Source: a virus. Taken from it: DNA of 53,944 nucleotides. The notes under the pieces were generated by a model. It searched no databases. It saw only the letters and a program-made list of their open reading frames with translations, and was not told where the DNA came from. The translations under genes and the position numbers were made by a program. Where the stretch lies: the IMG/VR virus record IMGVR_UViG_3300005663_000055, positions 1-53,944 of that record. The stretch is one strand, 5' to 3'. This document shows, piece after piece, positions 1 through 53,944 of the stretch. Every line of letters begins with the position of its first letter. The stretch's first letter is position 1.

Positions 1-6
1 AAATTT

Positions 7-80
7 TGGTTCTCCGGGAAGGAGTCGAACCTTCACCACCTGCTTATCAGGCGGGCGTGCGGAACCACCGACACCGGAGA
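7..80 (-). tRNA. tRNA-Ile(GAT)
   Basis: Acceptor TCTCCGG pairs with CCGGAGA, the T-arm is GAAGG-TTCGACT-CCTTC and CCA is encoded. The anticodon loop CTGATAA has U33 and anticodon GAT. The anticodon stem CCCGC/GCAGG has one C-A mismatch and the D-arm is weak. Confidence 0.75.
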
Positions 81-84
81 ATGA

Positions 85-161
85 TGGCGTTCCCGGCAGG
101 GCTCGAACCTGCACTCTCCCACTCCGGAGGCGGGTGCCTTATCCGATTAGGCTACGGGAAC
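85..161 (-). tRNA. tRNA-Arg(CCG)
   Basis: Acceptor GTTCCCG/CGGGAAC, T-arm GCAGG-TTCGAGC-CCTGC, encoded CCA, anticodon loop CTCCGGA closed by CCCGC/GTGGG. It reads CGG. Confidence 0.9.
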
Positions 162-162
162 A

Positions 163-237
163 TGGTACGCCTGCTAGGAATCCAACCTAGAACTTCGACT
201 TAGGAGGTCGACGTGATCTGCGTTTCACTACAGGCGC
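163..237 (-). tRNA. tRNA-Arg(CCT)
   Basis: Anticodon stem TCGAC/GTCGA is perfect around loop CTCCTAA (anticodon CCT, codon AGG). T-arm CTAGG-TTGGATT-CCTAG, encoded CCA. The 5' end abuts the stop codon of the next protein gene. Confidence 0.88.
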
Positions 238-720
238 TTAATCTCCTGGTCTTGCTCGCACCCGGTCTTCGATACCCGAAATCTTCGGCGGCGTGGACGA
301 CGGCAGGCGCTTCAACGCTTCTGAAAGATCTTCGTTGGCCTCTCTGGCCTTGGCCATGTCGACCTCCATGCTAATCTGGTGAGCCGACACGTGCATTGCA
401 TACTTGTGTACGAAGTCCGGAAGCAACTGGACCGCGCGTATGCGCTGCTCCCTCCGCGCGTCGATTAGCGGAGTCCAGTTGCTGCCTACATCCGAGGAGG
501 AGTACATCAACCGGAACTTGCCCTGGGCGTAACGGTACCAGCCGAGCCACTCCATGATCTCGCGGTCACCCATGTTCGGACTCTCAAAATGAAGTCCTGA
601 ACCCGTTTCCAGCAAGGCCTTCTCAACAGTGCGTATCACCTCGTTGGCCTCGTCACTCAGCTTATTGAGGTGTCCGGCGGCGCGCTTGATGCGCTCCAAG
701 TTCTCAGCTATTTCAGTCAT
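238..720 (-). CDS. hypothetical protein, 160 aa
   Basis: I do not recognise this protein. It is charged and predicted mainly helical. The first 45 residues (EIAENLERI, LNKLSDEANEVI) look coiled-coil prone and are followed by an aromatic patch (EWLGWYRYAQGKF). ATG at 720 has a GGAG Shine-Dalgarno 8 nt upstream. It ends with TAA one base before the 5' end of tRNA-Arg(CCT) and starts 38 nt after another tRNA gene, so it is a protein gene embedded in the tRNA array and probably shares its transcript. A role in tRNA handling is possible from context only. Confidence 0.8.
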   Translation of the reverse strand: MTEIAENLERIKRAAGHLNKLSDEANEVIRTVEKALLETGSGLHFESPNMGDREIMEWLGWYRYAQGKFRLMYSSSDVGSNWTPLIDARREQRIRAVQLLPDFVHKYAMHVSAHQISMEVDMAKAREANEDLSEALKRLPSSTPPKISGIEDRVRARPGD

Positions 721-757
721 CGTCAGATCTCCGTCAGGATGCCGTCAGGCAGAAAAA

Positions 758-833
758 TGGTACCCCGGCCAGGACTCGAACCTGGATCAGCGATTTCGTA
801 GACCGCCGTTCTCTCCAGTTGAACTACCAGGGC
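758..833 (-). tRNA. tRNA-Arg(ACG)
   Basis: Acceptor GCCCTGG/CCGGGGT, T-arm CCAGG-TTCGAGT-CCTGG, encoded CCA, anticodon loop CTACGAA in stem GCGGT/ATCGC. It reads CGT and, if A34 is deaminated, CGC and CGA. Confidence 0.88.
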
Positions 834-837
834 ATCT

Positions 838-910
838 TTTGTGCGAGAGGATTTGAACCCCCAATCTTCCGGTCCGTAGCCGGATGCCTTATCCGTTCGG
901 CCACGCTCAC
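838..910 (-). tRNA. tRNA-Arg(ACG), second copy, degenerate acceptor
   Basis: A perfect anticodon stem TCCGG/CCGGA encloses loop CTACGGA (anticodon ACG). The acceptor GTGAGCG/CGCACAA has A-A and G-A mismatches, and no CCA is encoded. It duplicates the anticodon of its neighbour, so it may be a decaying copy or a variant. Confidence 0.65.
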
Positions 911-920
911 ATATTTGTTT

Positions 921-994
921 TGGTTCGCCCTCAAGGATTTGAACCTTAATTGCCTGATCCAGAGTCAGGTGTCCTACCGTTAGACGAAGGGCGA
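921..994 (-). tRNA. tRNA-Gln(CTG)
   Basis: Perfect acceptor TCGCCCT/AGGGCGA, anticodon stem CCTGA/TCAGG with loop CTCTGGA (CTG, codon CAG), TTCAAAT T-loop, encoded CCA. Confidence 0.92.
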
Positions 995-996
995 AT

Positions 997-1071
997 TGGA
1001 GAGGCAGGTCGGAATTGAACCGACTCACAGCGGATTTGCAATCCGCTCCCTCACCGGTCGGGCTCTGCCTC
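997..1071 (-). tRNA. tRNA-Cys(GCA)
   Basis: Perfect acceptor GAGGCAG/CTGCCTC, anticodon stem GCGGA/TCCGC with loop TTGCAAA (GCA), U73 as expected for Cys, encoded CCA. The last codons of the small upstream gene run into its 5' end. Confidence 0.92.
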
Positions 1072-1269
1072 GTTATGTTTCTCCCACTTGGTCGAGTACG
1101 CGAACGAATAGCCTTCGACTCCTGAACCAGACACGTTCATCCGCTTATGCGTAACTCCGCAGACAACGTATTCGATCCCGGCGGCATCCAGCTTACCTGA
1201 GTAACCCGCGTGAGCTTCGCCACAGCGGCCACACTTCGCTGTCTGCCACTTGTTTCCAGTCTTCTTCAC
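1051..1269 (-). CDS. small zinc-ribbon-like protein, 72 aa
   Basis: I chose a GTG start at 1269 because a GGAG lies 5 nt upstream and the open frame further upstream would run through tRNA-His. The product has a CGRCG knuckle near residue 15 and a second cysteine in VVCGVTHKRM, consistent with a small treble-clef or zinc-ribbon fold. This is inferred from the cysteine pattern only. The C-terminal codons and the TGA stop lie inside the 5' part of tRNA-Cys, so messenger and tRNA overlap by about 20 nt. Processing of the tRNA would cut the 3' end off this message. Confidence 0.6.
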   Translation of the reverse strand: MKKTGNKWQTAKCGRCGEAHAGYSGKLDAAGIEYVVCGVTHKRMNVSGSGVEGYSFAYSTKWEKHNEAEPDR

Positions 1270-1289
1270 GCACGCTCCAAGATTATATT

Positions 1290-1365
1290 TGGGGTGACCG
1301 ACGGGAATCGAACCCGCTATTGCCCGGCCCACAACCGGGTGCCTATCCGTTTAGCTTCGATCACC
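1290..1365 (-). tRNA. tRNA-His(GTG)
   Basis: Anticodon stem CCCGG/CCGGG with loop TTGTGGG (GTG). Both histidine identity marks are visible: an encoded extra G at position -1 and C73. CCA is encoded. Confidence 0.93.
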
Positions 1366-1367
1366 AA

Positions 1368-1453
1368 TGGTGCACCCGAGTGGATTCGAACCACCACTCC
1401 CGCTAAGGAACTAGCTCCTGAAGCTAGCGCGTCTGCCGTTCCGCCACGAGTGC
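1368..1453 (-). tRNA. tRNA-Leu(CAG)
   Basis: Class II tRNA of 86 nt with a long variable arm. Anticodon stem CTAGC/GCTAG, loop TTCAGGA (CAG, codon CTG), T-arm TTCGAAT, encoded CCA. Confidence 0.93.
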
Positions 1454-1458
1454 AAAGC

Positions 1459-1536
1459 GGATGCGCCGGGTATCTCAACCCGCTGGGATGGGCTCAAAGC
1501 TCGCGGTATCACCCGTCTGCCCATGGCCGCGCATCC
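1459..1536 (-). other. tRNA-sized structured element without a readable anticodon
   Basis: A 78-nt stretch between two tRNA genes closed by a perfect 8-bp stem GGATGCGC/GCGCATCC. Near its 3' end is a T-arm-like hairpin CGGGT-TGAGAT-ACCCG. I find no 7-nt anticodon loop with U33 and no CCA. It may be a decayed tRNA or a tRNA-like RNA. Confidence 0.4.
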
Positions 1537-1544
1537 ATAGTTTC

Positions 1545-1620
1545 TGGTACCTGGGGTGGGGGTCGAACCCACGCTGTCTGGTTCCTAAAACCAGTGCCTC
1601 TGCCATTGGGCTACCCAGGC
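1545..1620 (-). tRNA. tRNA-Leu(TAG), class I variable arm
   Basis: Perfect anticodon stem CTGGT/ACCAG with loop TTTAGGA (TAG, codon CTA), T-arm GTGGG-TTCGACC-CCCAC, encoded CCA. Oddity: leucine tRNAs normally have a long variable arm, but here it is only 5 nt (ACAGC). Charging with leucine is therefore not assured. Confidence 0.8.
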
Positions 1621-1666
1621 ATGATTTCCAGATTGCCGCTCTCTGCTTTAACCGACGTACTCGGAG

Positions 1667-1690
1667 CCTGGGGACCCGAAGGTCCCCAGG
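1667..1690 (-). other. 10-bp hairpin with UUCG loop between tRNAs
   Basis: On the minus strand CCTGGGGACC-TTCG-GGTCCCCAGG is a perfect inverted repeat with a stable cUUCGg tetraloop. No T-tract follows, so it is more likely a spacer or processing structure in the tRNA precursor than a terminator. Confidence 0.6.
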
Positions 1691-1703
1691 CCGAGATTGT
1701 TGT

Positions 1704-1778
1704 TGGCTCCCCCGCCTGGACTCGAACCAGGAATAGCTGATTAACAGTCAGCCGTGATACCGATTTCACCACAGAGGA
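1704..1778 (-). tRNA. tRNA-Asn(GTT)
   Basis: Anticodon stem GCTGA/TCAGC with loop CTGTTAA (GTT), T-arm CCTGG-TTCGAGT-CCAGG, G73, encoded CCA. Confidence 0.92.
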
Positions 1779-1781
1779 ATC

Positions 1782-1856
1782 TGGTGGAGGAGACACCCGG
1801 TCCTCAGTGAGGGCAGTCTACAATGCCGCTGCTCTGCCTTCCGGCTGAAGCCTCCA
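1782..1856 (-). tRNA. tRNA-Tyr(GTA)-like, reduced T-arm
   Basis: CCA is encoded and TGGAGG/CCTCCA can pair as acceptor. A GGCA/TGCC stem surrounds TTGTAGA (anticodon GTA), and a hairpin CCTC-ACT-GAGG resembles the class II variable arm of Tyr tRNA. The T-arm has no TTCGA loop and is shortened, so this is a decayed or highly derived tRNA. Confidence 0.4.
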
Positions 1857-2000
1857 TAATTTGGATGGGTCTCTCCCTCTGTCACGCCTTCCCTCCGGAC
1901 TAATGTCCTTTCAGGATAACGAAGTTCGACGTGTCTCCGACCGCGCAGCGGCAATCCCACCACTTTTGTACAGGAGCAGGTGGCGCTCCCTCACGAGTAC

Positions 2001-2076
2001 TGGTGGAGACGCGGGGAATTGAACCCCGGACCTCGACACTGCCAGTGTCGCGCTCTACCGACTGAGCTACATCCCC
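2001..2076 (-). tRNA. tRNA-Ala(GGC)
   Basis: Canonical cloverleaf: D-arm GCTC/GAGC, anticodon stem CGACA/TGTCG with loop CTGGCAG (GGC), T-arm CGGGG-TTCAATT-CCCCG, encoded CCA. Confidence 0.95.
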
Positions 2077-2136
2077 ATCGCCGATACTTTTTATGCGGCT
2101 CGGCTTAGAAGGACTTTCACCTCCACGCCGCAGTTC

Positions 2137-2210
2137 TGGTGGAGACCACGAGAATCGAACTCGTCACGCTGACCATGCGAAGGTCAACAGCCACCTTGGC
2201 GTCGGTCCCC
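2137..2210 (-). tRNA. tRNA-Ala(CGC)
   Basis: Acceptor GGGGACC/GGTCTCC, anticodon stem TGACC/GGTCA with loop TTCGCAT (CGC), T-loop TTCGATT, encoded CCA. Confidence 0.9.
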
Positions 2211-2213
2211 ATT

Positions 2214-2237
2214 GTTCTTATCGGATTGCCGAGGCAA
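2214..2237 (-). promoter_or_regulatory. AATCCGATAA promoter-type motif
   Basis: The minus strand reads TTGCCTCGGCAATCCGATAA, matching a motif that recurs at intergenic sites (9301, 11076, 14010, 24621, 30411, 32822, 35231). It lies between two Ala tRNAs and could give an internal start for the distal array. Confidence 0.4.
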
Positions 2238-2253
2238 TCCGGGCAGGAAAATT

Positions 2254-2324
2254 TGGTGGAGGTACGGAGAATCGAACCCCGCTCTCGTCCTTGCAAGGGA
2301 CAGGATGCTCCCAAGACTACCCCC
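2254..2324 (-). tRNA. tRNA-Ala(TGC), short D-arm
   Basis: Acceptor GGGGGTA/TACCTCC, anticodon stem TGTCC/GGACG with loop CTTGCAA (TGC), T-loop TTCGATT, encoded CCA. At 71 nt it is short because the D-arm is reduced. Confidence 0.8.
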
Positions 2325-2326
2325 AT

Positions 2327-2404
2327 TGGTCCGAGGGGTCGGAATTGAACCGACGACTGTCCCTGGGCTTCAACCAAGCGCTCTTCCGGCTGAGCTACCC
2401 TCGG
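2327..2404 (-). tRNA. tRNA-Phe(GAA)
   Basis: Perfect acceptor CCGAGGG/CCCTCGG, D-arm GCTC/GAGC, anticodon stem CTTGG/CCAGG with loop TTGAAGC (GAA), T-loop TTCAATT, encoded CCA. Confidence 0.95.
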
Positions 2405-2420
2405 ATCATGTTGATCAGTG

Positions 2421-2444
2421 CCATATTCAGTTGTCAAAGACCAA
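2421..2444 (-). promoter_or_regulatory. boxA-like leader element before tRNA-Phe
   Basis: The minus strand reads GGTCTTTGACAACTGAATATGG, 17 nt ahead of the tRNA-Phe 5' end. It resembles boxA and the TTTGAAAACTGAATA leader of bacterial stable-RNA operons. It sits between the terminator at 2443-2482 and the tRNA. Confidence 0.5.
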
Positions 2445-2482
2445 TAAAAAACCCTCTTCCGGCCGGAGCCGGAAAAGGGTTT
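2443..2482 (-). terminator. Rho-independent terminator
   Basis: AAACCCTTTTCCGGC/GCCGGAAGAGGGTTT forms a 15-bp stem with one G-U and loop TCCG, followed by TTTTTTATT on the minus strand. It ends transcripts coming from the 2718-3257 gene and the hairpin-rich stretch before it. Confidence 0.9.
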
Positions 2483-2499
2483 GGAGTTCCTTCTCACGG

Positions 2500-2702
2500 T
2501 TCAGCCGGTTACGCAGCCCTCGCGCAATTTAACAGCGAGGCTGCGAGGGCGAAATGATACACCGCCGCCTGCTGTTGGCAGGAGGTAATCCGTCGCGATG
2601 AACTCGTTTTGGATCTGTGTATCATACCAGCACCGTTTAGGGGTGTCTGCCGGGAAGCGAGGCCCCCCGACAGACAAAGGAAGTGAGACCGTATAGGTCT
2701 CA
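2500..2702 (-). ncRNA. candidate structured RNA ahead of a terminator
   Basis: Four consecutive foldable segments lie downstream of the 2718-3257 gene. They are TGAGACC/GGTCTCA (2684-2702), GTCTG-CCGGG/CCCCG-CAGAC, a 9-bp inverted repeat ATGATACAC/GTGTATCAT (2554-2562 and 2617-2625) enclosing hairpin CCTGC/GCAGG, and GCAGCC-TCGC/GCGA-GGCTGC. The Rho-independent terminator follows. Short ORFs here have no Shine-Dalgarno and cross these structures. It could be a 3'UTR or a stand-alone RNA. Confidence 0.35.
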
Positions 2703-2717
2703 AGACGTATGAACACC

Positions 2718-3257
2718 TTACGCCACCAAAACGGAGGCGTCAACCGGTTTGTTCAGATTTCTTGGAGAAATCTTAAACCGCTCTCCGTACTCCTGGCGTG
2801 CCTTGACGTAGTAAAACTTGGCCCCGTCCGAAACTCCGTGCTGGTGCTTGGAGCCACGAAGCTCGTGGTACAGATTGGTCAGCGCCGTAATGCGCGCCTT
2901 CCGCTGGTCAATATCGTGCTCGATCCAGAAGTGGATCAGGTTGCCGGTCACCGTCAGACGACGGTGCCGGTCGGCGTACTCGTGGAAGCGCGGGTTGTTG
3001 TCCCGGTTGGACAGACTCCGGGCAGCCTTGGCCTCCTTCTGCTCAGCGGCTAGGGACTTCAGAAGCCGCTTGACCTGAGCGAAGACATGAAGATTGTGCG
3101 CCAGCTTGCGAGCGTCCTCCTGTTCTTCTTTCGGCATCCGCTCCCACAAGACCGACAGGCAATGGCGAATCCGACTGGCTTCAGTCGACTTACCATGGCC
3201 CTTGTAGATCAGGTGATGAAGCCTACGAAGATTGGTCCGATATTGTTTGGCCTGCAT
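2718..3257 (-). CDS. hypothetical protein, 179 aa
   Basis: Not recognised. The protein is strongly basic and predicted largely alpha-helical (CLSVLWERM, LKSLAAEQKEAKAARSL), with a C-terminal part rich in Tyr, Lys and Arg. That would suit nucleic-acid binding, but no motif is decisive. ATG at 3257 has GGAGG 8 nt upstream. The stop of the PTH2-like gene lies 2 nt upstream of this start, so the two are probably co-translated. The hairpin-rich stretch and terminator follow. Confidence 0.8.
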   Translation of the reverse strand: MQAKQYRTNLRRLHHLIYKGHGKSTEASRIRHCLSVLWERMPKEEQEDARKLAHNLHVFAQVKRLLKSLAAEQKEAKAARSLSNRDNNPRFHEYADRHRRLTVTGNLIHFWIEHDIDQRKARITALTNLYHELRGSKHQHGVSDGAKFYYVKARQEYGERFKISPRNLNKPVDASVLVA

Positions 3258-3259
3258 GG

Positions 3260-3592
3260 TTAGTTCCTCCAGAGTTTGTAGTTAGAGAAGATCCGGCGAG
3301 TGTTGCCGTTGATCGGGGCCGTGGCGAGAGCCGTGGCCTCGTTGTCCCTGTCGGGCTCGATGAACAGGACGTGATCGATCCCGCGCCGCGTCAGCCTGCG
3401 CGCGGCTTCGGTTAGAGCTTCTTCATCAGGGACTGAGCAGATGACGACGGACGGGGTGTCGCGGTCGTCTTGTTCGGCAAAGAACTTGCCGGAGTCGAAA
3501 GCAGCGTGTACGGCCTGAACCGTTTGCTGTTCCGAGGGGAGGTCCGTGCGGACCAAAACATAAAAATGCCTATGGATCTATGGTTCTGACAT
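3260..3592 (-). CDS. PTH2-type peptidyl-tRNA hydrolase, in-frame amber at codon 5
   Basis: From about residue 11 the frame matches the PTH2 family: a first strand ending VLVRTDL, a helix with AVHAAF, a strand TPSVVICSV, helix EEALTEAARRL and a last strand TALATAPI. PTH2 enzymes cleave peptidyl-tRNA released by ribosomes and recycle the tRNA. The only good start is ATG at 3592, with GGAG 7 nt upstream, and from there the frame reads M-S-E-P-TAG-I-H-R-H-F-Y-V before entering the domain. A bypass would be a TTG at 3556 without a Shine-Dalgarno, inside the first beta strand. Full-length product therefore needs amber read-through (a CTA-anticodon tRNA is encoded at 8983) or the gene is broken. Length without the leader is about 105 aa, typical for PTH2. 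Confidence 0.75.
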
Positions 3593-3604
3593 GATACTTC
3601 TCCT

Positions 3605-3853
3605 CTACTGATGTTCGCTGGTCTTATCCGACCCGGAGCGACACCGCTCACCAAGATCAGGGCCAGCAAAGCTCCCCGATACTACATCGGGACGCCGTCC
3701 TCCTTGCGACGAATTGACGTCCTCGTCGAACTCGACACCTTCCGGGCCAACTATGAAGCTGAGTTCAATGTACTCAGACCAAATAGTGACCGGAATCACA
3801 ACCGTATCCGGAGCGGGAGAGTAGGCTTCACCGACATGGTACTTTCTAACCAC
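3605..3853 (-). CDS. hypothetical protein, 82 aa
   Basis: GTG at 3853 has GAGGAAG 5 nt upstream and overlaps the end of the preceding gene by 8 nt. The first half (beta-rich, VVIPVTIWSEYIELSFIVG) looks like a genuine folded segment. The second half is Gly, Ser and Arg rich and less convincing. It stops at TAG 12 nt before the ATG of the PTH2-like gene and in the same frame, so amber suppression would fuse the two. Confidence 0.55.
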   Translation of the reverse strand: MVRKYHVGEAYSPAPDTVVIPVTIWSEYIELSFIVGPEGVEFDEDVNSSQGGRRPDVVSGSFAGPDLGERCRSGSDKTSEHQ

Positions 3854-4094
3854 GCTTCTTCCTCGATCCTGCTTCTGAGCCAGGGACCATGTACGGGTCC
3901 GCCAACTTCTCGCCATCCTTACCACAGACTACGACGAGAAACAAGTGCCAGATCCTCAACCAAACTGGCCGAATGTCGATGTAGTACGGGACCGGATCGG
4001 CCGGAGCCCAGTACTCGCCCCTGACCACGTTGCCCTCCTCGTCCAAGTAGGGCCAGTTTTCGTGCTTCTGGGTAGTCTCAGAGTTGTTTGGCAT
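3846..4094 (-). CDS. hypothetical protein with possible membrane helix, 82 aa
   Basis: ATG at 4094 lies inside the last codons of the preceding gene (17-nt overlap). The sequence has an acidic N-terminus, then a hydrophobic stretch VWLRIWHLFLVVVC near residues 47-60 that could span or sit on a membrane, then a basic tail ending KKRG. The stop is TAG. Function unknown. It is translationally coupled with both neighbours. Confidence 0.6.
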   Translation of the reverse strand: MPNNSETTQKHENWPYLDEEGNVVRGEYWAPADPVPYYIDIRPVWLRIWHLFLVVVCGKDGEKLADPYMVPGSEAGSRKKRG

Positions 4095-4635
4095 ACGACT
4101 CCATCTCGTGCTCGAACTTGATCCCCAAACCCACCCCTTCAGCATACTCCCTGATCCACAGACAAACAAGAGGCAGCAACGCCTCCACGTTAATTCCCGG
4201 ATCGTCGCTCGCCGCCACATGTATGCTGCCCACCATGACAGGGTCCTTGCCTTCCGCATCCTTTCGATAGACCCCAATCCTGTACTCCGTGAAGCGCGGC
4301 GTACGCCCCGGGGGAAGTCTCTCGTCGACACTCCTCTCCGCTACCAAGGATTTGAGTCTGAGGTAGCCCAACCCATCATAGGCATACACCACCTTGGACA
4401 ATTCTTCGAGCAGGTGATCCTTGAACAGCGCCATGATAACGCTCGGCGTCGTATCGATCTGCTTCCGGCATGCCTCAACCAGCGCGGAGGCTTCCTTCTC
4501 AATCTTGGACAAGATGTTCTGGACGCCGCTGGTCTTCTCCACCTGCCGGTACCACTGAGCTTCGTACACGACAACCTTCGCCCAATCCAGCGTGGTCATG
4601 TCGCTGGGGTGTGAACTGGCTACTCGTTTACCCAT
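4078..4635 (-). CDS. hypothetical protein, 185 aa
   Basis: Not recognised. Mixed alpha/beta composition with no cysteine cluster or nucleotide-binding motif. ATG at 4635 overlaps the end of the Pif1/RecD-like helicase gene by 8 nt, indicating coupling with it. The C-terminal half (RIGVYRKDAEG, VGSIHVAASDDP) looks like a beta-sheet segment. A partner of the helicase is a guess from position only. Confidence 0.75.
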   Translation of the reverse strand: MGKRVASSHPSDMTTLDWAKVVVYEAQWYRQVEKTSGVQNILSKIEKEASALVEACRKQIDTTPSVIMALFKDHLLEELSKVVYAYDGLGYLRLKSLVAERSVDERLPPGRTPRFTEYRIGVYRKDAEGKDPVMVGSIHVAASDDPGINVEALLPLVCLWIREYAEGVGLGIKFEHEMESYAKQL

Positions 4636-7288
4636 CTGCTAAAGCCTCCTGGTAGAATTCGACTGCCGCCTTGTTGGTCTTGACATAGCTCGGGTCGAGC
4701 CGCTGCGCCAGTGACAGGCCTTCGATATTGCGCGCCCGTGACAGCGCCACGTAGGCGTGCCCAGCCTCGAAGCAGCTTCCGAGGTCGCAGTGCATGTACT
4801 CCAGGGTCATCCCCTGACTGTTGTGATTAACAAACCCGTTACCTATGTAGCTGTGATCCTCCGGGACATGCAGATCAAACACCTCTTTGCGGCAACGCCG
4901 AATCGATACGACTCGGTCTACAAACCACCCGTTTAAGCGCCAGTCCACGACCCGGGAGAACGCAGGGAACTTAGACCTGTCATTGGTAGCCTCGCAGGCG
5001 AACCCAGCCAACGAACCAAGGTGCCTGTGCGTAATCCGAACACCCTGCCGAACACCCTGCCGAACGCTGTTACGGAACTTTTTCGCTGCACCCTGAGGCA
5101 GGTGCAAGCGAACCGACTTACCGTAGGATCGGCCGTAGACCTGCTTCAATTCATCCATTGCTTCCGTTACCCAGGAGGAAGCATCTGGAATACCGCCAAG
5201 TTCAGACTTAGGTAGCCTGAAGACATCCGGCCGCCAACAAGGGGGAAACCGCTTCTTGAGGGCTGCCATTTTCCTGTCGACTCGGAAGCCTATGCCCGCG
5301 TAGAAACGGGTCGCGTCACTCAGATTAGTGATGTTGACCCGCCATGCCCGCTCTGTGAGTTCCGATACTTGGGATAAGATCCCCAAGTTTAGAAGCAGCG
5401 TCTGAACCTCAGACGCAAGAACACGTGAACTTGTAGTCAGGTGTATCCCAGAACTGTTTACTCCGCCGTCGGTGTCATACAATCCACGCAGGAACGATGC
5501 CTGCACAGCAATTGAACCTTGCAAAACAGAAGCCGGAACAGACTTCGACGGTGCCTTGCTGTATCCCAGACCCAGGTGTTCAAGAAAGACACGTACCCCG
5601 CGACAATGAAAGTAAGCTCGTGGGACTTCCCTACCCCTGTTCAACGTCACGGGAACACAAAACACGCTCTCTACAAAAGACTGAAAAAATTTCAGAGGCT
5701 CAACGTCACCCGAAGTGACCTCTACCCGTCCCTCAGCCTCATCCGTGACACAACCGTCACCAACTAAGACACCGAGGAACTCTGCCAACGGGAGTGTCAA
5801 GGAGCTAGGAAGAGAGTACTCGTGATCGTTCCCGTTGTAGTCGGGCTTCCTATCGAAAGCTAGGATAGAATCAGATCCTTCACTCTTGGTTCCGGAACGC
5901 ATCAACAACGCGTCACCCTGCGTGATGTCAGGTGCCAACTTCCAGTCAAACTGACCAGGAGACTGAACAGCGCGGAGCGGATGGCGAGGGCTCACCGTAA
6001 TGGATACCCCGCGCTCTGTAGTAATTTCGTAACAGTCCTCAACCACTCCTCGAAAAACCTGATTGGCACCACGCACACCAGCCTCTGTAAACACTGCGAT
6101 CCCGGGATCACGGCAGGACGCAGACCCAAGGTTGGCACCCGCTATGTCTTGTATTCTTCGCAAACCTGAGCATGTTGCGATGAGTGTGTCCCCGGCCACA
6201 CACTTGTGGATCGTGAGTGCCCAGGCCAGCTTGAGCGGGTACTGCATCATGGCGGCCAGGACGCTGCCGTTGCTGCCCTGGACCTCCCAGGATGCGATCT
6301 CGACCGGGACGACGTGCCCGTTGAGCTTCTCCACGTCGATGATCGGGTACCGGACCTTCTTGACGACGCCGCGCGTGCCGTTCACGTAGCCCATCATCGG
6401 GTTGTTCTTGACGAAGATGACCGGTGCGCCCTCCTTCAGGTAGAGCACGTGCTCGGCGATGCAGTTCTTCTTGAGGTTCGCGTAGTGTTTCTCCAAGCCG
6501 ATGTAGTCGGCATCGAAGGCGTGGGGCTTGCCCGGAAGCTGGGCGAGCTTCCCGCCGTTGATGTCGCGGACCATGTTGTTGGTGGCGAACAGGCGCGTGG
6601 GCTCCTCGGCGAGATCCCGGTTGACGCACTCGTCGAAGAACTCGACCGTATCCTGGCTGACCTGACCGCGCCGGATGGCGAGCAGGTGCATCAGGAAGTC
6701 GTTGTCCTCCTGCCGAAACACCTTGGTCAAGTAGCACAAGTTGAGATCCGCTTCGTGCCACGCGTCCGCGTCGTAAGCGAACACGACGTCCGCCTCCTGG
6801 CCAGGGATCTGGACCGGGGGAAGCTGAAGGAAGTCGCCGCAGAGGATCAGTTGGAGCCCGCCGAAGGGCTTGTCCCGCCTGCGGACCTTCCGGAGCCAGA
6901 AGTCCATCATGTTCATGTAGTCGCCGGTCAGCATCGAGACCTCGTCGATCACCAGCACATGCGCCTCAGTCATCCGCCGGTCGGCGTTGGCCCGGATAAT
7001 CTTGAGCCCGCCTTGGTTCAGCGACTCCTGGATGCTCTTGACGGTGCCCCGGATGGCTGTGCCCAGCCAACTGTGGATCGTGCGGCCCGACACGTTCACG
7101 GCCGCGATGCCCGTCGAGGCCGTGATGGCGACCTCTTTGCCCTCCACCCGGAGGTCGCGCACGATCTCCCGCAGCAACACGCTCTTGCCTGTACCGGCCG
7201 GTCCAGTGATGAGGATGTTGTAGCCGCTCATCGACGCGCGGTAGGCACGCTGCTGGTCATTCCCGAGTTTTATGAGTCCGCTTGGCAT
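4628..7288 (-). CDS. Pif1/RecD-like SF1B DNA helicase interrupted by an intein
   Basis: SF1B helicase of the Pif1/RecD/Dda group. The host protein has Walker A GPAGTGKS (residues 29-36), a TASTGIAA motif, Walker B VIDEVSM (113-119), GDFLQLPP (151-158) and, after intein removal, TIHK-SQGMTL plus AYVALSRAR, which are the late helicase motifs. Such enzymes move 5'-3' on ssDNA in phage replication, repair or recombination. The extein is 425 aa, normal for phage Dda-like proteins. The intein occupies residues 363-823 and sits exactly in the conserved HKSQG motif, a typical intein site. The gene precedes an HhH glycosylase and other small genes in one operon. Confidence 0.93.
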   Translation of the reverse strand: MPSGLIKLGNDQQRAYRASMSGYNILITGPAGTGKSVLLREIVRDLRVEGKEVAITASTGIAAVNVSGRTIHSWLGTAIRGTVKSIQESLNQGGLKIIRANADRRMTEAHVLVIDEVSMLTGDYMNMMDFWLRKVRRRDKPFGGLQLILCGDFLQLPPVQIPGQEADVVFAYDADAWHEADLNLCYLTKVFRQEDNDFLMHLLAIRRGQVSQDTVEFFDECVNRDLAEEPTRLFATNNMVRDINGGKLAQLPGKPHAFDADYIGLEKHYANLKKNCIAEHVLYLKEGAPVIFVKNNPMMGYVNGTRGVVKKVRYPIIDVEKLNGHVVPVEIASWEVQGSNGSVLAAMMQYPLKLAWALTIHKCVAGDTLIATCSGLRRIQDIAGANLGSASCRDPGIAVFTEAGVRGANQVFRGVVEDCYEITTERGVSITVSPRHPLRAVQSPGQFDWKLAPDITQGDALLMRSGTKSEGSDSILAFDRKPDYNGNDHEYSLPSSLTLPLAEFLGVLVGDGCVTDEAEGRVEVTSGDVEPLKFFQSFVESVFCVPVTLNRGREVPRAYFHCRGVRVFLEHLGLGYSKAPSKSVPASVLQGSIAVQASFLRGLYDTDGGVNSSGIHLTTSSRVLASEVQTLLLNLGILSQVSELTERAWRVNITNLSDATRFYAGIGFRVDRKMAALKKRFPPCWRPDVFRLPKSELGGIPDASSWVTEAMDELKQVYGRSYGKSVRLHLPQGAAKKFRNSVRQGVRQGVRITHRHLGSLAGFACEATNDRSKFPAFSRVVDWRLNGWFVDRVVSIRRCRKEVFDLHVPEDHSYIGNGFVNHNSQGMTLEYMHCDLGSCFEAGHAYVALSRARNIEGLSLAQRLDPSYVKTNKAAVEFYQEALADG
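4820..6202 (-). mobile_element. LAGLIDADG intein in the helicase, 461 aa
   Basis: It starts at Cys363 (CVAGDTLIAT), has a block B histidine motif (SITVSPRHPL), two LAGLIDADG helices (LAEFLGVLVGDG near 501-512 and ASFLRGLYDTDGG near 597-609) and ends FVNHN before Ser824 of the extein. All splicing residues (Cys1, His of block B, His-Asn, Ser+1) are visible, so splicing competence and an active homing endonuclease are likely. The DNA is visibly less GC-rich than the flanking helicase sequence. It contains a 12-bp tandem repeat encoding VRQGVRQGVR. Confidence 0.93.
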
Positions 7289-7294
7289 CGGCGA

Positions 7295-7666
7295 TTAAAC
7301 TCCTGTGACTCCGGGGTACAGCCGCATCAGTCTGCGATCTACGTCCCAGACAAAATGGTCCTTAAAATCATTGGCAAAACGCTGACCCATCGACCTCTCC
7401 GAGGAGGACCTGAAGATTATCTCAGTCGTCTCCACCTGGAGTCGGTCGCAGGCCAGGACCCTGTTGGAGAAACCCAGGTCGTGTGCGATGTGGACAGCCA
7501 TCTCCATCAACCTGGAGACCTCCCTCCACTGCGCACAGACGACCATGATCGGGCTCACGTCCGGCCAGTCCGCGCACTGAACGACTGACACCAGCATGTC
7601 GTAAGTCCGACCGCCACCTCGGGCAGGCTTCGACAAGTAGTTCTCGTGCAGCCGTTCGAGATCCAT
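7295..7666 (-). CDS. hypothetical protein, 123 aa
   Basis: ATG at 7666 overlaps the TAA of the upstream glycosylase-like gene (TAATG). An upstream in-frame ATG at 7699 lies inside that gene and lacks a Shine-Dalgarno. The product has Rossmann-like alternation (VVCAQWREV, VLACDRLQV) and conserved-looking RSSSERSMGQRF, but I cannot assign a family. The next gene downstream is the helicase. Confidence 0.75.
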   Translation of the reverse strand: MDLERLHENYLSKPARGGGRTYDMLVSVVQCADWPDVSPIMVVCAQWREVSRLMEMAVHIAHDLGFSNRVLACDRLQVETTEIIFRSSSERSMGQRFANDFKDHFVWDVDRRLMRLYPGVTGV

Positions 7667-8214
7667 TACGTCCAGTCGCCCTTGGCCCGGTCCTTCCATA
7701 ACACATCGTCCAACTGGGTCGGGTCCACCTCCAGCCGGTCGGCAATCTTCAGGTACTCTTCCTCAAGCTCGGCGTACCGCTTCGGGCTCTGCGGCGTCTG
7801 CCTGGGCACGTTCTCGACTCCCTGCTCGGCCAGGAAGCGGAGGATGTGTACGTCCAGGATCGCCACGCGCGAGCCCGGCCTGCTGTAGCCTACGAAGAAC
7901 CGCGAGGTCTTCGGGCCGATGCCTGGAAGCGCTTCGAGGTTCGCCAAGCTGCACGTCCGCAGGTCCAGGTCGCGCTCGAACAGCCGCTCGAAGCAGGCCT
8001 GAATGATCCGGTACTTTCCCATCTTGACTTCGCGCAGCCGCGCCTCGAACCGGCCCGCCGCCCGGAGTTCCCGGATGTAGGCGAACAGATCCGTCCGGCC
8101 GTCGGCAAAGACCTTCATCTTCTCCTGGATGATGTAGGCCTGCTTCCCGGCTACACACACGCCCAGGAAGAACAGCCACTCCAGTTCTTCGTCGGTACGC
8201 TCTCGCCGCTGCAT
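7666..8214 (-). CDS. HhH-GPD DNA glycosylase/AP lyase-like protein
   Basis: A helix-hairpin-helix LEALPGIGPKTSRFF (about 93-107) is followed by VAILDVHILRFL, which matches the HhH-GPD base-excision superfamily. The lysine of the hairpin and the Asp of LDVH align with the catalytic Lys and Asp of endonuclease III-type bifunctional glycosylases. There is no 4Fe-4S cysteine cluster at the C-terminus, unlike endonuclease III, so it is closer to Ogg-like or archaeal short forms. At 182 aa it is compact. Substrate not predictable. ATG at 8214 has GGAG 6 nt upstream. It lies in an operon with the helicase and a DUF1643 protein. Confidence 0.82.
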   Translation of the reverse strand: MQRRERTDEELEWLFFLGVCVAGKQAYIIQEKMKVFADGRTDLFAYIRELRAAGRFEARLREVKMGKYRIIQACFERLFERDLDLRTCSLANLEALPGIGPKTSRFFVGYSRPGSRVAILDVHILRFLAEQGVENVPRQTPQSPKRYAELEEEYLKIADRLEVDPTQLDDVLWKDRAKGDWT

Positions 8215-8217
8215 GGA

Positions 8218-8763
8218 TCACTCCGAGTAGCCCTCGAACATCTTACACGGCGTGTCCTTCTTCAGGTAGAGCGGGTGCTTCGGTTCTCCGCCTGCGCACT
8301 GCCCCAAGCTGAAGAGCGGAGTGCCCGTACCCTTCAGGAGCTTGTAAACCTTCCGGCCACCATCACGCCAGTGGCCGTCGTTCCCCCAGGCCAGGACCAC
8401 GGCCTTCGAGTGCTCGGCCACCCTGGTCAGCCATCCTGGGTTCTGCGGCCCCTCGGCCTCCTTGATCGTCTGCTCCTTCAGCACCTTGGGCTTCGTCGCG
8501 CGGAAGGCCCACAGATTCGCCATGTAGATCCCGTCGTAGCCCCACGCCTTGGCAAAGTTCACGCACCGTACAATCGTGTTGTCATCTTCCGTCTCGTCAG
8601 CCGTCGACGGGTTCAGGCCGATGAAGGCCAGCATCTTCAGATCCGGCCGCGCGTCGCCGTTCCAGATCCGCCAGAGCACGTACCGGTACTGGCGTGAGAC
8701 GCTGAGGATCGCACCGATGTCTTTCGCTGGTGGTAGCACGTAACTTGCCGCATCATCGAGCAT
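8218..8763 (-). CDS. DUF1643 family protein, 181 aa
   Basis: The core LAFIGLNPSTADETEDDNTI followed by RCVNFAKAWGYDGIYMANL and WAFRATKP is the signature of DUF1643, a family of uncharacterised proteins common in phages and bacteria. The C-terminal VVLAWGNDGHW and the final histidine region also fit. Biochemical role unknown. The gene overlaps the preceding small gene by about 11 nt and is 3 nt upstream of the glycosylase gene. Confidence 0.88.
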   Translation of the reverse strand: MLDDAASYVLPPAKDIGAILSVSRQYRYVLWRIWNGDARPDLKMLAFIGLNPSTADETEDDNTIVRCVNFAKAWGYDGIYMANLWAFRATKPKVLKEQTIKEAEGPQNPGWLTRVAEHSKAVVLAWGNDGHWRDGGRKVYKLLKGTGTPLFSLGQCAGGEPKHPLYLKKDTPCKMFEGYSE

Positions 8764-8962
8764 ACGGCTTTCCGATCTCCTTGACCTTGACCTTGCCCAG
8801 ACGCGCCTGCTTGTGCCAAGCGTCGTCGATGATCGACTGCATGTTCGCGAAGCCTATGTCCTGTAGGCAGATCTCAACGTCGCCCAGTCGCAGCGACCCG
8901 CCGCGTACGAGGTGCTCGAAGTCGTCGTGGCCCAACACGAATCTGGTGACTGGATCGCTCAT
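8753..8962 (-). CDS. hypothetical protein, 69 aa
   Basis: I prefer ATG at 8962 (GGAG 9 nt upstream) over TTG at 8977. Short acidic/basic protein (MSDPVTRFVLGHDDFEHLV...) without recognisable domains. It begins 20 nt after the 3' end of the CTA-anticodon tRNA and its stop overlaps the start of the DUF1643 gene, so it is translated from the tRNA-containing transcript. Confidence 0.65.
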   Translation of the reverse strand: MSDPVTRFVLGHDDFEHLVRGGSLRLGDVEICLQDIGFANMQSIIDDAWHKQARLGKVKVKEIGKPYAR

Positions 8963-8982
8963 CAGCACAAGCTCCAAAAGTT

Positions 8983-9059
8983 TGGCGCACCCGGAGGGAG
9001 TCGAACCCTCAACCCACGGTGCTAGAATCCGCGTGCTCGGCCAGTTGAGCTTCGGGTGC
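8983..9059 (-). tRNA. tRNA-Sup(CTA), predicted amber-reading tRNA
   Basis: Full cloverleaf: acceptor GCACCCG/CGGGTGC, D-arm GCTC/GAGC, T-arm GAGGG-TTCGACT-CCCTC, G73 and encoded CCA. The anticodon stem CGCGG/CCGTG encloses ATTCTAGCA. With the closing A-A opposition the 7-nt loop is TTCTAGC, with U33, anticodon CTA and G37, which reads UAG. The alternative register (anticodon TCT, Arg) would leave two mismatches in the stem. The amino acid carried is unknown. It lies apart from the main array, alone between two small genes. Confidence 0.75.
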
Positions 9060-9060
9060 G

Positions 9061-9297
9061 TCAGATATCATCAGCGTCGAAGAACACCTCACCACACGTA
9101 CAGTCAGACCGGTGACAGTAGTAGAACGGCCACGACGGCCGCGCCCGGTAGTGGTCCATCCCCCAGTGCCTGTCACTCTCACGGGTGAAGAGGTACCGCC
9201 ACTGGTGCCACCACGCCAGAATCTGACCGACCACCCAGGCGCAGATGTACTTGCCGAGCCAAGGTAGTGCTCTGTGGAGTCCGCGTTCTATCCTCAT
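9061..9297 (-). CDS. hypothetical protein, 78 aa, possibly leaderless
   Basis: ATG at 9297 lies 6 nt after a GATAAT -10 element with no Shine-Dalgarno, so a leaderless message is possible. An in-frame ATG at 9489 would add 64 residues from an A/T-tract region that looks non-coding. The N-terminal half is aromatic and amphipathic (ICAWVVGQILAWWHQWRYLF). The C-terminus has a CTC knuckle and an acidic end. Function unknown. Confidence 0.6.
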   Translation of the reverse strand: MRIERGLHRALPWLGKYICAWVVGQILAWWHQWRYLFTRESDRHWGMDHYRARPSWPFYYCHRSDCTCGEVFFDADDI

Positions 9298-9300
9298 GTC

Positions 9301-9324
9301 TGTATTATCGGATTGGACCGGCAA
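9301..9324 (-). promoter_or_regulatory. promoter with AATCCGATAAT motif
   Basis: The minus strand reads TTGCCGGTCCAATCCGATAA followed by TACAGAC and an ATG. GATAAT is at -10 spacing from that ATG, consistent with a transcription start at or next to the start codon. It is a clear copy of the recurring motif. Confidence 0.55.
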
Positions 9325-9500
9325 TATGCCTCGGGAAATTCGGCCTTTGAAAACCTGGGGGCAACCAAAAATTTCCTGCACCTCCAAGCTCAGGGAAAAC
9401 GGCCTGCCAAAAACGGAAACCCGACCAAAAATTTTCCAGGGTCCGAATCTCAGGAGGTTTTCGCCTGGAAAGATCGCAACCAAGGCCATTTCAGCCTCTT
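9325..9500 (-). other. A/T-tract promoter-upstream region
   Basis: No convincing gene. The minus strand repeats short units of the type GGAAAATTTTTGG and GGAAATTTTTGG separated by GC-rich spacers, quite unlike the flanking coding DNA. Similar but shorter A/T tracts precede the motif at 14010. Possible UP-element, curvature or protein-binding array. Confidence 0.45.
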
Positions 9501-9507
9501 TTCGGCC

Positions 9508-9774
9508 CTAGAAGCCCTTCAATAACAGTCCCGTGGGCGATCTGGGGGCGTCTGGAGGGGGTGCTGGGATCAGAACACCCCACCGCTTGACCCTGGGGGC
9601 CGGGAAGACCTCCGCGTAGCCCGCGATGAGGAACGTCTGAGGGAAATCGGGCAGGAATTTGACGACGTGCCACTGGCCGACCTCGTAGTCGACAGGGCCG
9701 CCCGTGATCGCCTCCGCCAACTGCGCAAAGTACGCTCCCGGCGAGCTTGGAGGATTGGGCACGCTCTGCGTCAT
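9508..9774 (-). CDS. hypothetical protein, 88 aa
   Basis: This frame (WHVVKFLPDFPQTFLIAGYA) is protein-like. The overlapping frame starting with GTG at 9787 is Arg/Gly rich and looks like a shadow. ATG at 9774 has no Shine-Dalgarno but follows an AT-rich TTAAAATACT. It ends with TAG and the frame stays open through the A/T-tract region into the 9297 gene. Function unknown. Confidence 0.55.
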   Translation of the reverse strand: MTQSVPNPPSSPGAYFAQLAEAITGGPVDYEVGQWHVVKFLPDFPQTFLIAGYAEVFPAPRVKRWGVLIPAPPPDAPRSPTGLLLKGF

Positions 9775-9792
9775 AGTATTTTAACACGGGAC

Positions 9793-9808
9793 CAATTATA
9801 CAGGATCA
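9793..9808 (-). promoter_or_regulatory. possible promoter -10 region
   Basis: The minus strand has GATCCTGTATAAT, a consensus TATAAT preceded by ATCC, about 20 nt before the ATG at 9774. No convincing -35 at 17 nt. Confidence 0.35.
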
Positions 9809-9863
9809 GCCGACGCGCCCAGTACAATTCGCACCCCCGGCCCCGCGCCACCAAGGTGACTCG

Positions 9864-10067
9864 TTAGCCTACGGCCTTGACGCCCTGGGCTTCCATGCCC
9901 TTGCGTCCCTGGGCCGCATCGAACTCGACCTTTTGGCCTTCGTCCAACTTCTTGAAGCCCTCCATGTCGATGTTCGAGTAGTGAATGAACAGGTCATCGC
10001 CGCCGTCATCCGGCGTGATGAACCCGAAACCTTTTGCCTCGTTAAACCACTTCACTGTTCCTGTCAC
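9864..10067 (-). CDS. cold-shock domain protein, 67 aa
   Basis: A complete CspA-type OB fold: [19 protein letters not shown] contains the RNP1 motif KGFGFI, and DLFIHYSNI is RNP2-like. These proteins bind single-stranded RNA or DNA and melt RNA structure. In a phage dense with structured RNA this could help translation or antitermination, which is inference. Length is standard for the family. GTG at 10067 overlaps the TGA of the preceding small ORF (GTGA). Confidence 0.95.
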
Positions 10068-10162
10068 GTGACTGACTCCTGATCCATGATGCGGCGATCC
10101 AAATCCTGCTGGAGCACCTGACGATCTCTCTTGTTACTGTTGCGCTTCGCTCGCCGGGCCAT
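10064..10162 (-). CDS. small basic protein, 32 aa
   Basis: ATG at 10162 gives [17 protein letters not shown] and ends in a TGA overlapping the GTG of the cold-shock gene. It is highly basic. No good Shine-Dalgarno. It may act as a coupling leader for csp. The upstream frame can be extended to 10273 but without a clear start signal. Confidence 0.35.
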
Positions 10163-10229
10163 TCCGCGACGATTCCCGATGCAACTTGCGTCGTTCTTCT
10201 GGTGGATGTGCTGATGGTTGAACGTGGTA

Positions 10230-10298
10230 CTAGACACACTTACGTCCCTGCTTCTTGCACCTGCGTTCCGCACGCCGACAGCGGCGTCTGTTCTTCAT
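10230..10298 (-). CDS. possible 22-aa Cys/Arg-rich peptide
   Basis: The open frame MKNRRRCRRAERRCKKQGR continues KCV and ends at TAG. Composition is striking (three Cys, mostly Arg/Lys) but there is no Shine-Dalgarno. Kept as a weak candidate. Confidence 0.25.
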   Translation of the reverse strand: MKNRRRCRRAERRCKKQGRKCV

Positions 10299-10369
10299 CA
10301 CAGCGCGCGGATCTCGGGGACGTCGCCAGTCGCCGCGAGAGCCGTAGATGTTGTCTGGACCAAATGGCA

Positions 10370-10564
10370 TCAGCAGGTCCGACAGTACCCAGGCTTTCGG
10401 GTGATCGCCACGTCGTTCGGGCCGATGACCTCAAGCCTGACGTTTCGCAGCGTCCCTCGGTCCGGAATGATGAAGATGGGAGATCCAGTGTACTCCTCTG
10501 CGCCTGTGATCTCCACGCCCGAAATCTTTGCCCTCCCCAAGGCAACAACGAGAGGCTTGCTCAT
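10370..10564 (-). CDS. hypothetical protein, 64 aa
   Basis: ATG at 10564 overlaps the stop of the upstream gene (ATGA). Beta-rich sequence (KISGVEITGAEEY, SPIFIIPDRGTL, VRLEVIGPNDVAI). No family recognised. It probably forms a two-gene unit with the 10561-10761 ORF. Confidence 0.65.
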   Translation of the reverse strand: MSKPLVVALGRAKISGVEITGAEEYTGSPIFIIPDRGTLRNVRLEVIGPNDVAITRKPGYCRTC

Positions 10565-10761
10565 GTTCTTGTCCCTCCTGTGCGAAATGTGAGCCTGATC
10601 TCTACAGCTTGTGTCTCTCCGGGCATCGAGATGCGCGGATATCTGACATCGACTTTCCGAACTCCAGAACACTTTGAGCGAACAAGGTCACGCCACTTCT
10701 GGAAGGCCTCCAGCACACTTGGATCGGGATGGCCCTCGGTTGTTCCGGCCTTCTGAGCCAT
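10561..10761 (-). CDS. hypothetical protein, 66 aa
   Basis: ATG at 10761 with GGAG 8 nt upstream. The N-terminal third is helical, the rest beta-rich (KVDVRYPRISM, AVEIRLTF). No family recognised. It is translationally coupled to the next gene through ATGA. Confidence 0.65.
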   Translation of the reverse strand: MAQKAGTTEGHPDPSVLEAFQKWRDLVRSKCSGVRKVDVRYPRISMPGETQAVEIRLTFRTGGTRT

Positions 10762-11075
10762 GCTATGATCTCCTCGTTGCCGTCTCTCCGGCTGTCACGT
10801 CTAGTGCCGGGATTTGAAAACCCGACGTTCAGTTCCTCTACACTGCCCGGCTCAGGCAGCCCCCTTAGCGCGCCGGGAATTCAGGAGGCCGATCACCCGT
10901 TCCCTTGCGGGACCCACGCGCGGTGAAAGACAAAATTGGTCTCCCGGTATCGACGGGAGCACCCGTCCCCACGTCGGTATACACCGCGCCTGGGATCGGC
11001 ATTCGCTGCGCCCCGGTGCCCTTGAGGCCTCCGCTCTACCCGGATCTATCTGAACGAAGGCGGCTCCGGTTCGGG

Positions 11076-11102
11076 TCCTATCGGATTACCGCACACTGTC
11101 AA
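11076..11102 (-). promoter_or_regulatory. possible promoter with AATCCGATA motif
   Basis: The minus strand reads TTGACAGTGTGCGGTAATCC then GATAGGAC. A perfect TTGACA stands 16 nt ahead of TAGGAC and the recurring AATCCGATA is embedded. Confidence 0.4.
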
Positions 11103-11221
11103 CGACACAGCGACTTGATCAGCCGTTTATGACAGGGACATGCCCCACCCGTGCCATGCGGACCGAAGTCCAGGCCCTGGGAATTACGAGCAAGAATCCC
11201 TGCCAAATTCGTCGTCTCGAC

Positions 11222-11292
11222 AAGCACTGGGATTTTAACCCACTCTCCAGTCGGAACTCTTGGTGTCCCGCTCACGGCTAGCTCAAGTGCCC
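11222..11292 (-). other. tRNA-Leu(CAA)-like element, degenerate
   Basis: GGGCACT/AGTGCTT pair as an acceptor (two G-U), GCT/AGC as a D-stem, and GGGAC/GTTCC enclose a 7-nt loop ACCAAGA (anticodon CAA but C33). The T-loop-like TTAAAAT is closed by only three G-C pairs. No CCA. Probably a pseudo-tRNA. Confidence 0.3.
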
Positions 11293-11484
11293 TCACAACG
11301 GGCACGGCCGGTTTTCAGTCTCGTGGATGAGGAACACAGATACCGGCAAACTTCCCCATCATTGGGGCTTCTTGTGGAGGCCCCGTGCTGCGTCACCGAT
11401 GACGAAAGATTCTTTGGTGAAGCCTTTCGGACAGGGTGGGGGCTACGCCCAGTGGACCTCTCAGCCCGCCCAGCTTCATAAGTT

Positions 11485-11667
11485 CTAACCGTCTACAAAC
11501 ACCACCCGGTCCACGAGTCGCTGAACAAACGTCGCGTACTCCAGCAGCGCTTTGATGCTTCTGGGCTCGTCGCTTCTTTCAGCGTCGAGCCGGGTATTCC
11601 TAAGATGTTCGGTCCGTGAGGCAACCCTAAGTCGTGCACCCTTGGCTCGGGTTTCGTCTCTGGTCAT
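11485..11667 (-). CDS. hypothetical protein, 60 aa
   Basis: ATG at 11667 overlaps the TGA of the HNH gene (ATGA). Basic N-terminal half, hydrophobic C-terminal helix (LLEYATFVQRLVDRVVFV). Stop codon TAG. It is coupled to the HNH nuclease gene and its role is unknown. Confidence 0.6.
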   Translation of the reverse strand: MTRDETRAKGARLRVASRTEHLRNTRLDAERSDEPRSIKALLEYATFVQRLVDRVVFVDG

Positions 11668-12188
11668 CTCGCCTCCAGCAGTTCCACTGCTCTGGTCTTC
11701 AGATTCTCGATGGTCATCCGCGCCTTGGCGCAATTTACCCACAAACAGCAAAGGACCATGTTGCCCTGAGTGTACCCTGCGTCCGGGTCCTTCCTATCGA
11801 CCGAGATCTGGTCCGGGTGGACGTCGCCCCGAGTGCCCAGACCAATGGTCATCGTCCGGCCTGTGTAAAAGCATTTTCCGTCCTGCTCGGCCAGCATCTT
11901 CCGGAATGCTGGAGTTGTAAGCTCGCAACGTGTCCCGGATTCTTTAGCGCGCTTCTTCACGCGACCTACGATCCCACCGATATTCACAGACTCGGTACTT
12001 CTTCGCTTTCGCTCAGCGTAGCTGAGCTTTTTTCTGCCCTTCCCCGTTCCCTTCCGAGAGTGATTCCGGAATGCTGTTGAGCAGGTCCGGGAGCAGAATC
12101 GACCGTGTCCGCGTTTGTGGTCCGCGAGGCGTGCTGAAAACGAGCCCCCACACTCCTCGCATTCTTTTCCAATTCTACGTCCGCCCAT
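11664..12188 (-). CDS. HNH endonuclease-like protein, 174 aa
   Basis: The N-terminus has zinc-finger-like cysteine pairs (CEECGGSF, FCSRTCSTAF). The C-terminal half FYTGRTMTI, ISVDRKDPDAGYTQGNMVL and NCAKARM matches the HNH pattern of phage homing-type nucleases (VDRxDxxxGYxxxN). I start at ATG 12188, which follows a TTGCCA-17-TACACT promoter by 7 nt without a Shine-Dalgarno. An upstream ATG at 12224 lies in the promoter. The gene begins only 48 nt after the tmRNA 3' end, a typical position for a nuclease parasitising an RNA locus. Confidence 0.75.
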   Translation of the reverse strand: MGGRRIGKECEECGGSFSARLADHKRGHGRFCSRTCSTAFRNHSRKGTGKGRKKLSYAERKRRSTESVNIGGIVGRVKKRAKESGTRCELTTPAFRKMLAEQDGKCFYTGRTMTIGLGTRGDVHPDQISVDRKDPDAGYTQGNMVLCCLWVNCAKARMTIENLKTRAVELLEAR

Positions 12189-12195
12189 GCTGCAC

Positions 12196-12224
12196 AGTGT
12201 AGCTGAGCAGAAGCATATTGGCAA
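12196..12224 (-). promoter_or_regulatory. sigma70-type promoter for the HNH gene
   Basis: TTGCCA (12219-12224), 17-nt spacer, TACACT (12196-12201) on the minus strand. The predicted start falls on or beside the ATG at 12188, so the message may be leaderless. Confidence 0.55.
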
Positions 12225-12235
12225 CGTGTTTTTAT

Positions 12236-12650
12236 TGGTGGAGATGGCGGGAATCGAACCCGCGTGTTGGTCTGCATCAAGCCATGCGTCTACGTGCGTA
12301 GCTACTTTAGAGTTTCCTCAAGCTGTAGCCGCTAGGGGCGCGGGTGTTACCCCGGCGCGTCCACCAGCCTGATACTTGTCAGACAAAGCAACCGGTCTTA
12401 CCGGCGTGCAGCCCTTGACCTTCCTCGCTATCCTGCGCTTGGCGAGGCGGGGTTATCCCGCGACGGTTAGACGCGAGAGAGAACCTTCCCACCCATAGGA
12501 GCAGGAGCGGAAGCCCAAAGAGCCTCCAAGTCCTCAACACTGTTTACAGTGTTGGCACTTGTGTTTTTGATCGATTTTTAACGAGGCCGCTCGATCAACC
12601 TCGGCACGCAACATCGACCTTCTTCAGCCAGTCGAAGCCATTTCATCCCC
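12236..12650 (-). ncRNA. ssrA: tmRNA (trans-translation RNA)
   Basis: The two ends form the tRNA-like domain. The 5' end is GGGGATG followed by the hallmark TGGCTTCGACTGG. The 3' end is CGGG-TTCGATT-CCCG, CATCTCC and encoded ACCA. 415 nt is a normal length. A single open frame begins GCC AAC ACT after a single-stranded A-rich stretch and stops at TAA, which lies in the loop of a 7-bp hairpin TCTCGCG/CGCGGGA, as expected for helix 5. The tag is unusual: 29 residues, beginning ANTVNSVEDLE and ending GGKVLSRV, without the ALAA degron. An 8-bp hairpin CAACACTG/CAGTGTTG lies over the first tag codons. Exact resume codon is inferred. Confidence 0.9.
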
Positions 12651-12654
12651 ACCG

Positions 12655-12671
12655 AATTTTCAAAGAACAGT
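12655..12671 (-). promoter_or_regulatory. boxA-like leader element before tmRNA
   Basis: The minus strand reads GACTGTTCTTTGAAAAT, ending 5 nt before the tmRNA 5' end. It matches the boxA / pre-stable-RNA leader pattern. Confidence 0.6.
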
Positions 12672-12870
12672 CTCGTACGGCCGGGCTTGATACCGACTCC
12701 GAGCATTGCCTGACCCCTGGAACACCGACACCGATGGGAGGATGCCAAGCCTCCACGCTTGTCCTCGGCTATGGCAGTATTGTAGTCAATGGCAGCTACT
12801 TGGTGCCGGGGGTTGCTCGCCCTGGTTATCTTCGCGTGTCCATCCACGCCGCGCACGAGAACATTTTTTA

Positions 12871-13120
12871 GAGCGACGAGGGAGTTGCACCCTTACCCTT
12901 AACTTGAGACCCCGGACGCGCATCATCGGCTACTACACCTAGCACGTTCCTTCCAAGGCAGCGGGACAGGGTACTCCCACATGATGCTAACATATTGGTT
13001 GCACGTCTGGGTTCACCGCTCATGGCGGCTATCCGCTGGCTTGGCAGACCTGACAGGCGCGGCACCCGGCAACTGATTCGGCAGTTCGCTCTCCTAGCTC
13101 CCTACGGAGCATCGCCGCTC
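12871..13120 (-). ncRNA. candidate structured RNA with tRNA-like ends
   Basis: An 8-bp closing stem GAGCGGCG (13113-13120) / CGTCGCTC (12871-12878) encloses about 235 nt. Just inside the 5' strand is a D-arm-like hairpin GCTC-CGTAGG-GAGC, and just inside the 3' strand a T-arm-like hairpin AGGG-TGCAACT-CCCT. A boxA-like element directly precedes it, as for the tmRNA. No CCA and no clear tag frame. It may be a tmRNA-like RNA, an intron-bearing tRNA or another ncRNA. Confidence 0.4.
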
Positions 13121-13121
13121 A

Positions 13122-13138
13122 TATTTTCAAAGAACAGA
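13122..13138 (-). promoter_or_regulatory. boxA-like leader element
   Basis: The minus strand reads TCTGTTCTTTGAAAATAT, directly in front of the structured RNA candidate at 12871-13120. Confidence 0.55.
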
Positions 13139-13371
13139 CCAGAAGCAGAAAAAGAAACTCGGCTAGGTCGGCTTCGACAGCGTACCTTCGTTCACTCCTC
13201 TGTGGCACTCCAGCCCGAAAACTGGGGCTTACCACCAACAGGAGTCTCCGGATCGTCGCCCCCCGCTACGCTTGCAAGGTTGACCGAGTCTCTTCCTCCA
13301 CTTCTGGGCCAGCGCGGTGACTGAGAAGGCGGTTCAGGTTCCACTTGTAAGGTTCCAGCCGCTATCACTAC

Positions 13372-13743
13372 TCAGACATCAGATGGCGCGCGATAGGGAT
13401 TCGGCTCCTCCCATGAGAACCGCCAGTAGAAACCGTGTACGGCACTCGACACTTTGTGCTGCACGCTCGTCACGATCTCAGTCTGTCGTCCACACGAGTC
13501 TTGCCGTTCCTTGTCCCCGCTGACATGAACCATGTTGACCAGCGGAAGGTTGGTCAGGTCGTCGGCCGGGTAGTCTTCCATCTTGAATTTACCCAGGCCT
13601 TCGGTATCCTCGACCGGATCACCCTTGTCATCCGTCACAACCCTCTGGCAGTCGAACACGCACTTGATCAGTGCGTTGTGCGGCGTACCCTTCGGATCGT
13701 GAAAGACAACTACATCCCCAACGCGCGGCCTTCGCTTCTCCAT
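13372..13743 (-). CDS. hypothetical protein, 123 aa
   Basis: ATG at 13743 with GAGGAG 6 nt upstream. The longer frame from 13800 lacks a start signal. The N-terminus RPRVGDVVVFHDPKGTPHNAL resembles an SH3/KOW-like barrel start and the rest is mixed. Function unknown. The gene follows the boxA/structured-RNA cassette at 13804-13940 and may be expressed from the promoter at 14010. Confidence 0.75.
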   Translation of the reverse strand: MEKRRPRVGDVVVFHDPKGTPHNALIKCVFDCQRVVTDDKGDPVEDTEGLGKFKMEDYPADDLTNLPLVNMVHVSGDKERQDSCGRQTEIVTSVQHKVSSAVHGFYWRFSWEEPNPYRAPSDV

Positions 13744-13803
13744 GTTGATCTCCTCTGCATGGAGCCTACGATATGGGCTGACCCGATGTCTGCCCACCAC
13801 GCT

Positions 13804-13821
13804 GAGTTGTCAAAGAACTGG
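13804..13821 (-). promoter_or_regulatory. boxA-like leader element
   Basis: The minus strand reads CCAGTTCTTTGACAACTC, immediately downstream of the structured element at 13820-13920 and 61 nt upstream of the ATG at 13743. Confidence 0.5.
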
Positions 13822-13920
13822 TGGCGTGGAATCATCGCGAGCCGCTGCTTGCGTCACCCGGCTACGGGTTGGCTTGCCGTCTCTCGCTAACAAGTGGGCT
13901 GTAGCCTGCCCCACGCCACC
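13820..13920 (-). ncRNA. candidate structured RNA between two boxA-like boxes
   Basis: A perfect 10-bp inverted repeat GGTGGCGTGG/CCACGCCACC (13911-13920 and 13820-13829) encloses about 80 nt that contain further hairpins such as ACCCG-TAGC-CGGGT. BoxA-like sequences flank it on both sides. It is not a recognisable tRNA and has no coding frame with start signals. Confidence 0.45.
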
Positions 13921-13922
13921 AA

Positions 13923-13940
13923 AGTTTCAAAGAGCAGTTG
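13923..13940 (-). promoter_or_regulatory. boxA-like leader element, best match
   Basis: The minus strand reads CAACTGCTCTTTGAAACT. TGCTCTTTGAAA is close to the classical boxA TGCTCTTTAACA. It lies 2 nt before the structured RNA at 13820-13920. Confidence 0.6.
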
Positions 13941-14009
13941 GGCAGGGGGACCGCGCGGTGACTGCCGTCGCAGCATTGGCCGCCGCGCGATCTGCGATCC
14001 CCTGCCCGG

Positions 14010-14037
14010 CTACTATACTTATCGGATTTTGGCGGCA
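14010..14037 (-). promoter_or_regulatory. promoter TTGCTA-17-GATAAG with AATCC motif
   Basis: The minus strand reads TTGCTA, then AATTGCCGCCAAAATCC, then GATAAG. The -35-like hexamer extends slightly past this interval. It lies directly downstream of the tRNA-array terminator and upstream of the boxA cassette, so it likely starts the next transcript. Confidence 0.55.
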
Positions 14038-14065
14038 ATTTAGCAAAGGAAAATTTGCCAAAGGC

Positions 14066-14097
14066 AAAAAAAAAACCAGGAGGTGGCAGCCTCCTGG
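14066..14097 (-). terminator. Rho-independent terminator of the upstream tRNA array
   Basis: Perfect 8-bp stem CCAGGAGG/CCTCCTGG with loop CTGCCA followed by ten T on the minus strand. It lies 12 nt after the 3' end of tRNA-Pro(TGG). Confidence 0.93.
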
Positions 14098-14108
14098 GCT
14101 CTGAGTTC

Positions 14109-14186
14109 TGGTCTGGGCGACTGGAGTCGAACCAGCGTGTTCTTGCCCCCAAAGCAAGTGGGACCGCCAAACTGCCCTACGCCCAG
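14109..14186 (-). tRNA. tRNA-Pro(TGG)
   Basis: Perfect acceptor CTGGGCG/CGCCCAG, anticodon stem CTTGC/GCAAG with loop TTTGGGG (TGG), T-loop TTCGACT, encoded CCA. Confidence 0.95.
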
Positions 14187-14188
14187 AT

Positions 14189-14262
14189 TGGAGCGGCCAC
14201 TGGGAGTCAAACCCAGGCTTCCGGATTACAAAACCGGCGTGCTGTCATAACACCTCAGCCGC
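14189..14262 (-). tRNA. tRNA-Thr(TGT)
   Basis: Acceptor GCGGCTG/TGGCCGC, anticodon stem CCGG/CCGG with a T-T closing opposition and loop TTTGTAA (TGT, codon ACA), T-loop TTTGACT, encoded CCA. The 5' end overlaps the stop of the 73-aa gene. Confidence 0.85.
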
Positions 14263-14476
14263 GCTTTTTCTTTTTCTTCCTGCCTCCACCAGCAATCTTG
14301 ATGTCGGCCGTTCCGGCCTGCGCTGGCTGCTTCCGTTCCTTGTCGGCCCCCTTGCCCTTGGTAGCGGGCACGTACGAGGGCGGCCGGGCCAATCCGTAGG
14401 TGCCCATCCCACTCGTCGAGGACAGGCCTGACATCCCGATCCCAGCCTCTTCCAACTTCCTTCTCGTCACTCGCAT
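14255..14476 (-). CDS. small basic protein, 73 aa
   Basis: ATG at 14476 follows an excellent Shine-Dalgarno (AAGGAGG, 6 nt). Ser/Gly-rich middle and a poly-lysine end (GGGRKKKKKRG) suggest nucleic-acid or membrane binding. No family recognised. It is embedded in the tRNA array and its last codons and TGA overlap the 5' end of tRNA-Thr by 8 nt, the second messenger/tRNA overlap in this array. Confidence 0.75.
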   Translation of the reverse strand: MRVTRRKLEEAGIGMSGLSSTSGMGTYGLARPPSYVPATKGKGADKERKQPAQAGTADIKIAGGGRKKKKKRG

Positions 14477-14535
14477 GGTGGACCTCCTTAGATGCTGGAG
14501 AGTCTACCAGATCCGCCCCGTGGCGGTCAAATTTA

Positions 14536-14609
14536 TGGAGCGCCTATGGAGAATCGAACTCCATCCTCAACCCTGGCAAGGTCGCATGCAACCAAAACAC
14601 CTTAGGCGC
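14536..14609 (-). tRNA. tRNA-Gly(GCC)
   Basis: Acceptor GCGCCTA/TAGGCGC, anticodon stem CGACC/GGTTG with loop TTGCCAG (GCC), T-loop TTCGATT, encoded CCA. Confidence 0.92.
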
Positions 14610-14612
14610 TTC

Positions 14613-14689
14613 TGGTACCGGGGGCCGGACTCGAACCGGCGCGTCCACGCTTATGAGACGTGGCAGAGAAACCAGCACTCCTCCCCGGT
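14613..14689 (-). tRNA. tRNA-Met(CAT), elongator type (or Ile2)
   Basis: Acceptor ACCGGGG/CCCCGGT fully paired, anticodon stem CACGT/GCGTG with loop CTCATAA (CAT), T-loop TTCGAGT, encoded CCA. It lacks initiator marks. If C34 is modified to lysidine it would read ATA (Ile). Confidence 0.9.
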
Positions 14690-14690
14690 A

Positions 14691-14768
14691 TGGTCTGGAC
14701 GACTGGATTTGAACCAGCGTGATCTCGGCCCCGAACCGAGTGGGTCAACCAAACTGCCCTACGTCCAG
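14691..14768 (-). tRNA. tRNA-Pro(CGG)
   Basis: Perfect acceptor CTGGACG/CGTCCAG, anticodon stem CTCGG/CCGAG with loop TTCGGGG (CGG), T-loop TTCAAAT, encoded CCA. A close relative of the Pro(TGG) copy. Confidence 0.94.
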
Positions 14769-14769
14769 A

Positions 14770-14847
14770 TGGTCGGAGTAGCTGGATTTGAACCAGCGCT
14801 CTCTACGCCCCCAGCGTAGCGCCTTATCCAAACTAGGCCATACTCCG
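14770..14847 (-). tRNA. tRNA-Pro(GGG)
   Basis: Perfect acceptor CGGAGTA/TACTCCG, anticodon stem CTACG/CGTAG with loop CTGGGGG (GGG), T-loop TTCAAAT, encoded CCA. Confidence 0.94.
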
Positions 14848-14856
14848 GTTAAGTTT

Positions 14857-14932
14857 TGGTAGCGGGACTGGAAATCGAATCCAGCTAAGCACGGGTTATG
14901 AGCCCGGCCCAAACACCAGCCTGCCTCCCGCA
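14857..14932 (-). tRNA. initiator tRNA-fMet(CAT)
   Basis: The anticodon arm CGGGCTCATAACCCG carries the three consecutive G-C pairs that mark bacterial initiator tRNA, and the first acceptor pair is mismatched (T1-T72), the second initiator mark. T-arm CTGGA-TTCGATT-TCCAG, encoded CCA. Confidence 0.88.
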
Positions 14933-14940
14933 GTAGTTTT

Positions 14941-15099
14941 CTACCTCTTGACAGAGATCTTGAAGACCCGCTTGGTCAGTTGACGCTCCAGCCTCTCCAG
15001 GATACGCGCATCTTCCCGGACGTCCGGATCGGCACTTTCCTTCCGGTCATCCCGTCTTCGGTCGTAAGAGTCGTAAGAGTAGAACCTGTCTCTTTGCAT
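14941..15099 (-). CDS. small charged protein, 52 aa
   Basis: ATG at 15099 with GGAG 6 nt upstream gives MQRDRFYSYDSYDRRRDDR and ends ITLIKE-free but basic with FKISVKR, stop TAG. The middle is a charged helix (LERLERQLTKRV). No family recognised. It lies in the tRNA array between tRNA-Val and the initiator tRNA, with its stop 8 nt before the tRNA 5' end. Confidence 0.65.
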   Translation of the reverse strand: MQRDRFYSYDSYDRRRDDRKESADPDVREDARILERLERQLTKRVFKISVKR

Positions 15100-15122
15100 C
15101 GGCTTCTCCGCCGTTGGTTTTC

Positions 15123-15196
15123 TGGTAGCCCCGGAGGGAGTTGAACCCCCACTAACTGGATGTAAGCCAGTCGCCCTACCGTTAGACTACGGGGCC
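15123..15196 (-). tRNA. tRNA-Val(TAC)
   Basis: Acceptor GGCCCCG/CGGGGCT, anticodon stem ACTGG/CCAGT with loop CTTACAT (TAC, codon GTA), T-loop TTCAACT, encoded CCA. Confidence 0.94.
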
Positions 15197-15197
15197 A

Positions 15198-15278
15198 TGG
15201 TGCAAGGGGGAGGAGTTGAACCTCCGTCTCCTTCAGGCGGTTAGGCCATCAGGTGTTCTAGCGTTGAACTACCCCGGC
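15198..15278 (-). tRNA. tRNA-like gene, isotype unresolved
   Basis: D-arm GTTC-AACGCTA-GAAC, T-arm GGAGG-TTCAACT-CCTCC and CCA are sound. The acceptor GCCGGGG/CCCTTGC has a C-T mismatch. The 29 nt between the D- and T-arms contain no stem with a 7-nt U33 loop that I can defend. Confidence 0.5.
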
Positions 15279-15286
15279 ATTGTTCG

Positions 15287-15372
15287 TGTCCCAGTGGCCG
15301 GAATCGAACCGGCAACTCGCCGACCTATTGCGAGTCCGTCACGGCTTCGGCCCTGGTCTGAAGGCCACTATC
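15287..15372 (-). tRNA. tRNA-like gene, isotype unresolved
   Basis: T-arm GCCGG-TTCGATT-CCGGC and D-arm CTTC/GAAG are present. The acceptor pairs only five of seven and CCA is replaced by CAC. A strong hairpin ACTCGC-AATAGGTCG-GCGAGT stands where the anticodon arm would be, and an extra CCGTGACGG hairpin precedes it. Confidence 0.4.
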
Positions 15373-15404
15373 CTGGCCCAGGATTGCCGCACCGGGTCTG
15401 TTTT

Positions 15405-15474
15405 AGCGCGAGGGGATGGACTCGAACCATCGACCTCCTGCGTCGGGCACTTTACCGTTAAGCTATACACGCGC
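15405..15474 (-). tRNA. tRNA-like gene, possible anticodon AGG with C33
   Basis: T-arm GATGG-TTCGAGT-CCATC is good. The acceptor GCGCGTG/CCCTCGC has two mismatches and no CCA. CGAC/GTCG encloses GCAGGAG, which would be anticodon AGG (Pro) with C33 instead of U33. Confidence 0.4.
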
Positions 15475-15541
15475 TGCGTGCAGGCGGGGTCGAACCGCCA
15501 TCTCCACGTTCCAGGCGCTCTTCCAACTGAGCTACCCAAGC
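15475..15541 (-). tRNA. tRNA-like gene with shortened anticodon region
   Basis: Canonical D-arm GCTCAGTTGGAAGAGC and T-arm GGCGG-TTCGACC-CCGCC, acceptor five of seven paired, no CCA. Only 17 nt separate the D- and T-arms instead of about 23, too few for a normal anticodon arm plus variable loop. Confidence 0.4.
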
Positions 15542-15547
15542 GTATTC

Positions 15548-15628
15548 TGGTGGCAAGGGGTGGAATTGAACCACCGACCTTCCTCAGACCGAAGTCATCC
15601 GGCTGCTCTTTCTCTGAGCTACCTTGCC
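15548..15628 (-). tRNA. tRNA-like gene with UUCG hairpin in place of the anticodon arm
   Basis: Perfect acceptor GGCAAGG/CCTTGCC, D-arm GCTC/GAGC, T-arm GGTGG-TTCAATT-CCACC, A73 and CCA. Where the anticodon arm belongs there is GAC-TTCG-GTC flanked by weakly pairing sequence. No clean 7-nt loop can be drawn. Confidence 0.45.
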
Positions 15629-15634
15629 ATGTTC

Positions 15635-15714
15635 TGGAGCCGAGGGGTGGATTCCATACCACCATCGCTGGTACCGGTTGCCCAGCATTCTATGGAGACT
15701 TAAACTACCCCGGC
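15635..15714 (-). tRNA. tRNA-like gene with derived T-loop and 10-nt anticodon loop
   Basis: Perfect acceptor GCCGGGG/CCTCGGC and CCA. The T-stem GGTGG/CCACC encloses TATGGAAT instead of TTCGAAT. The anticodon stem GCTGG/CCAGC encloses a 10-nt loop GCAACCGGTA without U33. It is a tandem relative of the next element. Confidence 0.45.
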
Positions 15715-15721
15715 GTTGTTC

Positions 15722-15793
15722 TGGAGTCGAGGGGTGGATTCCACACCACCATCTCCGTTACCGGCGCTCTAAGGAAACTTGAGCTACCTCAAC
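15722..15793 (-). tRNA. tRNA-like gene with CCG-GUAA-CGG mini arm
   Basis: Acceptor GTTGAGG/CCTCGAC, D-arm GCTC/GAGC and CCA are intact. The T-stem GGTGG/CCACC encloses TGTGGAAT. The anticodon arm is reduced to CCG-GTAA-CGG, a 3-bp stem with a GNRA tetraloop, so it cannot decode a codon in the usual way. Confidence 0.5.
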
Positions 15794-15804
15794 GTCAAAT
15801 TTTC

Positions 15805-15880
15805 TGGTGCCTCCACCGGGACTTGAACCCGGAATCTCCGGTTTAAGAGACCGGTGCTGTGCCGCTACAGCTTCAGAGGC
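15805..15880 (-). tRNA. tRNA-Lys(CTT)
   Basis: Acceptor GCCTCTG/TGGAGGC, anticodon stem CCGGT/ACCGG with loop CTCTTAA (CTT, codon AAG), T-loop TTCAAGT, encoded CCA. Confidence 0.94.
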
Positions 15881-15882
15881 TC

Positions 15883-15957
15883 TGGCACTCCGACCGGGAA
15901 TCGAACCCGGGTTACCAGATCGAGAATCTGGCGTCCTAGCCGCTAGACGACCGGAGC
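15883..15957 (-). tRNA. tRNA-Glu(CTC)
   Basis: Acceptor GCTCCGG/TCGGAGT, anticodon stem CCAGA/TCTGG with loop TTCTCGA (CTC, codon GAG), T-loop TTCGATT, encoded CCA. Confidence 0.93.
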
Positions 15958-15972
15958 TTAGTTTTCAAATGG
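15958..15972 (-). promoter_or_regulatory. weak boxA-like sequence before tRNA-Glu
   Basis: The minus strand reads CATTTGAAAACTAAGC at the very 5' edge of tRNA-Glu(CTC). It overlaps the region just after the nuclease gene stop. Weakest member of the boxA-like set. Confidence 0.3.
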
Positions 15973-15974
15973 CA

Positions 15975-16613
15975 TCAGAACCAAGACACCACTTTTCCCC
16001 AATCCTCTGCCACGTCTTCATTAACAGAGATCACGGTACGTTTTCCCAATTCCTTCCTCGTGAACACATACACCGTGTCTACTGGCAGGTGATACGCCAA
16101 CATAAAATCCAGGTCGCCTCTCTCGTACTTCTTGTAGTTTCTCCTGCCATCAGACTTTCGTAAGCTCACGTAAGGAAGCCCATGTTTTTTCGCTGTTCCG
16201 GCTGTCCGTACCTGAATCCGAGCCAGCTTACCCGGCTTACCTGGGTGCCAGACTACCCCGTCAAAGTTCTCTCCTCCAAACACACCCGTGTATGGCTCCA
16301 GCCCGAGGACAGCTAACCGAAGCAATACGGCAGCTTCAGACACACGCCCCAAGACTGCGGGAGAACTCCCTATCCCATGCTTCTTAGCTGTGCTGTGGAG
16401 TCTATCCGATCCCGTAAGCACAACTCTTGGACCTGTTGGCCTTCGCGCCTGCCGTTGTTTCTCCGCTTTCTCCTCTGAAGACAGCGAGAGGTGCTCCAGC
16501 CAGTTACTAAGCGTACCCTTAGGTGCTCCAGTCCGTTCGTAGATCTCCGAGTATGACAACCGTTCCTGAACTCGAAGACGAATACACTCCTTGCGCAACG
16601 CACTGTAAGCCAT
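15975..16613 (-). CDS. PD-(D/E)xK homing-endonuclease-like protein with HTH, 212 aa
   Basis: The N-terminus (ERLSYSEIYERTGAPKGTLS) is a helix-turn-helix. The C-terminal two-thirds has GRVSEAAVLLRLAVLG, FGGENFDGVVW and ARIQVRTAGT, the spaced E...D...(Q/E)xK-like pattern of PD-(D/E)xK nucleases such as the I-Ssp6803I type. I infer a homing nuclease from fold and position: it is a free-standing gene inside a tRNA array, where such enzymes often target tRNA sequences. ATG at 16613 has AGGAGG 6 nt upstream. The longer frame to 16643 lies in the promoter. Confidence 0.75.
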   Translation of the reverse strand: MAYSALRKECIRLRVQERLSYSEIYERTGAPKGTLSNWLEHLSLSSEEKAEKQRQARRPTGPRVVLTGSDRLHSTAKKHGIGSSPAVLGRVSEAAVLLRLAVLGLEPYTGVFGGENFDGVVWHPGKPGKLARIQVRTAGTAKKHGLPYVSLRKSDGRRNYKKYERGDLDFMLAYHLPVDTVYVFTRKELGKRTVISVNEDVAEDWGKVVSWF

Positions 16614-16633
16614 ACTGAACCTCCTGTGGTTCA

Positions 16634-16662
16634 ACTGTACCACATCAGGTTCATATTGTCAA
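16634..16662 (-). promoter_or_regulatory. sigma70-type promoter of the nuclease gene
   Basis: TTGACA (16657-16662), 17-nt spacer, TACAGT (16634-16639) on the minus strand, 20 nt upstream of the ATG at 16613. It starts at the 3' end of tRNA-Val(GAC), so the nuclease carries its own promoter. Confidence 0.75.
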
Positions 16663-16663
16663 C

Positions 16664-16739
16664 TGGTAGCCGAGGTGGGTGCTGCCCCCACTGCCTCCTG
16701 CACGTCAAGCAGGCGCTCTAACTGGTGAGCTACTCGACT
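16664..16739 (-). tRNA. tRNA-Val(GAC) with unusual T-loop
   Basis: Perfect acceptor AGTCGAG/CTCGGCT, D-arm GCTC/GAGC, perfect anticodon stem CCTGC/GCAGG with loop TTGACGT (GAC, codon GTC), encoded CCA. The T-stem GTGGG/CCCAC encloses GGCAGCA instead of TTCGAAT. Confidence 0.7.
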
Positions 16740-16740
16740 A

Positions 16741-16818
16741 TGGCATGCCCGACCGGACTCGAACCGGCTAATGCTCTGGGTGAAAACCAGAGGACTCGAC
16801 TACTTCGTCTTCGGGCAC
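16741..16818 (-). tRNA. tRNA-Glu(TTC)
   Basis: Acceptor GTGCCCG/CGGGCAT, anticodon stem TCTGG/CCAGA with loop TTTTCAC (TTC, codon GAA), T-loop TTCGAGT, G73, encoded CCA. Confidence 0.92.
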
Positions 16819-16823
16819 ACAAT

Positions 16824-16952
16824 CTGGCTAACCGTCACCTACCGGATACTTCCTCCCGGGCGCATTCCTGAGCCTCCGGACCACCCACGCGGGGTTTGGA
16901 CCCCCAGGGGGTGATGACGGCCGGGCGCTCGGACTCCGAAGAGCTTAGCCAG
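16824..16952 (-). ncRNA. candidate 129-nt structured RNA between tRNAs
   Basis: A perfect 8-bp closing stem CTGGCTAA/TTAGCCAG encloses a GC-rich stretch with internal hairpins (GGGG-TCCAAA-CCCC and GCTC...GAGC). It fills the space between tRNA-Thr(GGT) and tRNA-Glu(TTC). Not recognisable as SRP RNA, RNase P RNA or 6S RNA by eye. Confidence 0.4.
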
Positions 16953-16956
16953 TTCC

Positions 16957-17031
16957 TGGAGCTACCGCCCGGAGTTGAACCGGAATCTCCTGCTTACCGG
17001 GCAGGTGTGTTCCCATTAGCACCACGGTAGC
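16957..17031 (-). tRNA. tRNA-Thr(GGT) with C33
   Basis: Perfect acceptor GCTACCG/CGGTAGC, anticodon stem CCTGC/GCAGG with loop CCGGTAA (GGT, codon ACC), T-loop TTCAACT, encoded CCA. Position 33 is C instead of the nearly universal U. Confidence 0.8.
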
Positions 17032-17044
17032 ATTATCTTTTTGA

Positions 17045-17127
17045 CCGGCGCGACGGGATTTGAACCCGTAACTCTGGTGACCCCATCCCGGGCAAGGCCC
17101 AGTGACTTGCCGTTAGTCTACACGCCG
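17045..17127 (-). tRNA. tRNA-like gene, isotype unresolved, extra hairpin
   Basis: Acceptor CGGCGTG/CGCGCCG, D-arm GACT/AGTC, T-arm ACGGG-TTCAAAT-CCCGT, no CCA. The anticodon region is long and folds as CTGGG-CCTTG-CCCGG plus a CTGG/CCAG pairing, so an insertion or a class II-like arm is possible. Anticodon not assignable. Confidence 0.5.
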
Positions 17128-17128
17128 A

Positions 17129-17202
17129 TGGAACCCCAGGCGAGAATCGGACTCGCGTCATCTGGTTGGAAGCCAGAAGCTCTACCATTGAGCTACTGAG
17201 GC
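17129..17202 (-). tRNA. tRNA-Gly(TCC)
   Basis: Acceptor GCCTCAG/CTGGGGT, D-arm GCTC/GAGC, anticodon stem TCTGG/CCAGA with loop CTTCCAA (TCC, codon GGA), encoded CCA. The T-loop is TCCGATT. Confidence 0.92.
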
Positions 17203-17204
17203 TT

Positions 17205-17279
17205 TGGAGGTCCTGCTCGGAGTTGAACCGAGATCCCCGCTTTACGAAAGCGGGATGTTCCCATTGCCACCACAGGACC
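17205..17279 (-). tRNA. tRNA-Thr(CGT)
   Basis: Perfect acceptor GGTCCTG/CAGGACC, anticodon stem CCGCT/AGCGG with loop TTCGTAA (CGT, codon ACG), T-loop TTCAACT, encoded CCA. Confidence 0.92.
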
Positions 17280-17280
17280 G

Positions 17281-17358
17281 TGGCGGGACGAACCGGACTC
17301 GAACCGGCTTACTCTACCTTGACAGGGTAGTGCCTCGACCTACTTCGGCTTCCGCCCC
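17281..17358 (-). tRNA. tRNA-Asp(GTC)
   Basis: Acceptor GGGGCGG/TCGTCCC, perfect anticodon stem CTACC/GGTAG with loop CTGTCAA (GTC), T-loop TTCGAGT, G73, encoded CCA. Confidence 0.93.
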
Positions 17359-17370
17359 ACATGTTCTCGC

Positions 17371-17388
17371 TATTCAGTTTTCAAAGAT
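17371..17388 (-). promoter_or_regulatory. boxA-like leader element before tRNA-Asp
   Basis: The minus strand reads CATCTTTGAAAACTGAATA between tRNA-Trp and tRNA-Asp. It is close to the conserved pre-rRNA leader box of many bacteria. Confidence 0.6.
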
Positions 17389-17459
17389 GGCAGGCCGCCA
17401 GGGTGTCGAGCCCTGCCGTTCGGGGTTGGAATCCGAAGTCCGGAGCCGCCGGGCGACCT
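17388..17459 (-). tRNA. tRNA-Trp(CCA)
   Basis: Acceptor AGGTCGC/GCGGCCT, anticodon stem TCGG/CCGA around loop TTCCAAC (CCA, codon TGG), G73, encoded CCA. T-loop CTCGACA is atypical. The 5' end lies 2 nt after the T-tract of the terminator at 17462-17501. Confidence 0.88.
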
Positions 17460-17461
17460 AC

Positions 17462-17501
17462 AAAAAAGCCCCCTGGTCAGTCTCTCGACTGACCAGGGGG
17501 C
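17462..17501 (-). terminator. Rho-independent terminator just before the tRNA array
   Basis: A 15-bp perfect stem GCCCCCTGGTCAGTC/GACTGACCAGGGGGC with GAGA loop followed by TTTTTTG on the minus strand. tRNA-Trp starts 2 nt later, so it needs read-through or antitermination. Confidence 0.95.
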
Positions 17502-17735
17502 TGTAGACCCAATGGATCAGGCGAGGGGCTACCCGGTCCCCCACGGGAAACCGGGGCGCACTTCGACCTTCATATCGACTGTCGCTGGGCGGGTCGTGAT
17601 GAAGGACTGCATCGAAGTCGCGCTCCCTCGCGCTGAGTTCCAGAGTTCACGTTACACCCACCAAACGGGGCTGTCAAGCAGATGGTTCAACTTTTTCTTC
17701 AGGCCTAACTGTACGTCAGGAGTTTTCGGAATTTT
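17502..17735 (-). ncRNA. short transcript candidate (leader or small RNA)
   Basis: A strong promoter at 17649-17677 and the terminator at 17462-17501 bound a transcript of about 180 nt. It contains a 27-codon ORF starting MQSFITTRPATVDMK and ending GFPWGTG before TAG (17528-17611), with GAGGGAG 10 nt upstream of its ATG, and a hairpin CCCGGT/ACCGGG before the terminator. It could be a leader peptide plus attenuator or an sRNA. Confidence 0.45.
17649..17677 (-). promoter_or_regulatory. sigma70-type promoter TTGACA-17-TAACGT
   Basis: TTGACA (17672-17677) and TAACGT (17649-17654) with a 17-nt spacer on the minus strand, about 145 nt upstream of the terminator preceding tRNA-Trp. Confidence 0.75.
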
Positions 17736-18101
17736 CTACGAAATTCCCAGGTCTTCGTAGAGCTTGTCGTCCATTCTGGCCCGGTCCTCGGCATTGTCCG
17801 GCAGGATGTCTTCGTCCGGGGTCTCGGGCTCTGTGTCGAAGCCGTGGCTCGCCAAGGACATAGAAATCTTCCCCACGAGTTCCTCGACGTGCGGCCACAG
17901 CCGTTTGATGCAGTCGATGCAGATACCGACCTCCTGAGCACGGCCGTGGACGACGGTCATGTACCGGAGCGAGTGGCCGCCCTTCTCGATCTCCCGCTTG
18001 CAGGTCGCATTCGCACACTTGCCCTTGCGCTTCAGGTGCCTTAGCTCGACCCGGGCAACGATACGGTGGGCGCGTTCTTCGTCAGAAAGACGCTTCGGCA
18101 T
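17736..18101 (-). CDS. zinc-binding-like hypothetical protein, 121 aa
   Basis: The basic N-terminus is followed by CANATCKREI and, 35 residues on, GICIDCIKRLW, a four-cysteine set suggesting a zinc ribbon. The C-terminal third is acidic (ETPDEDILPDNAEDRARMD). Function unknown. ATG at 18101 overlaps the TAA of the upstream gene (TAATG), so it is coupled. Stop codon TAG. Last gene of the long operon before the promoter and terminator of the tRNA region. Confidence 0.8.
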   Translation of the reverse strand: MPKRLSDEERAHRIVARVELRHLKRKGKCANATCKREIEKGGHSLRYMTVVHGRAQEVGICIDCIKRLWPHVEELVGKISMSLASHGFDTEPETPDEDILPDNAEDRARMDDKLYEDLGIS

Positions 18102-18571
18102 TACTTCTTGCCCTTCTTGACCTTCCTGACCTTCTTGCCTTTACGCTGCTTTCGCTCGAAGTCTGAGAGCTTCTGAAAACTGATCACGAAGCCGTGCCGG
18201 ACATGGACCTTCTTGTCGGAGCCCGGGACGGCCCGTAGCTCTCGCAGGGTGTCCGTAAGAACAAGGCCCTGACCCGAGGAGAGCACTGCCACCAGCCTTC
18301 CCGTGAGCGGACGAGGACCCGTGGTCTTGTCTTCGGGCGTCTGGTTGGTGTGGATCTCCTTGCCGATCAGCCTGAAGCAGTCCAGTTCGATAGCCTTGCA
18401 CAAGCCGTGGACTTCTCTCAGCGCCTCTTTCTGCCGAGGCCTCTCGATGGCCTCATCAACCACCTTGCGGATGTAAGCGACTGCGTCCCGGTAGTCGACA
18501 AAGCACTCAGTCCGACGAAGCTCGTTGCCGGTTCTCCAGTGCTCCGTGATGTCTAACACGCTCGAACTCAT
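18101..18571 (-). CDS. hypothetical protein with lysine-rich tail, 156 aa
   Basis: Not recognised. Helical N-terminal half (AVAYIRKVVDEAIERPRQKEAL), beta-rich middle (RLVAVLSSGQGLVLTDTL) and a basic tail KGKKVRKVKKGKK likely to bind nucleic acid. ATG at 18571 with GGAG 9 nt upstream. It is in frame with the upstream clamp-FEN gene, separated from it by one TAG and four sense codons. Confidence 0.8.
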   Translation of the reverse strand: MSSSVLDITEHWRTGNELRRTECFVDYRDAVAYIRKVVDEAIERPRQKEALREVHGLCKAIELDCFRLIGKEIHTNQTPEDKTTGPRPLTGRLVAVLSSGQGLVLTDTLRELRAVPGSDKKVHVRHGFVISFQKLSDFERKQRKGKKVRKVKKGKK

Positions 18572-18583
18572 CTCGATGTTCTC

Positions 18584-21226
18584 CTACGAAAGGGTCCCGA
18601 AAGACCGCTGCCAGTCTGACATTTCCTTCAAGATGGAGTGTGCCCCCAGCCCTTGAACCCATTCCCCGAACCCAATCGGGTTCATCTTCGCGTTGGCCTG
18701 GGTCATCGTCAGAGCCTGGACCATGACAGCCGAGGGGATCTGACGCATCCCGTACCGCAGGTCGATCAGCTTCTTGTTGCGCTCGACGATATTCCATGGA
18801 TCACCCAGCTCGCCCTTCTTTGGCTTGACAATCCTGGTGATGCGCCAATTCTTGTGCATCCCGGCCCTGTTTTTGATCTCGTCGAACGTGACCTTGAATC
18901 CATTCTCCTTGAGGTCCTCGACGAACTGGGCCATCGACTTCGCGCCGCAACCCTCCACGCCGGGGATGCTGTCGGTCGTTTCGCCGACGATGGCTTTCAT
19001 GGCGACCAGTTCTTCGGCGTTGACAGGCTCCTCCAGCAGATTGCCCTTCTTCATCTTGTAGACGCCGACACGGCCGTCGATCAGTTGCTCGAAGTCCGAG
19101 TCATTGGTCGCAATGACGACGCGGCCCTGAACCGACTGGCTGATGAGCGCGATCAGGTCGTCCGCCTCCTGGCCATTCAGGTAGATGCTGCGCACGGCCA
19201 GGAGCCCCAGGTTGGCCCGAAGCTCATCCCGCTGCTGGTACAGCGTCTTGAGATCCTCTTCCGGAATGTCCGAGTGGTCGCGTTGGCGATAACCCGGGAG
19301 GATCTCCCGCCGCCACGCGGCCGACTCGTGATCCCAGACAGTCACGACGTGGACCGGGTTGAACATCCGGATCAGTTTCCGCAGTTCCCGCAGGAAGCTG
19401 AAGATCAGACCCGTGCGCTTGCCGCCCGGCCCCCGCATATCCAGGATGCTCTTCACGTAGAAATCCCGCCACGTGACGTAATTCGAGTCGACCAGCAGGT
19501 AGACAACCGGCGCTTCGGGCGGTGGTGACGGTGCTGGGGGTGTGTCCATCCGCTGCTCCACGACATTTCCTATATTACTTATATGATTTTCTACAGATTT
19601 TTCCACGTTAATCTCGTCAGATTCTTCATCATTCTCTGTAGCGGGCGAATGGGCCGCTCCCCGCGCGGGTCGCGCGGGTGCTTTGACCGCAGCTTCCTGG
19701 CGCATGGGACGGTCAGCCTCGTCGGTCTGCTCCTCGGCGTCCGGGTCCCGGAAATCCTTCCAGGGCACCCAGTCCTGATAGTTCCAGACCTGGATATCGA
19801 GTTCCGGCCAGCACTGTTCGACGTACAGCCGGTCGATCAGGCCGCCCGCATACGAGCGCTGGTGGAGGAACTCCATCATGTACGAGCCCAGCGCTTCCCG
19901 GGTCACGCCACCAATGTGCTTAAAGCGCCGGTCCGGCAACTCGGCGACGTAGAGCGCCGCCATTCCGGCAGACTGGTCTGTTTCTGGCGGGCTTGGGTGC
20001 ACAACTGCGCCCACTTCTTCCCCACCTTTGCGGAAAACCTCCAGATGAAGGTCGTAAACATCCCCAGCAAACGCCAGCAAGGTCTGCTCCTCGGCCTCCA
20101 TGCCGGGACCCAACAGGTGTGCGAGGGACTCTGGGTCGATAGGTACGTGAGACCGCAGAAAAACCCTGCCGTTTGACAGCAAGCATGGGGAGGCCGGGTG
20201 CGAGGTTCCCCACAAAACCACGGGAGTTTCCACAGAAAACGCTCGCAGGTGCTCCGCACGGATGACCGACACGAAGGCCTTGCCCGTATAACCACACGAG
20301 GACTGCCACACCGCACCAGCTACGTAGTTTTCACCAGAACTTTCAGAATCTTTCGACAAAGGTACGACAGACATGTCACCCATTGCGGCCTTTATCAGAA
20401 CCACTGTGGCTGGATCTACCTTCAAAATGCTCTCGCGGACCGAATCCTCCAGCCGCACACAGCGGTTCTCCTGGCAGATCGCGCGGGCGTACCCCGGGTG
20501 GTCCGGACTTCGAGAAACCTCGCGAGTTTCTTCGACGTAATAGCTGCGATCTCCCTTGAGGATCTCGATAGTTCCAGGCTTTTTGAAGCTGACCTGGATC
20601 GTCCCGTCCCGATCAGCAAGTTTCTGGAGCACAGACAGCGGGACCTCGACGTCCCAGCACCCACCCGTCGACATGTTGACCGACAAATTGCAACAGAGCG
20701 TGATCTGGCGGCTCGGGTCGTGGGCGTAGACCGTGATGATACTGCTGAAGTAGCGCATGCGCGTCGACACGGACAGCCCCAGGACATCGAAGACGGCCAG
20801 GAAGTACTCCAGGTTCTCGATGTCCTTGTCCGTGACCGTATGATCCATGAGATCCGGGAACGGATATGGAGACCTGTACTCGATCTCGGCCGTCAACGTC
20901 ACTTGATCGTCTCCCTCTCCCAGTCTTGCCCCGGGCTCGAAGAAGTGCAGCACCGACTCTCCGACGCGGGAGAGCACTGCCACGCCCAGGTCCTCGTAGG
21001 CCACCGGGTACGAACGCACCCCGACAACCTCGTCCAGCGGCACCGCCTCCAGAAGCCGGAGTGCCATTGTCCGCTTGCTGCTTCCGTTCGTCTCGGCGTA
21101 GACGAGAACAGCCGGTTCATTCTGGACGATGGGTGTGAACCAGATGTTGTCCGGCGTCTGCCCTAGTGCGCTACGCAGTGCCGTCAGCGCGGCCTGGAGG
21201 CTGCCGGTGTCGAAGCGAATCCGCAT
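18584..21226 (-). CDS. sliding-clamp-like / FEN (5'-3' exonuclease) fusion protein, 880 aa
   Basis: ATG at 21226 (GAGG 7 nt upstream). Residues about 1-380 resemble a DnaN-type sliding clamp: MRIRFDTGSLQAAL start, repeated clamp-like sheets and an EVPLSVLQKL / PDHPGYARA block as at the end of clamp domain 2. A less familiar region follows, then an Asn/Glu-rich linker. Residues about 574-880 are a clear phage FEN/5' nuclease: YLLVDSNYV, HVVTVWDHESAAWRREILPGY, GQEADDLIALI, IATNDSDFEQLI and SIPGVEGCGAKS carry the acidic metal ligands and H3TH helix. FENs remove Okazaki primers, and a clamp tether would be logical but unusual. An internal ATG at 19549 (residue 560) has GGAG 6 nt upstream and could give a stand-alone 321-aa FEN. 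The clamp call is from pattern resemblance. Confidence 0.8.
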   Translation of the reverse strand: MRIRFDTGSLQAALTALRSALGQTPDNIWFTPIVQNEPAVLVYAETNGSSKRTMALRLLEAVPLDEVVGVRSYPVAYEDLGVAVLSRVGESVLHFFEPGARLGEGDDQVTLTAEIEYRSPYPFPDLMDHTVTDKDIENLEYFLAVFDVLGLSVSTRMRYFSSIITVYAHDPSRQITLCCNLSVNMSTGGCWDVEVPLSVLQKLADRDGTIQVSFKKPGTIEILKGDRSYYVEETREVSRSPDHPGYARAICQENRCVRLEDSVRESILKVDPATVVLIKAAMGDMSVVPLSKDSESSGENYVAGAVWQSSCGYTGKAFVSVIRAEHLRAFSVETPVVLWGTSHPASPCLLSNGRVFLRSHVPIDPESLAHLLGPGMEAEEQTLLAFAGDVYDLHLEVFRKGGEEVGAVVHPSPPETDQSAGMAALYVAELPDRRFKHIGGVTREALGSYMMEFLHQRSYAGGLIDRLYVEQCWPELDIQVWNYQDWVPWKDFRDPDAEEQTDEADRPMRQEAAVKAPARPARGAAHSPATENDEESDEINVEKSVENHISNIGNVVEQRMDTPPAPSPPPEAPVVYLLVDSNYVTWRDFYVKSILDMRGPGGKRTGLIFSFLRELRKLIRMFNPVHVVTVWDHESAAWRREILPGYRQRDHSDIPEEDLKTLYQQRDELRANLGLLAVRSIYLNGQEADDLIALISQSVQGRVVIATNDSDFEQLIDGRVGVYKMKKGNLLEEPVNAEELVAMKAIVGETTDSIPGVEGCGAKSMAQFVEDLKENGFKVTFDEIKNRAGMHKNWRITRIVKPKKGELGDPWNIVERNKKLIDLRYGMRQIPSAVMVQALTMTQANAKMNPIGFGEWVQGLGAHSILKEMSDWQRSFGTLS

Positions 21227-21228
21227 CG

Positions 21229-22422
21229 TCAACCCTCATCCGGGATCTCAACATCGTCCGGCTCAGGCTCAACGAAGACTGACGGCTTGGCGTACTTCGC
21301 AGCAATGATGTCCATCAGGTAGGCACGGATCTTCGGATTCCTGCGGATGACCTCCCGCCACGTGGCCATCTGGAACGCGACCTCTTCGCCCTCCACAAGC
21401 TCGTGCTTCTGAGCGAGTTCTCCTGTCGGGATCACGTACTTCCAGCCGCCCCGCGTCGTGATGGATTCCTCGCACCCGTACAGCAGGCAGTAGTCCGGGT
21501 CGATCCCTTCCAGTGCCCAGCCGCTGTCGTTGTTGATCGCCGTCACAGCCTGGGTGTACGGCCGGAACAGCTTACTCTTCGTCGCGGTTGTACGGATCAG
21601 GAGATTGCCGGTGGACTCGTCCGTCGGGTACCGGCCCATCCGGCGCGTGTTGAGCCGGACGCTGCTGATGAACTTCGGACCGCCGCCGCCCGAGGTCTCC
21701 TGGGTCTTGTGGTGGTAGCCGCCGATCTGCTCAATGATCTGCGAGACGATCACGAACGCGGCCCGCGCCTTGGCGATGGGCGTCGAAATGTCCCGGAATC
21801 CTTCCCGGATTAGGCGCGGCTTCAGAGTCATCCCCTGCTTCTCGCCTTCGAGCGCCTGATTGGTGGTGACGTTGTCCAAGCTATCGAGCCCGACGAAGAC
21901 CGGCCTGCCCACCCATTCCGGCTTGCCTGCGAGACTGTTCAGGATGTCCCTGATGTACAGAAACACATCCTGGACCGACATGGCAGGGAGGATACGGTCA
22001 CCCTGTTTCTTGCTAGTCCGCTCAGGTTTTGTGTACGACTTCTGGAGCAGGATGACCTTCTCCGGATCGCCACCCATACGAGCAAAACGCTCCGGGTCGA
22101 AGCTGACCTCGGGATCGATCAGGACCGCGACGCCGTCGTTACACGTGCACCAGATCAGACCCGACTGGACGATGGTGCTCTTGCCCGTCGAGAAGTTTCC
22201 GTAGACCTGCGTGACGCGTCCGCAGGGGAAACCCCCCTGCATCATCGCGTCGAGGTTGGGGCAGCCCGTGGGAATCCGTATCTTGACGATGCTGTCGAGA
22301 AGAGGGCTGTTTCCCAGGATGGCTTCGCCACCCTTGTGAGAGTCCGTAAAGTCATCGGCCAACTCCTGGAGGAGTTGGCCGTGACTCTTGGACTTCTCTT
22401 TGGCTTTCTTTTTCTTGGACAT
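21229..22422 (-). CDS. recA: RecA/UvsX-type recombinase, 397 aa
   Basis: RecA-family ATPase: Walker A GNFSTGKST near residue 76, Walker B VFVGLDSLDNV, a loop region SQIIEQIGG and SSVRLNTRRMGR. The N-terminus is a lysine-rich extension (MSKKKKAKEKSKSHG), the C-terminus acidic as in bacterial RecA. It forms filaments on ssDNA for strand exchange and recombination-dependent replication. The gene lies directly after the SSB-like gene (TAGGGATG junction) and before the clamp-FEN gene. Confidence 0.92.
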   Translation of the reverse strand: MSKKKKAKEKSKSHGQLLQELADDFTDSHKGGEAILGNSPLLDSIVKIRIPTGCPNLDAMMQGGFPCGRVTQVYGNFSTGKSTIVQSGLIWCTCNDGVAVLIDPEVSFDPERFARMGGDPEKVILLQKSYTKPERTSKKQGDRILPAMSVQDVFLYIRDILNSLAGKPEWVGRPVFVGLDSLDNVTTNQALEGEKQGMTLKPRLIREGFRDISTPIAKARAAFVIVSQIIEQIGGYHHKTQETSGGGGPKFISSVRLNTRRMGRYPTDESTGNLLIRTTATKSKLFRPYTQAVTAINNDSGWALEGIDPDYCLLYGCEESITTRGGWKYVIPTGELAQKHELVEGEEVAFQMATWREVIRRNPKIRAYLMDIIAAKYAKPSVFVEPEPDDVEIPDEG

Positions 22423-22424
22423 CC

Positions 22425-24080
22425 CTATCCCTGTTCACAAGGGATTCTGAATAGGCAGCCCTCGCACTGATACCCTTCCGCAGGCCCCTCGTTCTTGCTC
22501 AGATTGTACGCGCACGGAGGCGCGCCGTCCGGGGCAACCGGTGGTGCAGGAGCGGGAGCCGCCTCAGAAGGGGAGGGTGCAGCGGTCGCTGGCGGCGTCA
22601 TACTCGCCACAGGTGGCGCAACCGGTGCCGGGGTCGAGCCAGGGGCAGGTGCGGTCGCCACCGTCGCTGGCGATTCGGTAGAGGCCTGGGCCTCCGGCGG
22701 GGCTGACCGGGCCATGGTGATCTGCTGGCACTCGATCTGCTCCGCGCACACCTGACATATAGCCTCGTTCAGGTAGTACTTGTCCGGTGCGTTTCCCGCG
22801 AAGCACTCCTTCCGATCCGTCGACACCGTCACTGCCGTCGCTACTGCGCCCGGTGCCGGTGTCGCCCCCACTGGGGGGACCCAGCCGCCCTCCGGCGGGT
22901 GAACCGCTGGCGGCGCAACCGGTGCCGGAGCGGGAGCGGGAGCAGCCGGATTAGCTACCCCCGCCGCCGGAAAAGGGGGTTGGGTTCCTCCTGGTGGTGG
23001 AGGCGCTGCCGCTGGAGGTGCGGCGGCCGGGTTCGGCGGTGGTGGCGCTGCGGTCGTGGGCGGCGCTACGAGGGCTTCGGGTGCTGCACTGGGTGCAGGG
23101 GCTGTGAGAGGCGGAGATGCTGTGGGAGGCGGAGCGGCCAGGGCCACGCCTGGAGCCGCTAGGGGAGCGCCGGGTGCTGGAGGGGCCGTAGGGGTCGGAG
23201 CAGCCGCGCCGGGCGCAGGAGGAGCCGCCTGAGGGGCAGCAGGGGCCGTTCCTGGGGGTGGGGCCATCGGTGGAGCGGCTGGCTGGCCCGTCTGGGGTCC
23301 CGGATACGCCGCCGGGGGTCCGACCGCACCGACCGCGATGCCCGTCACGTTGTACATCCGGAGCAGTTCCTCGGCCACGGCCGCCTGCTTCTGGAGCATT
23401 TCTGCGTCCGGGCGCTTGATCGTATCGGCGAGGTTGTGTAGCTGGGCCATGATCGCGTCCATCAGGGCCTCGTCCTCGATGATCTTCTGCGCCATCTTGA
23501 AGTAGACCTTGCAGTCGTACTCCGTGCTGAGCATATCACCGGTCCGCTTGATGCCGATCCAGTTCCCGTTGTACGGATCGGTGATGTTTCCGACATGCGG
23601 GTCGCTGATCTGCTCGTGAATCCAGTCGTTGATCTTCTTGCCGACCTCGACGATGCGCGGCGTGGTCCAGTCCGGGACGTCCACCGGCTGCGCGCCCACG
23701 CCCAGCGGCGTGTGGCTGGCTTTCAAGGCGTTGACCAGGAACTTCGGCGACTTCGGGAACAGTGCAGACACGTCCGAGACCTGCTCGATACGCTTCAAGG
23801 CGTTCATAATGTGGTCCTGGTCAGCCATGTCGGGCCACATCTCGGAGATGACCGGAAGCGCACCGTCCTTGACGGAATTCCACTTCATCTCCCGCTTCCA
23901 CCACTTCGAGACAAGGCGGCTGACCGCGCCGGTCTCGTCCCAGGGTGGCAGGATACGCAGAACCGTCGTACCCTTGTCGAGTCTCTCTTCCTGGCCTCCG
24001 CCACGACGCTTGGCGTTCTCCTCGGCGATCTGCTGCTGGTACCGAACTGCGTCTGCGCTCGGCTGATAGTACTTGGCCAC
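22425..24080 (-). CDS. SSB-like protein with Pro/Ala-rich disordered tail and Cys clusters, 551 aa
   Basis: Residues 1-250 start MAKYYQPSADAV and contain TTVLRILPPWDETGAV, the LRILPP signature typical of gp32-like ssDNA-binding proteins of large phages. The gene position next to RecA agrees. Residues about 255-430 are almost pure Pro, Ala and Gly (such as PPAPGAAAPTPT), then a cysteine group ECFAGN / ICQVCAEQIEC, a second Pro/Ala stretch and a final group CAYNL / CEGCLFRIPC. The two Cys groups may bind zinc or an iron-sulfur cluster. GTG at 24080 with GGAG upstream. The low-complexity DNA explains several long shadow ORFs on the other strand. SSB assignment is inference. Confidence 0.6.
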   Translation of the reverse strand: MAKYYQPSADAVRYQQQIAEENAKRRGGGQEERLDKGTTVLRILPPWDETGAVSRLVSKWWKREMKWNSVKDGALPVISEMWPDMADQDHIMNALKRIEQVSDVSALFPKSPKFLVNALKASHTPLGVGAQPVDVPDWTTPRIVEVGKKINDWIHEQISDPHVGNITDPYNGNWIGIKRTGDMLSTEYDCKVYFKMAQKIIEDEALMDAIMAQLHNLADTIKRPDAEMLQKQAAVAEELLRMYNVTGIAVGAVGPPAAYPGPQTGQPAAPPMAPPPGTAPAAPQAAPPAPGAAAPTPTAPPAPGAPLAAPGVALAAPPPTASPPLTAPAPSAAPEALVAPPTTAAPPPPNPAAAPPAAAPPPPGGTQPPFPAAGVANPAAPAPAPAPVAPPAVHPPEGGWVPPVGATPAPGAVATAVTVSTDRKECFAGNAPDKYYLNEAICQVCAEQIECQQITMARSAPPEAQASTESPATVATAPAPGSTPAPVAPPVASMTPPATAAPSPSEAAPAPAPPVAPDGAPPCAYNLSKNEGPAEGYQCEGCLFRIPCEQG

Positions 24081-24094
24081 GGGTGTCTCCTCTT

Positions 24095-24598
24095 CTACTG
24101 GGTGTCTTGTCTACGTTCGCTACGCTCGTTGTTAGCGTACTGAGTGATCAGTTCCGGCGGAAGCGAGAATGCCATCGCCATCATCATGTCGACGTGCTGT
24201 TGAAGCATGATCGCCCGGTCGACGGCATCCATGTAGCCCCGGTCAGTGTTCGCTACCATCTCCACATCGGCGACGGTCGGCTTGGGCATGTTTTTCCTGG
24301 CTTGGCTACGGCACCGACTGAAGGCCCGGGCACGTCCCGCCTCGACCTGGGCAAGCAGCGCTTTCATCTCGGCCGTGTAGTGACCGATGACCTGCTTGTA
24401 GACAGGGTAGTACCGAATGACCGTGGTGGAGTCGACCGGATCAAACTTCCCCGTACCTGGAAAAAGCTCGAACCACTCGATCCATTTGACGAGATCAGCC
24501 TTGCCTTCCGGGCTGAAGACCTCAGAGTCCTGAATAAAGTCCTTGACCACCTGCGCATACGTGCGCGCTGGCAAGGCAGCACCGTTCTCGTCTGTCAT
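24095..24598 (-). CDS. hypothetical protein, 167 aa
   Basis: Mostly helical protein (YAQVVKDFIQD, YTAEMKALLAQVEAGRARAF, AVDRAIMLQQHVDMMMAMAF). It lies between the DNA polymerase and the SSB-like gene, where large phages often carry a recombination mediator such as UvsY, but the sequence itself does not prove this. A promoter motif precedes its ATG at 24598. Stop codon TAG. Confidence 0.7.
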   Translation of the reverse strand: MTDENGAALPARTYAQVVKDFIQDSEVFSPEGKADLVKWIEWFELFPGTGKFDPVDSTTVIRYYPVYKQVIGHYTAEMKALLAQVEAGRARAFSRCRSQARKNMPKPTVADVEMVANTDRGYMDAVDRAIMLQQHVDMMMAMAFSLPPELITQYANNERSERRQDTQ

Positions 24599-24620
24599 TA
24601 CTAAAGAGTTCCCTGTCCCT

Positions 24621-24647
24621 ACCTATTACATCGGATTAGCGGGGCAT
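24621..24647 (-). promoter_or_regulatory. intergenic AATCCGAT promoter-type motif
   Basis: The minus strand reads ATGCCCCGCTAATCCGATGT then AATAGG between the polymerase and the 167-aa gene. The -10 may be TGTAAT. A/T tracts precede it inside the polymerase 3' end. Confidence 0.4.
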
Positions 24648-24649
24648 TT

Positions 24650-27600
24650 TCACCCGGCTATTTGGAGACTTTTCTGCCATTTTCCAGAGATTTTTATCTT
24701 TTTTCCCTCGGCGGCGAGGGCTTCCCAATCACCCTGGTATCGGGCGTTACCAATACAGTCACCAAACCGGTCCACGACCTCAACCAGGGTGTCCTTCTCA
24801 CCCTCCAGGGAGATGTCCCCAGTCTCAAAGTTGAACACGCAGTCGCACTGGTCTCCCCAGTTCGGCCCAAACTGGAAGTCGACCACCATCGGCACGATCA
24901 TCCAGGGGAACCGATGGGGGATCTGGTCGACCAAGTGCGTCCGGGTCGCCCGCATCAGGAAAGCGGCCTCCTCCGGGATCAGATCGAATACGATACTGTC
25001 GTGGACGTAGGCCCACATCTTGGATTCAAGCTGCGCGTCCTGCATGGACTGATGGATGAAGCCCGTGGCCCAGATGATGATATCGGACGCGCCGCCCTGG
25101 ATCGGTGTATTGACTGCCCGGCGGTGGCGGTCACCCTCGTCGTAGTACATCGACAGATCGCGCCAGCGTCCTGTCGGCGTCCACACGCCCTGGCGCTGGC
25201 GACCGGCCTCGGCGTCCCAGTACGGTGTGTCTGCCTCGTAGTGCCGCTGATTGATCCACTCAGCCGCCTGAGGCATCATCGCGAACAGAGCCGCCTGGAT
25301 CGTCTCCGCCTTCTCCTCCGAAATCTTTAGCTGTTTGGCGATGGACGCCGGGCCGCGTCCATAGAAGGTACCAAACACGACCGCCTTGGCCTGGAAACGC
25401 TCGTCATCCGTAACGTCCTCGACGGCCTTCTGGAATCCCATGGCCGCAACCTCGCGGTGAACGTCCCGACTGGGATCGGAGAGGACCGCGATGAAGTTCC
25501 TGTCGCCGCTGACCGCCGCGATCACGCGCAGTTCGGCCTGACCCACGTCGAAGTTGGCCAAGAGGCCCCTCTTGCCGAAGCGGGAAAGGTACATCTTCCG
25601 AATCTTCTTCGGGACCTGCTGGATGTTGGGGCCGCTACTGGTCGTTCTGCCTGTCCGCGCCGTGGTTAGGTTGAACGAAGCCGACTGGCACAGCACCTCG
25701 TAGAGTTCCGCCTCGTAGCAGCGGCAGTCGTTCAGCGCGCTGCGCGTGTCCCACCACTCCGGGCACTCCACCACGGGACAGTTTTCGTAGGCTTTCTTCA
25801 AGTATGTGCTGTAGATCTTCGAGGCCTTGCGGTAGTCCTTGATCATCTCCAAGATGTCGGCCCGATCACCCTCGGTCTCGCCGAACTCCGCGAGCTTGTC
25901 CGACATCAGTTCGATGCTCGCCTCGTTTGTCGACGGCATCCCGTTGGGAAACATGTCGGTTTTAATCTTTCCCAGTGCTGAGACGAGAGGCATGCGCAGG
26001 ATATCGAACAACAGTTCCGCAAGGTGGTACGTGCTGTTGAAATTGAGTTCCAGTTCCCCCATCTGGTACGGCTTAGTGCGCGCTTTCTCGGTTTTCTTCT
26101 TGGCCCGCTCGGCGTCTGCCTTTGCTATTCGACGCCGAGTCCACTCCCCACGGCACGGGCTCTCCTTGAAACGGGCCTTGATCCCGGCCATCTCTTTCTC
26201 GGCGACGTCAGCCAGACGATCACGCATCTCCCCGTCGATGCGTCCACCGTTCTGCTCCATCTCAATGAAGGCAGCGTACGGATGGATGCCAAAGAGGTGG
26301 AAAGGCTCCCACTGTTTCGCGCGAACGAGCTTATCCGCGAGGATCGGAATCAACTGGAGAACGACATCCACGTCTTCGGCCGCGTAGTACAGCAGCTTGT
26401 TGAGCGGAATGTTCGTGTAGTACTGCTCATCTTTCGGCAGGTGGCTCAGAAACTCTTGCAGTTCGTCCGCGTAGCCAGCCTCATCGGAAAGGTTTCGGAC
26501 CGTGATCTCCTTCAGTCCATTCTCCGTGGATGTGCCCAGATGAAGCGCATAGCTGGCAAGCTGGGTATCGAACGCGATCTTCCACTTCTTCGCGCCCAGT
26601 TTGAACCGTGACCAGTGCAGGTCGAACTTGATATTCGCTCCGACAACGGGGACGGTGGCCAGAAGCTCGCAGTACTTCTCTGCGACCTTGCGCTGCTGGT
26701 CCAGCGTCATCGTCGCCTCCGGATGGAACATGAAAATCACCCGGGCGAAGTGCGGCTTGTGCGACAAGTTGATCGTGATGACTCGCCCACCGGGAAGAAA
26801 TGGCTTGATCGCGCCCTTTTTCTCATTGCCCTCCGGACCGACGGTCTCCAAGTCCAGAGCGAACCACTGGATCAGGCCGCCCCTGTACAGTTCGATGACC
26901 TCGTTCATGTACGCGATAGCTTCATCGCAGTCGAGAATGGCCTTGTAGTCCTTATCCGGCTTCTGCTCGACCACACCGTCGATCCATTTGCGCGCCTGTC
27001 GGAACGCGTCCGCCAACTTGTGGCGTTCGTTGATCTTGCCCTCGTACTGGAACGAGGACGGATGCAAGATCGGCATCACCTTTAGTTGCGGCACGGCCTC
27101 CATCTGGAAGCCTTTCGCTTCGAGCGGCTTGACGAAGTTCTCCAGGAAGACCGGATCGTCCATACGGTCCGGGCTGACTCCGTCCTCGCCCATCGGGAAA
27201 TCGATCCCGTGGTCGAAACAGAAGTCTTCCAGACGGACCGCAGCCCAGACATTCTTCGGCGGCGTCGTATGGCGGTAGGTGCCGTGCAGTTTCTTCATCT
27301 CGCTGAAGCCCAGCACCGTACCTGTGGCATACTTACCGGCTGTGACGACCACGTCGGCCTGGGCATGGAGAACCGCGCGCCACAGGTTCCGGGAGCAGCA
27401 CTTTATCTGCTCAACCGAGGGCTTGTTCTTCACACTCCCGCCGTAGCAGAAGACTGTATTCGTGTAGGCCACGTCCCGATCCGGGTCGAAGCCCGCGTCA
27501 ACAAGCTGCTCGCGGAGGATACCTCCAGCCTGACCAACAAAACCACGACCCTGCTCGTCCTCATCCGGGCCGGGGGCCTCGCCGATGATCAGCAGCTTGG

Positions 27601-27685
27601 GCTTGGTCTCTGTATACGTCGGCCAGACCACCTGCCTCGATGGCTTTCGCCGGTCACACCGCCAGCAATCCGCCATAAAGCGCAT
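24650..27685 (-). CDS. uracil-DNA-glycosylase-like / family A DNA polymerase fusion, 1011 aa
   Basis: Residues 1-260 match family 4 uracil-DNA glycosylases: WRCDRRKP cysteines, LLIIGEAPGPDEDEQGRGF, FVGQAGGILREQL and a late ILHPSSF. Residues about 285-480 form a DnaQ-like 3'-5' exonuclease (FALDLETVG, VGANIKFDLHWSR, YAAEDVDVVL). Residues about 560-1011 are a PolA domain with motif A NFDVGQAELRVIAA, motif B (QAKAVVFGTFYGRGPASIA) and motif C WAYVHDSIVFD. This is the replicative polymerase and the N-terminal UDG-like domain recalls SPO1-type phage polymerases. Whether the UDG part is catalytic or only binds uracil cannot be told. The start overlaps the primase stop (TGATG). Confidence 0.95.
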   Translation of the reverse strand: MRFMADCWRCDRRKPSRQVVWPTYTETKPKLLIIGEAPGPDEDEQGRGFVGQAGGILREQLVDAGFDPDRDVAYTNTVFCYGGSVKNKPSVEQIKCCSRNLWRAVLHAQADVVVTAGKYATGTVLGFSEMKKLHGTYRHTTPPKNVWAAVRLEDFCFDHGIDFPMGEDGVSPDRMDDPVFLENFVKPLEAKGFQMEAVPQLKVMPILHPSSFQYEGKINERHKLADAFRQARKWIDGVVEQKPDKDYKAILDCDEAIAYMNEVIELYRGGLIQWFALDLETVGPEGNEKKGAIKPFLPGGRVITINLSHKPHFARVIFMFHPEATMTLDQQRKVAEKYCELLATVPVVGANIKFDLHWSRFKLGAKKWKIAFDTQLASYALHLGTSTENGLKEITVRNLSDEAGYADELQEFLSHLPKDEQYYTNIPLNKLLYYAAEDVDVVLQLIPILADKLVRAKQWEPFHLFGIHPYAAFIEMEQNGGRIDGEMRDRLADVAEKEMAGIKARFKESPCRGEWTRRRIAKADAERAKKKTEKARTKPYQMGELELNFNSTYHLAELLFDILRMPLVSALGKIKTDMFPNGMPSTNEASIELMSDKLAEFGETEGDRADILEMIKDYRKASKIYSTYLKKAYENCPVVECPEWWDTRSALNDCRCYEAELYEVLCQSASFNLTTARTGRTTSSGPNIQQVPKKIRKMYLSRFGKRGLLANFDVGQAELRVIAAVSGDRNFIAVLSDPSRDVHREVAAMGFQKAVEDVTDDERFQAKAVVFGTFYGRGPASIAKQLKISEEKAETIQAALFAMMPQAAEWINQRHYEADTPYWDAEAGRQRQGVWTPTGRWRDLSMYYDEGDRHRRAVNTPIQGGASDIIIWATGFIHQSMQDAQLESKMWAYVHDSIVFDLIPEEAAFLMRATRTHLVDQIPHRFPWMIVPMVVDFQFGPNWGDQCDCVFNFETGDISLEGEKDTLVEVVDRFGDCIGNARYQGDWEALAAEGKKIKISGKWQKSLQIAG

Positions 27686-28602
27686 CAGACGATCCCCAGG
27701 CGTAAACGGTCGACGTCCGTGAGGGACAGCGGCTGAGACGACAGCAGCATATCCGCCAGGATGGCCTTATCCAGCGAGTCCGGGTCCTGACCGGAGGGCA
27801 GCAGTACGGCTCCGACGGGCACGCCCAGCCCCTGGAACCGGGCGATGGCGTCGAAGGTCATATCGATAGCATCCGAATCGAGAACCAGCCGGACGCCCTG
27901 GGGACCGGCCGCCTTGGAGAGCATCTCCACCTGAGCACGGCTGACGTACTTCCCGTAGATCGCCACGCCGTTTGGGCCGCAGGACAGCGCGGAGAAGTTT
28001 CCTTCGCACACGTAGATCGGCCATTCCGGATTGACATTCTCCAGGTTCCACACGCACATGGCCTTGTCAGAACCCGTGGCGCTCTGGTATTTGGGTTTGA
28101 CCCCGTCCCGGATCGCCCGGGCAGTCCAGTAGACGAGCGTAGCGTTGGTGTAGTCGGGAAACAGCAGCCGGTACTCGTGGTTCCGGTCGTTCCAGGCCTT
28201 CAGGCCCAGTTGATACTGACGCCATTCCGACACGTTACGCCGGAGCGCGTACTCGCGGACGACTGGAACGGCCCAGGAGTTCCAAACCTGCTGCGGCAAC
28301 TCCACTTCCCGGGCCTCAGTCTTCTCCACCTCCCCCTCTGGCGTGACCGTGAGCCTCCGCCATAGCTCGGCTGTCTCCGGAGGACCCCCCTCGACCTCGG
28401 CCTTCGTGATCCCGAGCAGTTCCAGGAGGCGAGCGGGACGACCACGCTCCATGCACCGCTGACAGAAGAAGCCCTTCTCCTCGTTGACGTAGAAATGCCC
28501 GCTGTTGTCGTCGCAGAACGGGCAGATAAAACGGTGCTCGTCGTCCGCGATGTGGATCGGCTGCCCGAGCTTCTTGACTATCGCGTTGATGAAGTTCGAC
28601 AT
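27685..28602 (-). CDS. DnaG-type DNA primase, 305 aa
   Basis: The N-terminal zinc finger CPFCDDNSGHF...GFFCQRCMERG is followed by a TOPRIM core: YVCEGNFSALSCG carries the catalytic Glu and VRLVLDSDAID the acidic metal ligands. It lacks the C-terminal helicase-binding domain of bacterial DnaG and is short, as in other phages. It lays RNA primers for lagging-strand synthesis. It overlaps the helicase stop by TGATG and the polymerase start likewise, so primase, helicase and polymerase are tightly coupled. Confidence 0.92.
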   Translation of the reverse strand: MSNFINAIVKKLGQPIHIADDEHRFICPFCDDNSGHFYVNEEKGFFCQRCMERGRPARLLELLGITKAEVEGGPPETAELWRRLTVTPEGEVEKTEAREVELPQQVWNSWAVPVVREYALRRNVSEWRQYQLGLKAWNDRNHEYRLLFPDYTNATLVYWTARAIRDGVKPKYQSATGSDKAMCVWNLENVNPEWPIYVCEGNFSALSCGPNGVAIYGKYVSRAQVEMLSKAAGPQGVRLVLDSDAIDMTFDAIARFQGLGVPVGAVLLPSGQDPDSLDKAILADMLLSSQPLSLTDVDRLRLGIV

Positions 28603-29921
28603 CAGCGCCCCAGCGTTTCTTTGAATAGCGCAATGGCCTTCTTAAAGACTACAGGAACCTTGACCGCCTCGCCCCGACGATTCACCGACACGTTCAAAGT
28701 GGCCTTGTTACCCTGGGCCTCGTCACTTTGGGTCTGGTGAATGAACATCATCAGGTCACAGTCTGCCACCTGGGCGTACGACTCCGCCACCTCCTCCGTA
28801 TCGCCCTCTCCCGCATCCCCATCCTTACCGCTCTTGCGCCGAAGCTGCGTACCGGTCAGGATCGCACACTCGTAATCGTCCGCTAACGCTTTTAACTGAT
28901 CATAGATCAGGCTCATGGAAAGGTACGAATTGTCCTGCACCGGCTTTTTCATCTTGTTGGCGTAGTCAACGATCACCAAGTCAGGGTTGATCCCCCGGAT
29001 GACCTTCAACTGACCAAGAGTCGCGTGCATCTCGGGCACGCCAACGACGCCGGGGCTGTCATAAATGATTTCCAGGCACGCGGAAGGCTGAGCCTGGACG
29101 ATTTTATCGCAGAAACTCTCCACATCGTAACCCTGCATGATCTGTTCGGCCGTCATCCCGCTGAAACGCTGCGCGTACTTCACCATGACATCCATCTTCG
29201 TCATGTCGCCGAAGCTGAAATGGACGACGGTCTTACCCTGGTAGATCGCGCTCGCGCCAAGGTTGACCATGAGCGTGCTCTTTCCCCGCTTCGGCCTCGC
29301 CGCGACAACCCAAATCTGCCCCGCACCGATACCGCCGTGTGTAGCCCGGTCGAGACTGGGAAAGTAGGTCTTGATCTTGAACTTCGGATAGTACGCCCGA
29401 TCTGCAATCATTCTGTCACGAAATCCCTGAATCTTCTCGAAGAAACTCCACGATTCAGTCTGTCTCGATCCTACAGCCAGGGCCTTGCGCACCAGGATCT
29501 CGGCCTCGTCCAGCGGTCCCTGCTGATCGATCAGGTCGAGCACGTTCTTCATCGCGCTGCGCAGACTGGAACTCTGCGCGAAGTAGCAGACCGACTGCAT
29601 GATCGCGTCGCGGTTCGTGATCTCCTCACGATAGATCTGCTCGACAACCCGGTGGATCTCCTGCTTCGTTTCGTCCCGCGTGTTGAACGAGAGGAAGTAG
29701 TCACCCATTTCCTTCCGCATGCTATCGTAGGAAGGAGATTCCGCGTGCTTCTTGAAGAAGCCCAGAAGGATCTGAGCCACTTGCATGTGCGTGTCAAGGA
29801 TGAAGAAGCGCGGCTGTACAACATCTGGGTGCAGCTTCAGGAACGACGGGTCCCGAGCCATCAGTTTTAGGATGCCAAGTTGATACGTCAGATCGTACGA
29901 ATACTTCTGCTGTACGGCCAC
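28602..29921 (-). CDS. DnaB-type replicative helicase, 439 aa
   Basis: Walker A AARPKRGKSTLMVN, Walker B LVIVDYANKM, and a DnaB-like C-terminus with QLRRKSG, DCDLMMFIHQ and NVSVNRRGE. Residues 1-180 are the helical N-terminal collar domain. Forms a hexameric ring that unwinds the fork and works with the primase. GTG at 29921 has GGAG 7 nt upstream. First of the helicase-primase-polymerase trio. Confidence 0.93.
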   Translation of the reverse strand: MAVQQKYSYDLTYQLGILKLMARDPSFLKLHPDVVQPRFFILDTHMQVAQILLGFFKKHAESPSYDSMRKEMGDYFLSFNTRDETKQEIHRVVEQIYREEITNRDAIMQSVCYFAQSSSLRSAMKNVLDLIDQQGPLDEAEILVRKALAVGSRQTESWSFFEKIQGFRDRMIADRAYYPKFKIKTYFPSLDRATHGGIGAGQIWVVAARPKRGKSTLMVNLGASAIYQGKTVVHFSFGDMTKMDVMVKYAQRFSGMTAEQIMQGYDVESFCDKIVQAQPSACLEIIYDSPGVVGVPEMHATLGQLKVIRGINPDLVIVDYANKMKKPVQDNSYLSMSLIYDQLKALADDYECAILTGTQLRRKSGKDGDAGEGDTEEVAESYAQVADCDLMMFIHQTQSDEAQGNKATLNVSVNRRGEAVKVPVVFKKAIALFKETLGR

Positions 29922-29952
29922 GCGCCTGCTCCACAGTTATTCCCTCCCCCAC

Positions 29953-30345
29953 TTACCCAGAAATCTTCTTCAACTCGGCCACGAGCGATTCAGCGAGTCC
30001 CCGAGACAGACCGTCGGCGATGGCCTTGATCGTGGCCTGTACCTGAGGTGGCAGCGATTCGGGATTGACATGCTTTTGTAGAACCGCGTGGTCCTGACCG
30101 ACTGAGGAAAGGTATTCCTGGCACCATTCCGCGTTTCCGATGCTCGCACGCCGGTCTGCAAACAGAAGCTGCTCGATCAGTTCCTTGGCCCAGAGAGCAT
30201 TCGCAATCGTTGAGATCCGCTGCCGCGCCTCAGCAGGCGTCTCGCCCGGCTTGAGTTCGTCCTCCACCGCTACGTGCGGGTGGTGGACCACGTACTGGTA
30301 GCGGGGAGACGGTACGGAGTTCTCAACGGTAATGCTGATTCTCAA
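29953..30345 (-). CDS. hypothetical protein, 130 aa
   Basis: Start is TTG at 30345 with a GGGG stretch upstream, so it is uncertain. The N-terminal 30 residues are beta-rich (RISITVENSV, YQYVVHHPHVAVE). The rest is helical with a QATIKAIADGLSRGLAES segment near the end. It directly precedes dnaB and may be part of the replication machinery by position only. Confidence 0.65.
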   Translation of the reverse strand: MRISITVENSVPSPRYQYVVHHPHVAVEDELKPGETPAEARQRISTIANALWAKELIEQLLFADRRASIGNAEWCQEYLSSVGQDHAVLQKHVNPESLPPQVQATIKAIADGLSRGLAESLVAELKKISG

Positions 30346-30410
30346 GGGGCACCCCTAGCCGAGCAGATCGGCATTTCAAGTTGTAGATTCGGAAAAACGA
30401 ACCTGTCCCA

Positions 30411-30437
30411 CTATGTATTTCGGATTGGGTCGGCAAT
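30411..30437 (-). promoter_or_regulatory. AATCCGAAATACA promoter-type motif
   Basis: The minus strand reads TTGCCGACCCAATCCGAAAT then ACATAG. It overlaps the end of the 128-aa gene and lies upstream of the dnaB gene block. Confidence 0.45.
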
Positions 30438-30797
30438 TTCCAGAGGTCTTTTCTCAGATTTTTTCAGACCCACCGTCCACATGATCGGCCAGGGTTCGCC
30501 AACGTCCGGGAGGATGTGTGTGTCGCGGAAGGAAACCTCTTGCCCTGCAAGTAACAGCCTATACGTGGGTAGTGTGAGCGTTTCAGGCGGCACGTAGACG
30601 AACTTCATGTTGATCACCCACATGTAGTCAGGGCAGGGGTCTTTATCCACAACTGCGACCGGCCGCGATACGCAAATCTTCTCGTTCATAAAGGCCGCCT
30701 CGAACGACCACTCGGCATGTCGAGGAGCGTCGCCGGTCATACCACGGACGTACCACTCACGCCCTTCTGTCCAAGAATCGATTGGAGAAATTTTCAT
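30411..30797 (-). CDS. hypothetical protein, 128 aa
   Basis: ATG at 30797 overlaps the TGA of the preceding gene (ATGA). An upstream start at 30866 would lie inside that gene. Beta-rich sequence (MWVINMKFVYVPPETLTL, YRLLLAGQEVSF) with no family assignment. Ends with TAG inside the promoter motif at 30411. Confidence 0.7.
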   Translation of the reverse strand: MKISPIDSWTEGREWYVRGMTGDAPRHAEWSFEAAFMNEKICVSRPVAVVDKDPCPDYMWVINMKFVYVPPETLTLPTYRLLLAGQEVSFRDTHILPDVGEPWPIMWTVGLKKSEKRPLEIADPIRNT

Positions 30798-31075
30798 GCG
30801 CTGGAGAAAATTCTCGGAGGCCTGTACCAAAACCGTCCAAGAGGGCCGATGATAAGCCTGCTGCACTCGGGGCAGATCAGCGGAATGTCGCGGTCGTTGA
30901 GTTCGTGCTCGGTGAGGGGCTCAAAGCAGGAGACGCAGAGCCGAATAAGCTGGAAATGGAGGGGTTGGGTGACCGCAAAAAGGCCGGAACCGCAGCCAGG
31001 GCAGAAGATGACGGACCCTTCTGGCACAGGCTGGTCCCTATCGGGACCGCGTACGAGCCTCTCCATCACGGCCAT
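30794..31075 (-). CDS. zinc-ribbon protein, 93 aa
   Basis: Three CxxC knuckles are visible: FCPGCGSG, LCVSCFEP and ICPECSRL, so two zinc sites or one shared site are likely. ATG at 31075 has GGAGG 5 nt upstream and overlaps the helicase stop. Possible roles in DNA binding or transcription cannot be chosen between. Confidence 0.75.
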   Translation of the reverse strand: MAVMERLVRGPDRDQPVPEGSVIFCPGCGSGLFAVTQPLHFQLIRLCVSCFEPLTEHELNDRDIPLICPECSRLIIGPLGRFWYRPPRIFSSA

Positions 31076-32592
31076 ACCATCCTCCCGTGCGTCAGCCCAT
31101 ACTTGCGAAAGTCTATAGTGCACACTTCTGGGCATGGGACGTCCAATACGTTAAGGCCGAACGCGCGGTAGTGTTCCCGCCGCTTACGGCTCTGCGCTTG
31201 GAGTATCTTGTGGCAGTGATCATCGGAATCCCAGTAGTGCACAACGGGTGTAAGACCTTGGTTCCTTCTCATAGTACGCCCTGCACGCTGAGACGACAAG
31301 GAAAAAGTGTTGCCCGCTGCTAGGTTTACAGCATCCGTGACCACGTCGAGGCTGATTGCCTCCGAAAGAACGCTGGAGCCGATCACCACGGGCAGGTCCG
31401 TCTCCATGAAGCGCCGCCTGACCTCCTGAGTGCCGAACGACGCTTCGTGAACGCCTCGCAGCGGGGATACAGCCAGTGCTTTGTCAGCCCCGAACCACGC
31501 GAGGCTCTCCACGTCCTGCTCCTGGAGGAACTGCATGAGTCGCCGCGCGTGCTCGTGCTGCTTGATAAGGCACAGGATCTTCCCGCACCCGGCCAAGTTG
31601 GTGATCAGGCGAGCGAAGCGCTCAGTCCGGAAGTCGTTCAGGACGATGAAGTGCTTGTAGATGACGTTGTAGTCCATGCTGATCATCAAGTTCTTCGGCC
31701 CGCCACGCCGCATGGCCGGAGGCCTGGGCATCGGGACCATGTGGACATAGGTCAGCGGCAGGTAGCCCATCTTCTGGAGGTGATGCAACGGGATCAGCAC
31801 CCGGATCGGGCCGCAGTAGCCTACCGTCTGCATGTCCTCGATCAGGTTGTACGGGTTCCAGGTCTCGAAATCGCGCACTGGCGTGGCATCGAAGCCGTAG
31901 GACTTAATCACGTCAATAGCCTGGGCGAAGTTGATGTACGTGTTGGCCGATCCCAGATGCCGCACCTCGTCGTAATAGACGACCTCGCAGGATCGTATCC
32001 AATCATTCCACGGCCCGGCCTTACTGGTATGGCGCTCGAACGCGTCGAAGCGGGCTACGACGACCGGGCACGTCGGGTTACCCTTCCCCAGGATCTGGAC
32101 CTTGTGCCCGAACTCCCGCAGGTCGTCCACGATCTGCTTCGTGTGAGATCCGGTGAAACAGACGACCATGATCCGCCACTCAGGCTGAGCGCGGAGAATG
32201 CTGTGCGCCATGGCCGACATGATCGCCGTCTTGCCTGACCCTGTGGGAGCCGCGCAGATCCCCCGGTCTTCCGACAGCATCATCTTGGAGGCTTTGATCT
32301 GGTACGCGCGCGGTTCGCGGCCGATGAAGCAGGACTCGTCAACCTCGAATACGGTCTCGTCCTTGGCCCACATCTTGTCGTCGATGCGGTAGTCCTTCAA
32401 TTCGTCGATCATCCAGGGGACGATCCCGGCCGGGACGAAGCCCTGGTCGGTAACAATGGTCACCGGCATATTCAGGCCCGTGTCCTTGTCCTTCACCTTG
32501 CGGACCAGGAGCCTGTCGAGGGCTTTCTGCTCTTTCTTGTAGTCGAATCCAAGACGAGCGAGGTTGGACTTGATCTGCTCGAACGTGATCAG
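31066..32592 (-). CDS. SF2 DNA helicase, UvsW-like, 508 aa
   Basis: Motif I APTGSGKTA, motif Ia VVCFTGSHTKQIV, motif II YYDEVRHL (DExxH), motif III-like FDATPVRD, motif VI SQRAGRTMRR. This order fits UvsW/RecG-like SF2 enzymes that remodel forks and branched DNA. The N-terminus LITFEQIKSNLARLGF is a plausible start. I propose CTG at 32592, forming a CTGA overlap with the preceding stop and GGGAG 8 nt upstream. GTG at 32637 is the alternative. First large gene of the replication operon. Confidence 0.88.
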   Translation of the reverse strand: MITFEQIKSNLARLGFDYKKEQKALDRLLVRKVKDKDTGLNMPVTIVTDQGFVPAGIVPWMIDELKDYRIDDKMWAKDETVFEVDESCFIGREPRAYQIKASKMMLSEDRGICAAPTGSGKTAIMSAMAHSILRAQPEWRIMVVCFTGSHTKQIVDDLREFGHKVQILGKGNPTCPVVVARFDAFERHTSKAGPWNDWIRSCEVVYYDEVRHLGSANTYINFAQAIDVIKSYGFDATPVRDFETWNPYNLIEDMQTVGYCGPIRVLIPLHHLQKMGYLPLTYVHMVPMPRPPAMRRGGPKNLMISMDYNVIYKHFIVLNDFRTERFARLITNLAGCGKILCLIKQHEHARRLMQFLQEQDVESLAWFGADKALAVSPLRGVHEASFGTQEVRRRFMETDLPVVIGSSVLSEAISLDVVTDAVNLAAGNTFSLSSQRAGRTMRRNQGLTPVVHYWDSDDHCHKILQAQSRKRREHYRAFGLNVLDVPCPEVCTIDFRKYGLTHGRMVWP

Positions 32593-32810
32593 AGGTCGAT
32601 CTCCCAGACCAGGAATCCGCAGGGCTTGAGAATCCACATGTCGTGGCTCAAATCGTCGACGACACGGACCTTGAGGAAGTTCTCGGCGCGTTCGTCCACT
32701 TTCGGGGCCTGCTCCAGGAGGCGCAGAGCTTCCCGAGCGCCGTCGTCCTTGCAGATCCGAAGACACTGGATCATGTGCTCGATCTCGTGTGGCTTCATCT
32801 GGCGTGCCAT
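32589..32810 (-). CDS. hypothetical protein, 73 aa
   Basis: ATG at 32810 with AGGAGG 5 nt upstream. Helical N-terminus with several Cys/Met (HMIQCLRICKDD), beta-rich end (MWILKPCGFLVWEIDL). It is the first gene after a good promoter and coupled to the UvsW-like helicase. Confidence 0.72.
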   Translation of the reverse strand: MARQMKPHEIEHMIQCLRICKDDGAREALRLLEQAPKVDERAENFLKVRVVDDLSHDMWILKPCGFLVWEIDL

Positions 32811-32821
32811 GCGATCCTCCT

Positions 32822-32856
32822 GCCTGTATTATCGGAAAGTCAACCCTATTTGGTCA
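32822..32856 (-). promoter_or_regulatory. promoter TTGACC-18-GATAAT of the replication operon
   Basis: The minus strand reads TTGACC, 18 nt, GATAAT, with TCC directly before the -10 as in the other motif copies. It lies upstream of the 73-aa gene and the whole helicase-to-clamp operon. Confidence 0.65.
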
Positions 32857-33225
32857 ACTTTTTCCCAGAAGAAACCGCCGGACGTGCTCTGCGGCCTCTT
32901 CCATGTTCCCCAAGTACCAGTTCTCTTCCTCGACAGCGGCATCCACCTCCACAAGCAGGGAAGCCACCGCCTCTTCCAGATTCTGCGGCTCCGGTTCGGC
33001 CTTAGGCTCCTTCGGCTTGATCGCCTCGATGACCTTTCGGCACAGAGCCTCTGCCTGTGCCAGCGAGATCAGACCGTGCGGGGCACTGGTGTACATCGAG
33101 CCACTGTCCGTTACGATGGTCCAGCTTTTGACAAAATGTGGCCCGAGCAACGACGCCCCCATTATATCGTAGCGAACGGTGTATCCGTCGATTTCAGCCT
33201 CTCTGACGATGTGGGGCTCGATCAT
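32854..33225 (-). CDS. hypothetical protein, 123 aa
   Basis: ATG at 33225 (MIEPHIVREAEIDGYTVRY); the longer frame to 33357 lies inside the next gene. A beta-rich first half is followed by a Lys/Glu/Pro linker and a helical end (EEAVASLLVEVDAAVEE). No family recognised. Confidence 0.72.
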   Translation of the reverse strand: MIEPHIVREAEIDGYTVRYDIMGASLLGPHFVKSWTIVTDSGSMYTSAPHGLISLAQAEALCRKVIEAIKPKEPKAEPEPQNLEEAVASLLVEVDAAVEEENWYLGNMEEAAEHVRRFLLGKS

Positions 33226-33241
33226 GGTCTGTCTCCTGTCC

Positions 33242-34252
33242 CTACACTGGGCCACCGCACGCACGGTATGCGCCAGCCGGGAGCTTCCAGTCACTAATAA
33301 TGACCTCGTCGCGGGGGTAGTGCTTGCCCACGGCGATCTCACGCTGGTGATCCTCACTGGTGATCTGCTCGAAGACCGCGCCCCGATCAGCCTGCTCGCG
33401 GATGCTCAGCTTGCGCTGGATCGTCGTCTCGAACTCGGCCTCGTAGCCAGCGACCTTCTCGAAGCGCTGGGGGTCGAGGGCACGGACGCTGGCCCACTGG
33501 TCCTTGTTGCCGAAGATGCAGGCGAGGCAGGATGCGCGGCCCCAGCCCAGGTGGTAGCACGGGTGCGGGTTGATGCTGAAGTCCTTGGTGATGTCCCAGA
33601 CCTGCTGCTCGGTCCACTGGTGGATCGCGCGCCACTGGTGTACTTCGCGGCGGCGCGTCGAGTTGATAACCTCGGCGGTGTTGTAGTTCGCGCGGGCCGT
33701 GCTCTCCTCGGCGCGCTCTCCGGTCACGAGCAGGACCTTGACCTGCTGATCCAGTTCGCCCTTGAACTCGGCGTTGATGACACGGCGGGCGACGTCGATC
33801 TTCAGGTAGGCGGAGCACCAGCGGACGGACAGGTCGGCGCTGACCTGGGGGAACTTGCGGCGGGTGCCAGCCTTGCCGGACTTGCCCGGCGCAAGGTAGC
33901 AGATCTCGTCGGAGCCGTCGCGGGCCTCGTACTTGACGCCCTTCGTCGTCTCGTTCTCGCGGAGCATCTCGCCCTCGAAGCCGCCGACCTTCCACTGGAA
34001 GTAGATGGGCAGGTCCAGGGCCTCGGCGACCGCGCGGCAGTAGTCCGGCGTGATCGCCCAATCCATCAGTTCGCTGCCTTCGCGGCCGTCAATGTCGTGG
34101 TGCCAGAGTTCGATCTTGTCCTTCACTTCGGGGTACTCGCGGAGCAGCTTCAGGACGCAGGCCAGCGAGTCCTTGCCACCAGAGAAGCCGACGATGATGT
34201 GGTCGTACTCGGTCGGGTCGATGGCGCGGGTGATGGGCTGACTCTTAGGCAT
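33242..34252 (-). CDS. PAPS-reductase/DndC-like PP-loop protein, 336 aa
   Basis: PP-loop VGFSGGKDSLA at residues 21-31, WHHDIDGRE, RWCSAYLKI, TGERAEESTARA and a CxxC in RASCLACIFGNKDQW are features of the phosphoadenosine phosphosulfate reductase family. Phage members have unknown substrates; possibilities are sulfur transfer to DNA or tRNA or assimilatory reduction. The ATG at 34252 has GGAG upstream. It sits alone between accessory genes with its own promoter region at 34268-34300. Confidence 0.82.
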   Translation of the reverse strand: MPKSQPITRAIDPTEYDHIIVGFSGGKDSLACVLKLLREYPEVKDKIELWHHDIDGREGSELMDWAITPDYCRAVAEALDLPIYFQWKVGGFEGEMLRENETTKGVKYEARDGSDEICYLAPGKSGKAGTRRKFPQVSADLSVRWCSAYLKIDVARRVINAEFKGELDQQVKVLLVTGERAEESTARANYNTAEVINSTRRREVHQWRAIHQWTEQQVWDITKDFSINPHPCYHLGWGRASCLACIFGNKDQWASVRALDPQRFEKVAGYEAEFETTIQRKLSIREQADRGAVFEQITSEDHQREIAVGKHYPRDEVIISDWKLPAGAYRACGGPV

Positions 34253-34267
34253 GTCTGTCTCCCTGTC

Positions 34268-34300
34268 CTATGGTTATAATATACATTCCGGACAGTTATT
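34268..34300 (-). promoter_or_regulatory. possible promoter upstream of the PAPS-reductase-like gene
   Basis: The minus strand contains AACTGTCCGGAATGTATATT then ATAACC, with TATATTATAA in -10 position and A/T tracts upstream. It lies 16 nt from the Shine-Dalgarno-bearing start. Confidence 0.45.
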
Positions 34301-34343
34301 TTGCAAGGATTTTCTAGGGATTTTTGTGTGTTTTTAAGGAGGG

Positions 34344-34381
34344 GCCGGGCTCCCCTGGGGGACAGGGACGGGGAGCCCGGC
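34344..34381 (-). terminator. hairpin after the DUF932 gene, terminator-like
   Basis: A perfect 12-bp stem GCCGGGCTCCCC/GGGGAGCCCGGC with a 14-nt loop follows the stop at 34401. There is no good T-tract on either strand, so it may stall, terminate weakly or stabilise the 3' end. Confidence 0.5.
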
Positions 34382-34400
34382 GGGACAGGAGAAAGGTGGA

Positions 34401-35171
34401 TCAGTTCTGATCCACCCTCACCGATGGGGCAAGGACCTTGTTGAGGGACCGGAATCCCTCAACCTGACGCGCCGGAGACTGGCTCTTCATCACCTCGGTG
34501 GCGCAGTTGTAGAGGCTCCAGGCGTTCCTGGGCCGGAAATCGTCGTGGGAGGGGCGCTGCCACTCCTCGTAGACCGGGACGATCTTGTTGCTGGCGAAGG
34601 CTCCCGCCCGGGCCATGTCCACGATCAGGCTCTTGGTATCGCCCTCGGTCAGATCCCGGGCGCGAAGCTCATCGTGCATCGTGGTGAGGTCCATATTGGC
34701 CTCGAAGAACTTGTCGAAGGCCTCGCCGACGCTGCCTTCCAGGTCGAACTCGCGACCGTGGATGTGGCGGACCTGATACTCGCCCACGAACATGCCGTTG
34801 TCGCAGACAAAGACCCGGCCGCCTGCCATGATCCGCTGGGCAGTCGACTTGTCCATGCTGGTGGCGATCCCCATGCTCATGCCGGTGCCCTTGGGCGTCT
34901 CGTAGTTGGGGATCGGGCCGAAGTCGACGGCCCCGTACAGACGAGCACCGAGAACCTTGACACGGGTGCCCGCTTCGTTCTCGTAGCTGCCATCCATAAG
35001 GCCCCAGCGTTCGGACGTGACTTCCAGGCCACGGCTTTTGGCTTCGGTCAGGATGGCGCGAGCGACGTCAGCGTGCGGCGCGGGCGTCCAAGTCGACGTA
35101 CGCGGAGGCGTCTCGATGGTATCGAGGCGCTCCCGGGTCACTTCGTGGGCTCCGCAGTGAAGCATCAGCAT
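34401..35171 (-). CDS. DUF932 family protein, 256 aa
   Basis: The pattern AHEVTRERLDTIETPPRTST, TWTPAPHADV, YGAVDFGPIPNYE, GMSMGIATSMD and GRVFVCDNGMFVGEY is that of DUF932 (phage and plasmid proteins, some called antirestriction-like). Molecular role unknown. ATG at 35171 with GGAG 8 nt upstream. Transcription probably starts at 35231 or 35371 and ends at the hairpin at 34344. Confidence 0.85.
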   Translation of the reverse strand: MLMLHCGAHEVTRERLDTIETPPRTSTWTPAPHADVARAILTEAKSRGLEVTSERWGLMDGSYENEAGTRVKVLGARLYGAVDFGPIPNYETPKGTGMSMGIATSMDKSTAQRIMAGGRVFVCDNGMFVGEYQVRHIHGREFDLEGSVGEAFDKFFEANMDLTTMHDELRARDLTEGDTKSLIVDMARAGAFASNKIVPVYEEWQRPSHDDFRPRNAWSLYNCATEVMKSQSPARQVEGFRSLNKVLAPSVRVDQN

Positions 35172-35230
35172 GGCGAGGTCTCCCTTTTCTGTTCTGGGCA
35201 GTCCTGTTTGGTCCCGCCCTGGTGACTACA

Positions 35231-35258
35231 CTCGTATTATCGGATTCAGCTACCCTTT
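35231..35258 (-). promoter_or_regulatory. promoter TGGACA-17-GATAAT of the DUF932 gene
   Basis: The minus strand reads TGGACA, AAAGGGTAGCTGAATCC, GATAAT. This is the best fit of the recurring AATCCGATAAT motif to a standard promoter, about 60 nt upstream of the gene. Confidence 0.65.
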
Positions 35259-35291
35259 TGTCCAGGTATTTCTAAAATTATTTACATGATT

Positions 35292-35330
35292 TTATATAAC
35301 CAGCAACACTTTCAGAACCCAAATCTTCAT
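35292..35330 (-). CDS. possible 12-aa hydrophobic microprotein
   Basis: The ORF MKIWVLKVLLVI ends in TAA and is preceded by AGGAGGG with 7-nt spacing, one of the best Shine-Dalgarno sequences in the window. It lies between a promoter/operator-like site and the DUF932 promoter. It could be a membrane peptide or a leader. Confidence 0.35.
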   Translation of the reverse strand: MKIWVLKVLLVI

Positions 35331-35352
35331 GGGGTTTCCCTCCTGTGAGATC

Positions 35353-35378
35353 GGATCACCATTGATCCGGATTATACG
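35353..35378 (-). promoter_or_regulatory. TATAAT with adjacent palindrome (operator-like)
   Basis: TATAAT (35371-35376 on the minus strand) is followed by CC and the palindrome GGATCA-ATGG-TGATCC (35353-35368). A palindrome at +1 is a typical repressor site. No clear -35 was found. Confidence 0.45.
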
Positions 35379-35402
35379 CTCATGTTGGTAATCCTGTCGA
35401 TA

Positions 35403-37802
35403 TTAGGCAACATCCTTGTTTCCTGTCTGATCTGTCGCGCCGAACCAATTCGCAGCTCCCGCATTAGGGTAAGGGATGGCACCACGGATTCCTTGCGAAA
35501 GGTTAGCGTCAATGACATTGTTGTCTGCTCCGATAATTGTTTCGATAGCAGCGTTTTCCGTACTAGCGCCATCATCGATAGAAGTTATAATGTTGTGGAC
35601 GACAACGTTAAGATCCCCCTCAATCTTGATGCCCTGCTTCCTGAAGTCTCTAATAGTGCATCCACTAATTTTACACCGGGCTGAAACAGGAGGTAAACGT
35701 ATACCGATTCCAATTCTTCTAGTACTTGAAGTACCTAAACCGCTTATCTGGCAATTATCAATAACTGACTCGCTACCGAGACCACCTGTCGTACTTTGTT
35801 GTATAGCCTGTGCTGTATCGAGTGTTGTTATCAGGTTCAAGCAATGTACTTGACAATTGGACAATGTAGTTCCGCTTACTTGGATTCCTACAGCGGCAGC
35901 GTCTGTACATGACGACATATCAGCAAGACAGTTAGATACCCTAAGCCCTCCTTGAAATTTACCAATGGACTTTATGCCTGTATCTAAAAAGTTCTTTACT
36001 GTGCAACTTTCTATCCGTCCCTCACCTTGAACAACGAGTGCGTTGCCACCACGGAAGAATGCAGCCGTACCCTCTGGGGAACTCCTGACCAAGCATCCTT
36101 TAATAACACTTCCTGATCCATTCGTCCCACCTAAACTTACTGCAACACCGGTATCGTTCGCCCCTTCAGCTTGGAATTCACAATCTATAACCTCATGACC
36201 AGTCTCAGTACCCACATCAAACTGGATAATACTTGCTGCGTGCCCAGATACTGATGGGCTGCACCTGAATACAATCCCCTCTAAACGAATATTGTTTCCA
36301 ACTAATTCTACCAGCTTGTTACCAGTAGCAGACGGTGAGCCCTCTATTCTCGTGCCCGAAGAACCTGATTTGGTTCCACTAACTACTAGGTTTGACCTGG
36401 AAATAATAAGCTCGGACGCACCCAAGGAGATTACTGCACTGGCCAGTTCAACATGACCACTGATGTTAAAGTTCAAGGCATCTGAGAAACTGATACCCAG
36501 AGTAGAGAATCTTGGGGTCCAGAAATCATGCCCAATTACTTCGAGGTTTGTGAAGCCTGTAGGTATCTGGGTTTTTCCAGAAAGGATCGAGGTACCGTCT
36601 AACCAAACCCTGAGTGTTGTCACATCCGTAAAGTCATCCGTCTCAAAAAGAGTGCCTTCAAGAAGGTACAGGTCTAATGTCGTTGAGCCGAAAGCCTTGC
36701 CTGTGGTGTCATCAATGTCACATCTTCTACAGGTGACCGTAAGTAAAGTCCCTCCGATCAGGTTCTGGTTAGCTATAGGAGTCAAAATACTATTTTCCAA
36801 CTCAATAGTCCCGTCGCCAGTAAATCGAATAAAGTCAACAGTGGGTCCAGTTGCTAAGTCACGTATATGACTAAACCTAGCACGCAAGGATGAGTTTTTA
36901 GGAAAGAGAATTCCTCCAGTTGCACTGCCTTCTCTAACAATATCAATACCAACAAACTCTGCTTCCACAAATCCCGGGTTAAGTGTAGCTTCCGTATCCA
37001 GGGTTAGAAGACTTGTCCCACTAAACTGAAAAGAATAAAAAGAAACTCCTGGCTCGACTTGACCGACCATCTTGAAGGGTTTGGTCACGGTCAGATTGCC
37101 ACCGGTGAAGGTCGCGTCTGCTCGGACAATGAAAAGGGCGGATTCCTGTCCAGAGTTCTCAAAGTCGGAGAGCGCCGTTCGGATAGCTGACCCAGCGTAA
37201 TCTGGGCTGATGCCCCCGATCTTTGCTACAAAAACCCCCCGCGTGGCCAGTTCGTCCAGGTGGTCTTTGACTGACGAGCCGTCCGCAACCGTCCAGTCCG
37301 CAGTTGCAGCCTGGGTATGGGCAGACTGCTCGGTCTTGTGCCTCCGATTCACGGTCGAAGCGGCCTGCCCCAGGTCTCCGTGCGTACTGTGGTAGAAGCT
37401 CCGCACGTCCTCGATGTCACTCTGGACGACGATGACCGTGCCCGCCTCGTTGATCTTGATGGCCGCGATGGGGATGTGGTCCGTCGGGATGACCGGGACC
37501 GAGGTGTCGAAGGTTCCGGCAGGCTGGTCCATGCCGGGCGTGGTCACGATACCGAAAGTCGGGCCACTCGGGTCGAGCGTGACCAAGTCCCACCGCTCCA
37601 CGTCACCGCCACCGCCGGAGAAGACAGCGAACGGCCCCACGGCCGCAGCGGGGATGGTGTCCAGCGTCACGCCGTCTTCCTGGACGAACGTGCCTGTGGA
37701 CACCTGAACGTTGGCGTCCGGTACCGCGCTGGCCTCCGCCAGGAAGCTGTCGTTCGGCGCTCCGACGTCAAATTGATGCCGCTCCAGTGCTTTCTCAACC
37801 AC
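35403..37802 (-). CDS. tail spike/fibre protein with beta-helix, 799 aa
   Basis: Residues 1-230 are GC-rich and look like a virion-attachment domain (NDSFLAEASAVPDANVQV, HGDLGQAAS). The rest is a long series of short beta-strands with Asn/Gly turns and repeated ISGC / VIDNCQISG / IKGCLV type coils, typical of right-handed beta-helix spikes such as depolymerases. No catalytic residues can be named by eye. The DNA for residues beyond about 240 is much more AT-rich than the start, suggesting exchange of the receptor-binding part. GTG at 37802 with TAGGAG upstream. Confidence 0.78.
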   Translation of the reverse strand: MVEKALERHQFDVGAPNDSFLAEASAVPDANVQVSTGTFVQEDGVTLDTIPAAAVGPFAVFSGGGGDVERWDLVTLDPSGPTFGIVTTPGMDQPAGTFDTSVPVIPTDHIPIAAIKINEAGTVIVVQSDIEDVRSFYHSTHGDLGQAASTVNRRHKTEQSAHTQAATADWTVADGSSVKDHLDELATRGVFVAKIGGISPDYAGSAIRTALSDFENSGQESALFIVRADATFTGGNLTVTKPFKMVGQVEPGVSFYSFQFSGTSLLTLDTEATLNPGFVEAEFVGIDIVREGSATGGILFPKNSSLRARFSHIRDLATGPTVDFIRFTGDGTIELENSILTPIANQNLIGGTLLTVTCRRCDIDDTTGKAFGSTTLDLYLLEGTLFETDDFTDVTTLRVWLDGTSILSGKTQIPTGFTNLEVIGHDFWTPRFSTLGISFSDALNFNISGHVELASAVISLGASELIISRSNLVVSGTKSGSSGTRIEGSPSATGNKLVELVGNNIRLEGIVFRCSPSVSGHAASIIQFDVGTETGHEVIDCEFQAEGANDTGVAVSLGGTNGSGSVIKGCLVRSSPEGTAAFFRGGNALVVQGEGRIESCTVKNFLDTGIKSIGKFQGGLRVSNCLADMSSCTDAAAVGIQVSGTTLSNCQVHCLNLITTLDTAQAIQQSTTGGLGSESVIDNCQISGLGTSSTRRIGIGIRLPPVSARCKISGCTIRDFRKQGIKIEGDLNVVVHNIITSIDDGASTENAAIETIIGADNNVIDANLSQGIRGAIPYPNAGAANWFGATDQTGNKDVA

Positions 37803-37820
37803 GTCAAATTCTCCTATCCG

Positions 37821-38714
37821 TTATTCCAGGACCTCGAAGAAGAAGACCTCTCCCGCGACAGCCGCCGGAGACAGAGCCGTGATGCCCACCGGATGGTTCT
37901 CGGTGTACCCGTCGCCGCTGAAGATCCTCTTGCCGTTTCTCCAAACCCACAGACGGTTGAGCCCAGCCGAGAAGGTGAGCGGAACTGCGATGGCGACCTC
38001 GCCGCCGACCGCCACGAACTTGAAGCGGTTGATCGGGCCGAGTTCGCCGAACAAGCCGATGCCCTGGCAGTCGCATCCCGAGGCGTTCTGAAGAAAGCTG
38101 ATGACCCACCGGACCGTCAGCGTCTTGTTCGAGTCCTTCGTGATGCCCGGGAACGTCTTGCGAGCGAACATCCGAGGCCCGTTGGCCACGGTGACCAGCC
38201 CGGCCTCGGTGAACACGTTGCCGTTCCCCGTGGCCGTATCCATCGTGCTACTGAACTGAACGAAGGTCGTGCCCGTGGTCGGCGGGAAGACCGTCGTCGT
38301 GGTCAGGATCAAATTCTCAAGAGCCGTGTCGGTCGCCGCCGGGGGCGGAGGCGTCGTTGGGTCAGGTCCGTCACCCCACTGGACGCCGCCGATCCGGTTG
38401 TTGGCCGAATCGATGCCGCCCAGGTTGAGCGCCATGATCAGCGGCGCGTTGGCGACAATCAGGTTCAGGTCGCTGAAGGACTCCTTCTCATTCAGGACTG
38501 CCGTGCCGTCGGGCAGGATGTCGTGGACTTCCAGGTGGAACTCACCCTTGATCAGGGGAGCGATCTCGATGATAGACCCGTCCGCCTTCGGAGCAGGAGG
38601 AGCCAACTTCGGAGCGGCGGATCTACGCCACTGGCCGTTGATCCACACCAAATGGCCGCCCATTCCATCCGGGACGCTTGCGCCCTCTGGAATTGATGCA
38701 CGCTTCGGGTCCAT
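37821..38714 (-). CDS. tail appendage or baseplate-associated protein, 297 aa
   Basis: ATG at 38714 with TAGGAG 5 nt upstream. The open frame continues to 38996 only as a shadow of the next gene. The first 55 residues are Pro/Ala rich, the rest beta-rich (HLEVHDILPDGTAVLNEKE, NPVG-type and LWVWRNGKRIFSG). It probably attaches or precedes the spike. No family name can be given. Confidence 0.68.
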   Translation of the reverse strand: MDPKRASIPEGASVPDGMGGHLVWINGQWRRSAAPKLAPPAPKADGSIIEIAPLIKGEFHLEVHDILPDGTAVLNEKESFSDLNLIVANAPLIMALNLGGIDSANNRIGGVQWGDGPDPTTPPPPAATDTALENLILTTTTVFPPTTGTTFVQFSSTMDTATGNGNVFTEAGLVTVANGPRMFARKTFPGITKDSNKTLTVRWVISFLQNASGCDCQGIGLFGELGPINRFKFVAVGGEVAIAVPLTFSAGLNRLWVWRNGKRIFSGDGYTENHPVGITALSPAAVAGEVFFFEVLE

Positions 38715-38722
38715 GTCTGCTC

Positions 38723-39163
38723 CTATCCAATCACCACAGCCGTGCCCCCGAGGGCAAAGGCGTGGGTAATGACGGCTTCGTTGACGTTCGAGACGTTCAC
38801 ATCGAGAGCCTCGACGGATTTCCCGTTCGTATCGAAGAGCGACACAGATACCGCCGCCCTGTTGAAGTTGTGCGTCAGCGTCCAAGTCACCACGGCGGGC
38901 GTGATCGTGAACAAGGTGATCGTCGCCGTGTTCGTCGGTGTCGGGAACGAAATCAGGATCTGGAACGCACCTCCCAGAAACTGCTTGAGCAGCCACTGCG
39001 TGGGCGCGTTGGAAGTGTCCAGCCAGAACATGCCCTCCTTCGGCGCGGCCGGTGCGGTATCTCCCGCGTTGGCAGTGCCCAGAGCATCCAGGTTGACCCG
39101 GACCTTGACCGATTCCAGATCAGACCGGTTGGCTGGCGTCCCGAATACGAATCCCTGGCTCAT
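38723..39163 (-). CDS. tail-associated protein, 146 aa
   Basis: Beta-rich protein (GEMFWLDTSN-like region EGMFWLDTSNAPTQWLLKQF, then VVTWTLTHNFNRAAVSVSLFD), reminiscent of small collar or fibre-connector modules in other phages. ATG at 39163 with GAGG 7 nt upstream. Stops at TAG, which is part of the next gene's Shine-Dalgarno. Confidence 0.65.
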   Translation of the reverse strand: MSQGFVFGTPANRSDLESVKVRVNLDALGTANAGDTAPAAPKEGMFWLDTSNAPTQWLLKQFLGGAFQILISFPTPTNTATITLFTITPAVVTWTLTHNFNRAAVSVSLFDTNGKSVEALDVNVSNVNEAVITHAFALGGTAVVIG

Positions 39164-39172
39164 CCTCAGACC

Positions 39173-41215
39173 TCAAAAAGTCAATACCGTGACAGGGTTT
39201 GGAGGATCGGTGACCGTGATCTCCAGGAAGTCCCCTTCAATACGGGCCTCGTCCTCGAACGAGGTCCGAACGTCGTCCGGCTGCCCTGCCTCAACGGTCG
39301 TAAACTCTACCAGATTCCCCTCACTGCTTGTCAAATCGACCAGATCTGCCATGTACCGTTCGATCTGGGGGTCGGCTAAGGTGGACTGGACGTTGAAATT
39401 CCGGTACTGGGCCGTGGGCGCGGAGCCCGTGGCGGTGTTGAACGTCACCACGAAATAACCGCTTTGGTAGTCAATGCTTCCGCTGCCGTCGCCTACAAGG
39501 CCACCGTGGCCGTCATCGAAGATCTGCTGGCTGCCTACGAGATCCGTGAAAGACAGCGTCCCCGGGATGAGGTGGCCCGGAGCCAGCGTCCCGTTGTAGA
39601 GCGTGAGCCCGAAGACCCCGATGACGACACCGCTCTGGCTCTGGGTCGGGTAGGTGTACGTCTTCAGGTCGGCCTGATTCGGCCCACAGGTACCGCCCTC
39701 GCTGATCGAGGCCGTCTCGTCGATGGGGATGTTGATGTTCAGCGTCCGGATCAGAACGTGGATCGGCCGGACGACCTCTACCGCACCCAGGATCGCGCCG
39801 ACAGCCCGGTCACCAGCCTTGTGCGGGACCGTGTCGTCGATATCGAACTCCAGATCCACTCGGGCCGCCCGAAACGGGGTGATGATCGTGTTATATGTCG
39901 AGCGCAGGAACTGGCTTGAGCGGATCAGACGGTTGAAGTTGATGAAGCCATCGCCCGCTTCGAGGTCCATCTGGCCCACGGCCGCGAGCGATCCGGTGAT
40001 CGCGCCCGTGACCGGGTCGACCGTGAGCGTCTCGGAGTCCACCGGGACGTAGTCAGCCGTGGGACCGCTGGTGGTGATGACGTCGAACGTGACCGCGAAG
40101 GCCCCGGTCGTGTAGTTGATCGTGCCCGTGCCGTCGCCTGTAAGATTCCCCTGGCCGTCGTCAGTAACAGTCTGCGAGCCCCCAACGTCCTCGATGGTCA
40201 GCGTCCCGGCCTGGAGCGGGAACTCCACCAACGTCCCGGCATACGCCGCGCTTCCAGATGCCCCTATAACCTCGCCGATCACGGCCGGGAAGGCGTCAAG
40301 CCGCAAGGCGAGCGTCAGCGGATCGGCCGGATTGGTCAGGAAGTCGAACTGGAAGTTGACGATGTCCGTGTCGTTACCGCCGCCAACAATGATCGGGCCG
40401 ATAGTGGCCGCGTCAGTCCGCTCAATGCGGCTGTAGAACTCGCCCGGATCGTCCCCGTAGAGGTTGAACGGGTTGCTCTTCCAAAGCTCGAAGACCTCGA
40501 TCTCGTAATCGAGTGTCCGGAGCAGAGCGAACCAGGACCGCCTGCCCGCTTTCGTCTGCCACAGGTCCCGCAGACTGCGCAGCAGAGCCCTGGAGGTGTC
40601 CAGGTCGATGTCAGCCACGGTCTCCGGGAAGCCGTAGCCCTGGAATCGGAAGATCAGGTTCTCTGGCGTGGTCTTGTCGACGTCGTTGAGGTCCGCGAAC
40701 TCCTCGATCTTGTCAACAAGTTGAGTGGATTCAAGCTCGACGGGCCAGAAGAATCGCTGGATGATAGGCAGCCGCGCCATCCTGTCCCAGATCGCGCCAT
40801 CCTGGTCCCACTGAGAGGCAAACTCAACCTGCGCGCCGGTCAGGTACGACAGGAAGACCGGATATTCCGTCGTAACGGCGAACGTCACGAGTACGCGGCC
40901 GGTCTCGTAGTTGACCGTGCCAGTGCCATCGCCCGTCAAATTGCCGTCCCCGTCGTCTGCAAGCTGCTGAGTGCCCGAGAACACCGCGACCGTGTCCCGA
41001 TTGATCGGGTCGTCCGCGATGATCGTGTACTCTGTGTCCCCCGACTCGCCCATCTTCTCCAAGCGCGAGTTGGAGGGGTCCCAGATGTCCGCGAGCCCCG
41101 TGGGTGCAGCATCCTGGTCCTTTCGGATCAGGTGATCGGGCAGCAGACCGTATAGGTTGATCTCGAACCCGTTGTGGGGCTCACGTCCCGTTCTGGTTGT
41201 GCGGGTCGGAGGCAT
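39173..41215 (-). CDS. baseplate/tail protein with repeated beta modules, 680 aa
   Basis: The N-terminal 280 residues (INLYGLLPDHLIRKDQD, RTLDYEIEVFELWKSNPFNL) look like a tail protein I or wedge-type domain. At least three copies of a module DDGxGNLTGDGTGTINYTTG then VTFxV are found near residues 85-125, 350-385 and 555-600. The same kind of module occurs in the upstream gp6/J-like gene. ATG at 41215 overlaps the stop of that gene (TAATG). It likely joins the baseplate wedge to fibres. Confidence 0.72.
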   Translation of the reverse strand: MPPTRTTRTGREPHNGFEINLYGLLPDHLIRKDQDAAPTGLADIWDPSNSRLEKMGESGDTEYTIIADDPINRDTVAVFSGTQQLADDGDGNLTGDGTGTVNYETGRVLVTFAVTTEYPVFLSYLTGAQVEFASQWDQDGAIWDRMARLPIIQRFFWPVELESTQLVDKIEEFADLNDVDKTTPENLIFRFQGYGFPETVADIDLDTSRALLRSLRDLWQTKAGRRSWFALLRTLDYEIEVFELWKSNPFNLYGDDPGEFYSRIERTDAATIGPIIVGGGNDTDIVNFQFDFLTNPADPLTLALRLDAFPAVIGEVIGASGSAAYAGTLVEFPLQAGTLTIEDVGGSQTVTDDGQGNLTGDGTGTINYTTGAFAVTFDVITTSGPTADYVPVDSETLTVDPVTGAITGSLAAVGQMDLEAGDGFINFNRLIRSSQFLRSTYNTIITPFRAARVDLEFDIDDTVPHKAGDRAVGAILGAVEVVRPIHVLIRTLNINIPIDETASISEGGTCGPNQADLKTYTYPTQSQSGVVIGVFGLTLYNGTLAPGHLIPGTLSFTDLVGSQQIFDDGHGGLVGDGSGSIDYQSGYFVVTFNTATGSAPTAQYRNFNVQSTLADPQIERYMADLVDLTSSEGNLVEFTTVEAGQPDDVRTSFEDEARIEGDFLEITVTDPPNPVTVLTF

Positions 41216-44200
41216 TAACCGATGTCCTCCGGATCAATTCTCGTCAGTTCGACGAGCGCAATGGTGGCTATCTGGTTGTCCAGAATGGGGATCGTCTCGT
41301 CCGCCTCCAGGACCGCCGTATAGCTGACCAGGATCTGCGTGCCCAGCACGGGGTTATCGTTGAAATTGAAGTCAAACACCCCTGTGTCGTAGTCGATGAA
41401 GTTCTTTCCGATGGCCGCGTCCACAGCACCCTTCAGTCCAGAGTCCCCATCGTCCCGGACCGTCATTAGGTTTCCTGACGTACTGAGTGCGGTGAATACG
41501 GTGCGGCCCCGTTTGAGAATCTTGAACCGGGTCGTGCCCTGGATGCGGAGGACCGTCGGGTCTCCCGTGCCCACCTGCTCGGCCACTCGCACAAATTCGT
41601 ACGGGAATCGGAAATCGGCAATGATCAGTTCGCCGTTGATGGGAATCGGGCTCAAGGCCACATCGAAGTTGCCGCCCAGGGCCTGATCGTAGCGGTAGAA
41701 GAACCGTTCCCCGATGAAGGGGCCGTTGTCGAGTGTCAGGTCGAACTCACCTGCCCGGGCTGTCCGATAGGTCACACCCGAGGTGACCAGAACTGCTGAG
41801 GCAGCGAACGTCAGATTGAAAGCTCCTGCGAAGACCTCGTAGGTCGCTGTAAACTGGAGCGACCCGACAGTCTGGGCAACCAGTACGACGATGACCTCTC
41901 CGGTCGCGTAGTTGATCGACGAGAGGGCCAGATCCGAGTCGCCTGGGGCGTCTGTAGAAGCGCCATCCCTGGTGAATAGGCCTGAGAAGTCTGTCGGAGC
42001 CGCATCGGTCAGGACGAGCAGGCCATTCGTGTGCGTGATCCTGATCTCAATCGGCGTCGTAGGGCCGAGCGTACCCACGAGGTTCTTGATGTTGTTCATC
42101 AGGAACCCGGTGTAGGTATTCTTGCCCACTACTGGGACGTCAATTTGCTCAACAACCACGTTGGACTCCAACGTGAGCGTCGTATCTTCGTAGAAGATCC
42201 GATTCTTTCCGATCCCGTTGATGTCGCCAATCAGCGTGCCTTCTCCGTTCTGAACAGATCCCACGTCCGTAATCGTCTGGCTGCCGTCGGTGAATACGGA
42301 CCGGCCTGCCCGAATGAACGGGAAGGTATTACCCAGGCGGCCCCGGAACTGAGTGTTTCCCGAGCCCACCACGACCCTGGAAGCCAACTCCTCGGCCTGC
42401 GTGAGCAAGTCATCGTAGAGAATCGTGTTGGCTTCGGCTCGGGTGTCCCCCGTGTCGATGGCACCAATCAGATCCCCGCTACCGTCATCGATCACCACGT
42501 CCTGGCGGTACACAAACGTAACCGCGTCCGCCCTGACCGGAGTGTTCGTGGGCTGCTCGACCTGTTTCTCATCAGCAAACCCGCTGTCGATGACATAGAA
42601 GGCGAATACGGCGGCCGAGGTCGCCGACGCGAAGCCACCTGCGGCCATCTCGAACGCGCCTGTGCCGTAGGTGATCGATCCAACGATGGGGTACGCGGCG
42701 ATGGTGCTGTTTCCGCCACGCCGCAGGAAGCCCGCCCCGTCGTCGTACAGGAACTGGAAACCGTCTGTGATGATGAGCGTACCCAACGACGCGGTCGCAT
42801 CGAAGTCTACGAGCGTGCCAGAGTACATCGTCGCCCCGGCTGCGCCCACCGACTCAACCTTCTGGTTGAAGAACGGGGTGAAGAAGCGAGGCCCGGACGA
42901 TCCAGCACCGCTGACAGGACCTCCGCCGACGACGTTGGGCTCCGTGTTCTGAAATACGTCGTCGTAGATGATCGCATTGGCTGCGCCGCCCCCAGTGTTT
43001 CCCGTCAAGCTGCCAAGCTGGTCATCGACGACCTTGTTGACGCCCCAGTTAAGCTGGAACGTGCCTCGAAGAACGGGCGATCCCAACACCGGATCGGTGC
43101 CGATGAACTCTTCCGTACGGTACCTGGAGCGGATGCCGTCGCCCGTGGCATAGGTCGCACGGCTCCGCTCCGATGTACGGAGGTTCGTGATCTCGACGTA
43201 GCTCACGCCGATAACCGACTGCATGACCGTGCACAGAAGCGACTCGTGGATGTCGACGCCCGGTAGAACCTGAGTCGACTGGAAGAAGGCGATAACCACC
43301 TGCCGGACTTCTTCCAGGATGGATGCCACGTCCAGGTTGGGAAGAATCGCCACCCTGGCAAACACGTCCACGTGAATCGTGACGCCGCCCTCGGTCACGA
43401 TGAGGTGGGCGATGTCCGCGCGGCTGTCGATGAACGTCCCGACCGTGTCCCGGAAGGCCTGGGGAGCAGCGAGTACGCGCCCCTCGGTGTCCCGCGTCCA
43501 GATGATCAGGTCGACTTGATTGCTCTCGGGGAAATCCAGATGCAGATCCGCTTTCCCGAAGGCCACTGCGCCAAACGTGGGGTGGACAAACGTGTTGATC
43601 AGCGCGTCGTAATCGTCTTGAGTGACGGCACGACCCGTGGATGCCGCGACCTTGGGAGCGAACAGGCGCGCGTGGTCGACGGTTTCAGCCTCTTCTCCGC
43701 CTGCACCCGCCTCCTGGTTCTGGAGACGGACATCGACCGGGTCGTTGGTCGTGACCAGAAAGCCCCGGATGGACGTATCGATCTGTCCGATATCGATGTT
43801 GCCCCGAAGACCGCCCCCAACCTTGTAGTCGACGGTAATTTCTTCGCCATCGGGCGGGATGATCGCGCCCTTGTCGTCACCAAATCGGACCGCGAGCAGG
43901 CCGTCCGGCTCGATGGTAAGCTGGTAGCGCTCCTGGGGACCGATGACGTTGTAGGTCATCACGATCAGTTCGTCGAGCGCCGGGATCGCGCCTTGCACGT
44001 CATCGCCGAACACGACCGTACCGGCCCCAGTATTGGCATCCACGTCCAGCACGAAGACGTTGTCCGTTGGTCCGGACAGCAGGAAGTCGTCCACCTGGGT
44101 GAAGATCACCGACGTGTTGGGGTCATTCCCGACTGAGACCCGGAAGTTGTCCCGGCGCGGGTGCAGCTTGGTCAATAGGAACGAGAAGTCCGGCGTCCCC

Positions 44201-44901
44201 GGAGACGTGATCGTGTCACTCTCGAATCCGAAGCCTTCGCTGAAGACAAGAGAGTCGGCCCGTTCCCACTGCTTGGCCGCAATCGTGACGACAACCGACG
44301 CGTCCGTAACATCCTGATCCGGAATAATGAGCTTCTGGAAAGGCGTACCATCAGAAACGAAGATGGACTGCCGGGGATCTCCTTCGACAGCGATGATTTT
44401 GGTGGACGAATCCGCCTGCGGGAAGGCCGCTGCGTTCTCATCGATGATGACCGTGTCTGAAAGTTGCCAGACCGTGCCGTTACGAGCCGTAAACCGAGTC
44501 TCCGCGTCCAGGCGAATCTTCGCTGGCTGCGCCGGGTTTGGGAAGGCAGTGATATTCACGCTCGCAGACGTGGCCGAGCGCATGAGGTAGTTCAGGCCAG
44601 CCGTCAGGCGGCGCATACCCGTGAGCGTCCTGGCGGTCGGGAAGAAGAACTCGTTGGCAAAGCTGTCGATATAGAAGGACATCTGGGCGTGGGAGTACGC
44701 CACAACGTCCACCAGGGCGATGCCGATGCCACTGACGTTGAAATCCTTGAACTCCTTCGGAAAGCGCTGACGGATCAGGTCAAGCAGAGCCCGCCGGATA
44801 GACGCAAAATCGCGATCCACCAGGGAGATCCGAGGCTGCGGAATGCCCACGAACTTCGTGATGACCTCCGGCAGAGTGGATCTGAACTCCTGAATAGCCA
44901 C
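41215..44901 (-). CDS. baseplate wedge protein, gp6/J-like, 1228 aa
   Basis: Residues 1-650 follow the baseplate J / gp6 pattern: DRDFASIRRALLDLIRQRFP, then DVVAYSHAQMSFYIDSFANE, LRGNIDIGQIDT and TGRAVTQDDYDALI, then ESNQVDLIIWTR. In T4 and P2 this protein forms the inner wedge ring. The C-terminal 550 residues are an extension of repeated beta modules (DDG, G-I-Y/I-T-Y-G-T-G-A-F types) longer than in most relatives. GTG at 44901; the spacer to the gp25-like gene contains three in-frame TAG codons. Confidence 0.85.
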   Translation of the reverse strand: MAIQEFRSTLPEVITKFVGIPQPRISLVDRDFASIRRALLDLIRQRFPKEFKDFNVSGIGIALVDVVAYSHAQMSFYIDSFANEFFFPTARTLTGMRRLTAGLNYLMRSATSASVNITAFPNPAQPAKIRLDAETRFTARNGTVWQLSDTVIIDENAAAFPQADSSTKIIAVEGDPRQSIFVSDGTPFQKLIIPDQDVTDASVVVTIAAKQWERADSLVFSEGFGFESDTITSPGTPDFSFLLTKLHPRRDNFRVSVGNDPNTSVIFTQVDDFLLSGPTDNVFVLDVDANTGAGTVVFGDDVQGAIPALDELIVMTYNVIGPQERYQLTIEPDGLLAVRFGDDKGAIIPPDGEEITVDYKVGGGLRGNIDIGQIDTSIRGFLVTTNDPVDVRLQNQEAGAGGEEAETVDHARLFAPKVAASTGRAVTQDDYDALINTFVHPTFGAVAFGKADLHLDFPESNQVDLIIWTRDTEGRVLAAPQAFRDTVGTFIDSRADIAHLIVTEGGVTIHVDVFARVAILPNLDVASILEEVRQVVIAFFQSTQVLPGVDIHESLLCTVMQSVIGVSYVEITNLRTSERSRATYATGDGIRSRYRTEEFIGTDPVLGSPVLRGTFQLNWGVNKVVDDQLGSLTGNTGGGAANAIIYDDVFQNTEPNVVGGGPVSGAGSSGPRFFTPFFNQKVESVGAAGATMYSGTLVDFDATASLGTLIITDGFQFLYDDGAGFLRRGGNSTIAAYPIVGSITYGTGAFEMAAGGFASATSAAVFAFYVIDSGFADEKQVEQPTNTPVRADAVTFVYRQDVVIDDGSGDLIGAIDTGDTRAEANTILYDDLLTQAEELASRVVVGSGNTQFRGRLGNTFPFIRAGRSVFTDGSQTITDVGSVQNGEGTLIGDINGIGKNRIFYEDTTLTLESNVVVEQIDVPVVGKNTYTGFLMNNIKNLVGTLGPTTPIEIRITHTNGLLVLTDAAPTDFSGLFTRDGASTDAPGDSDLALSSINYATGEVIVVLVAQTVGSLQFTATYEVFAGAFNLTFAASAVLVTSGVTYRTARAGEFDLTLDNGPFIGERFFYRYDQALGGNFDVALSPIPINGELIIADFRFPYEFVRVAEQVGTGDPTVLRIQGTTRFKILKRGRTVFTALSTSGNLMTVRDDGDSGLKGAVDAAIGKNFIDYDTGVFDFNFNDNPVLGTQILVSYTAVLEADETIPILDNQIATIALVELTRIDPEDIG

Positions 44902-44928
44902 CGCCTAACTCCTCTATCCGTTTCTCAC

Positions 44929-45408
44929 CTAGTCCACGGTCTGAGCCGACTTGACCGGTAAGAAGGCGTTGATCACCGACTGACGGCTGATGTCCACACT
45001 CATGTTGATCTCTCGCTCGTCGCCTTCTTTGACAAGGAAGATCGACATCGTAATGCGGATCGAGTTCTCATTAGGCTCAACAGCCACGGCCGCCAGCGTA
45101 GCCCGGTCCTCCCAGGTGAAAAACGCCTCCTGGATCGTGGACCGAAGCAAGATCGCGAGAACGTCGTCGCTGGGCTCCCACAGCAGATCCGGAATGAACG
45201 AGCCAAATTCCGGGAACATAACCCGCTCGCCGGGCCGGGTCAGAAGGATCATCTCGATGGCGCTGCGGATGACCTCTTCGTCCGTCTTCGGCGCGAAGGT
45301 GCCCAGAACCGTACCGTCGAACTGGAACGCTATACCCGCAAACGCTTCCCGGGACAGATCAATGTCCGGCTTCAGATTGCGCAGCGGTTCTTGTGCGGTG
45401 TCGGCCAT
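44929..45408 (-). CDS. gp25-like baseplate wedge protein, 159 aa
   Basis: The family core MILLTRPGERVMFPEFGS, FIPDLLWEPSDD and FTWEDRATL-type region match the GPW/gp25 family. In T4, gp25 links the wedge to the tail tube/sheath platform. Length is typical. ATG at 45408 with GGAGG close upstream. It ends in TAG and is in frame with both the preceding and following genes. Confidence 0.92.
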   Translation of the reverse strand: MADTAQEPLRNLKPDIDLSREAFAGIAFQFDGTVLGTFAPKTDEEVIRSAIEMILLTRPGERVMFPEFGSFIPDLLWEPSDDVLAILLRSTIQEAFFTWEDRATLAAVAVEPNENSIRITMSIFLVKEGDEREINMSVDISRQSVINAFLPVKSAQTVD

Positions 45409-45465
45409 CTTACCTCCACGACAGGCAGCGATTATAACTACCCACCGAGGTTTCCTCCAAATCGC

Positions 45466-46092
45466 CTAGAGCAACAGGTGCACGTGCCCTGAGCCCACGG
45501 CCAGGGTCATGTCAGCAGCCGCCGTAAGGTGGTTGATGATCCCGTTCGAGACCCCCAGACACCAGTCCGATACCCGACTTCCTTCGGTATCCGGATTGAT
45601 ATCCACCGTGATCGTCTTCCCACCTACTTGTACCGTGACCGGCGCAAGCGCCCGGATCTTGGTGAGCATCAGATCCCGCATGCCCGTGCCCACGCCGAAG
45701 CTGAGGAACAGGTGCTTGTGGCTGACGGCTCCGTCCACAAGACTCGTCGTCGTGTTCGCGATCAAGTGTTCCGATACGGCCGCCGCGATGGCCCCGATGT
45801 ACAGCCCGCTGAGACCACCCAGGCCGGGCAGAAACGTGGCCGGGGGCGTGCTCATCGTGGCTGGAACCAGGATCAGAAGCGTGTGCACGTGCGGGAACGA
45901 CCCTGGAGGCGGCGGGCCGGTCCCAGGCGTCATCGTCCCGGCCGTCCACATCGGGATGAATCCACCTGACATGGAGTCCAGCCACTGCCTCTGGATCTGA
46001 GGCTTGCCCTCGCGATCCAGCGGATCGTAATTGAAATCCGCTGGGAAGGCCGCGATGATGGCCTGTGATAACGCGTTGGCGTCTACGGCCAT
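45466..46092 (-). CDS. baseplate-region protein of unknown function, 208 aa
   Basis: Contains a central hydrophobic Gly/Ala/Pro segment (TFLPGLGGLSGLYIGAIAAA) and several conserved-looking His (FPHVHTLLILVP, SHKHLFLSFGVG, GHVHLLL). Position between spike and gp25 suggests a baseplate part. ATG at 46092 overlaps the spike stop (TAATG). Ends in TAG, from which the frame stays open into gp25. Confidence 0.7.
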   Translation of the reverse strand: MAVDANALSQAIIAAFPADFNYDPLDREGKPQIQRQWLDSMSGGFIPMWTAGTMTPGTGPPPPGSFPHVHTLLILVPATMSTPPATFLPGLGGLSGLYIGAIAAAVSEHLIANTTTSLVDGAVSHKHLFLSFGVGTGMRDLMLTKIRALAPVTVQVGGKTITVDINPDTEGSRVSDWCLGVSNGIINHLTAAADMTLAVGSGHVHLLL

Positions 46093-46778
46093 TAAAGACT
46101 CGCTTTAACATTCACTGATCCCTGGGGGTGCGGCGCACCCGTGAATGGGTCTATGTGCTCGGTCGTGACCACCTGTCCCGTAGCCGGGAGAGCGCCACCA
46201 CCCAGAAGCACGTCGCCCTGGGCGTTCACGTTCACGTTGCCTTGCCGGTCGATGCTGATCTCGTTCCCCTCGGCAGTTTCGGCCTTTATGCCGTCTTTAC
46301 CAACCTCCAGGAAGTCGTCGCCTTCGCTCGTGGTCCTGGTGACCTTGAACGAGTTGTCCGTGAAGTCGATCTGGAGCAGGAAACGGTCCCCAGTCTCGCT
46401 GTCGGTCCGCTGGAGCGTGATTACCTTGTCTCGGGTCTCTCCAGTAGGGTGCTGGTCCGGGAGGCCCTCCTCGCCGTACCAGTAGCCCAGCATGATGGGC
46501 TCCTCGATGAAGCCTAGCTCGAATCCGCAGGCCACCGACGCCCCGACCTCAGGAATGATCACGAAGCCGGTATTCGCCAGACCTCCAAAGGATAGGGCGT
46601 TCTCCGCAAACGGTAGCTCGAAGCTCTCAGGCTGCTCAGGGCCGTGGATCAGGGGAAACCAGACCTTGCACCGGCCCCGGTCTGGCGTACCGGTATCCAC
46701 ATTGTCAATGACGATACCCAGCAGGATGCCGGTCCCGAGGGGGATACCGCCAATTTTGTCCAGATTGCGGGAGACCAT
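46092..46778 (-). CDS. baseplate spike protein, gpV/gp5-like OB domain, 228 aa
   Basis: An N-terminal OB fold (LLGIVIDNVDTGTPDRGRCK, VWFPLIHGPEQPE, FVIIPEVGASVACGFE, EEPIMLGYWYG) as in phage baseplate protein V and VgrG is followed by a beta-rich tail that could form the trimeric needle (EISIDRQGNVNVNAQGDVLL). It would form the membrane-puncturing tip at the hub. Confidence 0.87.
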   Translation of the reverse strand: MVSRNLDKIGGIPLGTGILLGIVIDNVDTGTPDRGRCKVWFPLIHGPEQPESFELPFAENALSFGGLANTGFVIIPEVGASVACGFELGFIEEPIMLGYWYGEEGLPDQHPTGETRDKVITLQRTDSETGDRFLLQIDFTDNSFKVTRTTSEGDDFLEVGKDGIKAETAEGNEISIDRQGNVNVNAQGDVLLGGGALPATGQVVTTEHIDPFTGAPHPQGSVNVKASL

Positions 46779-46780
46779 GG

Positions 46781-48022
46781 CTACCCCGTGATCCTTGCCG
46801 TGATGTTTCGATCACGACCGTCCCGTTTGCGTTCTGTAGCCGGAGTGTCGTAGTTGCGACCCTTGACCGTCGTGTTGCCGGACTGCGCACCATGGCGAGC
46901 CAGGAGCAGCTTCATGCGAATATTGGTTCCGATGATCTTCGTACGCCGGGCCTCCACCATGTAGTTACCTGGAATGACGGGCTCGGATTCGCCTTGCGGG
47001 TCCACGATATCGATGGTGACAATATCACCGACGCTGTAGCCCCGGAACTCGGGCATGACCTCCGCCTCGGCCAGATACATCCGGCGGAAGCGGTTGCCAT
47101 ACTCGCTCTTAACGTCGTTCTCCAAGTCTTCGAGCGTGTCCGCCACACTACGCATGGTCATCGCCGGGATGTTCGCTGTGGCGTCCAACGTATTGCGCTT
47201 GCCCATCCGAGGTTTTTCAGTCGAAGTTTGCGGCGTGTGCTCGAACGTGATGGCCTTCTTGGTCAGCGGGTCGAACCCGATACCCAGGATGGACAGCCCA
47301 CCCTGGGCCTGGAGAGCGCGCTTGCGCTGGATGACGGTAAGGCTCTTTACCCGCCAGTCCACGCCAGCTTGTGAGAGTAACCAACGCTTTACTGCCCTGC
47401 CTTCCTTGCCAGGAGGCTTGATATTTAGGATACCGCCTTCGGAGAACCACATCTCGTAGTCGCCTCGGCCAGTTCCACGGGACGACACCAAGTTCTTCAT
47501 CGTACGCTTCAGGAACTCCCAGTCGTTTTCTCCGTACTGCCAGTAGACCGGAGGCTCCTGCTCGATGGGCGCATCGATAGACAGTTTGGAGATGCCGTAG
47601 TCCCTCGCAATCAAACGAGCCAGCGTAGGAAACGCCACGTCCCAGGGCTGCGTGCGCGTCCGGCCCTGCATCAATATCGAGGGGTCCGTCCCGATCAGCG
47701 TAACGATGACGCCCGTAGCCGTCAGACGCTGCTTGCTCTTCACGATGACGCCTCGATACCATTCAACACCCTGCCCGGAAATATCGTGTGTGCCGATTTC
47801 TCCATCAAATTTGAACCGGTACCGGAAAGCCCCGCGCACCTGCTCCTTGGAGTCTGCCAAGTCCGCGAACGTACGAAGCGAAATTGCGCGAAACACCATC
47901 TTCCAGCGAGATCCGCCCTGGATCGATTCAACGTGGTCAAACTTGATGGTAGGAATACGCTCGAACGTCTTCCCACCAAGCTCGATATCGACATGCCCTG
48001 AGATGGTCTGAAGCGGGGGCAT
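46781..48022 (-). CDS. baseplate hub protein, gpD/gp27-like, 413 aa
   Basis: Order and sequence fit the late control D / gp27 group: tandem beta domains with VYWQYGENDWEFLKRTMKNL, SVGDIVTIDIVDPQGES and a basic C-terminal tail. Typical hub length. Located between the LysM/gp53-like and spike genes, the usual hub place. Start overlaps the upstream stop (TAATG). Confidence 0.75.
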   Translation of the reverse strand: MPPLQTISGHVDIELGGKTFERIPTIKFDHVESIQGGSRWKMVFRAISLRTFADLADSKEQVRGAFRYRFKFDGEIGTHDISGQGVEWYRGVIVKSKQRLTATGVIVTLIGTDPSILMQGRTRTQPWDVAFPTLARLIARDYGISKLSIDAPIEQEPPVYWQYGENDWEFLKRTMKNLVSSRGTGRGDYEMWFSEGGILNIKPPGKEGRAVKRWLLSQAGVDWRVKSLTVIQRKRALQAQGGLSILGIGFDPLTKKAITFEHTPQTSTEKPRMGKRNTLDATANIPAMTMRSVADTLEDLENDVKSEYGNRFRRMYLAEAEVMPEFRGYSVGDIVTIDIVDPQGESEPVIPGNYMVEARRTKIIGTNIRMKLLLARHGAQSGNTTVKGRNYDTPATERKRDGRDRNITARITG

Positions 48023-48411
48023 TATTCACGGACCCTCTGGAGCGCTCGGTCAATCTCTTCCCGGAATGGGATGATGAGCGGCGTACCGGCCACCAAATCC
48101 CGGAGCGGGAAGAGGACGTCGTTGACGAACATGATGGCCCACCACAGTTCCACAGTATCGTAGAAATCGAAGCTAACCAGATCCGGGCGGCTCTCCTGCT
48201 CCACAGTCGTGACGTGCCTGAACTCGTTGCCCAGCAGGCGGATGTCCGGAGGCTCCCACAGGCCGTATCGCTCACGGCCGTTGTCCAGGAGGAACTCGGT
48301 GAGCTTGAAGCGCGACTCATAGCGCTCGCCCAGGACGAACCTCGTGTCCGACTCCTGAACGGCCTTCTCGGCTCCAGGCGACCCGGTGAATGTCTGAGAA
48401 ATTTCACCCAT
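48022..48411 (-). CDS. gp53/LysM-like baseplate protein, 129 aa
   Basis: The end FDFYDTVELWWAIMFVND, LFPLRDLVAGTPLIIPF resembles the LysM-like segment WWxIxxxNxIxDPxxLxxGxxLxIP found in gp53 and small tail proteins that follow the tape measure. ATG at 48411 overlaps the upstream stop (TAATG). The longer frame to 48612 is a shadow. Confidence 0.72.
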   Translation of the reverse strand: MGEISQTFTGSPGAEKAVQESDTRFVLGERYESRFKLTEFLLDNGRERYGLWEPPDIRLLGNEFRHVTTVEQESRPDLVSFDFYDTVELWWAIMFVNDVLFPLRDLVAGTPLIIPFREEIDRALQRVRE

Positions 48412-49178
48412 TATGCCATCCCCAACAGGGCACGACGACGCACACCAGCACCGCTGGGCATGCTGCCTATCGGGAAGGCACGGTGGAACGTCAAATCCAC
48501 CTCGGCCCTGTGCGGATGAGCCGATACCGGCGTGAAGGGCGGTAGGTACCGAATCTGCACGCTGGCACAGTACCCGAACTGCAAGAGGAATCCGCCATAC
48601 GCGATCCGGCACATCGGCGGGAAGATCTTAGACCCCTGCTTCGCCAAAAGCTCCCCGGTCGCTGCAACTGACTCCGCTGCCGCCTGGAGCCCAGCAAAGA
48701 AACCTTTCCCCTTTGCCAGAGCCTTGTATAGCTTCCGCGCAGGCGCGTTGATTGCATCGGTGGAGGGCAATGCCAGCGACTTGCACCATGCCACCTGAAG
48801 CTGGATGCGCAGCAGATCCAGCACCGGGTTAGCGATATTTCTGGAGAAGTCGTCCGTGCCTGTCAGGCGCGTGTCGATGCCGAAGAGGCTTCCGTTGTTC
48901 CCGGAGTGGAACACGAGATTCACGACGATGGGGTCCCACTGCGTACCTTCGTACTGGAACGCCAGCGGGGCCGTGGCCGGAGAGAAGTTGAACTGAGCCC
49001 AAGCCGATGTCAGGCCTTCATTGATCTGGTCCGGCCAATTCTGGAAGAACAGGATGTCCAGCGGCCGTCCGACCACCTGAATGAAAGCGATGGACGTGGG
49101 GATCTTGTGCCCCGGCGCAGGCAGCGGCGGGGTCAGCGATACGATGCTGCCTCCTGGAATAAAGGACGGAACCGGCAT
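48411..49178 (-). CDS. tail-end structural protein, 255 aa
   Basis: No family recognised with certainty. Composition and position directly after the tape measure suggest a tube-end or hub-connecting protein as in T4 gp48/gp54 or P2 gpU/X region. Segments VVNLVFHSGNNGSLFGID and PHRAEVDLTFHRAFPIGS are beta-rich, the middle is helical. Confidence 0.65.
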   Translation of the reverse strand: MPVPSFIPGGSIVSLTPPLPAPGHKIPTSIAFIQVVGRPLDILFFQNWPDQINEGLTSAWAQFNFSPATAPLAFQYEGTQWDPIVVNLVFHSGNNGSLFGIDTRLTGTDDFSRNIANPVLDLLRIQLQVAWCKSLALPSTDAINAPARKLYKALAKGKGFFAGLQAAAESVAATGELLAKQGSKIFPPMCRIAYGGFLLQFGYCASVQIRYLPPFTPVSAHPHRAEVDLTFHRAFPIGSMPSGAGVRRRALLGMA

Positions 49179-49186
49179 GGCCTCTC

Positions 49187-50935
49187 CTACGTCTGCCAGG
49201 GCTTCCGGCTCTTCGACTGATCGAAGTCCGGGTCATTCATCCAACTCTGGTCTTCCGTGTTGTCCGCGATCAACAGCAGCGTGTTCTCGATGGCCTTCAG
49301 GACAGACACCGCGTCTCCACCGCCCGCGCTCGGTGCTCCACCCTTGGCCATGGCAGCAGCCGTGACCGCCGACTGCATCATGCGAACCGCTTCTGAATGT
49401 GGCACATCCTTCCCGAACGGGATGACACCCTCGGTCGTGCCGCCCTCACCGATAACTGCAAGGCGTCCCTCAGGAGTGCCCGTGATCACACCGCCGTGCT
49501 GCAATCCGGGAATATCCATTCCCCGCATGCTCCGCAGCATGTTGCGTTCAAAGGGATCTAGCGTGCCCGCTTTCTCTTTTTTCCGGAGCCGCATTGCCTG
49601 CTTAACTAACTTCATCCGTCCAGCAGCGCTTGAAGTTAGCCCCCCGACACTGCCGGACTCGGCTTTCTTGAAGCCGAGCAACGTAGCTGCGCCCTCAGGC
49701 AGAATCTTCACCGCCTCGTCCCCGACCGCTTTCCAGAGTTCGCTGATTTTCCTCAGGAGCCACGCCGAACCTTGTGGCCACGCCGTGTCTCTGATCCAAA
49801 CGCCGAAGTCGGCGATCTTGTCGCGGACCCAGTTCCCGATAACCGGAGTTATGCCCTTGGCAAACTCCATGATCGCCACGCCCAGAGGAGCCAACAGAGC
49901 GCCGACACCCTTCACGAACACCAGGAACAACCGACCGATGACGGAGAAAATCTCGCCCATGATGCCACCGGCCGGTGCGCCCGCAGTATCCCCACTGAAC
50001 CATCCGCTGACCGTCTTCGCCACAGTGGGCATTGCTTCTCTCTCCGCCCAGTAGAGCACGGAATCCGCCCACGTCTCTAGCTGAGTCATCCCGGTCGTCT
50101 TGAACCAATCCCACCCCGCGCCGATTTTACCCTTAAACGAATCCCAGGAAGTTGCTGCCCAGGTCTTTATGTCCTCCCACGCTGTTTTCGCTTCTTCCTT
50201 ACGGCCGAAAAGAGCTATCCATATCGTCTCAAAACCTTTCGTGATCTTGGGAAGCCACTCTATGACAAACGGCAGCACGTAATTCCTCATCAGCCCCGTG
50301 ACCAGTCGAGTCAGCATCGGCATGAACACAACGATGAACGGGATGAGCAGTATCCGCATCTGCATAAATATGGGCTTCAGCGCGAAATCTATCGCATCCA
50401 TGAGATCCTGGAACAGCTTGAAGAACGGGGCCTTGATGATGGTCGTTATAGGCGACAGCAACGATGTAATCGTGCCGAGCACGCCCTTCAACAGGCGAAG
50501 CGGTATTCCGACGAACCACCTGATGCCGCCGATTATTTTCTTCCAACCTGCTATGAAGAGGCCCCACCGGAAGAAGAACCGGTTGATCGGACCCATGAGC
50601 CTCCCACCCCACAGGCTTGCTTCCTCGGTGGCTTCTTGAACCTCTTGGACGACAGGCCTCAGCTTGGCAATTGTCTCCTGGAGATCCACAAATAGCGGGC
50701 GAAGCATGTCGACGACTGTCTCAATAGCTTCGATGCTGAACAAGTCGCCCACTTGATCCGTCATCTCCGAGAACTTGTTGCTCATCTTCTCGAAGGACGG
50801 AGTGAGCCGGACGCGCACAGACTTGGCAATGGCCTGCCCCATCTGGACAGCCTTAGTCGCGACGTTATCCAGGACGCCAGACACTTGGTCGTCGACCTGG
50901 AGAATCCACCCTATTGCTTGCGCAGCGCCTGCCAC
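49187..50935 (-). CDS. tape measure protein, 582 aa
   Basis: Helical N-terminal 110 residues, several hydrophobic segments in the middle (RILLIPFIVVFMPML, IGRLFLVFVKGVGALLAPLG) and a tape-measure-type C-terminus GGVITGTPEGRLAVIGEGG, TEGVIPFG. Such proteins fix tail length and are ejected with DNA. At roughly 1.5 A per residue this suggests a tail near 85-90 nm if the whole protein spans the tube. GTG at 50935 follows the chaperone ORF stop TAG by one codon in the same frame. Confidence 0.87.
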   Translation of the reverse strand: MAGAAQAIGWILQVDDQVSGVLDNVATKAVQMGQAIAKSVRVRLTPSFEKMSNKFSEMTDQVGDLFSIEAIETVVDMLRPLFVDLQETIAKLRPVVQEVQEATEEASLWGGRLMGPINRFFFRWGLFIAGWKKIIGGIRWFVGIPLRLLKGVLGTITSLLSPITTIIKAPFFKLFQDLMDAIDFALKPIFMQMRILLIPFIVVFMPMLTRLVTGLMRNYVLPFVIEWLPKITKGFETIWIALFGRKEEAKTAWEDIKTWAATSWDSFKGKIGAGWDWFKTTGMTQLETWADSVLYWAEREAMPTVAKTVSGWFSGDTAGAPAGGIMGEIFSVIGRLFLVFVKGVGALLAPLGVAIMEFAKGITPVIGNWVRDKIADFGVWIRDTAWPQGSAWLLRKISELWKAVGDEAVKILPEGAATLLGFKKAESGSVGGLTSSAAGRMKLVKQAMRLRKKEKAGTLDPFERNMLRSMRGMDIPGLQHGGVITGTPEGRLAVIGEGGTTEGVIPFGKDVPHSEAVRMMQSAVTAAAMAKGGAPSAGGGDAVSVLKAIENTLLLIADNTEDQSWMNDPDFDQSKSRKPWQT

Positions 50936-50938
50936 GAC

Positions 50939-51160
50939 CTACCTCCCTACAATCTGCTTCAGCATATTCTGAATCTGACCGAACAGCCCTTTCCGGCCTT
51001 CGCCCTCTTCCTTCAGATCCTTGTTGAGCCTCCGTACAAAATCGAGCCGCCAGAACGGTGTCATCGCACACCACTCCAGGTAGCTGAGACCGCCGTGCTT
51101 CTTCAACCCGTAGAACTCATCTCTTAGAGCGTCGCCGCTTGGTACTGCCTGGACGAAAAA
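50939..51160 (-). CDS. tail-assembly chaperone extension reached by +1 frameshift
   Basis: This frame encodes DALRDEFYGLKKHGGLSYLE and then WCAMTPFWRLDFVRRLN, similar in layout to the small chaperone parts that follow gp26-like proteins (L-x-GG-x-S-Y, MPF, R-x-F). It has no usable start before this domain; the first ATG lies within it. It overlaps the end of the gp26-like gene in the +1 frame, directly after GACTTTTTTCGTC (slippery TTTTTTC at 51155-51161). A +1 slip from TTT to TTC would fuse both. Ends with TAG. Confidence 0.6.
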   Translation of the reverse strand, partial: FFVQAVPSGDALRDEFYGLKKHGGLSYLEWCAMTPFWRLDFVRRLNKDLKEEGEGRKGLFGQIQNMLKQIVGR

Positions 51161-51890
51161 AGTCAGCCCCCAAGGGCATCATCTGGTGCCAGTAACCCTT
51201 GCATGACTGACAGTTGAACTCCACCTCCAGTTCTGGACCCACGTCGTGGTCGTCCAGGCAGTCCTTTAGTTCAGTATTGTCCATGGCGGCACCCTCTTTG
51301 ACAAATTTGAGCGCCACGTCGAGTTCTACCGATTCCCCATCGACCGCCTGGATTCCCCGAGCGATAGAGTACAGGTAGCCCGGGTCACCCTGCCCAGGAT
51401 TTTCACGTCTCTCTTTCCGGACGAACCGGGTCATCTCACGCTCATCCCTGACACGCATGAGGCGCAGCGCGACGGTCTTACCAGACATCGGAAGATCCAC
51501 GGTGAACGGCTCAGGAGCCTCCGTGCCCTCACGCATGTCGATATCCTTCTTGATATCGAAGTTCAGCGCGTTGTCGAAGTTGCACCGAGGACATGTCACA
51601 TCGAATGAGTAAGGCTTCCCTGGGTAGCTGATCTCCCGCAAGTAGAACAGGAGGGCATACTTGTCGCCGATCAGCATGTCCCCCCAGTCCTCGACCGGGA
51701 GATCGGACACCAACTGTTGTAGAACTTGGTCTGTTACTTCGGGGAAGGTTTGAGGGTTGGCGTCCGCCAGAAGGGCTTCTTGTCCACCTCTGATGTGCGT
51801 CAAGACCACTCGCGACTTCCCGGACTCGTAGTACCGGCCACCGCTGGGAAGATCCGCAGGGTAACCGTTCGTCGCCGGGGATTCCGACAT
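51117..51890 (-). CDS. gp26-like baseplate/tail assembly chaperone, 257 aa
   Basis: HIRGGQEALLADANP, MLIGDKYALLFYLREISYP and zinc pairs VTCPRCNFDNAL and FNCQSCKGYW match the T4 gp26-type baseplate protein family common in contractile-tailed phages. In that position (just before the tape measure) the protein acts in tail or hub assembly. ATG at 51890 with GGAG upstream. See the frameshifted partner ORF at 50939-51160. Confidence 0.82.
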   Translation of the reverse strand: MSESPATNGYPADLPSGGRYYESGKSRVVLTHIRGGQEALLADANPQTFPEVTDQVLQQLVSDLPVEDWGDMLIGDKYALLFYLREISYPGKPYSFDVTCPRCNFDNALNFDIKKDIDMREGTEAPEPFTVDLPMSGKTVALRLMRVRDEREMTRFVRKERRENPGQGDPGYLYSIARGIQAVDGESVELDVALKFVKEGAAMDNTELKDCLDDHDVGPELEVEFNCQSCKGYWHQMMPLGADFFRPGSTKRRRSKR

Positions 51891-51963
51891 TTGGTCTCTC
51901 CTTGTTTAGAGTGAGTTGTGGGTTCAGGGTCCTCCGTAGGAATCCTGGTAAATGGCCTGGGTA

Positions 51964-53160
51964 TCAGGCCTTGGGCTTGCGAGGCTTCCGCAGCTTGTGC
52001 TCGACGATGTAGGACTCGGCAATGATCCGAACTTTCGCTTTCTTGTGCTGGCGCGCGGCGCGCAGGCAGTCCCGTGTGACGCCCTTGTGGCCGCTCTCGT
52101 TGCACCACTCGGCGAACCGGTTGGAGCGAACCGTCTGCGGCCACTTGTCGGCTTCCGTGTAGACAACCTTGATCTTGGAGAGTGCTCGGTTCTCCATCTT
52201 GGACGCGCAGGACGGGCAGATGGCGCGAACCTCTTCCAGCGTGAGCCACATAACGCTGTGTTCCTGGGACTCGTTGATCTGTACGGTTTTAAGCTGGTAG
52301 TCCATCCCCTGGGTCTCCTTCACTGGGTGCTTTTTCTTGACGTCCTTGATGCAGCGCTCGTACTTGGCCTTGTCCTCGCGGCCAGCGGAAGCCGTGCAGA
52401 CAGCCCACGGGTTGACGGCCTTGCCTTTCTTCTTGGCTTCAAGCGCCCGCTCCGGGCGGGCCGCGCTGCTCTTCTTCCAGGTCACGCCACGGCCGTCGGC
52501 GATGAACGTCTTGGCTGCGGCCTCCGTGTCGAACCGGTTCTGAACGCCGTCCGGGCTCGTACGGTGCGCGTGATAGCTGACAGAGTACTTCGGGTTGGCC
52601 CCGACGATCTCGTTCTTGTCCTGGACCGGCGTCGTGACCGGGTTGATGAACCCGACCATCGTGCCGTCCTCGGTGTAGCCGTTGACGGTCCGGAGATCCG
52701 GAGCCGAGCCGGGGTTCGTCGGCATCCGAATGCCGACCCGGGCGGGCTTCTTGCCCAATTCGTTGGTCTTGAACGGGACGTTGTGCCCCTGGTCCGCCTC
52801 GTTGACGCTCTCCCTCCTCTGTGGGTCGTCGGGGTCGCCCTGAACCGAGTACACCTTCTTGGCGTCGAGTCCTTTCTCCCTGATAATCCGGTCGATATTC
52901 TTCTTGGTTTGTTTGGCCCCCCGCACGTTCCCAGCGGCGCGCTGCTTGATGTAGGTGGCAACGAACGACTTCAAGCCTGCCTGTAGTTCGGCGTCGGTCT
53001 TGTCCGCTTCCTCAAGACGTACGGCCTCGCGCCCCTGACCCTCCTCTTCGAGAGCGGCCTGCCCCTCGTGGAGAGCAACGTAACTGCTGTCCATGATCGG
53101 AGCACAGGGTTCAGGCTGGCTGTCAGCCAGCAGCGTGCGTATGAGGTCCTGCTTGGCCAT
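51964..53160 (-). CDS. hypothetical protein, possibly virion-associated, 398 aa
   Basis: Contains a central segment NPWAVCTASAGREDKAKYERC, a pattern seen in many phage proteins of unknown role, and a C-terminal knuckle AICPSCASKM with later Cys. Highly charged throughout with Lys/Arg-rich end (KLRKPRKPKA). Located between tail tube and chaperone genes, so expressed late. Function unknown. Confidence 0.75.
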   Translation of the reverse strand: MAKQDLIRTLLADSQPEPCAPIMDSSYVALHEGQAALEEEGQGREAVRLEEADKTDAELQAGLKSFVATYIKQRAAGNVRGAKQTKKNIDRIIREKGLDAKKVYSVQGDPDDPQRRESVNEADQGHNVPFKTNELGKKPARVGIRMPTNPGSAPDLRTVNGYTEDGTMVGFINPVTTPVQDKNEIVGANPKYSVSYHAHRTSPDGVQNRFDTEAAAKTFIADGRGVTWKKSSAARPERALEAKKKGKAVNPWAVCTASAGREDKAKYERCIKDVKKKHPVKETQGMDYQLKTVQINESQEHSVMWLTLEEVRAICPSCASKMENRALSKIKVVYTEADKWPQTVRSNRFAEWCNESGHKGVTRDCLRAARQHKKAKVRIIAESYIVEHKLRKPRKPKA

Positions 53161-53166
53161 CCAGGA

Positions 53167-53706
53167 TTACTCCTCGTCCTCGAAGATGTAATTATCCATC
53201 ACGAAGGTGTACTCAAGCTGGACCGGGTTGTTATTTTCGTAGTCCAGTGTCCGGGCCGGGATGAGGGTGTTGGGCCAGATCCCGATGAGACGCCATTCGC
53301 GTTCCAGCGAACCGTCCGGTCCGAAGTAAACCAGAGCGCCGCTGGACTTGATCTGGGAACTGAAACCGCTGAAGCCGGTCGTCAGGTCGTGAACCAGCTT
53401 CGACCAGCGGTGCAGCATGTCGTAGACCTGAACATCCACGTAATCGTGCACGGTCACAGTCAGATCACCCGGCTCATCCGGCTTCGTCGGAACCTTGGCG
53501 TATCCGGCCAAGTACGAAATCGTCGCCTGCCCCATGGTCCGGATCGGCAACGCCACCGCCTTGACCGCCAGCATGAGCGTCGTCAGATCACCCTGCGCAT
53601 CGGCAGGGAAGTTGACCTGTAGAACGCCAGCACCGTCGCGCTGGGGCTCGAAACCCCCAGCCTGCGAGGCAATGTGGCTGGCAAGTAGATCATTCGGAAA
53701 GGCCAT
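53167..53706 (-). CDS. tail tube protein, gp19-like, 179 aa
   Basis: The layout VALPIRTMGQATISYLAGYA, VTVHDYVDVQVYDMLHRW, YFGPDGSLEREWRLIGIWP and QLEYTFVMDNYIFE matches T4 gp19-type tail tube proteins. It forms the inner tube of the contractile tail. ATG at 53706 with GAGGAG upstream. Gene order sheath, tube, chaperone, tape measure is standard. Confidence 0.85.
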   Translation of the reverse strand: MAFPNDLLASHIASQAGGFEPQRDGAGVLQVNFPADAQGDLTTLMLAVKAVALPIRTMGQATISYLAGYAKVPTKPDEPGDLTVTVHDYVDVQVYDMLHRWSKLVHDLTTGFSGFSSQIKSSGALVYFGPDGSLEREWRLIGIWPNTLIPARTLDYENNNPVQLEYTFVMDNYIFEDEE

Positions 53707-53750
53707 TCGTTACTCCTCCTCGGGATGCCACTCTTCTGGGCTCGTCCGAG

Positions 53751-53944
53751 CTAGGCCGCAAGGATCTCGTTGAACGAGGCTCCAGCCGGGGTCAAGATGA
53801 ACTCGATGACGATCTGCTCCGCTGCCTTCGTCGGCTGGAGGAAGATCTGTCCCACAGCCCGGTTGTTGTTCTCGTCGGCGGACGTGGTCGTTGTCTCGTC
53901 CATTCGGACAAGGAATCGGCGCACACCGCGCCGGGCCTGGACAC
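53751..53944 (-). CDS. tail sheath protein, C-terminal part (cut by window end)
   Basis: The frame open to the window edge reads VRRFLVRMDETTTSADENNR and then VGQIFLQPTKAAEQIVIEF, ending NEILAA-TAG. This is the conserved C-terminal domain of contractile tail sheath proteins, followed as expected by the tail tube gene. The N-terminal part lies outside. Confidence 0.8.
   Translation of the reverse strand, partial: VQARRGVRRFLVRMDETTTTSADENNNRAVGQIFLQPTKAAEQIVIEFILTPAGASFNEILAA

What the first reader, a model, noticed from the sequence alone, without database searches (positions are those of the whole stretch)
8983..9059. Phage-encoded tRNA with CTA anticodon, predicted to read UAG
The cloverleaf is complete with CCA, and the register giving anticodon CTA is clearly better paired than the alternative TCT. 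Amber-reading tRNAs in phages are linked to stop-codon recoding. I read TAG as the stop of about 17 of about 56 genes here, structural genes included, so the code is not simply reassigned; partial or conditional suppression is more likely.
Basis: partly seen in the sequence, partly recalled or inferred. Interest (0 to 1): 0.8.

Follow-up and report, generated by a model that had tools for sequence, protein, structure and literature searches.

The report
Amber-suppressor tRNA switching on PTH2 gene
This phage carries a transfer RNA that reads the stop codon UAG, and we find that such tRNAs in many unrelated phages travel with a peptidyl-tRNA-hydrolase-like gene that has a UAG right after its start codon, so the tRNA probably exists to switch that one gene on rather than to change the phage's whole genetic code.

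Summary
The tRNA at 8983-9059(-) is real and its anticodon is best read as CTA. Correction: it has one extra nucleotide and an A31·A39 mismatch. The Arg-TCT alternative fails (C at position 20, spacing); closest kin are phage tRNA-Trp(CCA) and other viral CTA tRNAs. The code is standard: 13 of 40 genes end in TAG and no TAG extension looks coding.

The new result is a specific target. A PTH2-like (peptidyl-tRNA hydrolase) gene lies at 3260-3592(-) and reads ATG-TCA-GAA-CCA-TAG-ATC..., an amber at codon 5 behind a good ribosome-binding site. PTH2-like ORFs occur in 39 of 66 viral loci with a CTA tRNA and 0 of 163 other tRNA loci, always on the tRNA's strand. The in-frame amber just after the start recurs in 29 distinct family members, all with a purine after UAG. 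It also recurs in isolates found by protein search alone (Cane17, Myrna, Arash, ME3, CBB, XbC2, XacN1, RAS14). RaK2, which lacks the amber, showed no CTA tRNA.

Best reading: a suppressor tRNA dedicated to switching on an amber-gated PTH2. Readthrough itself is inferred, not shown; PTH2's role is open.

The parts
8983..9059 (-). tRNA with anticodon CTA (amber-reading); 77 nt, encoded CCA, G73, C20, A31.A39 mismatch, one extra C at 26/27
   Evidence: ARAGORN, Rfam 44.8 bits, alignment to tRNA-Trp(CCA) and viral CTA tRNAs
3260..3592 (-). PTH2-like (peptidyl-tRNA hydrolase 2) gene, ATG to TAA, 110 codons if the amber is read as sense
   Evidence: Pfam PTH2 in 13/17 family members, PDB profile hits 24bt and 2zv3, AF2 pLDDT 92, Foldseek top hits archaeal/human PTH2, TM 0.77, sequence
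3578..3580 (-). in-frame amber codon TAG at codon 5 of the PTH2-like gene (ATG TCA GAA CCA TAG ATC)
   Evidence: conserved in 29 distinct homologues
3600..3605 (-). Shine-Dalgarno GAGGAG, 7 nt before the ATG that precedes the amber
   Evidence: sequence
12236..12650 (-). tmRNA (ribosome rescue), possible partner of the same rescue theme
   Evidence: Rfam RF00023, 120 bits

Best explanation
The tRNA is a phage amber suppressor, probably a tRNA-Trp(CCA) changed to CUA. It is one half of a two-part cassette. The other half is a PTH2-like gene whose reading frame is closed by a UAG one to five codons after its start. Termination factor RF1 normally ends translation at that UAG and yields only a very short peptide. 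When the phage tRNA-CUA wins, the ribosome continues and makes the PTH2-like protein. The rest of the phage uses the standard code and tolerates UAG stops because suppression is partial. The PTH2-like protein most likely hydrolyses peptidyl-tRNAs from ribosomes that ran on or dropped off, so the rescue enzyme is made only when suppression (or RF1 failure) is happening. Shown: tRNA, anticodon register, amber in the PTH2 gene, statistical linkage, conserved position and context. Inferred: actual readthrough, amino acid (Gln or Trp by analogy with E. coli su+7, from memory), enzyme activity and regulatory role.
For: CTA tRNA. Linkage: in an unbiased comparison of all ORF families near three tRNA classes, the PTH2-like family ranks first (23/65 CTA loci; the only two hits among 170 control loci, L048 and L072, also carry CTA tRNAs; p=1e-12). 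With a profile search: 39/66 CTA loci against 0/163 loci with other tRNAs; dereplicated 29/50 against 0/113 (p=6e-19); tRNA-rich loci only, 22/30 against 0/106; same strand 39/39, most within 0.7 kb. Reciprocal test, records found by protein search with no tRNA criterion: CTA tRNA within 4 kb on the same strand in Cane17, Myrna, Arash, ME3, CBB, XbC2, LR756500, LR756501; RAS14 has one elsewhere, XacN1 has two elsewhere (PMC5852040). Amber: start + 0-4 codons + TAG precedes the domain in 12 of those 14 records and in the window; whole set 31/54 against 36/820 control genes (p=4e-24). The base after TAG is a purine in 29/29 dereplicated cases against 45/81 terminal TAGs of the same loci (p=1.3e-6). 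Most members have no other start codon before the first conserved strand. RaK2-type phages have an uninterrupted gene, and no CTA among the tRNAs typed.
Against: In the window the two parts are 5.4 kb apart, with a helicase and other genes between. The tRNA has an extra nucleotide and an A.A mismatch, so its efficiency is unknown. G37 after A36 is unusual (5/55 CTA tRNAs). Some CTA loci have an uninterrupted PTH2 (L092, L108, L048) or none; DLP5 has a CTA tRNA and no PTH2. The lysines of the cellular PTH2 GK motif are Q or other residues in most phage members, including the window, so catalysis is uncertain. No expression or proteomic data.
Confidence: 0.82

Rival explanations
1. The amber is not read through. 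ATG-NNN-TAG is a leader minigene, and the PTH2-like protein starts after it (by reinitiation or a non-AUG start such as AUU or UUG); the CTA tRNA acts elsewhere.
For: The codon after TAG is often ATT, ATA or ATC, and in Cane17 and Myrna GTG; the window has a TTG seven codons after the TAG.
Against: AAC, AAT, ACC, GGC and GTT also follow the TAG. Many members have no ATG/GTG/TTG before the domain. The stop is TAG in nearly all interrupted members, not TAA or TGA. The gene sits with a CTA tRNA and not with other tRNAs.
Confidence: 0.1
2. The tRNA is a tRNA-Arg(TCT) whose anticodon loop gained two bases (9-nt loop) and reads AGA, or causes frameshifting.
For: Best raw BLAST hits are Arg-TCT tRNAs; the 5' spacing to TTCTA equals that of Arg-TCT; MFE shows a 9-nt loop.
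Against: Arg A20 is absent (C20), against A20 in 38/41 Arg-TCT; 31-39 is mismatched in only 1/41 Arg-TCT; D-arm and GCGGATTC match tRNA-Trp(CCA) of L060 with a one-base gap; 3' spacing is that of CTA tRNAs.
Confidence: 0.06
3. The phage is genome-wide recoded (code 15, TAG=Gln).
For: CTA tRNA present; some adjacent ORFs fuse in frame across TAG.
Against: Long conserved genes contain no internal TAG; 13/40 genes end in TAG; sequence after terminal TAGs is non-coding like that after TGA and TAA; in-frame downstream genes mostly have their own start and RBS.
Confidence: 0.01
4. The tRNA is a decaying or decoy copy (for example bait for anticodon nucleases), and its co-occurrence with PTH2 here is incidental.
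For: Other tRNAs in the window have broken anticodon arms (15198-15628); phage tRNAs with anticodon-loop changes that evade nucleases are described (PMC10264068).
Against: All other arms are perfectly paired and CCA is kept; many distant phages keep CTA, PTH2 and the amber together.
Confidence: 0.06

Closest known systems
CUA suppressor tRNAs of standard-code phages (XacN1 PMC5852040, RsoM2USA PMC8504454, Summit PMC9022506)
   Same: Phage-encoded tRNA-CUA in a phage that uses TAG as a normal stop; XacN1 and Summit authors found no target.
   Different: Here a target is proposed; XacN1 itself has an ATG-AAG-TAG start in front of its PTH2-like frame (L281).
Code-15 recoded phages (crAss-like, Lak; PMC9523058, PMC13037316)
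   Same: tRNA-CUA reads UAG; two uncultured-phage records (LR756500, LR756501) carry the same amber-interrupted PTH2.
   Different: Here one gene, not the whole genome, depends on UAG as sense.
Phage PTH2 (PMC7824862; annotated peptidyl-tRNA hydrolase of cluster C mycobacteriophages)
   Same: Same protein family, proposed for ribosome rescue.
   Different: The passages of that overview that were read do not mention the amber codon or a linked CTA tRNA; Cane17's annotated start lies just after the amber.
E. coli su+7 (tRNA-Trp CCA to CUA; from memory)
   Same: CUA tRNA derived from tRNA-Trp by the C35U change.
   Different: Here natural, phage-borne and linked to a gene.
prfB (RF2) autoregulation by an early in-frame stop (from memory)
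   Same: A termination-related gene whose expression depends on failing to stop at an early stop codon.
   Different: Uses +1 frameshifting at UGA in the host, not a dedicated suppressor tRNA.
4-bp anticodon-stem tRNAs of bacteria (PMC13092985)
   Same: Unpaired 31-39 at the bottom of the stem lengthens the loop by 2 nt.
   Different: That study concerns bacteria, mainly Trp(CCA) unpinned at the top; phages are not mentioned.

Membership tests
phage amber suppressor tRNA | anticodon CTA in a complete tRNA with U33 | tested here: met
phage amber suppressor tRNA | reads UAG in vivo and is aminoacylated | not testable with these tools
   needs reporter and charging assay
tRNA-Arg(TCT) | A20 identity base and 7-nt loop presenting TCT with a paired stem | tested here: not met
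   C20; only 3/5 pairs in a 7-nt TCT register
tRNA-Trp-derived suppressor | D-arm, 5' anticodon strand and G73 as in phage tRNA-Trp(CCA) | tested here: met
   GAAGCTCAACTGGCCGAGCA and GCGGATTC identical to L060 tRNA-Trp; G73. A1-U72 is not kept
code-15 recoded phage | in-frame TAG in many long genes; TAG not used as a stop | tested here: not met
PTH2 | PTH2 fold and profile match | tested here: met
   the window member alone is just below the Pfam cut-off (22.1 against 23 bits)
PTH2 | catalytic lysine of the N-terminal GK motif (role recalled from memory) | tested here: not met
   Q at the aligned position in the window and most members; GK kept in L039, L097, L126
suppressor-gated PTH2 cassette (defined here) | start codon, 0-4 codons, TAG, purine, then PTH2 domain in frame, with a CTA tRNA in the same genome and strand | tested here: met

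The most novel reading that the evidence does not exclude
Phages of many lineages use a dedicated suppressor tRNA as a sensor: the tRNA competes with RF1 at an amber placed right after the start of a PTH2 gene, so the rescue enzyme is made only when termination at UAG fails or suppression runs high (for example when host defence depletes termination or tRNAs). The enzyme then clears peptidyl-tRNAs and limits the damage of suppression, a self-balancing loop.
Probability: 0.35. Interest if true: 0.95.

Novelty: new variant of a known kind. Interest (0 to 1): 0.86.

Why it matters
Suppressor tRNAs in phages that keep the standard code have had no known purpose; published attempts to find their target failed (PMC5852040, PMC9022506). 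A conserved amber-gated gene next to the tRNA gives a concrete, testable target and explains how a phage can carry an amber suppressor while a third of its genes end in UAG. It is a gene-specific use of UAG as sense in standard-code viruses, and it includes well-studied isolates (cluster C mycobacteriophages) where it can be tested at once. It also implies that PTH2 gene starts are mis-annotated in those genomes.

Tried and rejected
Single-protein scans of IMG/VR with the helicase and DNA polymerase gave no relatives, and a polymerase-motif scan gave only ~25% identical kin, so orthologous tRNAs of close relatives could not be compared. A pattern copying the exact loop ATTCTAGCA hit chance matches. 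An apparent CTA-specific excess of 31-39 mismatches was tested against tRNA-Trp(CCA) fetched with the same pattern: 32/44 against 26/53, p=0.02. It is mostly a shared trait of U32 Trp-like tRNAs and was not used as evidence of function. Coding-density tests for recoding were uninformative on short loci. TAG-then-in-frame-gene arrangements (exonuclease, tape measure, baseplate genes) looked like readthrough fusions, but the downstream genes have their own start and RBS. A GTG-TAG start at 35231 lies upstream of a gene with its own RBS and ATG. Masked nearest-neighbour classification of the tRNA was biased by the patterns used to fetch sequences.

Full report
What the tRNA is. ARAGORN and Rfam both find a tRNA at 8983-9059 on the minus strand. 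The sequence GCACCCG AA GCTC AACTGGCC GAGC A C GCGGA TTCTAGC ACCGT GGGTT GAGGG TTCGACT CCCTC CGGGTGC G CCA has perfect acceptor, D and T arms and an encoded CCA. The anticodon arm is the delicate point. Read with a 7-nt loop, CTA has four of five pairs with A31·A39 unpaired, and one extra C lies before position 27. RNAfold draws the same molecule as a 5-bp stem with a 9-nt loop.

CTA or TCT. The best BLAST hits are Arg-TCT tRNAs, so I tested that reading. Pattern scans of IMG/VR gave 41 Arg-TCT and 55 CTA tRNAs that could be scored, plus about 540 others. Arg-TCT tRNAs have A20 in 38/41; the window has C20, as do 14/55 CTA tRNAs. Arg-TCT tRNAs almost never have a 31-39 mismatch (1/41). The window tRNA aligns with a one-base gap to tRNA-Trp(CCA) of contig L060, sharing GAAGCTCAACTGGCCGAGCA and GCGGATTC. 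I conclude CTA, probably a Trp tRNA changed at position 35. An apparent CTA-specific excess of 31-39 mismatches was mostly explained by the matched tRNA-Trp control and is not used.

The genetic code. Forty genes called by codon usage end in TAA 14, TGA 13, TAG 13. Long conserved genes have no internal TAG. Sequence after terminal TAGs scores as non-coding, like that after TGA and TAA, and in-frame downstream genes mostly have their own starts. The phage is not recoded.

A neighbour of amber tRNAs. I clustered all ORFs in the CTA loci, the Arg-TCT loci and the Trp loci fetched with comparable patterns. The family most specific to CTA loci was one small protein, present in 23/65 CTA loci; the only two control hits, L048 and L072, also carry CTA tRNAs. 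The window encodes it (PF01981 PTH2). A profile search raised this to 39/66 loci with a CTA tRNA and 0/163 loci with other tRNAs. After dereplication it is 29/50 against 0/113 (p=6e-19), and among loci with three or more tRNAs 22/30 against 0/106. All 39 lie on the tRNA's strand, 32 of them within about 0.7 kb.

What the neighbour is. Thirteen of 17 members match Pfam PTH2, best 8e-11. A profile finds solved peptidyl-tRNA hydrolases 24bt and 2zv3. AlphaFold2 gives pLDDT 92, and Foldseek's top hits are archaeal and human PTH2 at TM 0.77. Most phage members have lost the lysines of the cellular GK motif, though L039, L097 and L126 keep GK, so enzyme activity is likely but not certain.

The amber. 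In most members the conserved first strand is preceded in frame by a TAG that directly follows a start codon and zero to four more codons, for example ATG-ACG-TAG-ATT (L091), ATG-TTG-TAG-ATT (L033), ATG-TAG-GTG (Cane17), ATG-ACT-TAG-ATT (ME3), ATG-GCA-CAA-TAG-AAT (CBB), ATG-AAG-TAG-ACC (XacN1, RAS14). The window reads GAGGAG-7nt-ATG-TCA-GAA-CCA-TAG-ATC-CAT-AGG-CAT-TTT-TAT-GTT (3592 downward). This arrangement occurs in 31/54 scored members against 36/820 control genes of the same loci (p=4e-24). The base after the amber is a purine in all 29 dereplicated cases against 45/81 for terminal TAGs (p=1.3e-6). From general knowledge, a purine there favours suppression over termination. Most members have no ATG, GTG or TTG before the first strand. 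In the window itself it is the only ATG-plus-RBS case in a generic scan.

Reciprocal test. PTH2-like genes found by protein search alone lie within 4 kb of a CTA tRNA on the same strand in Cane17, Myrna, Arash, ME3, CBB, XbC2, LR756500 and LR756501. RAS14 has a CTA tRNA elsewhere and XacN1 has two (PMC5852040). Twelve of these 14 records have the amber. The two RaK2-type records do not, and ARAGORN found no CTA tRNA in the stretches examined. LR756504 and LR756511 were only partly typed. A counter-example in the other direction is DLP5, with a CTA tRNA and no PTH2.

Mechanism. The best-supported explanation is that tRNA-CUA exists mainly to let ribosomes pass the amber at the start of the PTH2 gene, making its expression conditional on suppression. 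What PTH2 then does is inferred: clearing peptidyl-tRNAs from ribosomes that ran past stops or dropped off, alongside the tmRNA also encoded here. A one-to-five-codon frame ending in UAG is itself the kind of minigene known to cause peptidyl-tRNA drop-off (from memory, lambda bar), which makes a hydrolase gene behind it a fitting sensor.

Limits. Nothing here shows readthrough, charging or enzyme activity. The window is a 54-kb fragment of an orphan lineage, with its two parts 5.4 kb apart. The profile used to count PTH2 was built from members near CTA tRNAs, so very divergent PTH2 genes in control loci could be missed. Literature searches cover only open-licence papers and found no report of this link.

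Noticed in passing
15198-15628 (-): Four tRNA-like sequences with altered anticodon arms: two of 66-67 nt with only 17 nt between D and T arms, one with an 18-nt insert forming a longer hairpin, one with a 4-nt loop. They look like decayed or repurposed tRNAs; a weak tRNA-Sec-like hit sits at 15290-15396.
   Followed up: partly
L287:7463-7534, L289:8295-8369, L288:7601-7673: CTA tRNAs annotated as tRNA-Ser (Myrna), tRNA-Phe (Arash) and tRNA-OTHER (Cane17) in public records.
   Followed up: yes
L281 around 6000 (XacN1 ORF364), L288:6977: PTH2 genes whose annotated frame ignores the upstream ATG and amber; start sites are probably mis-annotated.
   Followed up: partly
14189-14262 (-): tRNA-Thr(TGT) with U31.U39 mismatch, missed by ARAGORN; viral Thr(CGT) tRNAs also often lack the 31-39 pair (5/7).
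   Followed up: no
16664-16739 (-): tRNA-Val(GAC)-like gene with a non-canonical T-loop GGCAGCA.
   Followed up: no
viral tRNA-Trp(CCA) with U32 (L157-L275): About half (26/53) have a 31-39 mismatch, a 4-bp anticodon stem open at the bottom, which the 2026 bacterial survey of 4-bp stems set aside.
   Followed up: partly
9864-10067 (-): Small cold-shock-like protein ([17 protein letters not shown]); homologues in three CTA loci.
   Followed up: no
33242-34252 (-): PAPS reductase-like gene.
   Followed up: no
window as a whole: Orphan lineage: DNA polymerase about 25% identical to SPO1-like phages, T4-like baseplate wedge, no close relative found.
   Followed up: partly
L143, L146, L123, L095, XacN1, RAS14: PTH2-like domain fused to an N-terminal extension; in XacN1 and RAS14 the amber follows ATG-AAG ahead of that extension.
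   Followed up: no

Follow-up and report, generated by a model that had tools for sequence, protein, structure and literature searches.

The window, that is, the whole stretch of DNA analysed here (53,944 nucleotides), is a linear 53.9-kb IMG/VR virus record with 59% G+C and with baseplate genes. Its minus strand contains a one-piece tmRNA gene with the following features.

12236–12650, minus strand: one-piece tmRNA gene (ssrA), 415 nt, CCA encoded (Rfam RF00023)
12644–12650, minus strand: 5' strand of the acceptor stem, GGGGATG, pairing with CATCTCC at the 3' end
12236–12246, minus strand: 3' strand of the acceptor stem with ACCA (CATCTCCACCA), including the G3-U70 alanine identity pair (wobble)
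12567–12607, minus strand: pseudoknot 1 (PK1), GCCGAGG...GGCCTCG and TTGATCGA (12598–12591) with TCGATCAA (12574–12567), from the Rfam alignment
12527–12561, minus strand: hairpin that encloses the resume codon together with A(-4), with its core palindrome at 12535–12554, from folding
12554–12556, minus strand: resume codon GCC with A at -4, from the frame rule (PMC2481249) and homologues
12467–12556, minus strand: tag reading frame ANTVNSVEDLEALWASAPAPMGGKVLSRV and stop, from the frame rule, homologues and frame translation
12473–12484, minus strand: GTTCTCTCTCGC, translated as VLSR; its 12 bases match the planctomycete (Q)FSLA codons but are shifted by one base relative to the reading frame
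12456–12478, minus strand: helix H5 with the stop codon UAA (12469–12467) in its loop, from folding and the Rfam alignment
11664–12224, minus strand: HNH/endonuclease VII-like ORF (phrog_1035, 61 bits), directly downstream of the tmRNA, a neighbour only

The Rfam tmRNA model RF00023 matches 12650..12236 along its entire length (model positions 1–374 of 374) with 120.1 bits, the gathering score being 47, and an E-value of 2e-46. The Rfam scan yields no other full tmRNA in the contig. The gene combines this full-length covariance match with an alanine-type acceptor stem and CCA, PK1 located 5' of the resume codon, an A at -4, and an open frame whose stop lies in H5 (UCUCGCG-UCUAACCGU-CGCGGGA, -10.8 kcal/mol, z -2.73). 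It is a genuine tmRNA. The preliminary description had placed a tmRNA with all landmarks at this locus; both the gene and its acceptor stem, PK1, resume context and H5 are borne out, and the strand, unstated there, is minus. ARAGORN reports 26 tRNAs in the window, the tmRNA not being among them; since the program misses this gene, the class of such genes may be under-counted.

Many intact tRNAs lie in the region around the tmRNA. A tRNA with the CUA anticodon (8983–9059, minus strand), called tRNA-Pyl by ARAGORN, is a candidate amber suppressor, and TAG is the stop codon in 10 of the 40 larger ORFs checked. ARAGORN assigns an anticodon of just two bases (ga) to the tRNA gene at 15548–15628 (minus strand), which also scores above the Rfam tRNA cut-off. 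As for protein-coding genes, the Pif1-like helicase (4628–7288, minus strand) carries an intein that contains a LAGLIDADG domain, the family A DNA polymerase (24650–27685, minus strand) is fused within one ORF to an N-terminal uracil-DNA-glycosylase domain, and an 882-aa ORF (18584–21232, minus strand) has a C-terminal 5'-3' exonuclease domain and about 570 N-terminal residues with no Pfam match. There is no SmpB gene within the 53.9-kb fragment, and SmpB is expected to come from the host. The scan for a promoter upstream of the tmRNA gave nothing convincing.

The phage polymerase and its counterparts in SPO1-like phages share about 25% identity. The 18–42 kb part of the window had no near-identical DNA among 50,697 phage records, the RecA-like protein scan revealed no close phage relatives, and the matches listed in the polymerase-profile scan have 22–32% identity. 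By their polymerases, the tmRNA-bearing phages that the pattern scans picked up are either very distant from this phage or unrelated to it. The PK1 signature is shared with planctomycete tmRNAs, and the 5' part of the window tmRNA is 75–79% identical to planctomycete and neighbouring tmRNAs. The host of this uncultured phage is probably a planctomycete or a member of a neighbouring phylum, judging by one gene.

The tag frame is set by a highly conserved A four bases 5' of the resume codon (PMC2481249). In the window, ACAAGU precedes the resume codon GCC, with A at -4, and the resume point of a homologous tmRNA (L129, tag ADIELLAA) is at the same place. Read from GCC, 29 sense codons precede the UAA in the H5 loop. 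The other two frames close after 'PTL' (3 codons) and 'QHCKQC' (6 codons) and were rejected. Since the A(-4) rule, the homologue and the single frame open to the H5 stop agree, the tag is ANTVNSVEDLEALWASAPAPMGGKVLSRV, preceded by the alanine with which the tmRNA is charged. The preliminary description had read the same 29 residues from a single open frame, ending in KVLSRV rather than ALAA, and had named a resume codon in another frame as one observation that would overturn this; with the remaining frames that short, its reading holds. Degron tags end in (L/V/M)AA, while this one ends in SRV with the FSLA codons out of frame, and hence, as judged by its sequence, the window tmRNA is outside the degron-tag class.

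For comparison, 54 distinct callable phage tags were collected from pattern scans of viral contigs and phage records and from covariance-model checks; the matches of one PK1 pattern scan were mostly by chance. Tags ending in AA are the majority (47/54). Four others have a final A preceded by a different residue, and three have non-alanine ends, that is, the window (RV), L175 (WN) and L282 (GV); the calls were made by rule and by eye, which entails some count error, and a preference for AA ends biases the AA count upward. The bacterial comparison covered 80 loci that share the PK1 signature and come mainly from Planctomycetota. Their 79 readable tags all end in AA, as called by a script favouring AA ends where several frames fitted, and the idea that the host tag likewise lacks AA was rejected on this count. 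Non-AA ends are thus seen in 7 of 54 phage tags versus 0 of 79 bacterial ones (Fisher p 0.0014, for related sequences selected by motif). The length of 29 residues was rejected as a mark of novelty, since 12 of the 54 phage tags run to 22–36 residues, most of them still ending in AA. The range across tmRNAs is 8 to 35 residues (PMC8012679). Two Omnitrophota tmRNAs (L368 and L426) have 25-residue tags ending in PMALAA, whereas the remaining bacterial tags compared are far shorter. A 250-nt phage tmRNA (L136, that is, L006 4503–4753, minus strand) with a 35-codon open frame not ending in AA was set aside, as its tag end is uncallable, and the tmRNA of Myxococcus phage Mx1, found via L175, was rejected as a second example, its tag ending in MMAAA.

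Phage tmRNAs as such are well known: one survey lists 402 phages (PMC9004378), and mycobacteriophages and phage G were earlier known carriers (PMC4131195). A charged last tag residue has been reported for Carsonella only (PMC4131195). The MrMagoo-type mycobacteriophage records already show unusual tag ends. In the literature covered, with subscription papers mostly outside its scope, we came across no phage tmRNA described as having lost its degron.

The codons of the missing degron are still visible. In six planctomycete tmRNAs, QFSLAA is encoded by CAG TTC TCT CTC GCA GCY TAR, and the window has AAG GTT CTC TCT CGC GTC TAA. The 12 bases GTTCTCTCTCGC are identical to those of planctomycete AKPQFSLAA tmRNAs and occupy the same place before the stop, offset by one base. 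The longest such run in 2754 other stop-ending 24-mers of the window is 10, and this empirical rank is a guide, the comparison having been made after seeing the sequence. The next frame reads GRFSLAS and has no stop in H5. Compared with AKPQFSLAA, the TTC is displaced by 61 bases (20 codons and a further base), and the stretch before the stop is one base shorter. We infer that a net gain of about 61 nt (1 mod 3) was followed by deletion of a single base ahead of the stop; together these two indels would account for the KVLSRV end with the stop in frame. In a full alignment the insert could not be placed cleanly. The retention of degron codons read one base out of frame is new here.

The reading that we favour, with middling confidence, is a planctomycete-type tmRNA captured by the phage that has kept ribosome release and lost the ssrA degron. 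The insertion in the tag frame would have shifted the reading of the FSLAA codons by one base, and the one-base loss would have returned the stop to frame, in the H5 loop. The parts for alanine charging, SmpB binding, entry to stalled ribosomes, resumption and H5 termination would all be retained. The phage RNA would be used by the host SmpB and alanyl-tRNA synthetase and would free ribosomes stalled on broken messages during infection, the products receiving a 30-residue tail with no ssrA degron and being left to slower or other proteolysis. Since the acceptor stem, PK1, the resume context and H5 are intact, ribosome release is likely kept; the AA-less tag, the out-of-frame 12-mer and the in-frame stop also support this reading. 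We infer expression, tagging in vivo and escape of the products from ClpXP, which lie beyond the parts visible in the sequence.

Phage growth in E. coli depends on ribosome release and not on polypeptide destruction (PMC2481249). With the E. coli DD-tag tmRNA phage plating is 0.1–0.5, and with a minimal tag 0.9 (PMC2862035). Results with heterologous tmRNAs suggested that tagging does contribute to phage growth in a secondary way (PMC2862035), which is a counterpoint to the loss of the degron with release kept, as are the single contig, the lack of a relative for assessing tag conservation, and a strong hairpin at the resume codon. Of the two uses proposed in the preliminary description, rescue without a ClpXP degron is the best-supported reading and now has a nucleotide-level cause, the degron codons being out of frame, although the hairpin leaves efficient tagging uncertain and Lon or ClpAP might degrade the products; the addition of a functional tail is unsupported.

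This hairpin, overlooked earlier, encloses both A(-4) and the resume codon (AAGU G CC AACACUGU AAAC AGUGUUG AGGACUU, -19.0 kcal/mol, z -4.31). Its strength ranks first among the 54 phage tmRNAs (53 others compared) and exceeds that of 78 bacterial tmRNAs (mean -8.2, strongest -13.7 kcal/mol), and none of 2000 synonymous recodings with the phage codon usage is as stable. A resume-codon hairpin beyond those of the other phage and bacterial tmRNAs compared is the second new observation. The palindrome has no second copy in the window; it either arrived with the insertion or was selected. As a tentative possibility, the degron may have been dropped by the compensated frameshift with release kept, and a selected hairpin may gate the resume codon during infection.

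A somewhat unlikely alternative is that the RNA is a poor template, its resume codon being closed by the hairpin, and that it works mainly via its tRNA-like domain, competing with the host tmRNA for SmpB, or that the tmRNA is gated and opens under some infection condition. The stability of the hairpin is in line with this, a helix around the resume codon having been proposed as the block in an E. coli mutant (PMC2481249); moreover, mycobacteriophage DS6A has a tmRNA consisting of the tRNA-like domain only, and such a molecule inhibits tmRNA (PMC4131195). However, a pure decoy would have no need to preserve an open frame of this length that terminates in the H5 loop, helices can be opened by ribosomes and S1, and folding of the isolated RNA leaves aside protein and tertiary contacts.

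It is rather unlikely that the tag continues to target products for degradation, with a host protease such as Lon or ClpAP recognising its hydrophobic stretch or C-terminal valine. While ssrA-tagged proteins are taken by ClpXP, ClpAP and Lon (PMC8012679), the last residue is hydrophobic, as in nearly all tags (PMC4131195), and the tag contains LEALWASAPAP, all readable relatives with this PK1 use AA, and the tag end is explained as an out-of-frame remnant rather than a designed signal. That the gene is a decaying host-derived copy with a degrading tag frame, of no use to the phage, is highly doubtful: the lost degron, the insertion, the strong resume hairpin and the homing-endonuclease-like neighbour would fit, but the acceptor stem, PK1, H5 and the in-frame stop are intact across 415 nt, a compensating indel would have restored the stop, and the region has many intact tRNAs. 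An assembly or sequencing error hiding an in-frame FSLA-type degron is very improbable, as two indel errors would have to fall within the 90 bases of the tag frame, and the contig has ORFs that run unbroken for up to 1228 aa, even though the degron codons stand in the next frame and two compensating indels would restore the stop automatically.

The value of trans-translation to phages, freeing ribosomes versus destroying proteins, has so far been argued from engineered E. coli tmRNAs. If release is indeed kept and the degron lost, a natural phage tmRNA that has retained its stop would be evolutionary evidence that release is what matters to the phage, and the window tmRNA supplies a sequence on which the question can be tested. 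The variant is represented by a single contig, with no close relative found in the above scans.

The closest named systems are planctomycete tmRNAs with the tag AKPQFSLAA (for example L403, L415 and L436), which share the PK1 signature, the similar 5' part and GTTCTCTCTCGC before the stop, but have a 9-aa tag ending in LAA, no insertion and weaker local structure at the resume codon. Long-tag phage tmRNAs (L176, ANDEFDVPFDLIEANGFGGYGARALAA; Wildcat-type, AVDTDVDFAMWEAELASDLVAA) are likewise phage-encoded and one-piece, with tags of 22–36 aa, but most keep the terminal AA, unlike the window. The L175 phage tmRNA (1501–1909, plus strand; tag AKNDEFDVPFDLVVAAGFGGGPSARAWN) resembles the window in having a long tag without AA. 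It ends in ..ARAWN, whereas the similar L176 (minus strand) ends in ..ARALAA, and this pair is an independent partial parallel, a second natural loss of the AA end. However, L175 is from an unrelated uncultured phage, its end was lost by a different route, and an out-of-frame degron is not shown there. Engineered E. coli tmRNA with the ANDENYALDD or minimal tag has the same expected behaviour, release with no ClpXP degron, and supports phage growth (PMC2862035), but it is man-made, of normal length and structure, and experimentally tested. Finally, mycobacteriophage DS6A also has a phage tmRNA unable to give the usual degron, in its case by having no mRNA-like part (PMC4131195).
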